Shown: one piece after another, positions 1-35,647 of the stretch
Layout of the letters: every line of letters begins with the position of its first letter
Position numbering within the stretch: the stretch's first letter is position 1
Assembly (NCBI GenBank): GCA_025363655.1
Contig: JANYDK010000072.1
Location: forward strand, 1-35,647
DNA: 35,647 bases
Direction of reading: 5' to 3'
DNA from: Deltaproteobacteria bacterium
Lineage (GTDB): Bacteria > Myxococcota_A > Polyangia > Polyangiales > JADJMO01
Notes under the pieces: generated by a model
Databases searched by the model: none
What the model saw: only the letters and a program-made list of their open reading frames with translations
What the model was told of the DNA's origin: nothing
Position numbers and translations under genes: made by a program

Positions 1-79
1 TCTTGCCCCCCGCGGTCACGAGATGAACTGCATCGGCCTTGAACTTCGTGGTGAACGTGCGTCGCTTGCGTCTTGCCAT
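1..79 (-). CDS. IS3-family transposase OrfA, N-terminal fragment
   Basis: An ATG at 79-77 on the minus strand is preceded by AGGAG (86-90) at a good spacing. The 26 visible residues begin MARRKRRTFTTKFKADAV and continue HLVTAGGK. This is the characteristic start of the small helix-turn-helix OrfA protein of IS3-family elements, where basic residues are followed by a [FY]xxxFKxxAVxL pattern. OrfA binds the IS ends and is normally joined to the DDE catalytic OrfB by programmed frameshifting. The reading frame is open to the window edge, so only the first quarter or so of the protein is visible. It is too short for ordinary gene callers but the family assignment is clear. Confidence 0.8.
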   Translation of the reverse strand, partial: MARRKRRTFTTKFKADAVHLVTAGGK

Positions 80-140
80 GGGTCACTCCTCCAGCGCGTA
101 TCACGCTTTCGAGAATGTCCACAAAACCGGGGGACCTCCA
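1..140 (-). mobile_element. Terminal part of an IS3-family insertion sequence (cut by window edge)
   Basis: The first 79 bases, read on the minus strand, encode the start of an IS3-type OrfA. Upstream of that start, at 116-140, lies a sequence that on the minus strand begins TGGAGGTCCCCCGG and ends TTTTGTGGACA, which looks like an IS3-type terminal inverted repeat. Position 140 is therefore the inferred outer end of the element. From about 141 the sequence reads directly into a PEGA-like envelope gene on the plus strand that lacks its beginning, so the element appears to sit inside that gene. The other terminus and any target duplication lie outside the window, so the exact boundary is an inference. 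Confidence 0.75.
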
Positions 141-837
141 GACCCTCTTCAAGACGGGCCTCGAAAAGGCGAGGAAGGCTGGCAATCAGAAGCGCATCGA
201 GTTTGCGACCGAGCACCTCGCGATCGTCGAGCCGAGACTGTCTCGCGTGACACTTACGCTCGATCCGGCGGCGAAGGTCGCGGGACTCGAAGTGAAGTGG
301 GATAACGAAGTCGTCGGCGCGGCTTCACTTGGGACGCCACTTCCCGTCGACCCGGGAGCGCACAAGCTCGTCGTCACCGCGCCCGGCAAGAAGACGCTCG
401 AATCGACAGTGACCATCACCGGAGATGGCAAACAGGAGAACGTGAAGATCCCGCCGCTCGCCGACGCACCGGTGGATGCTCCGCCGGAGACGAAGTCGGG
501 CGGCCCCGGCGCGATGCCTTGGATCATCGGCGGCGTCGGTGTCGCGTTCCTCGGAGCGACGATCTTCTCTCGTCTTCAGGTGTCGTCGGCGCAGAACGAT
601 CGGCAAGACGCGTGCACCGCGCAGCGCACGATCAGCTGCGATGACACTGGCGTGTCGAAGATCCAGACCTGGGACAAGCTGTCGTTCGTCTTCGGCGGAC
701 TCGCGGTCGTTGGTATCGGCGTGAGCGTGGTGATGCTCACGACCTCAGGCTCGAAGACGGCGCCGAGCACGAAGGTCGGAGCTGGGCCCGCAACGATTGG
801 CGGAGCACCGGGATTTCAGCTGCAGGGGAGTTTTTAG
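141..837 (+). pseudogene. PEGA-like envelope protein, 5' end removed by the IS3 element
   Basis: About 231 residues remain. They begin with a charged helical segment (LFKTGLEKARKAGNQKR, then PRLSRVTLTL), followed by a PEGA-like beta-sandwich. After this come a Pro-rich linker, a hydrophobic helix (about residues 124-145 of the remnant) and a second one near the end (LSFVFGGLAVVGIGVSVVML). Related myxobacterial proteins carry a signal peptide and a TPR-like region before this helical segment; both are missing here. An ATG at 73 in the same frame gives an apparent ORF, but its first 22 codons lie in the IS terminus and encode nothing family-like. Two nucleotides separate the stop from the next lipoprotein gene, so they were probably co-transcribed. 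Confidence 0.7.
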
Positions 838-839
838 TC

Positions 840-2591
840 ATGCGCTCTTGGATGAAGTTGACGGGTTGCATGGTCGTGGTCGTGGCGATCGGCTGCGCGA
901 AGACGGACTACAGCACTGGCTGCGCGGATGACCAGACGACGTGCGTCGACTACGAGGGCGGGGTCGATAGCTCGGCGGACGAGACAAGTGTCGACAGCGG
1001 GCGCGACACCAACGTCGACACTCGTGACTCGAGCGGCGAGGTCGGCGATGTAAGCGAGACGGGCGTCGATGCCGACGCCGGCGACTCTCGAGACAGCTGC
1101 ACGCCAATCGCCTGCCCCGCAACTGCGTGCGGATCGCTGGACGATGGTTGCGGCGGCAAGCTCACTTGTCCCGACTGCCCAAGCGGCAAGACCTGCGACA
1201 CCGGTACGCACACCTGCGTGTGCAAGCCGATCACCGCATGCCCCGCGGGACTCGACTGCGGGAACGTTCCCGATGGCTGCGGCGGCACCTTTGCGTGCGC
1301 AACCTGCACCGGCGGGAAGACCTGCAACACGACCACGAACAAGTGCGAGACCACATGCACGCCAGCGACGACGTGCCCGAGCGGCAAGTGCGGTGACATC
1401 GACAACGGTTGCGGAACGGGCACGCTTCACTGCGGCGGCTGCACGTCGCCGGCCTCGTGCGGTGGCGGCGGAACGACGGGGATTTGCGGTTGCACTCCCA
1501 CGGGCACATGCGGAACGCGCAATTGCGGATCTGTGCCCGACGGGTGCGGCGGAACGATCAATTGCGGGTCGCTTGGAGGCGGGTGTCCTGGGGGACAGAC
1601 GTGCAATTCGGGTGGCACGTGCGTGTGCGTTCCAACGGGGTCGTGCGGCGCGCGAAACTGCAACACCGTGCCTGACGGTTGCGGCAGCACGATTACGTGC
1701 GGCACGTTGGGTGGTGGATGCCCCAGCGGGCAGACGTGCGGCGGTGGAGGTACCACCGGCGTCTGTGGCTGCACGCCGACCTGGAGTTGCACCGGCAAGT
1801 GCGGCACGATTACCGATTCATGTGGCGGGACCCACGATTGCGGAGGGTGCACCGCGCCGAAGACGTGTGGCGGCGGGGGAACGGCGAATGTTTGTGGTGG
1901 CTGTGGGGGGACGTTGCCCGGACCAGCGATGGTGAACATCGGGGGTCATTGCATCGACAGCACGGAAGTTACGCAGGCACAATATCAAGCATTCCTCTTT
2001 GCGAAGTCCGGCGACGTAAGCGGACAGACAACAAGAATGGGTTGCAACACCGCAAATTCGTCCTTTGCTCCGAACACCTCGACTATTTGCGCCGGCAACT
2101 TCGCGCCCGCCAGCAAGCCCAATCGCCCGGTCGCATGCGTCGATTGGTGTGACGCAAGCGCATACTGCTCTTGGGCTGGGAAGAATCTCTGCGGGGCAGT
2201 CGGAGGCGGCGGCGTTGACTTTGCGTCGCCGGTGCCACTCCAATGGATGGAAGCCTGCACGAATGGATCGACTACGACCTACCCGTATGGGAACACCTAT
2301 TCATCCGGGCAGTGCAACAACACGTCGTCTGGTGTCGTCGATGTCAGCTCATTTAGCGCATGCCACGGCGTAGCGGCCCCCTATTCAGGCGTCTTCGACC
2401 TTTCAGGCAACGTGGGCGAATGGCTCGACCTCTGCTCGCCCTCCTCAGGCCAGTGCAGGTACACGTCGGCATATGATGCTGGATCGAACGGCGGCACGGT
2501 GGAAGACGATTCGGGATGTCGGTCTGGCGGGTACGATAGCCCCGCAATGTACACCCTTCCTGCGGCAGGCTTCCGATGTTGCGCTTTCTAG
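840..2591 (+). CDS. Cys-rich lipoprotein with C-terminal FGE-sulfatase (SUMF1-like) domain
   Basis: The 583-residue product starts with a lipoprotein signal (MRSWMKLTGCMVVVVAIGC, lipobox AIGC) and an Asp/Ser-rich linker. Residues about 80-350 hold repeated Cys/Gly-rich units of the form CGxxxxGCGGTxxCGxC, each with a CPxGxxC-like piece. From about residue 358 there is a formylglycine-generating-enzyme fold. Its marks are IDSTEVTQAQYQAF, RPVACVDWCDASAYCSWAGK, GVFDLSGNVGEW and a terminal GFRCC. The usual LPTEAEWEYAAR segment is replaced by a Cys-containing variant (PLQWMEACTNG) with many extra cysteines. A surface-anchored binding role is more likely than true sulfatase activation. The start is 2 nt after the preceding stop, and a strong hairpin follows at 2616-2653. 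Confidence 0.85.
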   Translation: MRSWMKLTGCMVVVVAIGCAKTDYSTGCADDQTTCVDYEGGVDSSADETSVDSGRDTNVDTRDSSGEVGDVSETGVDADAGDSRDSCTPIACPATACGSLDDGCGGKLTCPDCPSGKTCDTGTHTCVCKPITACPAGLDCGNVPDGCGGTFACATCTGGKTCNTTTNKCETTCTPATTCPSGKCGDIDNGCGTGTLHCGGCTSPASCGGGGTTGICGCTPTGTCGTRNCGSVPDGCGGTINCGSLGGGCPGGQTCNSGGTCVCVPTGSCGARNCNTVPDGCGSTITCGTLGGGCPSGQTCGGGGTTGVCGCTPTWSCTGKCGTITDSCGGTHDCGGCTAPKTCGGGGTANVCGGCGGTLPGPAMVNIGGHCIDSTEVTQAQYQAFLFAKSGDVSGQTTRMGCNTANSSFAPNTSTICAGNFAPASKPNRPVACVDWCDASAYCSWAGKNLCGAVGGGGVDFASPVPLQWMEACTNGSTTTYPYGNTYSSGQCNNTSSGVVDVSSFSACHGVAAPYSGVFDLSGNVGEWLDLCSPSSGQCRYTSAYDAGSNGGTVEDDSGCRSGGYDSPAMYTLPAAGFRCCAF

Positions 2592-2615
2592 TATGCGTCC
2601 TTGAGAGAAGTCGCA

Positions 2616-2653
2616 AATGACGAGAGGGCCGATTCCTCGGCCCTCTCGTCATT
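2616..2653. terminator. Perfect 17-bp hairpin between convergent genes
   Basis: The arm AATGACGAGAGGGCCGA is followed by a TTCC loop and the exact reverse complement. The hairpin lies 24 nt after the stop at 2591 and 18 nt after the stop at 2672 of the opposing gene, so it can end transcription from both sides. No long uninterrupted U-tract follows on either strand, but the stem is very strong and flanking bases are AT-rich. Confidence 0.8.
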
Positions 2654-2671
2654 ACATCAATTTGTTATGTT

Positions 2672-5467
2672 CTAGGGAAATGCCGCCGGGCACAAGTCGG
2701 TGGCGAAGCTGAGCGTCGAGGCATCGACCTTGGTCGTCGACTCGTCGATCGAACTCAAGAACGCCACCAGTTGCGCAATCTGATCGGCAGATGGCGTGAA
2801 CACGGTAGCGTGCGCCTGATAGTGCTTCGTGAACGTGGAGCTGAAGAGCTCCTCTAGCGTGCGCGCGTTTCCGCCGTGGAAATACGGCGCGCCGGAAACC
2901 ATGCCGAGCAGCGAGGGAATGTTGAAACCCGATTTGCCCTGCGACTGCGCGGTCATGTTCGTACGTACTTCGTCGACCGCGACGCCAGTCGGGGTGACTC
3001 CCGCATACGGTGCTGCCGTGAACGCGGCCGTTGGGTACGTGCCGACGTCGCGCAAGATGCAATTGATCTGATCGTTCGCCGGGTCGAAGACGCCAGCCTT
3101 GCTGAATCGCAGTTTCGCCTTGCCAGCACCGTCGACCAACGGTGGATTCAGTGCGGGATACCCGCTCGGCGTTACGTAATCGGTGGTCAGGAGCGAACCC
3201 GTCGACACGTTGTTGGTAGCGTCGCTCGGGGTCCAGAAGACGCGCGAAATGGTCCACTGTGAGCCGCCGTGGCAATTGGCGCAGTTGTTCGCTTTGAACA
3301 GCGTGAGACCAGCTGCCACCTTCGCCGGGTCGAGGTTCGTCGGGGCCTTAGGGGCTCGGATGAACTTCACGAAGGCATCGATATTGTTCCAATCCGCGAG
3401 CACCGTGTTCGGCGTGGTCGCGCCACCGGGCATCATCGAGACGACTGAACCGTTGAGACCATCCTGGCGCGGCGGCGTGGTCGCCTTCTGCGCGCCAGTG
3501 AGCGCCGAGCCGTCGAAGATGATGCGGTCGTCGGCGCTCGGCGGCGTACCGACCTGATGAACGATCGCCCCCAGCCCGCCCGAGTTGCCACGGGTGTTGA
3601 GCTCGAAGTCGTGGACCTCGTCGAAGATGGCGGTCCAGTTGAGGATTCGACGCTTGGTCGGGTCCTTCGGATCGTACGTGCCGTCGAGCGAGGTCGTCTG
3701 GCGCGGACCGCGCCCGAAGTACCACGTGACGTTGTCTGTCAGCCCGTCGGGATGGCACGACTCGCACGAGTTCCACGCCTGGCCTTTGAATGACCAGCGC
3801 GCGAGACCGGTGACGAAGAACTTCTTTCCCGTGTTGGCTGTCTTGTCGTACTTGCCCGGGTCGGAATCGGGCGGCGGAACGTCGGACGCGACTGCCGCGA
3901 GGACATTCTGCGCCGAGAATCCGATCTCCGAGAGGTTACGCGTATTCTCGTTGATGACGAGCGCGAAGGGCACCGTCGAGACGCCGGCGTTCGCCGAGGC
4001 GATGCCGATCGGCAAGCTCCCGCTGGGCGCGCCGGAGACGGGCACGCTGAGGTTGATGAAGTTCTGGTCGGAGGTGCCGCCGCCGACTTCTTTGAGCGAG
4101 CCATCAGCGTTGTACGCGATGCGGAACACCGCATCCGAACCGTACGCCGTCACGTACGCGAAGTTGGTTCCAGTGGCGAAGGCGATGTCGTTGAGGATGA
4201 GCGGGTTGCGCCGCTTGGTGAGAACCGCAGGATCGGTGCTCGCGTCGTCGATGCCTTTGGTGTCGTAGAGATCGGAGAACTTCTTCGGGAGAATGAGGCC
4301 CTGCGCGGGCACTTCGGCGCTGGTGGCGGTGTCGACGACGAAGACCGCGGAGAAGACCTCGGTCTTGAAGTTCGAGGTCGCGGTTCCGGGCGCGACGAAA
4401 GCCGTGTCGAGACCTGTCGGGCCGCGCGGCGATTCACAGTTGGCCGTCACGTAGAGGCGCTGCTTGTCCCCCTTGTTGAGCGCGACCGCGTAAAGCTGAT
4501 TGGGAAAGCACCCCGCGACGGCGCCTTTGCTGTCCTTGAACCCGGTATCGAGCACCGGAGCAATCGTGATGAGCGCCCCGACCGCCCCCGTCCCCGCATT
4601 CACCTGGTAAATCACGCCTTGGCGGTTGTTGTCGAACTGGCTGTCGTCGGTGAGCGCAGTGGTCTTCGCCTGCGAGAAGAACTCGCTGACGTAGATGGTC
4701 TCGTCCGCATCGCTGGCGTCGCCGTTGTTCGTGACGACCAGCGAGCGCGGGTGCGCGAGGCCGGGACGACCGGTGACGGTGCCGAGCATGCCTCCTGCGG
4801 CGAGCGCGGCGTTGAGGTCGATCGGCGTGCCGACGCTCATGTCCTTGGTGTTGATGACGCTGACCGTGCCCTCGGACCAGTTGGCGACGTAGAGCTTCGC
4901 GCCGGTCGGCGAGATGGCGATGCCCGTCGGCTCGGCGCCCGTCTTCGCGGTGGTGGCCGCGAGCGAAGGCGTGCCGTGGAGGTTGGTGATCTTCACCACC
5001 TTCTGATCGGCGCGGACGATGATGTACGCGGTGTCGTCGTCGTTGCCGATGACGACGTCCCACGGCTCGGCGCCGACGGCGAGGGTCGTCTCTTTCGTCA
5101 GCGGCGCGGTGGCGTCGCCGAATTTCAGGGCAAAAATGCTGACGGTCCCGGCGGTGCGATTGCACGCGACGGCGAACTTGTCGTCCTTGGTGATGGCGAC
5201 CGCGCTGCCGTTGGTGAGCGTGGTGCGCGTCGGCAGCGGTCCTGCGTCGGCGTCGGTCCCGATGTCGGTCGCCGTCTCCGTGCCGGTGTCGGTCCCGGTG
5301 TCGGTCCCGATGTCCGGCTTGGTCGCGTCGGTCCCCGTGTCGACCGCGGTCTCGGTGGCGGTTCCGGTGTCGTCTGGCGTCGTCCCCCCGCCGTCGTCCC
5401 CGCCGCCGCAGCCGACGAAGGCGATGCATCCCGTCGCAAACAGCGACGTCATCCAACGAGCTCTCAT
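2672..5467 (-). CDS. Lipoprotein with YVTN-type beta-propeller and di-haem cytochrome c domain
   Basis: The start is taken at 5467, where AGGAGG (5471-5476) precedes the ATG; the frame is open 15 codons further upstream without such a site. The 931-residue protein has a lipobox (AFVGC) and a repetitive Asp/Thr linker encoded by 12-nt repeats. Next come surface-propeller repeats (for example GAEPTGIAISPTGAKLYVAN and a VSVINTKD strand) over roughly residues 60-540. The C-terminal third has two CxxCH haem-binding motifs, CESCH at 568-572 and CANCH at 729-733. It also has a PSLLGMVSGAPYFHGGNA segment typical of MauG/cytochrome c peroxidase relatives. An electron-transfer or oxidase role at the envelope is inferred; the substrate is unknown. 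It is convergent with the FGE lipoprotein gene. Confidence 0.85.
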   Translation of the reverse strand: MRARWMTSLFATGCIAFVGCGGGDDGGGTTPDDTGTATETAVDTGTDATKPDIGTDTGTDTGTETATDIGTDADAGPLPTRTTLTNGSAVAITKDDKFAVACNRTAGTVSIFALKFGDATAPLTKETTLAVGAEPWDVVIGNDDDTAYIIVRADQKVVKITNLHGTPSLAATTAKTGAEPTGIAISPTGAKLYVANWSEGTVSVINTKDMSVGTPIDLNAALAAGGMLGTVTGRPGLAHPRSLVVTNNGDASDADETIYVSEFFSQAKTTALTDDSQFDNNRQGVIYQVNAGTGAVGALITIAPVLDTGFKDSKGAVAGCFPNQLYAVALNKGDKQRLYVTANCESPRGPTGLDTAFVAPGTATSNFKTEVFSAVFVVDTATSAEVPAQGLILPKKFSDLYDTKGIDDASTDPAVLTKRRNPLILNDIAFATGTNFAYVTAYGSDAVFRIAYNADGSLKEVGGGTSDQNFINLSVPVSGAPSGSLPIGIASANAGVSTVPFALVINENTRNLSEIGFSAQNVLAAVASDVPPPDSDPGKYDKTANTGKKFFVTGLARWSFKGQAWNSCESCHPDGLTDNVTWYFGRGPRQTTSLDGTYDPKDPTKRRILNWTAIFDEVHDFELNTRGNSGGLGAIVHQVGTPPSADDRIIFDGSALTGAQKATTPPRQDGLNGSVVSMMPGGATTPNTVLADWNNIDAFVKFIRAPKAPTNLDPAKVAAGLTLFKANNCANCHGGSQWTISRVFWTPSDATNNVSTGSLLTTDYVTPSGYPALNPPLVDGAGKAKLRFSKAGVFDPANDQINCILRDVGTYPTAAFTAAPYAGVTPTGVAVDEVRTNMTAQSQGKSGFNIPSLLGMVSGAPYFHGGNARTLEELFSSTFTKHYQAHATVFTPSADQIAQLVAFLSSIDESTTKVDASTLSFATDLCPAAFP

Positions 5468-5684
5468 GAATCCTCCTAAGCGAGTGAAGGTCGCAAAACG
5501 GGAGGACGCCACGCAAGGCGCGCGTTCGACATGTTCCCCCCCGGTTCTGTGGAGCTTAACGGTGAAATTGGGAAAGACAGTAAGAATTCTATTTACGATG
5601 GAAAAAAGCAGAGTCCTTCAAATAGGGACAGGGAGATCACGGCAACGGAGGTGGCAGGCGTCGGCGCGTGCGACAAAACGACGA
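5468..5684 (-). promoter_or_regulatory. AT-rich upstream region of the cytochrome lipoprotein gene
   Basis: This gap contains the ribosome-binding site of the downstream gene. At about 5555-5625 it also holds a stretch clearly richer in A+T than the surrounding DNA. On the minus strand a TTGAAG (5616-5621) and a TAAATA (5590-5595) resemble sigma-70 elements, but the 20-nt spacing is poor. A promoter here is likely from position and composition; the exact boxes are weak. Confidence 0.3.
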
Positions 5685-5713
5685 AGCCCCCGCTGCGTTC
5701 GGCAACGGGGGCT
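5685..5713 (-). terminator. Rho-independent terminator of the GIDE-domain gene
   Basis: On the minus strand AGCCCCCGTTGC pairs with GCAGCGGGGGCT (one G-U pair) around a 5-nt loop. It lies 20 nt after the stop at 5734 and is followed by TCGTCGTTTTGTCG, which includes a short T-run. Confidence 0.7.
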
Positions 5714-5733
5714 CGGTCGACGTCGACGGCGAT

Positions 5734-6948
5734 TTACTTGTCGTCTTCGTCCGCGGCCTTCTTCTTCTTCTTGGCGGGCTTGTCGTCGTCGTCGTCGCCG
5801 CCCTTCTTCTTCGAGGGCTTGTCGTCATCGTCGTCGCCGCTCTTCGTGCCCTGCGGCGGCTTGCCCGCACCGGCCTTCACCAGCTTGATCTCGAAGATGT
5901 AGCGGAAGCCGCCTTCGAGCTTGCTGCCGTCGACGCCGTAGATGCGGATCTTGTACTTGCCCTTGGGGACGTCGACCTTGATGACCTGATCGGAGATGCC
6001 GAGGTTGAACGGGTTGTTCATGGGGAACCCGTCTTCGGTCTCGACGACGATGGTCGGCCAGGAGTTGACCTTGGCGTCCTTCGGCTGCTTGAAGTTGACC
6101 GCGTACTGACCGGCCTTGGTGACCTTCCAGTCGAACTCTTCCTTGGCGGTCTTCATCGCGCCGGTGCACTCCTTCACGTCGTCGGTGAAGGGGGGCTTGC
6201 ACGACGTGTCCTTGGGCGCGTCGCCGAGAATGGCGACGGGGATGCCGCCGACGCCGATGAGGCCGCCGAGGACGAAGAAGATGATCATCATCGTCTTCAC
6301 CGAGCCGACGAGGCCGGTGCGGCCCTTGGTCGAAAGGGTGATTTTTCCCATCATCCCGTCGCTCTTGGTGATTTGCCCACCGGCGAGCTTGCCCATGACG
6401 AAGAGGTTTCCCTGGGCGGGGATGATGCGCTCGGTGGCGCGGTACTGCATGATGCGCTCGTTGCCGCCGAAGATGGCGCCGGTGATCACGTTGGCGAGGA
6501 TGCCGAGGCCGGCGCCGCCCGGAGGCGCGCCCGAGTAGGACTGCTTGAGATCGGCGTCGATGCTCTCGCGCGCGTCGACCCCGATGGGGCCCGAGCCGTC
6601 GTTGACCTGGAAGAAGCTGCCTTGCTTCTGCTCGCTGACGTTCTTCCAGGTGCGCGAGGTCTGCAGACCTCGGTCGGTCATCTTCGACTCTTCGACCTGC
6701 TTCTCGACCTTGAGCTCGTAGTAGACGCACTGCGAGTTCGAGCACGGCGCCATGATTGGCTGCTGGGTCTGAATCGCGCCCTCGCAGCTGATCATGCCCT
6801 TGGCATCACCGGCTTGCGGGTTGCTGGCGATCTCGCCCGTCTTCTTGAACGGAGCGGCGAGGATCTTGTTCATCTTGCCGCGTTGGAGCAGGCCGACGAT
6901 TGCGAAGATCACTCCGAGGCCGATCATTACGAAACCGAGGTACATCAT
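5734..6948 (-). CDS. GIDE-domain membrane protein with Asp/Lys-rich tail
   Basis: The start is placed at the ATG at 6948 (a second ATG follows directly), with AGGGAGA about 9 nt upstream; the frame is open further but the added residues have no coherent features. The 404-residue product begins with a membrane helix (MMYLGFVMIGLGVIFAIVGLL). The following region (about residues 20-180) matches the GIDE domain, known from the mitochondrial ligase MULAN and many bacterial proteins: a small-residue start, GMISCEGAI, a CVYYELKVEK core and ATERIIPAQGNLFVMG. A second hydrophobic helix lies near residues 210-235, followed by a beta-rich region. The tail has poly-Asp and poly-Lys blocks. No RING finger is present, so ubiquitin ligase activity is not implied. 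The bacterial role of GIDE is unknown. It is divergent from the M16 peptidase gene. Confidence 0.8.
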   Translation of the reverse strand: MMYLGFVMIGLGVIFAIVGLLQRGKMNKILAAPFKKTGEIASNPQAGDAKGMISCEGAIQTQQPIMAPCSNSQCVYYELKVEKQVEESKMTDRGLQTSRTWKNVSEQKQGSFFQVNDGSGPIGVDARESIDADLKQSYSGAPPGGAGLGILANVITGAIFGGNERIMQYRATERIIPAQGNLFVMGKLAGGQITKSDGMMGKITLSTKGRTGLVGSVKTMMIIFFVLGGLIGVGGIPVAILGDAPKDTSCKPPFTDDVKECTGAMKTAKEEFDWKVTKAGQYAVNFKQPKDAKVNSWPTIVVETEDGFPMNNPFNLGISDQVIKVDVPKGKYKIRIYGVDGSKLEGGFRYIFEIKLVKAGAGKPPQGTKSGDDDDDKPSKKKGGDDDDDKPAKKKKKAADEDDK

Positions 6949-7162
6949 GACGAACGTTCTCCCTGCGCGGCCCGGGTCGGGTCGACCCGCCTGGTTCGTG
7001 GACGCGGATAACTGACAGCATCTCGGGCGCCTTGCCAAGGGCGACCGTGAATGGAGTGCAAGAAACCGCCGGGCACGCGCGTTGTCCGTACTTCCGCCCC
7101 ATCCGATGTCGGAGTAGCGAAACGGGAAGCACGCCGAGGGAGCTCGGCCTGGAGAGAAGAGA
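6949..7162. promoter_or_regulatory. Divergent intergenic region between GIDE and M16 peptidase genes
   Basis: This 214-nt gap must hold promoters for both directions. It contains the two ribosome-binding sites (AGGGAGA on the minus side; GGAGAGAAGAG just before 7163 on the plus side). No convincing -35/-10 pair or operator could be picked out by eye. Confidence 0.35.
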
Positions 7163-8686
7163 ATGCCGATGAAGAGCCGCCGGAGTCGTCTACAGAAGGT
7201 CGCGCCGTTTGCGCTCGCCGCCGTGGTGAGCACCATCGCGCCGTTCGCCTTCGGGCAAGCGAAGCCCGCACCGGGCAAGGCCGTCCCGGCTCTGGCGAAG
7301 GCCGAGCTCGCCAAGGACGCGGCGCCGCTGAAGGCGAAGATCGACATCGATCGCTTCACGCTCGACAACGGTCTCCGCGTCGTCCTCAACCGCGACGTTT
7401 CCTCGCCCACCGTCGCCGTCTGCGTCTGGTACGACGTCGGCTCGCGCAACGAGAAGCCCGGTGAAGGCGGCTTCGCCCACCTCTTCGAGCACATCATGTT
7501 CGAGGGAAGCGCGAGCCTCCCACGCGGCGTGCACGACAAAATCGTCGAGGGCCGCGGCGGCCGTCTCAACGCGTCGACCAGCGAAGACTGGACGCGCTAC
7601 TGGGAGCTGATGCCGGCCGGCGAGCTCGACGTGACGCTCTTCCTCGAAGCCGATCGCATGAAGGCGCTGCAAATCAACGAAGAGGCCTTCGAGAACCAGC
7701 GCAAGGTCGTGCAGGAGGAGTACCGGATGCGCGTCGACAACGCGCCCTACGTGAAGGGGTACTTCCGGCTGCTCGAGCTCGTCTACGAAGGATATCATCC
7801 TTATGCACATCCGGCGATCGGCTCGATGAGCGAGCTCGACGCGGCCAAGCTCGAGTGGGTGAAGGCGTTCCACGACGCCTACTACGCGCCGAACAACGCG
7901 GTGCTCGTCGTCTCCGGCGACTTCGAAGTCGAGGCGGCCAAGAAGCTGGTGCACAAGAACTTCGACGGCGTGCCCAAGGTCGCCGCGGTGAAGAAGTACG
8001 ACGACGCTCCCTTCGCCGGTCGCACCAAGGCCTCGGGCCCGGAGACCGTCAGCGACGCCTTCGCGCAGACGCCGGCGACGATGTTCGGCTGGAGCATCCC
8101 CAAGGACGGCGACAAGGAGCACTACGCGCTCGAAATCGCTGCCACCGTGCTCTCCGACGGCGAGTCGTCGCGCCTGCACAAGAAGCTGGTGAAGGAGCTC
8201 GGCCTCGCGCAAGACGCGTCCGCTGGCACCGAAGATCACCGCGGACCCGACGCCTTCGTGCTCGACGCGCACCTCTCGGAGAAAGCAGCCGAGAAGGCTG
8301 GCGGCCTCGAAGAGGTGGAGAAGATCCTCCTCGCCGAGATCGACGAGATGGCGAAGAAAGGTCCGACCGCCGACGAGATGAAGAAAGCTCGCGCCAAGAT
8401 CGAGCACGGCTTCCTCTTCGGTCTCCAATCGAACCTCTCGCGCGTGATGACGCTGGCGAAGTTCGAAGGGCAGCGCGGTGACGCCAAGCTCCTCGACAGC
8501 GAGATGGAGCGACTCCTGGCGGTGACGCCGGAAGACGTGAAGGCCGCGGTCGCCAAGTACCTGAAGCGCGAGACGGTCGCCCACGTGCGCGTCCTCCCGC
8601 CGCCGAAGGAAAAGAAGCCCGAAGGCGAGAAAAAGCTGGAAAAAGCCGAGCCGAAGAAGGCCGAGCCGAAGAAGGAGACGAAGTGA
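7163..8686 (+). CDS. M16 family zinc metallopeptidase, exported (active-type subunit)
   Basis: The protein of 507 residues has a basic N-terminus and a hydrophobic signal segment ending near AFGQA, so it is probably secreted to the periplasm. The catalytic inverted zinc motif HxxEH is present as HLFEH (H106, E109, H110). Downstream, ENQRKVVQEEY supplies the expected third zinc ligand Glu. The rest follows the two-domain pitrilysin/M16B layout (YYAPNNAVLVVSGDF; then FGWSIP and LSDGESSRLHKKLV). The C-terminus is a Lys/Glu/Pro-rich tail with repeated KKAEP. The ATG follows GGAGAGAAGAG. The next gene overlaps its stop and encodes the partner subunit. Such pairs degrade peptides as heterodimers in which one subunit binds zinc and the other helps bind substrate. 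Confidence 0.9.
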   Translation: MPMKSRRSRLQKVAPFALAAVVSTIAPFAFGQAKPAPGKAVPALAKAELAKDAAPLKAKIDIDRFTLDNGLRVVLNRDVSSPTVAVCVWYDVGSRNEKPGEGGFAHLFEHIMFEGSASLPRGVHDKIVEGRGGRLNASTSEDWTRYWELMPAGELDVTLFLEADRMKALQINEEAFENQRKVVQEEYRMRVDNAPYVKGYFRLLELVYEGYHPYAHPAIGSMSELDAAKLEWVKAFHDAYYAPNNAVLVVSGDFEVEAAKKLVHKNFDGVPKVAAVKKYDDAPFAGRTKASGPETVSDAFAQTPATMFGWSIPKDGDKEHYALEIAATVLSDGESSRLHKKLVKELGLAQDASAGTEDHRGPDAFVLDAHLSEKAAEKAGGLEEVEKILLAEIDEMAKKGPTADEMKKARAKIEHGFLFGLQSNLSRVMTLAKFEGQRGDAKLLDSEMERLLAVTPEDVKAAVAKYLKRETVAHVRVLPPPKEKKPEGEKKLEKAEPKKAEPKKETK

Positions 8687-10308
8687 TGCGCCGCCCGATC
8701 CTCGCAACGGTCCTCGCTTCCCTCGGTTGCCTCGGTCTCGCGGTCGCTTGTGGTGGTGGAGAGACGCCGACGGCGAAGACGCCGATCCTCACTCCGCCGC
8801 CGGCGACGAACACCACCGCCGTCGCCACCTCCAGCAGCGGTCCAGCGATGCCCGCCCTGCCCCCGCCGGCCGATCCGAAGCCGGTAACGCCGGCCAAGGT
8901 CTTCGAAGTCGCCAGCAAGAACGGCATCAAGACCCTCGGCATCGCGAGCAAGTCGCTGCCCATCGTCTACCTCGACGTCGTGGTCCGGGCGGGCAACGCC
9001 GTCTCTTCGGTGATGGGCACCGGCGCGGCTTCGAAGGCAGGCATCGCCGACCTCACCGCCGAGCTCATGCGACAGGGCGGAGCGGGCCGCTTCTCCGGGC
9101 CCGAGCTCGCCGATCGCATCGACGCTCTCGGCGCCGACCTCAGCGCCAACACCTCGGCCGACTCGGTGAACTTCCGCATCGCCGTCACCACCGACAAGCT
9201 CGACGCCGCGCTCGAGGTCATCTCCTCGGTGCTCCTCAAGCCGCGCTTCGACGGCAAGGAGTTCGACAAGCTCAAAGCTCGCGAGCTCGATCGCGTGAAA
9301 CAGGCACAAAAATCGAACGGCGGCTGGCTCGCACGAAGCGCGCTCTATCGCGATCTCTTCGGCGCCGGACACCCGTACGCCGAGGTCGACGCCACCGAGC
9401 AGACGCTCACCAGCATCACGCTCGCGGACGTGAAGGCGTTCTACAAGAAGGCCTACGTCGCCGGCGCCACGACGATCGTCGTCTCCGGCGACATCGATCA
9501 GAGCGCCATCGCCCAGAAGCTCGACGACGCGTTCAAGAGCGTGAACAAGGCTGCGGCGCCCGTCATCGTCTACCCGGCGGTGGCGAAGACGACGGGGACC
9601 AAGGTCATCCTCGCCCTCAAGCCTGGCAGCAAACAAGCCGACGTCTTCATCGGGATGCTCGGTCTCCCGCGAAAAGATCCACACTGGGCCGAGCTCTCGA
9701 TCGCGATGGGCGCGCTCGGCGGTGGCATGTCGGCGCGCCTCTTCGCCGACGTCCGCGAGAAACGATCACTCGCCTACGGGACCGGCGCCAACGCGCGCGA
9801 GCTCGCCAACGGTCCGGCGCTCCTCGCGCTCTACGCCGGCACGCAGACGCCGCTGGCGCCGAAGTCGGTGGTCGCGCTCCTCGAGAACCTCGACTGGATC
9901 ACAGGCAGCAAGCCCGTCACCGCCGAGGAGCTGGCGATCACCAAGACGAGCCTGGAGACCGGCTTCGTCTATCGGCTCGAGACCATCGGCCAAGTGGCGT
10001 CGATGGCGATCGAGCGCGAAGTGCTCGGTCTCGGTGGCAAGGACGTCTACGACTTCGTCGACAGCTATCGCAAGACGCTTCACGAGGCGACGCTCGCGGG
10101 GGTCAACGCAGTGTCGACGCAGAACCTCAAGGGCGCTGGTCTCGTCATCGCCGTCGCCGGCGACATGTCGCTCGCCAAGCCGCTCTCGCACTTCGGCGCG
10201 GTGCAGGTGGTCGATCCGACCAAGGGCTTCGCGACCGTCTCCGAGGTGCCGATGGACGCCAACGCGTCGCTCGAGGTCGCTCCCCCCGCACCCCCGCCGG
10301 CGAAGTGA
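8686..10308 (+). CDS. M16 family peptidase-like lipoprotein (non-catalytic partner)
   Basis: The start is the ATG at 8686, which overlaps the TGA of the preceding gene (a GTG at 8683 is also possible). The roughly 540-residue product has a lipoprotein signal (lipobox LAVAC) followed by a Pro/Thr linker. It has the M16 fold, with GIADLTAELMRQGG near where the zinc motif should be but no HxxEH, so it should not bind zinc. It keeps the C-terminal segment SARLFADVREKRSLAYGTGA, which carries the Arg and Tyr residues used for substrate contact in M16B partner subunits. Together with the upstream gene it forms a membrane-tethered heterodimeric peptidase by inference. A hairpin follows at 10315. Confidence 0.88.
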   Translation: MRRPILATVLASLGCLGLAVACGGGETPTAKTPILTPPPATNTTAVATSSSGPAMPALPPPADPKPVTPAKVFEVASKNGIKTLGIASKSLPIVYLDVVVRAGNAVSSVMGTGAASKAGIADLTAELMRQGGAGRFSGPELADRIDALGADLSANTSADSVNFRIAVTTDKLDAALEVISSVLLKPRFDGKEFDKLKARELDRVKQAQKSNGGWLARSALYRDLFGAGHPYAEVDATEQTLTSITLADVKAFYKKAYVAGATTIVVSGDIDQSAIAQKLDDAFKSVNKAAAPVIVYPAVAKTTGTKVILALKPGSKQADVFIGMLGLPRKDPHWAELSIAMGALGGGMSARLFADVREKRSLAYGTGANARELANGPALLALYAGTQTPLAPKSVVALLENLDWITGSKPVTAEELAITKTSLETGFVYRLETIGQVASMAIEREVLGLGGKDVYDFVDSYRKTLHEATLAGVNAVSTQNLKGAGLVIAVAGDMSLAKPLSHFGAVQVVDPTKGFATVSEVPMDANASLEVAPPAPPPAK

Positions 10309-10314
10309 AGGGGC

Positions 10315-10350
10315 TCCGGCGCGCAAAAAAGAGTGTCTTTGCGCGCCGGA
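10315..10350 (+). terminator. Hairpin after the M16 peptidase pair
   Basis: TCCGGCGCGCAAA (10315-10327) pairs perfectly with TTTGCGCGCCGGA (10338-10350) around a 10-nt loop. It begins 7 nt after the stop at 10308. There is no long U-tract after it, so efficiency is uncertain. Confidence 0.6.
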
Positions 10351-10388
10351 CCGATTCACTTAGACTCTTTATGCATGGCCGGTGAACG

Positions 10389-11195
10389 ATGACGAGCCGT
10401 CGCCACCAGAAGGTGCCCGGCACCGACGTCACGTATTGCGTCGAAGGCAGCGGCAAGGACGTCGTCCTCGCGCATGGGCTCGGCGGGCTCTTCCACTCGT
10501 GGTCGGCCCTCTTTCCCAAGCTCGCCGCCACCCACCGCGTTTGGGAGATCGGCTTTCCCGACTTCGACAGCGCGACCACCAAGGCCCGCGGCGGCAACTC
10601 GGTCGAGGACTACGCCGCCGATCTCGGCAAGCTCTTCGATCACGCCGAGCTCGAGCGCGCCGCGGTGATCGGCAACTCGCTCGGCGGACAGGTGGCGACC
10701 ACCTTCACCGCCCAGAGACCGACGCGCGTCCCGGCGCTGGTGCTCCTCTCGTCGTCCGGGCTCGGGGAGCAGCGCGAGGGCTACTCGCTCTTCCAAGGCG
10801 ACGCGGTGAAGAAGATCGTGAAGAAGATCGAGCCCGAGGTGATGCGGGCCATCCTCCGTACCGTCTTCGAGCGAGACGAGCACTTCGAGGAGCAGCTACC
10901 GGCCATCCGCGAGCGCCTCTCCGACCGTAAATACAAGCTCGGAATGCTCACCACCGCGCGGCGTGTGAAGGACGCCTGCATCCTCCCGCTCCTGCCGCAG
11001 ATCCAGTGTCCGACGCTGATGATCTACGGCGAGCTCGATCGAATCACGCCGGTGCGTTACGCGCACGACGCCGCCAAGCTGCTGCCGAAGGGCGAGCTCG
11101 AGGTGATGGACGGCATCGGGCACGCGCCGCAAATCGAGAAGCCGGAGGCGACCTTCGAGCGCATCGCCCGCTTCCTCGCTGCCGCCGCCTGGTGA
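10389..11195 (+). CDS. Alpha/beta hydrolase
   Basis: The 268-residue cytoplasmic protein has all parts of an alpha/beta hydrolase. The oxyanion loop is VVLAHGLGGLFHSW, the nucleophile elbow is GNSLGG with Ser97, the acid is Asp217 in YGELDRITP, and the His245 lies in GIGHAPQIEKP. The replacement of the usual GHSxG by GNSLGG is common in C-C hydrolases and esterases of the MhpC/BphD type. No signal peptide is seen. The substrate cannot be told from sequence. A weak GGTGA precedes the ATG. The gene stands alone, with a hairpin upstream and the convergent phospholipase D-like gene 48 nt downstream. Confidence 0.88.
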   Translation: MTSRRHQKVPGTDVTYCVEGSGKDVVLAHGLGGLFHSWSALFPKLAATHRVWEIGFPDFDSATTKARGGNSVEDYAADLGKLFDHAELERAAVIGNSLGGQVATTFTAQRPTRVPALVLLSSSGLGEQREGYSLFQGDAVKKIVKKIEPEVMRAILRTVFERDEHFEEQLPAIRERLSDRKYKLGMLTTARRVKDACILPLLPQIQCPTLMIYGELDRITPVRYAHDAAKLLPKGELEVMDGIGHAPQIEKPEATFERIARFLAAAAW

Positions 11196-11243
11196 TCGCG
11201 AAGGCGTATCGCCCCTCGCGCTTCGCCGACGACTTCGCCGCTG

Positions 11244-14024
11244 TCAACTGAGCACGCGCGGCCAGAAGGTCTCGACCAGCTCGCGGAAGCTCGCGCCAGC
11301 GCGCCAACCGGGATCGGCCGGATCGATCCTCGGCGAGGGCTCGATCAATTCATGGAGCTCGGCCTCGAGGGCGAGCGTCTTCTTCTCGTCCTCGACGACG
11401 AGGAGCACCTCGCTCTCCCAGTAGCCAGCGGTGATGTCGAGGTTGGCGCTGCCGATCGCGAAACGAGCGCCATCGGCGAGGACCATCTTCGCGTGCACGT
11501 AAGGACGCACGGCGAGCAGCGCGGGATCCCACCCCGGCATGGGCGATATCGCGAGCTCGCGGACGTCGGCGCCGACCTCGACCAGCGCAGAGAGACGCGC
11601 TCGCACCAAGGCGTCGGCGACTGCGCGAATGGAGCTGCCAGCGAAGGGCTGCGGTGGCTCGCCAAAACTCGGCCGTACGTGACCGACGAGCATCACCAGA
11701 CGCACGCCACGGGCGATCGCGGCGAGGAGTGCGTGCTGTAGCTCGAGCTGAAGAGGAAAGCTGTTGACGATGAGGAGTCGATCGCGCGCGGTGTCGATGA
11801 GCGCGAGGTAGGCCTCGAGGCCGTAGGCGTCGCGAAGCCCACGGTGGACCACGACCCGCAGAGTGATTTCACCGGCCTGCGGCGGGTCGAGGAGCGAAAA
11901 CTCGTCGCCACCGGCATCGAGCCAAGCGCGAAGGAATGACGACTCGAGGTGACGCACGGCCGGACCACGGACGAGCGCGCTGCCATCGAGCCAAGGAACG
12001 TCTTTCGCGGGCGAGCTTGGACGGATCGAGGCTTCGGCGAAGCTTCGATAGTAGTTCAGCGCGAGGTTGCGACCACCGACGATCGAACGCATCCCGTCGG
12101 CGGTGACGATCTTCCGATGATCGCGCTGCTTGAGATCGACCAGCGTCGGCACGTGATCGATCGGACGCGAGGCGACGAGACGCACCCCCGAAACCGCCGC
12201 GAGTCGCGTCAGAAGCGGGCTCGCTGCGCCGAAGGAGCCGTGCATGCTGTAGAGCGAATCGACGAGCACGCGGACCACGACGCCGCGCTCGGCCGCACGC
12301 CCGAGGGCCGCTTCGACCTCCCGGGAGACCTCGTCGTCTTCGACGATGTACCACTGCGCGTGCAGCCTCTGCCGCGCGCCGTCGATGAGCTCGACGAGCG
12401 CGCGGCGGGCGTCGGCGTTGTCCAGCTGGACCTCGAGGTCGTTGCCGGGGACCACGGCGGCGCCGACCATCGCGTCGAAGCGCCTCGAGAACGGGTCGTC
12501 GGCAGAGGTCGGCGGGCGATGCTCGGCGGCGAGTCTTTCCCGGAGATTCGCGAGCCCTTCCGGCGTCGTCACGACGAAGCCGAGACCTTGGGCGACGCTC
12601 GGAGCTCGGGCCACCACCAGGGCGACGTCGACGCCATGCAAACGAAGTCGCGCCGCCGCGCGTGCGAGCCGGACGTTGGCGACCTCGGCGGGTACGTCGT
12701 CGGCGGCACCTTCGTCGATCAGGTCACGGACGTCGAAGAGCCGCGGTTCGGGGAAGCCGGCAGCGAGCCATCGGGCGCGCGAGTCACGGGCGATCTCGGC
12801 AGCGTCGGTGCGTACCAAGAGAATCACCCTGTCGACCCAGCTGAGGGTGTCCGTGTCCCACAAAATCGATACTTCTGCTGGGTCGAGACCGGCGTCGAGC
12901 AGGACGACGCGGCCCTTCGGCGGAGCGACCACCGAGCACGTCGTCTCGATGCCGGCGAGCGGATCGCCACCGGCGCTGCGCCCGAGACCGAAGGTGCCGA
13001 GCGGCAACTGCAGGTGCCCACCACGCGCAGGCTGGGTCTCGAGGCGACGCCCGAACGAGACCACGTCGATGGGTTCATCGATGTCGGGCGCTGGCCTTCC
13101 GAAGAGACCGACGCGCTCGAGACGAACGGGGACACGAACGGTCGCGTGATCGGCCATCGCAGGGAGCACGAGGGCGTCGAGCGCGTCGAGCACGCCTGAG
13201 CGATCGGTGGGGACGCCGGTCACCTGGGGGACGAAGAGGAGGGGCCGCTCGCCGTGAGCGATGGCGCGAATCGCACGCCGGGCGACGACGTCGAGCACGC
13301 CGCTGCCGACGACCGCCGATAGGGTGACGATGTCGGCACCGATCTCGTCGGCGATGGTGTCGAGACCGCGCGCGGCGGCGAGCCATCCGCCCTCGAACGT
13401 GCGCGTGGAGAGGGCCGCCCGAATGCCTGCGACCTCGTCGACGGCCGCCTGCGCGACGAGAAACCGCGGATCGAGCGCGGCGAGGGCGAGCAAGGTCAGC
13501 GTCTGATCGGCGCTCCCATGATCGCGAAGAAACGCGCCGATCGAAGCGAGCGCCGTGGTGCTCCCGTCGAAGGGGCAGAGCAACGAGGTGACGCGCGCGG
13601 CTCGACCGCTGCGAAATGTTCCCGTCGCGGTCGCTACACCGTGGGTGAGAGCGACCTCGTGAGCGAGCTCGGCGAGCGCATCCGGGGGCCTTGCACCGAG
13701 CGGTCCGAAGACGACGAGATCGGGTCGCTCGGGGTTCGTCAGGCGCGCGCGCAAGGCTTCGCGGGGAGCCTCGGTCGCGATGTCGCCGCGGACGCGGAGC
13801 GTCTTGCCGCAGGCTCTCTCCAGCGCAACGAGGATCGCGTCGGCGGCGGTGAGGTCGCCCTCGACCCGGCTCAGCTCGTTGGTGCTGGCCCTCGAGCTGA
13901 ACGCCGGAGTGACGCAGACGAGGACGCGCAGCTCGGTGGCAGTGCCGGCGAGCGCACGAGACAGCTCGACGCTCGCCATCGGATCGGCGTCGCTGGAGCA
14001 GACCAGGAGGGGATGCGCGAACAT
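11244..14024 (-). CDS. Universal-stress-like / phospholipase D-like fusion protein
   Basis: The likely start is the ATG at 14024 (926 residues); the frame is open further but then overlaps the divergent LysR gene and encodes unrelated residues. The first ~280 residues look like tandem UspA-like alpha/beta domains: HPLLVCSSDADPMASVELS at the start, a second TSLLCPFDGSTTALASIGAF, and a closing GERPLLFVPQ. The C-terminal ~430 residues contain two HKD motifs of the phospholipase D superfamily. These are His636 in RDHRKIVTAD with VGGRNLALNYY following, and His844 in YVHAKMVLAD with IGSANLD following. This arrangement resembles cardiolipin synthases, but the N-terminal half lacks their membrane helices. 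Phosphatidyl transfer or hydrolysis is inferred; the USP-PLD combination is unusual. Confidence 0.82.
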   Translation of the reverse strand: MFAHPLLVCSSDADPMASVELSRALAGTATELRVLVCVTPAFSSRASTNELSRVEGDLTAADAILVALERACGKTLRVRGDIATEAPREALRARLTNPERPDLVVFGPLGARPPDALAELAHEVALTHGVATATGTFRSGRAARVTSLLCPFDGSTTALASIGAFLRDHGSADQTLTLLALAALDPRFLVAQAAVDEVAGIRAALSTRTFEGGWLAAARGLDTIADEIGADIVTLSAVVGSGVLDVVARRAIRAIAHGERPLLFVPQVTGVPTDRSGVLDALDALVLPAMADHATVRVPVRLERVGLFGRPAPDIDEPIDVVSFGRRLETQPARGGHLQLPLGTFGLGRSAGGDPLAGIETTCSVVAPPKGRVVLLDAGLDPAEVSILWDTDTLSWVDRVILLVRTDAAEIARDSRARWLAAGFPEPRLFDVRDLIDEGAADDVPAEVANVRLARAAARLRLHGVDVALVVARAPSVAQGLGFVVTTPEGLANLRERLAAEHRPPTSADDPFSRRFDAMVGAAVVPGNDLEVQLDNADARRALVELIDGARQRLHAQWYIVEDDEVSREVEAALGRAAERGVVVRVLVDSLYSMHGSFGAASPLLTRLAAVSGVRLVASRPIDHVPTLVDLKQRDHRKIVTADGMRSIVGGRNLALNYYRSFAEASIRPSSPAKDVPWLDGSALVRGPAVRHLESSFLRAWLDAGGDEFSLLDPPQAGEITLRVVVHRGLRDAYGLEAYLALIDTARDRLLIVNSFPLQLELQHALLAAIARGVRLVMLVGHVRPSFGEPPQPFAGSSIRAVADALVRARLSALVEVGADVRELAISPMPGWDPALLAVRPYVHAKMVLADGARFAIGSANLDITAGYWESEVLLVVEDEKKTLALEAELHELIEPSPRIDPADPGWRAGASFRELVETFWPRVLS

Positions 14025-14115
14025 GAGCCGGAGGCCAGGCGATCGTAGTCGATTGGTGGCCTTTCGCAGCCGATTTCGCGCCTGCTGACGGGTACGAAGT
14101 CTAGCATCGGCCGAG
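14025..14115. promoter_or_regulatory. Divergent region between the phospholipase D-like and LysR genes
   Basis: These 91 nt separate divergent starts. LysR regulators commonly bind such shared regions to control both their own gene and the divergent one. No clear T-N11-A palindrome was identified by eye. Confidence 0.35.
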
Positions 14116-15003
14116 ATGGAGCTCGAGCAGCTGAAGACGCTCCTCGCCGTGCTCGATGCCGGCAGCTTCTCCCGTGCTGCCGAGGCGCTGCAGTTGGCAC
14201 AATCGACGGTGAGCTTCCACATCAAGGCGCTCGAGAAGAACGTCGGCGCGCGGCTCCTCGACCGCCAAGGCGGCGCCGTCCGTGCAACCACCGCCGGAAA
14301 GGTGATCGAACGATACGGCAAGCGCATCTTGGCGATGCACGGCGAGGCACTGGCGCGTCTTCGAGACGAGTCTCAGCTCACGGCGGGGACGGTGACCGTC
14401 GCTGCGTCGAGCATTCCCGAGGCGCACCTCCTTCCTTCGGCGATCGCCGCGCTCCGCAGGGCGCATCCGCACGTGACGGTCCGTGTCTCTTCGGCCGACT
14501 CGCAGCGCGCGATCGCCGAGCTCCTCGCCCACGACTGCGACTTCGCGGTGGTCGGCGTCCAGCCCGCCGATCGGCGCGTCGTCGCCACCGAGATCGAGAG
14601 CGACGAAATCGTCCTCTGTGGGCCGACGAGCGGACCGATCGCCGACCTCGTCAAAGGAGGAAAGCTCGACGTCGAACAGCTCCGGCGCCTGCCGATCGTC
14701 GTCCGTGAAGAGGGCTCGGGGACACGTCGTGCGATCGAACCCTTCCTCGCCGGCCTCGTTCCGGCGGTGCAGGTCGGGAGCCTCGAGGCCGTCCTTCGTT
14801 GCGTGCAAGCCGGTCTCGGAGTGTCGTTCGTCTCGCGCCTCGCCCTCGCCGATAGTCTTCGCGAGAAGCGTCTTCGCGTGCTGAAGCTCGCCGGGACGCC
14901 GGTCGCGCGGGCCTTCTATCTCGCTCGTCTCCGCGCCGTTTCCCTCTCACCGGCGGCGACGTGGCTGGCAAAGGCGCTGAGCCAGCATCGAAAAACTCGA
15001 TAG
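14116..15003 (+). CDS. LysR-family transcriptional regulator
   Basis: The 295-residue product has a classical LysR winged helix-turn-helix at residues 1-60 (MELEQLKTLLAVLDAGSFSR, then AAEALQLAQSTVSFHIKALE). A linker helix follows, then a type-2 periplasmic-binding-like effector domain (GTVTVAASSIPEAHLLPSAI, then HPHVTVRVSSADSQRAI and VREEGSGTRRAIEPFL). The VREEGSGTR segment is typical of CysB/CysL-like and related members that sense small anions or sulfur or nitrogen metabolites, but the effector cannot be assigned. It is divergent from the USP-PLD gene and 67 nt upstream of the acyl-CoA-dehydrogenase-like gene on the same strand, so either neighbour is a plausible target. Confidence 0.93.
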   Translation: MELEQLKTLLAVLDAGSFSRAAEALQLAQSTVSFHIKALEKNVGARLLDRQGGAVRATTAGKVIERYGKRILAMHGEALARLRDESQLTAGTVTVAASSIPEAHLLPSAIAALRRAHPHVTVRVSSADSQRAIAELLAHDCDFAVVGVQPADRRVVATEIESDEIVLCGPTSGPIADLVKGGKLDVEQLRRLPIVVREEGSGTRRAIEPFLAGLVPAVQVGSLEAVLRCVQAGLGVSFVSRLALADSLREKRLRVLKLAGTPVARAFYLARLRAVSLSPAATWLAKALSQHRKTR

Positions 15004-15070
15004 CTCGGAGCGACTCCATCGATTCTCGCGCGCTTGACGCCTCCGGCACCGTCGCGTTTCTGTTCGCTGC

Positions 15071-16240
15071 ATGCCGCACATCCATCGACTCGACGAGAAG
15101 CAGACCGAGCTCACCGCCAAAGCGACGCAGCTCGCGAAGGAGGTCCTCGCCAAGCATGCCGATCAGGTCGATCGCGAGGCGCGCTTTCCCATCGAGTCGA
15201 TCGCCGCGCTCGGCCAGGCCGGCCTCATGGGTCTCTGCGTCGACACCGCGCACGGCGGGCTCGGGCAAGGTCCGCGCGCGTTCATCGCCGTCGTCGAAGA
15301 GTTGGCGATGGTCTGCGCATCGACCGCGATGGTCTACGTGATGCACGTGACTGCCGCGCAGGCGATCGCCTCGTCGGCGACGCTGGTCGGCAAGGACGAG
15401 ACCCTCCGGGCGATCGCCGCCGGCAAACACCTGACCACCCTCGCCTTCTCCGAGAAGGGCTCGCGCTCCCACTTTTGGGCGCCGGTGTCCAAGCTCGAGG
15501 TGAAGGGCGACGGTTTCGTCACCCACGCCTCGAAGTCGTGGGTCACCTCCGCGTCGCACGCGCACTCGTACGTCTCGAGCGCGCAGAAGCCGGGCGCCGC
15601 CTCGCCCCTCGAGTCGACGGTCTACCTGACGAAAGATCCGCTGAAGAACGGCGGACGCATCGCCGGCAAGTTCGATGGCCTCGGTCTCCGTGGCAACGAC
15701 TCGGCGCCGGTCACGCTCGAGAACCTGGCCGTCGCCAAGGGCGATCTCCTCGGCCCGCTCGGCGAAGGCGCGAAGACGATGCTCGAGGTCGTCCTCCCTT
15801 GGTTCGCGCTCGGCAGCGCGGCGATGGGCGTCGGTCTCTGTCGCGCCGCCGTCGCCGCCACCGCCGGACACCTCGGCAGCACCTCGCTCGAGCACCTCGG
15901 ACAGCAGCTGCGCGACTTGCAGCCGCTTCGCGCTCGACTCGCCCAGATGTCGATCCGCACCGACGCCGCGCGCGCGCTCCTCTCGTACACCATCGGCGAG
16001 GTCGAGAGCCCTTCGGCGACCACCCCGCTCTACGTGCTCGAGTCACGCGCGGCGGCGCTACAAGCCGCCGACGAGGTGACCGACGCGGCGATGAAGACCT
16101 GCGGCGGCGCTGCCTTCTCGCGTCACCTCGGCCTCGAGCGCAATTTCCGTGACGCGCGCGCCGGCTGGGTCATGGCACCGACGGTCGACCACCTCCAGGA
16201 CTTCATCGGCAAGGCCCTCACCGGCCTCCCCCTCTTCTGA
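15071..16240 (+). CDS. Acyl-CoA-dehydrogenase-fold flavoprotein lacking the usual catalytic Glu
   Basis: The 389-residue protein follows the acyl-CoA dehydrogenase layout: an all-helical N-terminus with GLMGLCVDTAHGGLG, a middle beta-domain (TLAFSEKGSRSHFWAP; GDGFVTHASKSWVTSASHA), and a helical C-terminus with GGAAFSRHLGLERNFRDAR. In medium-chain dehydrogenases RDAxxxxIYEGT supplies the catalytic Glu; here the same position is Ala369 in WVMAPT. The alternative Glu site used by isovaleryl-CoA dehydrogenase appears to align with Pro. Enzymes of this fold without that Glu include flavin monooxygenases such as the DszC and HpaH types. The true reaction is open. No good ribosome-binding site precedes the ATG. 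The next gene follows after 12 nt. Confidence 0.85.
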   Translation: MPHIHRLDEKQTELTAKATQLAKEVLAKHADQVDREARFPIESIAALGQAGLMGLCVDTAHGGLGQGPRAFIAVVEELAMVCASTAMVYVMHVTAAQAIASSATLVGKDETLRAIAAGKHLTTLAFSEKGSRSHFWAPVSKLEVKGDGFVTHASKSWVTSASHAHSYVSSAQKPGAASPLESTVYLTKDPLKNGGRIAGKFDGLGLRGNDSAPVTLENLAVAKGDLLGPLGEGAKTMLEVVLPWFALGSAAMGVGLCRAAVAATAGHLGSTSLEHLGQQLRDLQPLRARLAQMSIRTDAARALLSYTIGEVESPSATTPLYVLESRAAALQAADEVTDAAMKTCGGAAFSRHLGLERNFRDARAGWVMAPTVDHLQDFIGKALTGLPLF

Positions 16241-16252
16241 GAGTACTGAAAA

Positions 16253-17062
16253 ATGAGCACAGAAGAGATTCTCGTCGGCGCCGTCGCCTACGACGCCAAG
16301 GTGGTCCCGATCTGGGATGGCATCCGCGCGCACTTCCGCGAAGAAGGCGTGGCGATGGATTTCGCCCTCTTCAGCAACTACGAGCGCCAGGTCGACGAGC
16401 TCCTCGCCGGCCACATCGACGTCGCCTGGAACACGCCGCTCGCGCACGTGCGCGTGCAGAAGCGCACCGAAGGGCGCTCGCGCTCGCTCGGCATGCGAGA
16501 CTCCGATCGCGACTTCCACGCCAAGGTCATCGTCCGCAAGGACGCCGGCATCAGCAGCCTCGAAGGCCTCGCGGGAAAGACGCTCGCCGTCGGTAGCCGC
16601 GATTCGACCCAGGCGCGCATCCTCCCGCTGCACTTTCTCAAAGAAGCCGGCATCGACGTCACGCAGGTGAAGCAGCTCGCCTTCGACACCGACCTCGGAA
16701 AGCACGGCGACACCGGCACGAGCGAGCTCGACGTGCTGACGGCGCTGAAGGACGGCCGCGCACAGGCTGGCGTCGTCGGCGATTTGATCTGGGTGCTCGA
16801 GCAAGCCGCCGGTCGCATCGACACCTCGGTGCTCGAACCGCTGTGGACGACGCCCGGCTTCGATCACTGCATGTTCGACGCGCTTCCAACCCTCGCCGAG
16901 CCGAAGGTGCAGGCCTTCCAACGCGGCCTCTTCGCGATGAAGTGGGAGAACCCGAAGCACCGCCGCATCCTCGAGCTCGAGGGCCTGAAGGAGTGGTTGC
17001 CGGCACGCGAGGCGGGCTACGCCAGCCTGCGCGCGGCGCTCGACGCCATCGACTACTGGTGA
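16253..17062 (+). CDS. PhnD-like substrate-binding-fold protein without signal peptide
   Basis: The 269-residue product starts MSTEEILVGAVAYDAKVVPI and goes straight into a type-2 periplasmic-binding fold. Typical pieces are VDELLAGHIDVAWNTPLAHV, DAGISSLEGLAGKTLAVGSR, RILPLHFLKEAGID and ALKDGRAQAGVVGD. These match PhnD/SsuA/transferrin-family binding proteins for phosphonate, phosphite or sulfonate. There is no signal peptide or lipobox and no ABC permease or ATPase gene nearby, so it probably acts in the cytoplasm as a sensor, carrier or enzyme, not as a transporter part. It is preceded by GAGAG and overlaps the next gene by 4 nt (GTGA), which indicates translational coupling with the diiron fusion protein. 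Confidence 0.85.
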   Translation: MSTEEILVGAVAYDAKVVPIWDGIRAHFREEGVAMDFALFSNYERQVDELLAGHIDVAWNTPLAHVRVQKRTEGRSRSLGMRDSDRDFHAKVIVRKDAGISSLEGLAGKTLAVGSRDSTQARILPLHFLKEAGIDVTQVKQLAFDTDLGKHGDTGTSELDVLTALKDGRAQAGVVGDLIWVLEQAAGRIDTSVLEPLWTTPGFDHCMFDALPTLAEPKVQAFQRGLFAMKWENPKHRRILELEGLKEWLPAREAGYASLRAALDAIDYW

Positions 17063-18324
17063 CCGACACGCCGGCAGCGATTGCCGTCGACACGGGAGAT
17101 CTCCCGCTCGGCGGCGGCCTCCTGGCGATCGTCCGCCCGGCGCTCGATCGCCTCGCGCACGGCGGCGTCTTGGCGGTGCTCTCGTCCTCACGCGCGGCGA
17201 GAGACGATCTCTCGACGTGGTGTCGCATCGAACGACACGAGCATTCGTGCCTGACCGACGAGAACGGTCGCGATCGACACCTCATCACGCGCGGCGCGCT
17301 CGGCGTGCCTCGCGGGGTCCGTGAGCACGACGTCACCCTTCCGCAACGCGTCGATCCACTGACGGGCAGGCCTCGAATCACCAGCGCCGACGTGCTCGCG
17401 GCCGCTCCATTTCCTGCGCGCGCCGATCGATCGACCGGTCTCGCGCCTCGTGGTGCACGCGTCGAACCGGGCGGACCGGAATATCCCTTCGCCCTCGTCG
17501 AACGTGATCGCGTGGCTCCGCCCGAGGTCGCGCAGCTCTTCGATCAAGCGACGTCTTCGCAGTGGGACGCCTCACGTGACATCCCGTGGGGCGACGTGCG
17601 TCCGCTGCATCCGGCGCTCGAAGCCGCGATCGGGCAGGTGATGACGTTCCTCGCCGAGAACGAGCTCTCCGCGCTCTACGTCCCGTCGCGTTTCATTGCG
17701 CGCATTCATCCAGCATACGCCGAGGTGGCGATGTTCCTCGCGACGCAGATGGCCGACGAGGCGCGACACATCGACGTCTTCCTCAAACGCGCACGCGCTG
17801 CCGGCGGCGGGCTCGGCGTCTCGTCGGCGACCAGCTCACGCTCGCTCCTCTCGCTCTTCGATCCGGAAGATTTCACCGAAGCCTCGTTCCTCCTCTCGGT
17901 GCTCGGCGAAGGGACGTTCCTCGACCTGCTGCGCTACGTCGAAGAGCACGCGCCCGACGCTGCCACCGCCGAGATCGCGCGGCGAACACGCGTCGACGAG
18001 GCGAGGCACGTGCACTTCGGCGTCGCCCACGTGCGCCACGCGCTCTCGACCGACGAGGCGCTCCATCGAAGGTTGGAAGACGCCGTTCGCCGACGGGCGG
18101 CGACGTTGCACGATCTGGCCTCGGTGCCGGCGCCGATTCACGACGCGCTCACCGTGCTCGCCGCCGGCTCCGACGAGCCGCGGGCCATCGCGCGCGGACA
18201 CGAACGCTACCGCGCGCTCCTCGACGACATGCACGAAGGTCGCATCAAACGCCTGATCACAGCCGGCTTCTCGCCCGAGCAAGCCCAAGCGCTCTCCGAT
18301 CTGCACACGCCCAATTTCATGTAG
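17059..18324 (+). CDS. TusA-like / ferritin-like diiron fusion protein
   Basis: The start is the GTG at 17059, which overlaps the preceding TGA; the frame is open further upstream but only over the PhnD-like gene. Of 421 residues, the first ~80 resemble TusA sulfur carriers: an AVDTGDLP start, ALDRLAHGGVLAVLSS, then the hallmark DDLSTWCRIERHEH and a closing RHLITRG. The active CPxP cysteine is missing (LPLGGG). From about residue 180 there is a ferritin-like four-helix domain with diiron ligands: Glu200 or Glu202, Glu234 and His237 (DEARH), Glu284 (GEGTF), Glu314 and His317 (DEARH). This pattern fits diiron oxygenases or rubrerythrin relatives. It is coupled to the PhnD-like gene and is the last gene of the cluster. 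Confidence 0.83.
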   Translation: MTDTPAAIAVDTGDLPLGGGLLAIVRPALDRLAHGGVLAVLSSSRAARDDLSTWCRIERHEHSCLTDENGRDRHLITRGALGVPRGVREHDVTLPQRVDPLTGRPRITSADVLAAAPFPARADRSTGLAPRGARVEPGGPEYPFALVERDRVAPPEVAQLFDQATSSQWDASRDIPWGDVRPLHPALEAAIGQVMTFLAENELSALYVPSRFIARIHPAYAEVAMFLATQMADEARHIDVFLKRARAAGGGLGVSSATSSRSLLSLFDPEDFTEASFLLSVLGEGTFLDLLRYVEEHAPDAATAEIARRTRVDEARHVHFGVAHVRHALSTDEALHRRLEDAVRRRAATLHDLASVPAPIHDALTVLAAGSDEPRAIARGHERYRALLDDMHEGRIKRLITAGFSPEQAQALSDLHTPNFM

Positions 18325-18464
18325 CGAACGCGCACCCGCCGTTCTGTGCCCTCTCGCGTGCCGCTGTAGCGGTTGCGCGCTCGCCGAGGTCGCGCCCGTC
18401 GGCCGTTGACGCACAAAAAAGGGCCTTTCGGAACGGACATGCTAGGGTCCGTACTGCAGTGGAG

Positions 18465-19220
18465 ATGTCCAAGGGCGACCTGGTTCTGATCGAGGACGAC
18501 GAGTGGGGGGCTGCGCTCCTCGCCAAGTTCCTCCGCGACGCCGGCTATACGGTCTCCGTGGCTGGCACCGCGCGTGAGGGCTTCGAGCTCGTCTGTCGCC
18601 GCCTCCCCGACTGCGTGATCTGCGACGTCGACCTCCCCGACGTCGACGGCTTCTGGGTAGCGCGGCGCATCCGCACCGAAGCGGGCGACGTCTCGGCCAC
18701 GCCCTTCGTCTTCCTCACCGCGACGGACGAGCAAGCCGTTCGCGTGCAAGGGCTCTCGGTCGGCGCCGATGTCTACCTCACCAAACCGTATCGCCACGCC
18801 GAGTTGGTGGCGCAGGTGGCCGCCCTCATCGGCATGGCACGAAGGCTCCGCGGTCTCGATTCATACGGCCCGAAGTCGATGCCCGGCCCGCCGGCGATGC
18901 GCGGCGATTTGGCGCAGATGTCGGTCGCCTCGCTCCTGACCGTGCTCGACATGGAGCGCCGGTCGGGGCGACTCAAAGTACGTACGCGCTCCGGCGATGC
19001 AGAGACGGTCATCGCCCTCGAAATCGCCACCGGCGCCATCGTCTCGGCCACCATCGACGAAAAATCGCGCCCCGTGATCGACGCCCTGCGCGCAGTTCTC
19101 TCCTGGAAAAAAGGCCGATTCTGGTTCCGCGGCGGCGACGCACGCGACGGCGGTGACATGCCGACCATCGGCGCGCTCCTCGTCGAAGCGATGCGACTCG
19201 AAGACGAAGCGAACCGCTAG
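18465..19220 (+). CDS. Response regulator with DUF4388 (PATAN-like) output domain
   Basis: The ATG at 18465 (a GTG at 18459 is possible) opens a 251-residue protein. Residues 1-120 are a receiver domain: acidic pair in LIEDDEW, phospho-acceptor Asp54 in CDVDLPDVDG, Thr in FLTAT, and Lys in YLTKPYRHAEL. Residues ~145-250 match DUF4388 (RGDLAQMSVASLLTVLDMER, then SGRLKVRTRSG, ATGAIVSA and a KGRFWFRGG end). DUF4388 is abundant in Myxococcota and related to the PATAN domains used for protein interaction in motility and signalling. No DNA-binding domain is present. No kinase gene is adjacent, so it is an orphan regulator. The 140-nt gap upstream suggests its own promoter. Confidence 0.88.
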   Translation: MSKGDLVLIEDDEWGAALLAKFLRDAGYTVSVAGTAREGFELVCRRLPDCVICDVDLPDVDGFWVARRIRTEAGDVSATPFVFLTATDEQAVRVQGLSVGADVYLTKPYRHAELVAQVAALIGMARRLRGLDSYGPKSMPGPPAMRGDLAQMSVASLLTVLDMERRSGRLKVRTRSGDAETVIALEIATGAIVSATIDEKSRPVIDALRAVLSWKKGRFWFRGGDARDGGDMPTIGALLVEAMRLEDEANR

Positions 19221-19232
19221 GCGAACCCGAGC

Positions 19233-20108
19233 TCAACGCCTCTTCGTCAGCCAGCTCGCCAGCCCATCGGCGAAGGCGCCGGCTGCGCCAGAATCGGTGC
19301 GGAAGTAGAGCGAGGGCTCGATCGCTTCGAGCTCCATCAGCGCCAAGGTGCCGTCGTCGAGGCGGACGAGATCGACGCGTGCTTGGAAGGGAACGTCGAC
19401 GAGCGCACCGAGGACGAGGTCGGCGGCCTCACGCAAGGCGGGCTCGGGCGTGATGCTGCGGATGAGCCCGCCGTGCTCTTCCTGCACGCGAAAATCGCCT
19501 GATTTGGGCACTTTTCGGATGGCGTGGCTGTAGCGACCGTCGAAATAGAAGAGCGAGTACTCGCCCTCGTCGAGCACGCTGCGCACGAATGGTTGCGCCA
19601 TCCATGCGCGCTTCGCGAAGCGCCCGGCGACGTGCGCCACGAACGCGTCGTCGAGCGTGCCATCGAGGCGAAATGTATCTTCGGCGTTGGCGCTGACGAT
19701 GGGTTTGACGACGCCAGGAGCGAGCGCGCGCACGTCCGCGACGTCGAGTCCCTCGCCCCAAGTCGTCGGCACGATCGGAACGCCGCGGGCCTCGAGCTCG
19801 CGGAGGTACGTCTTGCGCGCGTTCCAACCGACCATCGCCGCGGTGTTGGCGAGCGGTAGGCCACGCGCCTCGATGTCGGCGAGCGCCGCGAGGAAGGCGT
19901 CGAGGTGGCGCTGATAGTCCCAGGTGGTGCGGACGACGACGACGTCCCAATCGCCCTTCGCGGCGTCGAAGCGGCGCCAAGGGATCTCCTCGACGTGCGC
20001 GCCCCGTCCGCGAAGCTCGTCGATGACGATGGCGTCGTCGATGACGTAGCCGGTGCGATCTTCCAACGTGAGAAAGCCGACCCTCCGCAAACCGGTCGAA
20101 CCGCTCAC
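19233..20108 (-). CDS. ATP-grasp domain ligase (RimK/DcsG-like)
   Basis: The GTG at 20108 overlaps the TGA of the upstream aminotransferase-like gene by 4 nt; the frame is open further but only across that gene. The 291-residue product has an N-terminal pre-ATP-grasp region (RVGFLTLEDRTGYVIDD, then VVVVRTTWDYQRHLDAFLA) and an ATP-grasp core. The core includes NARKTYLRELEARGVPIVPT, the ATP-binding strand VVKPIVSANAEDT, WMAQPFVRSVLDEGEYSLFY, and the metal-binding end ARVDLVRLDDGTLALMELEA. This is closest to glutathione synthetase/RimK relatives and the cycloserine enzyme DcsG, which join a carboxylate to an amine using ATP. Coupling to the aminotransferase homologue points to modification of a small amino compound. 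Confidence 0.85.
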   Translation of the reverse strand: MSGSTGLRRVGFLTLEDRTGYVIDDAIVIDELRGRGAHVEEIPWRRFDAAKGDWDVVVVRTTWDYQRHLDAFLAALADIEARGLPLANTAAMVGWNARKTYLRELEARGVPIVPTTWGEGLDVADVRALAPGVVKPIVSANAEDTFRLDGTLDDAFVAHVAGRFAKRAWMAQPFVRSVLDEGEYSLFYFDGRYSHAIRKVPKSGDFRVQEEHGGLIRSITPEPALREAADLVLGALVDVPFQARVDLVRLDDGTLALMELEAIEPSLYFRTDSGAAGAFADGLASWLTKRR

Positions 20109-21472
20109 GAGCCGCCTCCGAGGAGCTGCTTGCCGAAGCGCTCGCCGACGTCCTTGAGGAGGCCACCGACGTCGCGATAGCGTCCGAGCAGCTCGGCGAT
20201 GGCACTCACCACGCGATCGATTTGCGCGGCGGTGATCGTCAGCGGAGGCTGCAATTTGAGCACATCGCGCGAGAGCAGCGTCGGCTGACAGACGATGCCC
20301 TCCTCGAGCAGTCGGAGCGCAAGCCACTGTCCAAAGACCTTCTTCGAGACCGCGCCGGTGAGCGAGGAAGCGATGCGGTCGAGGAAGCCTCCGGTCACCG
20401 TGGCGCCGAGCTCGATGCCGACGAGGAGCCCGCGTCCACGCACCTCCCGCACCAGCGGATGACCATGCAGCCGATCGCGGAGGCCGGTGAGCAGTTGTTC
20501 GCCGCGCGCCGCTGCGTTCTCGGAGAGCTGCTCCTCGGTGAGCACGCGGACGCCTTCGATCGCCGCGGTGCAAGCCAAGGTGTCGCCCGCGAACGTGGAG
20601 CCGACGAGATCGCGCAGCGGCCCGCCGCGATCGAAGACCTCGCGACTGGCCATCGTCGCACCGAGCGGGAAGAGCCCACCGCCGAGCGCGCCGCCGAGGA
20701 CGAGGATGTCGGGGAGGAACCCTTCGTGCTCGAAGCCGAACGTCTTGCCGGTGCGCCCGAGCCCGGTGTGCACCTCGTCGAGCACGAGCAGCGCGCCCGA
20801 CTTGCGGCAGAGCTCTTGCGCGCGCTTCAGGTATCCCGGCGGGGCGACGCGCACGCCGCCTTCGACTTGGAGAGGCTCGACGATGAACGCCGCATATTTA
20901 CGCTCGTTCATCGCTTCTTCGAGCGCCACCAGCTCGCCGAAAGGAACCTCGTCGCAGGCGTCGAGGAGCGGCGGAAAGAGCCCTCGCTCGCGCGCGTCAC
21001 CCGCGATCGAGAGCGTACCGAGAGAGCGACCGTGATGTCCGCCCGCGCACGAGAGGAGGTGCCTTCGTCCGGTCACCGCGCGCGCGAGCTTGCTCGCACC
21101 TTCGATGGCCTCGGCGTTGCCGGTCGCGAGCATCGCCATCGAAAGCGGATGACCCGCGAGGTGTGCGAGCTGCTCGGCGAGGTGGGCGACGAACGGCGAC
21201 ACCCCTCCGAAGCCCGCCGCCGGTGCTGCATCGGCGAGCTGCGCGCGCACGCCGTCGACGATGCGCGGGTGACGATGACCGTACGAGGCGGTGCCATCGC
21301 CTGCGGAAAAATCGAGGTACTCGCGACCTTCGTGATCCCAGAGCGTGGCGCCGCGCGCGCGGACGAAGACGCGATCGTTGCCGAGCAGCGAGGCGCGCCC
21401 GGCCGACGGATCGACGTGGCGCGCATACGCATCGAGCGAGGGGTGTCGCTTGTCGGTTCGGCCGTCACTCAT
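20105..21472 (-). CDS. Class III aminotransferase homologue with the PLP lysine replaced by Gly
   Basis: The ATG at 21472 is preceded by GGTGAC. The 455-residue protein follows the acetylornithine/ornithine aminotransferase plan throughout: TLWDHEGREYLDFSAGDGT, GHRHPRIVDGVRAQL, GGHHGRSLGTLSIAGD, LLVLDEVHTGLGRTGK, GSTFAGDTLACTAA and EVRGRGLLVGIELG. Asp232, which contacts the PLP ring nitrogen, is present. Exactly 29 residues later, where ornithine aminotransferase has the Schiff-base lysine (AKALGGG), this protein has Gly261 (LGGALGGG). Codons for both glycines are GGC, so a single sequencing error does not explain it. Normal transamination is not expected; it may bind PLP-amine or act structurally. 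Its stop overlaps the ATP-grasp gene start. Confidence 0.85.
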   Translation of the reverse strand: MSDGRTDKRHPSLDAYARHVDPSAGRASLLGNDRVFVRARGATLWDHEGREYLDFSAGDGTASYGHRHPRIVDGVRAQLADAAPAAGFGGVSPFVAHLAEQLAHLAGHPLSMAMLATGNAEAIEGASKLARAVTGRRHLLSCAGGHHGRSLGTLSIAGDARERGLFPPLLDACDEVPFGELVALEEAMNERKYAAFIVEPLQVEGGVRVAPPGYLKRAQELCRKSGALLVLDEVHTGLGRTGKTFGFEHEGFLPDILVLGGALGGGLFPLGATMASREVFDRGGPLRDLVGSTFAGDTLACTAAIEGVRVLTEEQLSENAAARGEQLLTGLRDRLHGHPLVREVRGRGLLVGIELGATVTGGFLDRIASSLTGAVSKKVFGQWLALRLLEEGIVCQPTLLSRDVLKLQPPLTITAAQIDRVVSAIAELLGRYRDVGGLLKDVGERFGKQLLGGGS

Positions 21473-21486
21473 GTCACCGAGTGTAC

Positions 21487-21516
21487 TCGGTCGATCTCGG
21501 TCAGTCAGTCGACCGA
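21487..21516 (-). terminator. Inverted repeat at the end of the 21505-23172 lipoprotein gene
   Basis: TCGGTCGA (21487-21494) and TCGACCGA (21509-21516) are exact reverse complements 14 nt apart, spanning the stop codon of the lipoprotein gene. A second short hairpin, CCGAG-TGTA-CTCGG (21477-21490), lies just upstream of the aminotransferase start and partly overlaps the first. There is no U-tract. They could attenuate read-through or control translation of the downstream gene. Confidence 0.3.
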
Positions 21517-23172
21517 CAGCACCGGCGCGCCCGAGACCGCTCCGTTGAGCGTCAGCCACAGGCGCTGACCCGCGGTGTCGACGGAGGCGAAGTAATCGAC
21601 GTCGGCAACGAGCGTCTTGCCGCCGAGCACGACCCTGGTCGGCGCCGCCGTCGCAGAGAAATTGCGGAGAACGATCATCGGATCGTGGAGCGTGCCTCCA
21701 CCGGTGTCGAGCGTGAGCGTCGCCGCATTCGCCGCCGCATCGACGGTCCAGGCGGCGTAGACGGGATCGAAGCCGAGCATCGAGAACGTCGCCTTGTCGG
21801 TGCGACCGACACCCGCCAACCCGTCCTTGGCGACGGTGCCGCGGCTCGCCGAGAGCTTCACCGTCTGCACCCGCTCGAGCTCCGCGACCTGCGCCGCGAC
21901 CGCCGAAGTGGTGTGGGCACCGAGGACGACGGCCACCGTATAACTCAAATATGGATATCCGCTGAGCGTCTTGCCGAACGAGCTGTACGAGCGTTGACCG
22001 ACGGCGCCGTAGGTCGTTCCCCAGGCGACGCGATGCGAATTGGTGACGTACGGCAGCTCGTATTGATTGAGCTGGAAGGGCCAATCCCAGTCGGCGATGT
22101 CGGTCAGGAGATCTTTGCCGGTCTTGCCCCACGACGACGAGAGGAGGCCCCCGCCGTAGTCGCCGCCGAGGAGGTGCGCATCGAACGTCTCCGTCGAGAC
22201 GAGGCCCATCTCGGAGTCGGTCGAGCTCGACCACTCGAACGCGTGCGGGATGGTGTTGGCCCCCGCGTAGCTCCACGACGAGTGCGGCGTCACCGGCGCG
22301 CTGGTCGTGGCGAAGCGATATTTGTCGCCCCAACCGACGCCGTCGACGGCGCCGCCCTTGCCGTCGTCCCACGCCAAATCACCGTAAGGCGCGCGCGAGT
22401 CGGCCTTCACCTTGTCGGGGCCGGCGGGCGTCGAGTCGTAGGTGATGGCGAAGAGCGGATGCGCGCGCCCGGTCGCGAACATCCAGTGCACGGTGACGTC
22501 GACGTTGCCGCCCGGGCTCACGCGCAGCTTGAACTCGTGAATCGCGTGGTGCTTGCCTGCGAGCACGGTCTTCCACGTGCCGCCGATGTGCTGCGTCTCG
22601 GACGCGGTGCTGGCGTAGTGATTGATGATGTAGCCGAAGCCCTGCCAGCCGTTCGAGCCGGTGCCCTTGATCGCGTGGGTCTTGCCGCCAGACACGTACG
22701 AGTACGCACGCAGGTAGCCGCCATGCTCACCGAAGGCGTCGGCCTTGTCGTTGCGAAGCAGCGCGGCGGTGCGTGGCTGACAGGCGTCGTCGCTCCACGC
22801 GAACGTGTCGGCGGCGGTGCCTTCGACCGCCGTGCCCGCAGCGATCGTCAGCGCCTTGCACCCGGTCGGTCCCGTCGTGACTCCGCCATCGCCCGTCGGT
22901 GGAACGCCGGTGTCGGAAGGCGGAGGCGTGCCCGTATCGGTACCGGGAGGCACGTTGCTGTCGGGAAGCGCGCCATCGCCGCCGCCGATGTCCGACGGAG
23001 GAAGTCCGCCGTCGCCGCCAGCGTCGCCACCGGGAGCGTACGTGTCGCCTCGCGAACCGCCATCGGAATTGCCGACGTCGTCCGTGGCGCCGTCGCCGTC
23101 GCTACCGGAGCATCCGAAGTAGAACGCGAAGAGGATCAGCGACGCAGCGCGCGTTCGTCTCGAGGAGTGCAT
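21505..23172 (-). CDS. Lipoprotein of unknown function with Asp/Gly/Pro-rich linker
   Basis: The ATG at 23172 (a GTG at 23181 is also possible) opens a 555-residue protein. It has a signal peptide ending in lipobox FYFGC, then a linker of about 80 residues rich in Asp, Gly, Pro and Thr with DTGTPP-type repeats. The mature domain (from about residue 110) is rich in Trp, Tyr, His and Gly, with stretches such as GTWKTVLAGKHHAIHEFKL and VDVTVHWMFATGRAHPLFAI. It looks beta-rich. The C-terminal ~100 residues (VYAAWTVDAAANAATLTLD onwards) look like a separate beta-sandwich as found after carbohydrate-active domains. I do not recognise the family. A surface carbohydrate-related role is only a guess from composition. 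Confidence 0.75.
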   Translation of the reverse strand: MHSSRRTRAASLILFAFYFGCSGSDGDGATDDVGNSDGGSRGDTYAPGGDAGGDGGLPPSDIGGGDGALPDSNVPPGTDTGTPPPSDTGVPPTGDGGVTTGPTGCKALTIAAGTAVEGTAADTFAWSDDACQPRTAALLRNDKADAFGEHGGYLRAYSYVSGGKTHAIKGTGSNGWQGFGYIINHYASTASETQHIGGTWKTVLAGKHHAIHEFKLRVSPGGNVDVTVHWMFATGRAHPLFAITYDSTPAGPDKVKADSRAPYGDLAWDDGKGGAVDGVGWGDKYRFATTSAPVTPHSSWSYAGANTIPHAFEWSSSTDSEMGLVSTETFDAHLLGGDYGGGLLSSSWGKTGKDLLTDIADWDWPFQLNQYELPYVTNSHRVAWGTTYGAVGQRSYSSFGKTLSGYPYLSYTVAVVLGAHTTSAVAAQVAELERVQTVKLSASRGTVAKDGLAGVGRTDKATFSMLGFDPVYAAWTVDAAANAATLTLDTGGGTLHDPMIVLRNFSATAAPTRVVLGGKTLVADVDYFASVDTAGQRLWLTLNGAVSGAPVLSVD

Positions 23173-23256
23173 CCTCGACACAATCGCAAGCGATGTGCCG
23201 CGTGCTCGTGCGCGGAAAACTGCGTCGGTGTGCGCGAAGCGGCGACTGCATCCCCC

Positions 23257-23286
23257 CGTGACAGAGGGCGGGCCACCTCCGTCACG
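23257..23286 (-). terminator. Hairpin after the small Cys-rich lipoprotein gene
   Basis: CGTGAC and GTCACG flank an inner GAGG/CCTC pair (one internal mismatch, 8-nt loop). The hairpin sits about 16 nt beyond the stop of the minus-strand gene at 23302, in the 129-nt gap before the next lipoprotein gene. No T-run follows, so termination is possible but unproven. Confidence 0.35.
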
Positions 23287-23301
23287 AGAGCGCGACGAGT
23301 C

Positions 23302-23682
23302 TCAGTAGCCGCCTTCGGGACCGGCGTCGAAGTCGGGCGGTGCCGGGCAGGTGGCCGACGGCGCGACGTAGCAGACGCTCGTCGCCAGGTCGCAACAGTT
23401 GGTGTTCCCTGCAGCGACGGCCGGACAACTGCCTGCGCAGTCGAGATCGGCGGAGCACTTGTCGATACAGATCGGCGCACCGCTGTCGGTCGGCTTTGCC
23501 GTATCGGTACCCGTGCTCGTGTCGACCGGCGTCGAGCCGGTATCGGCAAGGGGATGACTGTCAGCGCCGAAGCCGCTGTCCCTGTCGTCCGTGATGTCGG
23601 GGTTGTCTGCACCCGCGCAGCCAGCTTGCGAGCCGACGACGACGAGGAGGGCGGAGATTGCGGAAAGGCTTTTCAAGTTCAC
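23302..23682 (-). CDS. Small Cys-rich lipoprotein
   Basis: The 126-residue product starts at a GTG (VNLKSLSAISALLVVVGS, lipobox SQAGC). It continues with an Asp/Thr/Ser linker (DTGSTPVDTSTGTDTAKPTD) and ends with a compact domain of about 55 residues holding eight cysteines in a CxxxCSxxxDCxxxC...NCC...C...C pattern, probably disulfide-bonded. The ending DFDAGPEGGY is common in myxobacterial short lipoproteins. No enzymatic motif is seen. A hairpin follows at 23257-23286, and the next lipoprotein gene lies in the same direction. Confidence 0.75.
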   Translation of the reverse strand: MNLKSLSAISALLVVVGSQAGCAGADNPDITDDRDSGFGADSHPLADTGSTPVDTSTGTDTAKPTDSGAPICIDKCSADLDCAGSCPAVAAGNTNCCDLATSVCYVAPSATCPAPPDFDAGPEGGY

Positions 23683-23749
23683 GGCGGTGTGAAAAGGCTA
23701 CGTCGATGTCGAGGATCGAACAACAGGGTGTCCGTTCACGACGATCTCG

Positions 23750-25576
23750 ATGAGCACCGATCAGGCTCCCACGACCCAACTCGAAAAGCGGGATGACGCG
23801 CTCGCAGGCTCCGTCACATCCTCGGGACAGACCCTTTATATCCATAGGAATTTGGGAACACGCACGAGACACCGCGCCCTTTTTGCGGTGCTGATGATCG
23901 GGATTTTGGCCTTCTTTCCGGCGATTCTCTCTCCGTTCGTGCTGGACGATTACCTGCACACGGCAATGGTCAACGGCACTTTTCCGGGTCATCGCTCCCC
24001 GTTTCAGCTCTACGACTTCGTCAACGACGCCGAGCGCGGCGCTCTGATCGATCGCGGAATTCTTCCTTGGTGGTCGCATCCGCAGCTGACGATTCGCTTC
24101 TTTCGTCCGCTCTCGAGCGCGATGCTGTGGGTCAATCACAAGCTGCTCGGCGGTCATCATGTGCTCCAGCACCTGCCGTCCGTGGCGTGGTGGATCGTCG
24201 CCGTCTACGCAGCGAATCGCTTGTTTCGCCGCCTCTTTCACGATCGCGCCGCGCTCATCGCGACGGCGATCTTCGCCATCGCGCCGTGCCACGCGGTGCC
24301 GATCGCGTGGCTCGCCAACTTCGAAGCGCTCGTCACGCTCGCGCTCGGGACGTTCGCCCTCACCGCCTACGTGCGCTTCCGCGAGTCGGGTGGCGGGCGC
24401 GCTGCGATCGTCGCGACGATGCTCTTCACGCTCTCGTTCCTCGCCGGTGAGTACGCGCTCTGCTTCGGCGGCTACCTGCTCGCCTACGAGCTCTTTCGAC
24501 GCGGCGATTCGCTCGGTAAGCGCGTGCTCGGAGTCGTGCCCTTCGCGCTTCCGGCAGCCGGTTATCTCGCGGCGCGCTTCGCTGGCAAGTACGGCACCTT
24601 CGGCTCCGGCTTCTACACCGATCCCCTGAGCGATCCGGTCGGCTACCTGCGAGGCGCGCCCTTCCGACTCCTCTCGCTCCTCGCCGATGGATGGCTCACC
24701 GGCGACGTCGAGACGTTCGGCGCTGCGTCTCCGAAGTGGCTGCGCGTCGCGGTCGTCGCGCTCGGTCTCGTCCTGCTCGTGCCGGTCGTGCGTCGCGTGC
24801 TCTCACGGATGGCCGACGACGAGCGACGCCACGCGAAGGTGCTGCTCTTCGGGTCGATCCTGGCGATGATTCCGCTCCTCGCCGTCTCGCCGTCGCCGCG
24901 CGTCCTCGGCATCGCCGCCATCGGCTTCGCGCCCATCGTCGCGCTGGTCCTCGACGACGCGTGGTTCGGGGCCGGGCGTGACGCGAAGCTCCCCGGAAGG
25001 CAGCTCCTCCAACTCGTCGCGCTCCTCCTCGGCTTCGCGCACTTCGTTCATGCGCCCGTCACCGCGTGGCTCCTCGGCAGCGAACAGCGAAGGTCCGCAG
25101 AGACGTTCGCCGAGCACGAAAAATGGCTGCGCGCGCGCATCGGTGAGCCTTCGAAGGCGGACGTCGTGGTGATGCGCGGGTGGGCCGAGATGTTCTTCGC
25201 GCCCTTCGGACTCGATGCGCAGGCCCACGCTCCCGCGCGTTGGCGCATCCTCGCGCAGACGGGCCACGTGCTGGTGTTGAGGCGTGATCCGCGCACGATC
25301 GAGCTCATTGGTCTCCCCAACCGCAGCCTCATCTCGACAGGTCCGAGCAATCTCTTTCGCAGCGAGGACGAGCCCTTCGAAGTCGGCGCGAAGATCCGCG
25401 TGCCCGGCATGCTCGCGACGATCCTCGAGGTCTCCCCCGCGGGCCCGCGTCGCGTGCGCTTCGAGTTCGACGAGCCGCTCGAGAAGCTGGACACCGTTTG
25501 GCTCGTGGAAGGCGTCCTCGGCTATGCCGACGCGGTGCCACCGCAGATGGGCTTCGGTTTGCCGCTTCCGCCGTGA
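23750..25576 (+). CDS. Polytopic GT-C-like membrane glycosyltransferase (putative)
   Basis: The 608-residue product has a cytoplasmic N-terminus and a first membrane helix at about residues 43-65. A periplasmic loop starting VLDDYLHTAMVNG follows, whose adjacent Asp pair is the typical catalytic position of GT-C glycosyltransferases. There are about ten further hydrophobic helices to residue ~450 and a C-terminal soluble region of about 150 residues. Such proteins use polyprenyl-linked sugars to modify envelope polymers or proteins. The start is uncertain: no ribosome-binding site precedes the ATG at 23750, and an AT-rich patch at 23832-23856 lies inside the first 35 codons. Starts at GTG 23888 or ATG 23894 would remove the hydrophilic leader. 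It is convergent with an acyltransferase gene, 10 nt apart. Confidence 0.72.
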   Translation: MSTDQAPTTQLEKRDDALAGSVTSSGQTLYIHRNLGTRTRHRALFAVLMIGILAFFPAILSPFVLDDYLHTAMVNGTFPGHRSPFQLYDFVNDAERGALIDRGILPWWSHPQLTIRFFRPLSSAMLWVNHKLLGGHHVLQHLPSVAWWIVAVYAANRLFRRLFHDRAALIATAIFAIAPCHAVPIAWLANFEALVTLALGTFALTAYVRFRESGGGRAAIVATMLFTLSFLAGEYALCFGGYLLAYELFRRGDSLGKRVLGVVPFALPAAGYLAARFAGKYGTFGSGFYTDPLSDPVGYLRGAPFRLLSLLADGWLTGDVETFGAASPKWLRVAVVALGLVLLVPVVRRVLSRMADDERRHAKVLLFGSILAMIPLLAVSPSPRVLGIAAIGFAPIVALVLDDAWFGAGRDAKLPGRQLLQLVALLLGFAHFVHAPVTAWLLGSEQRRSAETFAEHEKWLRARIGEPSKADVVVMRGWAEMFFAPFGLDAQAHAPARWRILAQTGHVLVLRRDPRTIELIGLPNRSLISTGPSNLFRSEDEPFEVGAKIRVPGMLATILEVSPAGPRRVRFEFDEPLEKLDTVWLVEGVLGYADAVPPQMGFGLPLPP

Positions 25577-25586
25577 GGTCGACGAG

Positions 25587-26783
25587 CTAGGCCGCGAGCC
25601 ACTCCCGTACACGTAGCGACGGCTTTTCGATCAACAAGTGCATCGCATACGCGACCGCCAACGAGGCGAGTGAGAGCCCGGCCACCGAGGCGATCCAGAC
25701 GAAGGTCAGCGAGTAGTGGCGCGCGTACATCGCCTTCGCCAGCGGCACCGCCACGTGATCGCAGAGCGGGATGTGCACGAGGTAGACGCCGTACCCGAGC
25801 GTCGCCACGCGTCGGAAGATTCCCGCCGAGAGCAGGCGATGGATGAAGCCGTCGCCGTGCAGGAGGAGCAGCAGCAGCGCGAAGTACATCAACGTCGTCA
25901 CCGTGCCCCAGGCGAAGACGTGGACGAGCTGCACCTTGTCGACGCCGAACATCGACGGCCGAACGAGGAGCCAAAGACAGGCGAGCGCAGGGATGCCGAG
26001 CAGCGCGCGATGCAGCGGCTCCGACAGCCATGCGTCGAGGCGCTCTTTGAAATGCCGATGCACGAGCGCGAGGAGGATGCCGGCGACGAGCGTGTCGAAG
26101 CGCGTATAGGTGCGGAAATAGAGCGCGCCGTAGAGGACGTAGTCGTTCCAGGGGACGTGCCGGTAGTAGATGACGAGGCGCACCACGAGCGCCGAGAGCC
26201 AGAGCGCCACGAGCAAGAGGATGCGCGCGCGATCGCTCCGCAGCTTGTGGAGGACGACGAAGAGGAGCGGCACCGTGAGGTAGAACTGCTCCTCGAGCGC
26301 GAGCGACCAACCCCAGAACATGATCACCTGCGGGCGATCGAGCGGGAGGAAGTTGGTCGCGTAGGTGAACTCGTAGACGAGGTGCTTCTTCTGCAGAGCG
26401 GTCATCGCGAAGGCGAGCGCCAGCACCGTCAGGGTGATCCAATACGAGGGAAACGTGCGGAAGATGCGGCGCAGATAGAAGCGACGAATCTGCTGTTTTC
26501 CCTGCGATTCGAGGGAGTGCAGGAGGATCGAGCCGATGAGGAAGCCGCTGAGGATGAAGAAGAGATCCATCCCGAAGAAGACGAGGAGCGACGCGTTGGC
26601 GAAGTCGAGATCGAGGGGGATGCCCTGCTCGCCGGCGAAGATCCACGTCACGTGGAACTGGATGACCGTGAGGATGGCGAAGACGCGCAGCCCGTGCAGC
26701 GCCGGATAGCGGTTGTCGAGCAGCTCGAGCGCGAAGAAGCGACGCCAGCTCGAAGCGCTCGGCTCTTTCGCCGTCGTGGTCAT
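25587..26783 (-). CDS. Acyltransferase family 3 (OafA/NodX-type) membrane protein
   Basis: The ATG at 26783 opens a 398-residue protein with about ten membrane helices. The first helix carries the conserved Arg33-x10-His44 pattern (LHGLRVFAILTVIQFH), the catalytic signature of acyltransferase-3 proteins. It is followed by FFGMDLFFILSGFLIGSIL, FYLRRIFRTFPSYW, a WGWSLALEEQFYL block and a late GYGVYLVHIPLCDHVA, all at the usual spacing. These enzymes acetylate or acylate surface sugars such as O-antigen, lipids or peptidoglycan. A convergent GT-C-like gene suggests both act on an envelope glycan. No fused SGNH domain is present. The frame is open upstream to 27086, but that part overlaps the divergent lipoprotein gene. 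Confidence 0.9.
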   Translation of the reverse strand: MTTTAKEPSASSWRRFFALELLDNRYPALHGLRVFAILTVIQFHVTWIFAGEQGIPLDLDFANASLLVFFGMDLFFILSGFLIGSILLHSLESQGKQQIRRFYLRRIFRTFPSYWITLTVLALAFAMTALQKKHLVYEFTYATNFLPLDRPQVIMFWGWSLALEEQFYLTVPLLFVVLHKLRSDRARILLLVALWLSALVVRLVIYYRHVPWNDYVLYGALYFRTYTRFDTLVAGILLALVHRHFKERLDAWLSEPLHRALLGIPALACLWLLVRPSMFGVDKVQLVHVFAWGTVTTLMYFALLLLLLHGDGFIHRLLSAGIFRRVATLGYGVYLVHIPLCDHVAVPLAKAMYARHYSLTFVWIASVAGLSLASLAVAYAMHLLIEKPSLRVREWLAA

Positions 26784-26875
26784 GGGACGCGCGCGACCGT
26801 AACGCAGCGCTGCACGACGCGCGAGACGAAGTGCACACGTGCGGACGTCATCCCGTCGTGACACGATGCTGGTCG

Positions 26876-27877
26876 ATGCGCCGTCTTTTGACTCGCTTCG
26901 CTCCCCTCTCGATCGCGCTCGGCGTGCTCGGCGCGTGCGGCAGCAGCAGCGGACCGACCGACGATCCCGGCGACGCCGACATCGGCGAAGACGCTGCGGC
27001 GACCGACGCCGATCACCTCGACGTCGGTGACGCCGCGCTCGGCGACGCGCACGACGCGAGCGGAGACGCTGCCGCTGCCGACGCATCGCACGACGCCGAC
27101 ATCGACACCCTCGACACGGGCCCCGCGACGTTCGATCCGCGCACCTGGACGCCCAAGGGCAAGGGCCTTTGGATCTGGTATTTCGCCTACACCGGCTTCA
27201 CGCCCGCGGAGGCCGCGATACGCGCGCAAGCCAACGGCGTCGGCTACGTGCTCATCAAGAGCGGCCAAGACGCGAGCTTCTGGACCACCCGCTACACCGC
27301 CGACGTGCTCAAGGAGTTCACCTCGCGCGGCATGCACGTCTTCGCTTGGCCGTACGTCACGCCGGCCGACGTCCCGGGATCGATCGACGCCGTGGTGAAG
27401 GCGATCGACACGCCCGGAACCGACGGCATCATCCTCGACGTGGAGGTCGAATTCGAAGGCGCCCACGGTCCCGCCGCGAAAGCGCTCTGCACCGGCATCC
27501 GCGCCAAGCGTCCGAAGGTGTGGCTCGGCTACACCAGCTTCGGCTGGCCGCAGTACCACGGCAGCTTCCCCTGGTCCGAGTTCGACACCTATTGCGGCGA
27601 TGCATGGATGCCGCAGGTCTACTGGAGCGATCGCGGCGTCGGTTGGTCGTTCGGCTACGACGACGCGCTCGCCGGCATCAAGTCGGTCGGCATCAAGTCG
27701 CCGGTGTGGATCATCCAATCGAACGACGACATCTACAAAGGCGGCGCGCCGACGACGGCTGATTTGAATTCGTTCTTCGACAAGGCAGGAGCGAAGACGA
27801 TGCTGTGGGAGCTGCCTTCGTCAGGAGCGAAGGCCAAGCTGACGCAGCTGGATGCGTTGCATTGGAAGAATCCATAG
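26876..27877 (+). CDS. Lipoprotein with TIM-barrel glycoside-hydrolase-like domain
   Basis: The ATG at 26876 gives a lipoprotein signal (MRRLLTRFAPLSIALGVLGAC). An ATG at 26831 in the same frame would bury it, so the later one is preferred. The 333-residue product has an Asp/Ala-rich linker of ~65 residues. Then follows a domain starting KGLWIWYFAYTGFTPAEAA and continuing VGYVLIKSGQDASFW, GMHVFAWPYVTPAD, TDGIILDVEVEFEG, KVWLGYTSFGWPQYHG and AWMPQVYWSD. This is the alternating strand/helix order of a TIM barrel, with acidic residues at the end of a core strand (LDVEVEFE) as in GH25-like or other putative glycoside hydrolases. The exact family and substrate are unclear. The next gene begins 8 nt later. 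Confidence 0.75.
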   Translation: MRRLLTRFAPLSIALGVLGACGSSSGPTDDPGDADIGEDAAATDADHLDVGDAALGDAHDASGDAAAADASHDADIDTLDTGPATFDPRTWTPKGKGLWIWYFAYTGFTPAEAAIRAQANGVGYVLIKSGQDASFWTTRYTADVLKEFTSRGMHVFAWPYVTPADVPGSIDAVVKAIDTPGTDGIILDVEVEFEGAHGPAAKALCTGIRAKRPKVWLGYTSFGWPQYHGSFPWSEFDTYCGDAWMPQVYWSDRGVGWSFGYDDALAGIKSVGIKSPVWIIQSNDDIYKGGAPTTADLNSFFDKAGAKTMLWELPSSGAKAKLTQLDALHWKNP

Positions 27878-27884
27878 GTTGGAT

Positions 27885-28439
27885 ATGGATAGGAGAGTGG
27901 GTTGGGGGGTTGCGGGAGTGGGGGTGGGTGCGGTGGTGGCGTGGTTGGTGTGGGGGATCGTTCGGGAGGAGAAGGGGGCAGGCGCGCGTGCGAGCGCGAG
28001 CGTGCATGCAAGCGCGAGCGCAGGCGCAGACGCGGGTGCGGGCGCAGGCGCGGGTGCAAGCGCGAGCGCAGGCGCAGACGCGGGTGCGGGCGCAGGCGCG
28101 GGTGCGGGCGCAGGCGTGGATGCGGGCCTCGAGCTCGGCTCGGCGAGTCGGACGGTCGACGTGCAGTTGCAGCTCTTGCGCGAAGGGCGTGATGACGAGT
28201 TTCGCGCCACGTTTCTTTCGTCGGTGACCGTCGATGCAGGAGCGATTGCGGCGTGTCGCAGGAGAGTCGATCAAGTTCCGGTGAAGCCGGATTGGGAGAT
28301 GGCCGAGGACGGCGTCGATGCGGAGGGGCGACCGGTACGGCGGGTGAGCATGTTCGGGAAGTCGATGACTGGATTTCACCAGGTCGGCGGGCGGTGGCTG
28401 GCGGATGCGGTGTGGTGTGTACCGACGGGATTGCCGTAA
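27885..28439 (+). CDS. Small membrane-anchored protein with Ala/Gly/Ser repeat linker
   Basis: The ATG at 27885 gives a 184-residue protein with one N-terminal membrane helix (GWGVAGVGVGAVVAWLVWGI). A ~50-residue repetitive linker of Ala, Gly, Ser and Asp follows, encoded by a tandem 48-bp repeat. The compact C-terminal domain of ~90 residues (VDVQLQLLREGRDDEF, then WEMAEDGVDAEGRPVRRVSM and WLADAVWCVPTGLP) has no recognised family. It resembles small domains that sense or bind in the periplasm, but this is only an impression. The gene lies 7 nt after the TIM-barrel lipoprotein stop and is likely co-transcribed. The start region is very G-rich. Confidence 0.65.
   Translation: MDRRVGWGVAGVGVGAVVAWLVWGIVREEKGAGARASASVHASASAGADAGAGAGAGASASAGADAGAGAGAGAGAGVDAGLELGSASRTVDVQLQLLREGRDDEFRATFLSSVTVDAGAIAACRRRVDQVPVKPDWEMAEDGVDAEGRPVRRVSMFGKSMTGFHQVGGRWLADAVWCVPTGLP
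27899..27928 (+). other. Possible G-quadruplex-forming run
   Basis: Five closely spaced runs of three or more G (27899-27901, 27904-27909, 27914-27916, 27920-27924, 27926-27928) with 1-4 nt loops fit the G3+N1-7 pattern on the plus strand. They lie 14 nt after the start codon of the 27885 gene. Any regulatory effect is inference. Confidence 0.4.
28008..28105 (+). repeat. Tandem 48-bp direct repeat inside the linker of the 27885 gene
   Basis: The unit starting GCAAGCGCGAGCG at 28008 recurs without change at 28056, giving two exact 48-bp copies. Each encodes 16 residues of the pattern ASASAGADAGAGAGAG. Flanking sequence is a more degenerate version of the same Ala/Gly/Ser code, so the array probably grew by slippage or unequal exchange. 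Confidence 0.85.
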
Positions 28440-28444
28440 AAAAA

Positions 28445-28469
28445 GCTCCCCCGCGTGATGCGAGGGAGC
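28445..28469 (-). terminator. Rho-independent terminator of the 28492-29043 gene
   Basis: On the minus strand GCTCCCTCGC pairs with GCGGGGGAGC (one U-G pair) and is followed at once by seven Ts (28438-28444). It lies 22 nt past the stop at 28492. It also abuts the stop of the convergent plus-strand gene at 28439. Confidence 0.85.
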
Positions 28470-28491
28470 CTTCGTCAGCGGCGGATGGCGA

Positions 28492-29043
28492 TTACTTCTT
28501 GCCGGCGCACTGGGCGGTGATGCATCCCTCGAACGGTGCGCAGGGGCCCGAGCCGGTGCACGCGGTGGTGAGCGCGGTCTTGCAGCCAGCGCTCTGGATG
28601 TCGCCGAGGCAGGTGTTGCAGGCCGTGTCCGGAGACTTCGGCGTCGCCGCGCAGACGGTCGCTGCACAAGCGCCCGATGTGCCGCCGCAGGTGCCCGCCG
28701 TGGCGGCGTCGCACGCGCATTTCACGAGCGTGTCGGCGAAGGCAGTGTAGGCAGCGTCGTGGTTGGTGCGACAGCACTTCTGGCAGTCGGCCTGCGACGT
28801 AGCCGCGGCGCAGGTGGTGTCGTCGCCGCCGCCGCCGGTGTCCGCGCTCGCCCCGTCCTTGGCGGTGCCGGTGTCGGTCGGCGAGGTGCCGGTGTCGCTC
28901 GGGGGCGTGCCGGTGTCGCCGCCGCTCGTGCCGGTGTCCTTCACGGTGCCCGTGTCGGTGGTCGAGGTGCTGTCGCCGCTGCTGCTCGAACAAGCTGCGA
29001 GCGCGAAGGCGAAGAGGATGGTGAGGGTCTTCTGGTGGGTCAC
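28492..29043 (-). CDS. Cys-rich lipoprotein
   Basis: Translation starts at a GTG (29043) with GGAGG 7 nt upstream. The 183-residue product has a lipoprotein signal (FAFALAAC) and a linker of repeated DTGT units. The C-terminal domain has sixteen cysteines in about 105 residues (TTCAAATSQADCQKCCRTNH, then ACDAATAGTCGG, ACNTCLGDIQSAGC and GPCAPFEGCITAQC). Such Cys-rich short lipoproteins recur in Polyangia genomes; no function is established and no catalytic motif is visible. A clear terminator follows at 28445-28469. Confidence 0.82.
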   Translation of the reverse strand: MTHQKTLTILFAFALAACSSSSGDSTSTTDTGTVKDTGTSGGDTGTPPSDTGTSPTDTGTAKDGASADTGGGGDDTTCAAATSQADCQKCCRTNHDAAYTAFADTLVKCACDAATAGTCGGTSGACAATVCAATPKSPDTACNTCLGDIQSAGCKTALTTACTGSGPCAPFEGCITAQCAGKK

Positions 29044-29194
29044 GGGAGGGCCTCCGGAGAGTGGTGAGTCTCGCGAGCTGCGAGCATGCGCGAGCGAGAC
29101 CCTAGTCGAGACTGCGGTGCGCCGAGGCTCACGCAGGCCGCGCTTTCCGTCCTCGTACGTTAAGTTCAGCGATCGATCTCGCGCATCATCTAGA
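29044..29194 (-). promoter_or_regulatory. Upstream region of the Cys-rich lipoprotein gene
   Basis: This gap of 151 nt separates the lipoprotein start from the stop of the phosphofructokinase-2-like gene. It includes the ribosome-binding site at 29051-29055. A short palindrome ATCTAGAT lies near 29189. No terminator with a U-tract was found for the upstream operon and no convincing promoter box was identified. Confidence 0.3.
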
Positions 29195-30478
29195 TCATCC
29201 GTAGCGGTCTTGCTCGAGCATGGGGCCGAGCGGGTGACGACGCTCGGTGGCGCCGGCGACGCTCGGTTGCAGCTCGATGAGCGTGTGCAGCGGGACGTCG
29301 AGCGAGGGGCAGACCTCCGGCGCGCGATCCATGAAGTAGCCGTAGAGGACCCGGATGACGGCGTTGTGCGCGACCACCACCACCGGTGAGCGTTGGCGTT
29401 CGAGCTCGAGGATGACCGGTTCGAGGCGCTCGATGACGTCGACGTACGATTCGCCGCGCGGGTAGCGGTATCCGAACTTGTCGGCGGCGCGCGCCGAGTA
29501 CTCGTCGGGCATCGAGCGACGGATCTCGTCGTAGGTCATTCCATCGCAAATTCCCGCGTCGATCTCGTCGAGCGCGCGCCAGACGACGGACGACCAGGGG
29601 AGCGGTCGGGCGGTCTCGATCGAACGCGTGAGCGAGCTCGTCCACACCACCGGGGCGCCGTTCGGCGGAGCTCTTCCGAAGTGCTCGGCGAGCGCACGCG
29701 CATAGGCCTCGCCACGGACGGTGAGCGGAGCATCGCCGCCGATGCGCTCGCGCAGGTTGTAGACGCTCTGGCCGTGGCGCGTGAGGTAGATGGGGCGTCG
29801 GTCGTCGTGCGACGCGTGCGAGTTGAGGAGGTAGTAGACGATGCGTCCGGGCAGGTGACCGGTGATGCGGTGGAGGCGCACGTCGCGACCGAGGTCGATG
29901 AGCTTGATGAACGAGAGAGCGTCTTCGGTCTCTCCCTCCCCGACGGGCTCGTAGGCGCGCGCGTAGAGCTCGATTCGGCTGCGAAAATCGCCGATTGCTT
30001 CGTCCTCGTCGACGCCGACGTAGTCGGGGCTGCCGAGCTTGGTCGCGCGGACGTTGCGATCGATGAGGGCCGGGTCGTCGCAGATCGATTCGACGAAGAC
30101 GAGGTCGTAGCCGAGGGCGGCGGTGCGCGCGGCGATGTTGGCGCGACGGGCGCGGGTGGTGTTGGTGGCGTCGTAGATGCCGACCGCGCCGGCGCCGGCG
30201 AGGAAGGCGCAGGTGTCGTCGAGGGCCTCGCGCGCTGCTCGATCGCGCGCGGCGCTGCCTTCTTCGTTCGCGGGATCGAAGAACGACGCCGGCTGCCGCG
30301 CGCCGACCTGCGCACGACGATAGCCGCCGACGTTGAAGACCCGCGTCGGGTGGCCGAGCCAACCGAGGTAACGAGCCAGCTTCTGCGCGATGTACGATTT
30401 TCCACGCGCCGGGAGGCCGACCATGGCGATGACGAGCTTGCGGCCGAAGACCCGATCTCGACGCAGTCTCTGGATCAC
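29195..30478 (-). CDS. Bifunctional 6-phosphofructo-2-kinase / fructose-2,6-bisphosphatase (PFKFB-like)
   Basis: The GTG at 30478 overlaps the TGA of the BrkB-like gene by 4 nt. The 427-residue product reads along the eukaryotic PFK-2/FBPase-2 enzyme from end to end. The kinase half has the Walker A GLPARGKSY (Lys27), ARYLGWLGHPTRVFNVGGYR, DATNTTRARR, ESICDDP and KLGSPDY. The phosphatase half has LTRHGQSVYNLR with catalytic His235, IGGDAPLTVRG, VWTSSLTRSIETA, ALDEIDAGICDGMTYDEI, YRYPRGESY, VVAHNAVIRVLYGY and PLHTLIEL. The only obvious active-site change is Gln for Glu after RHG. It should make and/or break fructose-2,6-bisphosphate, a signal rarely considered in bacteria. It lacks the N- and C-terminal regulatory tails of animal enzymes. 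Confidence 0.93.
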   Translation of the reverse strand: MIQRLRRDRVFGRKLVIAMVGLPARGKSYIAQKLARYLGWLGHPTRVFNVGGYRRAQVGARQPASFFDPANEEGSAARDRAAREALDDTCAFLAGAGAVGIYDATNTTRARRANIAARTAALGYDLVFVESICDDPALIDRNVRATKLGSPDYVGVDEDEAIGDFRSRIELYARAYEPVGEGETEDALSFIKLIDLGRDVRLHRITGHLPGRIVYYLLNSHASHDDRRPIYLTRHGQSVYNLRERIGGDAPLTVRGEAYARALAEHFGRAPPNGAPVVWTSSLTRSIETARPLPWSSVVWRALDEIDAGICDGMTYDEIRRSMPDEYSARAADKFGYRYPRGESYVDVIERLEPVILELERQRSPVVVVAHNAVIRVLYGYFMDRAPEVCPSLDVPLHTLIELQPSVAGATERRHPLGPMLEQDRYG

Positions 30479-31425
30479 GGCAGATCTCCCGAGTCGAGCG
30501 GCTCGTCCTCTTCGGCCCGCTTTTTCTCGCGTGCTTCGCGTTCGAGCTCGGCGTTCACCTCCCCGCCGATGAGGAGCGCGAGCGAGAGGAGCCAGAGCCA
30601 AAAGAGGAGGATGGCGACGGCGGCGAGGCTCCCGTAGAGCGTCGCATAGCGCGAGAGCCGCGCCACGTAGAGCGAGAATCCGAAGGAAATCGCCGACCAG
30701 AGGGCGAGCGTGAGGAGCACGCCGGGGATGACCCTGCGCCCGCGTCGAAAGCGATCTTCCACCGGCAGCGCAAAGTGGAAGAACGCATAGAGGAGGACGA
30801 AGAGGATCCCTCCAGGCACGATCATCGCGAGCACTTTGGAGACGATCGAGCCGAGGCCCTTCGAGACCGAGACGATCAGCAGCGTGATGCCGCCGGCGGC
30901 GACGAAGGCAGCGATGCTCACGAAGACGAGGCCGATGGCGACGAGTCTTCTTCGATACCAAGGTCTCTCGTGGGCGCTGAAAGTGGCTTCGAAGACGCCC
31001 ATTCCGGTCGAGATTCCCGCCGAGGTGACCCAGACGAAGACGAGCACGCTGATCGGCGGGAGGGCCGCGGCGCCGGCCTCGGAGAGGCGGATGAACTCGG
31101 AGTTGACCAGCGCCTGCACCGGCATGGGCGCGGCGTCGACGATCGGACCGACCACCGTCACGAGCGCGGAGGCGCCCTGCCGCACGCGATAGACGAGAAA
31201 GCCAGCGAAGGCCGCGAGAGGAATGAGGCTGAGAAAAGCGTCGAACGCCATCGCGCTGGCGGCATCGAGCGCGTGGTGACGAACGAGGTTGTAATAGAGC
31301 CGCTTCAGCGCGCGGCCACGTGGATGGCTCGAGAGCGCACGATCGGACGCGGCAAACGCGCGCTCGACCGCCGAAACGCGGAAGGCGCGACGGATCGCCG
31401 AGCTCCGGAACATCCGCTGCCACAT
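30475..31425 (-). CDS. YihY/BrkB-family membrane protein
   Basis: The start is placed at the ATG at 31425 (316 residues); an in-frame ATG at 31467 would overlap the start of the divergent gene. After an N-terminal amphipathic region, the sequence ALDAASAMAFDAFLSLIPLA opens the YihY/BrkB pattern. Six membrane helices follow (for example ISVLVFVWVTSAGISTGMGV; LVAIGLVFVSIAAFVAAGGI; GGILFVLLYAFFHFALPV). The conserved late motif LYGSLAAVAILLFWLWL and GGEVNAELER end is present. The family is a widespread inner-membrane protein of uncertain function, once called ribonuclease BN in error. A charged tail ends at the GTGA overlap with the PFKFB-like gene, so the two are translationally coupled. Confidence 0.88.
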   Translation of the reverse strand: MWQRMFRSSAIRRAFRVSAVERAFAASDRALSSHPRGRALKRLYYNLVRHHALDAASAMAFDAFLSLIPLAAFAGFLVYRVRQGASALVTVVGPIVDAAPMPVQALVNSEFIRLSEAGAAALPPISVLVFVWVTSAGISTGMGVFEATFSAHERPWYRRRLVAIGLVFVSIAAFVAAGGITLLIVSVSKGLGSIVSKVLAMIVPGGILFVLLYAFFHFALPVEDRFRRGRRVIPGVLLTLALWSAISFGFSLYVARLSRYATLYGSLAAVAILLFWLWLLSLALLIGGEVNAELEREAREKKRAEEDEPLDSGDLP

Positions 31426-31465
31426 CGGACGGCCGAGCTTAGCTCGCGTGCTACCGTCGGTGTGC

Positions 31466-32011
31466 ATGCCGGTGGCGTTTCCTTCCCACCAAGGGCTGAT
31501 TCTGCCGCTTTGGCAGCGTCATCCGCGGCACCTCGACGCCATCTCGCTCTCGGTCGGTGCGGCGATGCCCGACGTCGTCGACGCGCTCGCGTGGCCGGTG
31601 CGCGGCGAGCTCGGGCAAGGGATGGGGCACTCGCTCGTCGGCGTCGTCATCGCCTGTCTGCCGCTCGGCCTCGTCCTCGAACAGCTCGTGCGTCGGTTCG
31701 TGCCGAGGCGTTTCCTCGCCAGGCTCGACGGTGAGACGCGGCCGAAGCTCGGGCTCGCGTGTAGCTCGATCGCCGTCGGCGCGCTCTCGCACGACCTCTT
31801 CGATCTGGTGACGCACGCCAATTTTCCGCTGCTCTGGCCGTGGGGAAAGGGACTCGATCCTTTTCCTTCGTGGTGGTCGCGGCCGTGGGCGCGCATCCCG
31901 CTCTTCGTCTATCGCGAGCCGTATCCGCTCGCGCCTCACACCATCGTGTGGGCGATCCTCAGCGTGCTCGGCGTCGTCCTCTTCGTGCGTGCGCTCAAAA
32001 AGAAGCCGTGA
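31466..32011 (+). CDS. DUF4184-like membrane protein
   Basis: The ATG at 31466 opens 181 residues beginning MPVAFPSHQGLILPLWQRHP, then LDAISLSVGAAMPDVVDAL, GMGHSLVGVVIACLPLGLVL, GALSHDLFDLVTHANF and four to five hydrophobic helices. This matches the DUF4184 family: a start of MP-[FV]-x-x-SHPAA type and a later SHxxxD motif. It resembles membrane-bound metal-dependent hydrolases of the YdjM type, where His and Asp residues may bind a metal. Function is not established. Its start faces the BrkB-like gene, and its last 17 nt overlap the convergent lipoprotein gene. Confidence 0.75.
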   Translation: MPVAFPSHQGLILPLWQRHPRHLDAISLSVGAAMPDVVDALAWPVRGELGQGMGHSLVGVVIACLPLGLVLEQLVRRFVPRRFLARLDGETRPKLGLACSSIAVGALSHDLFDLVTHANFPLLWPWGKGLDPFPSWWSRPWARIPLFVYREPYPLAPHTIVWAILSVLGVVLFVRALKKKP

Positions 32012-33116
32012 GCTCGATGCGCGTCGGATAGGACCATCGCGACGTCGAGAGCGCGTTCCACTCCGAGTCTTTCCAACGCGTGTAGGTCGGATTGAACGGG
32101 AAGAGGCCGAGCGAGACGTCGTCGTAGAGGCGAAGGCGGACGCCGAGATCGAATTGATCGTGGAAGGAGACGTGCCCACCGCCGCCGAGCGAGTCGCCGA
32201 CGACGAGCACCAGGTACCGCTTGGCGTCGAGGTGCGCGAGCATGTCGAAGCGCGTGAGGAACAGACCGTACGCAGACGAGCCGGGCGCGCCGGGCGCCAC
32301 CATTCGATAGCCGACGCCGAGCTCGAAGAAGTCTTTGAGTCGCAGCGCGACGAGCGCGGTGCCCATCGGGGCGACGTCGGTCATCTTCGCCCACGGCGTG
32401 CCGGCCGAGTCGAGGCTGGTGACGACCTGCACGCTCGCTTTGCGCACCGCCTCGTCGGTGAAGAGCGGCTGCATGTATTTGGCTTCGGGCGGCGGCGGCG
32501 CGAACGGGTCGACGTCGACGCTGGGCGCACCTGACGAACCTGACGAACCTGACGAACCTGACGATGATGATGACGACGACGAGCTGGAGCCACCGCTCGA
32601 GCTCGAACCCTGCGAGCCCGAGGGAAGTCGCGCGGCGACGCGGATCGGAAGCTCGAGCACCTTGACGAAGACCTCGCCCCCCTTCCCCCTCGAGGCTGCG
32701 GCGATCGCGATGACGCCGACGACCACCGCGCTGACCGCGACGACGGCGACGATGGTCTCGCCCTCTTGCAGGTTCGTCGTGTGAATGGCGTGGATTTGCG
32801 TCCAGCGATAGCGCGCGGCAGAGGCGTCGGTCGCGCTGCCGAGGATCACGCCCTCGTCGGAGACCGAGAGATCGCCCGCCGATCGTTCGCTCGTCAGGGT
32901 GCCGTCCTCGAGCTCGAATTGGAGCGTCGTGTCGGGCCCGATGGTGACCGAGCTGCCATCCTCGGCGTGGATGACGAAGTCGCGGTCATGCGCCGATTGA
33001 TGCATTTCGGCCTTCGCCATGGCGCCGCCCGCCGTCGCTTCGGAGAAGCATCCGAGGCCGCCGAGGGGAACGAGCGAGCACGCGAGGAAGGCCGCGAGGG
33101 CGCGTGAGGTAAGCAA
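31995..33116 (-). CDS. Lipoprotein with poly-Ser linker and beta-rich C-terminal domain
   Basis: No ATG or GTG fits; a TTG at 33116 gives a clean signal peptide (LLTSRALAAFLACSLVPLGG, lipobox GGLGC), so TTG is the inferred start (373 residues). Residues ~25-110 form a beta-rich region (FVIHAEDGSSVTIGPDTTLQ onward). Next are a hydrophobic helix (IVAVVAVSAVVVGVIAIAAA) and a Ser/Gly linker made by DNA triplet and 9-bp repeats. The final ~170 residues contain alternating hydrophobic/polar strands (FELGVGYRMVAPG, YGLFLTRFDMLAHL, LVVGDSLGGGGHVSF) and end in aromatic SF, as in outer-membrane beta proteins. A barrel-like or outer-membrane-associated role is inferred. The family is not recognised. Confidence 0.65.
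   Translation of the reverse strand: MLTSRALAAFLACSLVPLGGLGCFSEATAGGAMAKAEMHQSAHDRDFVIHAEDGSSVTIGPDTTLQFELEDGTLTSERSAGDLSVSDEGVILGSATDASAARYRWTQIHAIHTTNLQEGETIVAVVAVSAVVVGVIAIAAASRGKGGEVFVKVLELPIRVAARLPSGSQGSSSSGGSSSSSSSSSSGSSGSSGSSGAPSVDVDPFAPPPPEAKYMQPLFTDEAVRKASVQVVTSLDSAGTPWAKMTDVAPMGTALVALRLKDFFELGVGYRMVAPGAPGSSAYGLFLTRFDMLAHLDAKRYLVLVVGDSLGGGGHVSFHDQFDLGVRLRLYDDVSLGLFPFNPTYTRWKDSEWNALSTSRWSYPTRIELTASF
32531..32581 (+). repeat. Short tandem repeats encoding the Ser/Gly linker
   Basis: A 9-bp unit CTGACGAAC is present in three exact copies from 32531 to 32557 and a partial fourth, then degenerates into GATGATGATGACGACGAC triplets. On the coding (minus) strand this encodes repeats of Ser-Ser-Gly and poly-Ser. 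Such arrays are prone to length change by slippage, always in frame. Confidence 0.8.
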
Positions 33117-33185
33117 GTTGCCACGACAACCGACGGAGGGGCGCGGTTCTTCCCCGATACCGCCCTGATCGGATATCGTCGGGTG

Positions 33186-34109
33186 ATGCACGAGGCGACG
33201 CTCGCCGCAATCCTCGACGCGGCCGACGAGGGGTGGATCGTCTTCGACCTCGAGGAGAAATGCGCCTACGCCGGCCGACGCATCGGCGAGATCTTCGGCG
33301 TCGACGCCACGTCGATCGTCGGGGGTCCGCAGGCGGACGTGCTCGAGCTCCTCGCGTCGGCGTGTGAAGAGCCGTCCAGCTTCCACGAGATCGTCCGCGG
33401 CGCGCTGGTCGATCGCGGCTCGTCCGGCGAAATCGAGCTTCGTCGTCCGCGCCTTCGCGTCGCTCGCTTTTCGGTGCGTCCCATCGACGATCCGAAAGAC
33501 GGACGGCGCCTCGGTTGGATCGGCTGCGCGCGCGACGTCACCCGCGAACGCTCGGCAGAACGTCGTTCGCATCAACTCCTCCAGCGCCTCGAGACCATCA
33601 CCGCCATCGACGCGCTGACGCAGCTCCCGAACAAGCGTCGCTTCTTCGAAGAGCTCGAGCGTGAGCATGGACGCGCCGCCCGCGCCTGGGACAGCTACGC
33701 CATCCTCCGCATCGACATCGACGGGCTCACCGAGCTGAACGCCGAGCTCGGTACTCCACGCGGCGACGAGGCCCTCGAGCACGTCGCCGCTCGTCTCCGC
33801 GAAGGGCGCCGCGAATACGATCTCCTGGCGCGACTCGAGGCCGACGAGTTCATCGTCCTCCTCCCCGGCGCCGATCTCACCGCCGCGCGCGTCGTCGGCG
33901 AGCGAATGAGCACCAACGTCTCGAGGGCCCCGCTCGATCTCGGCGGACCGCGTCCGGTCAGCGTCTGCATCGGCGCCGCGGTGTGGGTCCCCCCCTCGGG
34001 CGAGACGGGAGCCGACGTCGCCAAACGTTCCGGCGAGGCGCTCGGTCGCGCGAAGAAGAAGGGCGAGAGCGCGCTCGTGATCGACGGCGAAGAAGCGAAA
34101 TCGCCTTAG
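33186..34109 (+). CDS. PAS-GGDEF protein with degenerate active site (EADEF)
   Basis: The ATG at 33186 (GTG at 33183 also possible) opens 307 residues. Residues 1-120 look like a PAS domain (LAAILDAADEGWIVFDLEEK, then GEIFGVDATSIVGG, and a closing LGWIGCARDVTRERSAERRS). Residues ~135-300 are a GGDEF domain: ALTQLPNKRRFFEELERE, ILRIDIDGLTELNAELG, RGDEALEHVAARLRE, and the signature region LLARLEADEFIVLLPGADL. The active-site loop GG[DE]EF is EADEF (218-222), missing both glycines needed for GTP binding. Diguanylate cyclase activity is doubtful; such proteins can act as GTP or c-di-GMP effectors. No RxxD inhibitory site is present at the usual position. The gene ends 3 nt from the convergent Cys-rich gene. 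Confidence 0.85.
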   Translation: MHEATLAAILDAADEGWIVFDLEEKCAYAGRRIGEIFGVDATSIVGGPQADVLELLASACEEPSSFHEIVRGALVDRGSSGEIELRRPRLRVARFSVRPIDDPKDGRRLGWIGCARDVTRERSAERRSHQLLQRLETITAIDALTQLPNKRRFFEELEREHGRAARAWDSYAILRIDIDGLTELNAELGTPRGDEALEHVAARLREGRREYDLLARLEADEFIVLLPGADLTAARVVGERMSTNVSRAPLDLGGPRPVSVCIGAAVWVPPSGETGADVAKRSGEALGRAKKKGESALVIDGEEAKSP

Positions 34110-34112
34110 AAA

Positions 34113-35647
34113 CTAGGGCAGACAGGCGCTCGCGCTGCACGTCGCGACGCCGCTGTCGGAGGCCGCACAGAGCGTCCCACACTTTCCGCAGTTGCTGGCG
34201 TCGCTGGTGAGGTCGGTCTCGCAGCCGTTGCTCGGGTCGATGTCGCAGTCGGCGAACCCGGTGTTGCAGACGAAGCCGCAGGCCGGCGCCGCGCAGGTCG
34301 AGCTCGCGTGACTGCGCGTCGGGCAGGCCGTCCCGCAAGCACCGCAGTTGGCCGGATCGAACGACGTGTTGGTGCACACCGAGCCGCCGCTGGACGTCGG
34401 ACACTTGGTGGTCGGCGACGGACAGACGAGCGCGCAGCCGCTGGAGATGCACTCCTGATCGGTGGGACAGATCTTGCCGCAGAGGCCGCAGTTGTTTCGA
34501 TCGATCGCGAGGTTGGTGCAGATCGAAGAGGCGCCGCTGGTGCACTTGGTGGTGCCGCCGGAGCAGGCGAGGCCGCACTTGCCGATCACGCACGAGAGGC
34601 CCGCGGTGCAGACGACTCCGCAGTCTCCGCAGTTCGCCGGATCATTGACGGTGTCGACGCAGGTGAACGGCCCGGGCGCAGTGCCGCACTTCTTGGTACC
34701 GGCGCCGCAGCTGAGGCCGCACTTGCCGGCGGAGCAGACCTCACCGCCGGCGACGTCGCAGGTGGTGGTGCAGCCGCCGCAGTTGCTCGGATCTTTCGAG
34801 GTGTCGACGCAGCTGCTGCCGCACTTGGTCGAGCCGCCGACGCAGACGAGTGAGCACCCCCCCGACGCGCAGACCTGACCGCTCGGACAAGGCGCCGCGC
34901 ATCCGCCGCAGTTGGCGGGATCGGTTTTGGTATCCACACAAGACGCGCCACACTTGCTGGTGCCACCGCCGCAGCTGAGGCTGCAGGTGCTCCCCGAGCA
35001 GACCTCGCCGATCGCGGTGTTGCAGGTCTTGCTGCAAGTGCCGCAGTTGGCGGGATCGGTTTTGGTATCCACACAAGACGAGCCGCACTTGCTGGTGCCG
35101 CCGCCGCAGCTCAGGCTGCACGTGCCCCCCGAGCAGACCTCGCCGATGGCGGTGTTGCACGCCTTGCCGCAGGTGCCGCAGTTGGCGGGATCTTTCGTGG
35201 TGTCGACGCACGCGGTGCCGCACTTGGTGCTGCCGCCGACGCAGGTGAGCGCGCAGCCGCCCGAAGAGCAGACCTGACCGGTCGGGCACGTCTTGCCGCA
35301 GCCGCCGCAGTTGCCTGGATCTTTCCCGGTGTCGACGCACGCGGTGCCACACTTGGTGCTGCCGCCGCCGCAGCTGAGGCTGCAGGTGCTCCCCGAACAA
35401 ACTTCACCGCCCGCGGTGTTGCACGCCTTCGCGCAGACGCCGCAGTTGGCGGGATCTTTCGTCAGGTCGACGCACGCGGTGCCGCACTTGGAGCTACCGC
35501 CGACGCACGAGAGCGCGCAGCCGCCCGCCGAACAGACCTGACCGGTGGGACACGCCTTGCCGCAGCCGCCGCAGTTGGCGGGATCTTTTCCGGTGTCGAC
35601 GCAGGAGCTACCGCACTTGGTGCTGCCGCCGCCGCAGCTGAGGCTGC
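34113..35647 (-). CDS. Large Cys-rich repeat protein, C-terminal part
   Basis: The frame is open from the stop at 34113 to the window end (510 residues seen; the N-terminus lies outside). The protein is built of units of 43-45 residues, each with the pattern TKCGxxCVDTxxDPxNCGxCxxxCxxxxxCxxGxC. Two unit types alternate, one with CPTGQVCSxGGCALxC and one with CNTAxGEVCSGxTCSLSC, giving an 88-residue period. Toward the C-terminus units become divergent and end with CDIDPSNGCETDLTSDASNC. This last segment, with a DIDPxNGCE core, is frequent at the end of myxobacterial Cys-rich surface proteins. A secreted, disulfide-stabilised adhesin or matrix role is plausible but unproven. Confidence 0.85.
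   Translation of the reverse strand, partial: SLSCGGGSTKCGSSCVDTGKDPANCGGCGKACPTGQVCSAGGCALSCVGGSSKCGTACVDLTKDPANCGVCAKACNTAGGEVCSGSTCSLSCGGGSTKCGTACVDTGKDPGNCGGCGKTCPTGQVCSSGGCALTCVGGSTKCGTACVDTTKDPANCGTCGKACNTAIGEVCSGGTCSLSCGGGTSKCGSSCVDTKTDPANCGTCSKTCNTAIGEVCSGSTCSLSCGGGTSKCGASCVDTKTDPANCGGCAAPCPSGQVCASGGCSLVCVGGSTKCGSSCVDTSKDPSNCGGCTTTCDVAGGEVCSAGKCGLSCGAGTKKCGTAPGPFTCVDTVNDPANCGDCGVVCTAGLSCVIGKCGLACSGGTTKCTSGASSICTNLAIDRNNCGLCGKICPTDQECISSGCALVCPSPTTKCPTSSGGSVCTNTSFDPANCGACGTACPTRSHASSTCAAPACGFVCNTGFADCDIDPSNGCETDLTSDASNCGKCGTLCAASDSGVATCSASACLP
35043..35647 (-). repeat. 264-bp supra-repeat in the Cys-rich protein gene
   Basis: The landmark GCAGTTG recurs at 35043, 35178, 35307, 35442 and 35571, that is with spacings of 135, 129, 135 and 129 bp. 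Two unit types of 45 and 43 codons therefore alternate as a 264-bp pair. Nucleotide identity between equivalent units is high, indicating recent tandem duplication of the pair. Units upstream of this (lower coordinates) are more diverged. Confidence 0.85.

Follow-up and report, generated by a model that had tools for sequence, protein, structure and literature searches.

Aminotransferases that use pyridoxal phosphate (PLP) are defined catalytically by the lysine with which the cofactor forms a Schiff base. Among class III enzymes, the nearest solved relatives, by sequence, of the protein described here are the putrescine aminotransferase YgjG of E. coli (PDB 4UOX/4UOY) and the transaminase domain of PigE (PDB 4PPM). 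Proteins that have lost a Schiff-base lysine and nevertheless persist are known from other families: SPT1 (LCB1) of serine palmitoyltransferase is a lysine-less relative of PLP enzymes, yet it is required and forms a heterodimer with a lysine-containing partner (PMC6148460), and type 1 opsin-related proteins devoid of the retinal lysine persist and are expressed (PMC4915679). In the open-access literature that we searched, the coverage of which is incomplete, no description of a lysine-less class III aminotransferase homolog was found. Such a homolog is encoded in the window analyzed here, i.e., the entire 35,647-nucleotide stretch of contig JANYDK010000072.1 (assembly GCA_025363655.1) from a soil deltaproteobacterium of the order Polyangiales. 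Like YgjG and PigE, this protein has the class III fold over nearly its full length and the same Asp, Glu and phosphate-binding Thr positions; unlike YgjG, with its Lys, and PigE, with the Lys-containing motif SKSLSGG, it has Gly at the lysine position, and three other contacts are likewise altered, to Asn, His and His. The comparison with SPT1 is limited by the latter belonging to the alpha-oxoamine synthase family and being heterodimeric with a lysine-containing partner, whereas the opsin-related proteins share the loss of the Schiff-base lysine and the persistence of the protein but have an unrelated fold and cofactor.

The gene is located on the minus strand (20105..21472), with an ATG start at 21472 and a stop codon at 20105-20107, and encodes 455 amino acids in a frame without internal stops; its GC3 of 0.82 is coding-like and the same as that of the neighboring genes. 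The Pfam profile Aminotran_3 (PF00202) matches residues 35-428 over profile positions 12-402 of 403 (E=1e-80; 271.7 bits against a curated cut-off of 30.5). An AlphaFold model built from 13 sequences has a mean pLDDT of 78.7 and a pTM of 0.82, and the best PDB match to the predicted fold is YgjG (Foldseek E=1.3e-34, TM 0.81). Residue 261, within DILVLGGALGGGLFP, is Gly, and its GGC codon (20690..20692, minus strand) aligns with the Schiff-base lysine codon that is AAG or AAA in all 17 lysine-containing relatives; hence, the protein has lost the catalytic residue that is invariant in these relatives, as expected of a pseudoenzyme. Asp232 (20777..20779, minus strand), aligned with YgjG Asp271 that contacts the pyridine nitrogen, is retained in the motif VLDEVHTG, 29 residues before Gly261, which is the spacing between Asp271 and Lys300 of YgjG (PMC4244111). 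Thus, the original prediction, made from the DNA sequence alone, was correct with respect to the Gly, the retained Asp and the distance between them. It had further taken both GGC codons at this site to be anomalous, which applies to the second one only because Gly260 is the family norm (the Polyangium genes read CTC GGC AAG). The replacement of AAG/AAA by GGC requires changes in all three bases, so that a one-base error is excluded, as had been argued. Alignment of the homolog with its relatives revealed no obvious candidate for a replacement lysine near the site: only K8, K216, K243 and K440 among its 11 lysines are uncommon in the relatives, and K243 is also present in YgjG, whose PLP lysine is Lys300.

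The PLP and substrate contacts of YgjG described in the structure paper (PMC4244111) were mapped onto the homolog through the alignments, and the results contradict the claim that all landmark motifs are kept. In addition to the lysine, Asp59 replaces a near-invariant Phe (F59D; 21296..21298; YgjG Phe91, at the entrance of the substrate site), Phe88 replaces an invariant His (H88F; 21209..21211; YgjG Gln119, a substrate contact), Asn119 replaces an invariant Gly (G119N; 21116..21118; YgjG Gly150, at the PLP phosphate), His146 replaces the Phe/Tyr stacked on PLP ([Y/F]146H; 21035..21037; YgjG Phe180), His235 replaces the invariant Gln that follows DEV (Q235H; 20768..20770; YgjG Gln274), and Val290 replaces an invariant His near the phosphate-binding Thr293 (H290V; 20603..20605), all assigned by alignment and all on the minus strand. 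Accordingly, among the features of a functional enzyme, Asp232 is present, and the Schiff-base lysine, the phosphate-loop Gly, the stacking aromatic and the Gln after DEV are missing. Asp232, Glu204, Val234, Thr293 and Lys406 are unchanged, and the retention of the first four leaves room for non-covalent binding of PLP. Among the 17 lysine-containing relatives, 106 positions are near-invariant, and the homolog is changed at 22 of these, many of them outside the pocket. The changes affect 5 of the 10 YgjG-defined contacts (F59D, H88F, G119N, Q235H and K261G) compared to 17 of the 96 other positions (p=0.03, or p=0.08 without K261). When only strict invariants are considered, the homolog departs at 11 of 62 positions, compared to a median of one position when each lysine-containing relative in turn is left out.

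Scans of 184 genomes from the same order, 318 from the class and 379 from the phylum (overlapping samples) identified about 30 family members at 40-55% identity, almost all with the lysine. The 17 core relatives compared (44-55% identical) all retain both the lysine and the pocket, and the lysine is likewise present in every one of a further 21 class III aminotransferases that were retrieved with them. Polyangiales members such as L021-L023 and L031 of Polyangium, which are 52-54% identical to the homolog over the whole length and share its C-terminal GQW region, differ from it in having an intact lysine and pocket and an adjacent gene for a radical-SAM enzyme, which is missing from the window genome. 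The lysine is absent in five genomes, being replaced by Gly in the window, by Glu in three cases (L041-L043) and by Arg in one (L046); the latter four genomes belong to one other genus of the Polyangiales. These four copies resemble the window homolog in the loss of the lysine, an eroded pocket, the lack of a radical-SAM partner and an intact open reading frame, and differ from it in the replacement residues, the genomic location and the position in the tree. The damage to the pocket differs between the lysine-less copies, with Arg119, Ala204, Ala234 and Pro293 in L041 and L043, Ala119 in L042, and Ser146, Asp204 and Glu235 in L046. In L041, the changes are heavily concentrated in the pocket (7 of the 10 YgjG-defined contacts versus 5 of the 96 other near-invariant positions, p=3e-6), and four strict invariants, at positions 88, 119, 261 and 290, are changed in both the window homolog and the Glu clade (p=6e-4; 0.003 without position 261). 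Two further observations concern family members with the lysine. The divergent L051 (G128) has lost the equivalents of His88 and Thr293, as if part-way through pocket erosion, and L024 (CAMDLH010000019.1), a myxobacterial-type family gene accompanied by its radical-SAM partner, comes from a metagenome-assembled genome with the title Bordetella parapertussis, an organism label that looks wrong.

A radical-SAM/SPASM gene adjoins 24 of the 26 testable lysine-containing family genes, usually directly downstream; the two exceptions, L051 and L052, are both divergent outliers, and two other genes with the lysine (L049 and L050), which lie at contig ends, are outside the testable set. Beside the lysine-less genes, such a neighbor is absent in all five cases, and genome-wide searches of these five genomes found no radical-SAM ortholog, the best matches showing about 30-32% identity (E at least 4e-23) compared to 57-93% for the orthologs in genomes with the lysine. 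The loss of the lysine thus tracks the absence of the radical-SAM gene, a pattern rather than a statistical proof because only two, at most three, independent losses are involved. In several genomes with the lysine (L058, L060, L065, L025/L061, L035 and L059), the radical-SAM gene is followed in an operon by genes for FabZ-like, truncated ketosynthase-like and FabF-like proteins, an SDR and a nitroreductase, the last two named by eye. The FabZ-like and FabF-like proteins of these operons produce below-cut-off scores to the cispentacin proteins AmcE and AmcF.

In the phylogenetic tree, the Glu and Arg copies belong to a clade of 18 members (support 97/98) from which the window homolog is excluded, and parsimony on this tree yields two lysine losses. 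A tree constrained to unite all lysine-less copies is worse by 17.6 log-likelihood units (AU p=0.053), so that a single origin is only marginally disfavored. The branch leading to the window homolog is long (0.81 versus a median of 0.32). Genes for a methylmalonyl-CoA-mutase-like protein and a Lon-type protease (both named by eye) are common neighbors in the genus with the Glu and Arg copies, which suggests that these copies occupy a single ancestral genomic place. In L054 (9184-10836) and L055 (3426-5078), 26 and 51 bases, respectively, separate the Glu-type gene from the methylmalonyl-CoA-mutase-like gene that precedes it on the same strand.

Constraint following the loss can be seen directly in the Glu clade. 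L041 and L043 both have Glu in place of the lysine and a phosphate site in ruins; they share 95% identity, and their dN/dS of 0.058 (NG86) is at or below the values for pairs of lysine-containing Polyangium genes (0.066-0.14); provided that Glu is ancestral to all three copies, this implies strong purifying selection on the lysine-less form. For the background branches, a codon maximum-likelihood model run on a reduced set of taxa estimated omega at 0.028; the estimates were 0.025 on the branches inside the Glu clade and 0.032 on the one leading to the window homolog, where synonymous change is saturated. Forcing omega=1 costs 290 lnL on the Glu branches and 24 lnL on the window branch. The window value averages over a branch that is both long and saturated, so any relaxation is undatable and could have come late, and the window lineage includes no close relative with which selection on this copy after the loss could be measured directly. 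According to the original prediction, lysine in all closest homologs would point to a recent dead allele; the nearest relatives indeed have it, but this allele is not a recent one, nor is it evidently dead, given the several pocket changes, the intact open reading frame and the strong purifying selection that followed the loss in the second lineage.

Together, these observations make it probable, although far from certain, that the window gene derives from an aminotransferase whose biosynthetic partner was lost and which turned into a retained, constrained pseudoenzyme that forms no Schiff base with PLP and has a binding role. The first of the possibilities named in the original prediction, that a PLP-fold protein without the lysine may be a pseudoenzyme, thus gains support from the altered pocket, the intact frame and the constraint in the second lineage. 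Under this scenario, the ancestral proteins would have been PLP-dependent aminotransferases with a radical-SAM enzyme as partner, in many cases within a fatty-acid- or polyketide-like biosynthetic operon; in the window lineage, the radical-SAM partner would have disappeared, the PLP lysine would have changed to Gly along with other cofactor and substrate contacts, and the fold would have been retained. Because internal aldimine chemistry requires the lysine, the present protein would be incapable of the internal aldimine formation on which normal transamination depends, and would most likely function instead as a folded dimer with a binding role, either through a ligand held in the remodeled pocket or through a protein partner, e.g., the ATP-grasp ligase encoded next to it. 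The family therefore offers a small natural experiment on the change from enzyme to pseudoenzyme, in which lineages lost the lysine while the protein stayed, each without the radical-SAM gene that accompanies the family elsewhere, and in which lysine-containing sisters are at hand for comparison. In practical terms, automatic annotation may label such lysine-less genes as active aminotransferases.

A less likely but serious alternative is that the gene is a relict in slow decay, in which case the aminotransferase became useless once the radical-SAM pathway was lost and the changes of the lysine and the pocket are unselected drift. The long branch, the spread of changes at near-invariant positions beyond the pocket and the absence of the radical-SAM gene all fit this scenario, but 455 intact codons with coding-like composition, the overlapping start of the downstream gene, the rejection of omega=1 for the window branch as a whole, and the strong purifying selection on the comparable Glu-type copies argue against it. 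We consider it unlikely that the protein is a lysine-independent enzyme using PLP, PMP or another ligand, or a ligand sensor, with a cofactor or analog held non-covalently in the pocket. The five retained residues, from Glu204 to Lys406, would suit such a protein, as would the two new histidines, which align with PLP- or substrate-contacting positions of YgjG; His146 and His235 stand where an aromatic residue and Gln are usual, and one of the two might serve as a base. A precedent is ColD, a dehydratase of fold type I in which His takes the place of Lys. However, the phosphate-loop Gly119 is now Asn, and the sites of the Glu-type relatives are damaged differently (Arg119, Pro293, Ala204), which points away from a shared new chemistry. 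It would be bolder still, and is rather doubtful, to propose that this family repeatedly turns a radical-SAM-partnered aminotransferase into a constrained lysine-less protein and that the window pocket senses or transforms a ligand without the lysine-PLP bond, together with the ATP-grasp ligase of the operon.

It appears very improbable that the homolog pairs with a lysine-containing class III aminotransferase as the regulatory or structural subunit of a heterodimer, in the way that SPT1 (LCB1) pairs with SPT2. The active sites of class III enzymes lie at the dimer interface, with residues from both subunits (PMC4244111), and serine palmitoyltransferase sets the precedent (PMC6148460), but the window genome encodes no family member with the lysine, its other class III proteins being at most 38% identical to the homolog. 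A lysine-containing paralog as the partner was rejected more generally, as genome-wide searches detected none in any of the five lysine-less genomes. Finally, a sequencing or assembly error, for which nothing specific speaks although the species is represented by one assembly, can be practically dismissed in view of the three differing codon bases, the linked pocket changes, the intact frame and the four other lysine-less genomes.

The gene directly downstream of the homolog encodes an ATP-grasp ligase of 291 amino acids (19233..20108, minus strand; GTG start), and its start overlaps the stop of the homolog by 4 bases, so that the two genes likely share an operon. A functional link between the two proteins is only a guess, as the pairing is not conserved elsewhere: the relatives of the ATP-grasp protein (33-65% identical) are found in varied contexts, none of them beside a member of the homolog's family, and a conserved pairing was accordingly rejected. 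A single relative (G001) does lie next to a class III gene, the product of which is an unrelated aminotransferase with the lysine. Against the NCBIfam model for the D-cycloserine synthetase DcsG, the ATP-grasp protein scores 130 bits, below the cut-off of 360, and is not assigned to this equivalog. Upstream, a gene for a secreted or lipoprotein-like protein of 555 amino acids without a Pfam match (21505..23172, minus strand) ends 32 bases before the ATG of the homolog. A search for conserved flanks in same-family genomes yielded nothing beyond weak matches to response regulators, at most 43% identical. Elsewhere on the minus strand of the window, the product of 29195-30478 contains a motif that by eye resembles eukaryote-type 6-phosphofructo-2-kinase, and 34113-35645 encodes a cysteine-rich repeat protein with GGxxKCGxxCVDxxxDPxNCGGCGxxC units that runs off the window end.
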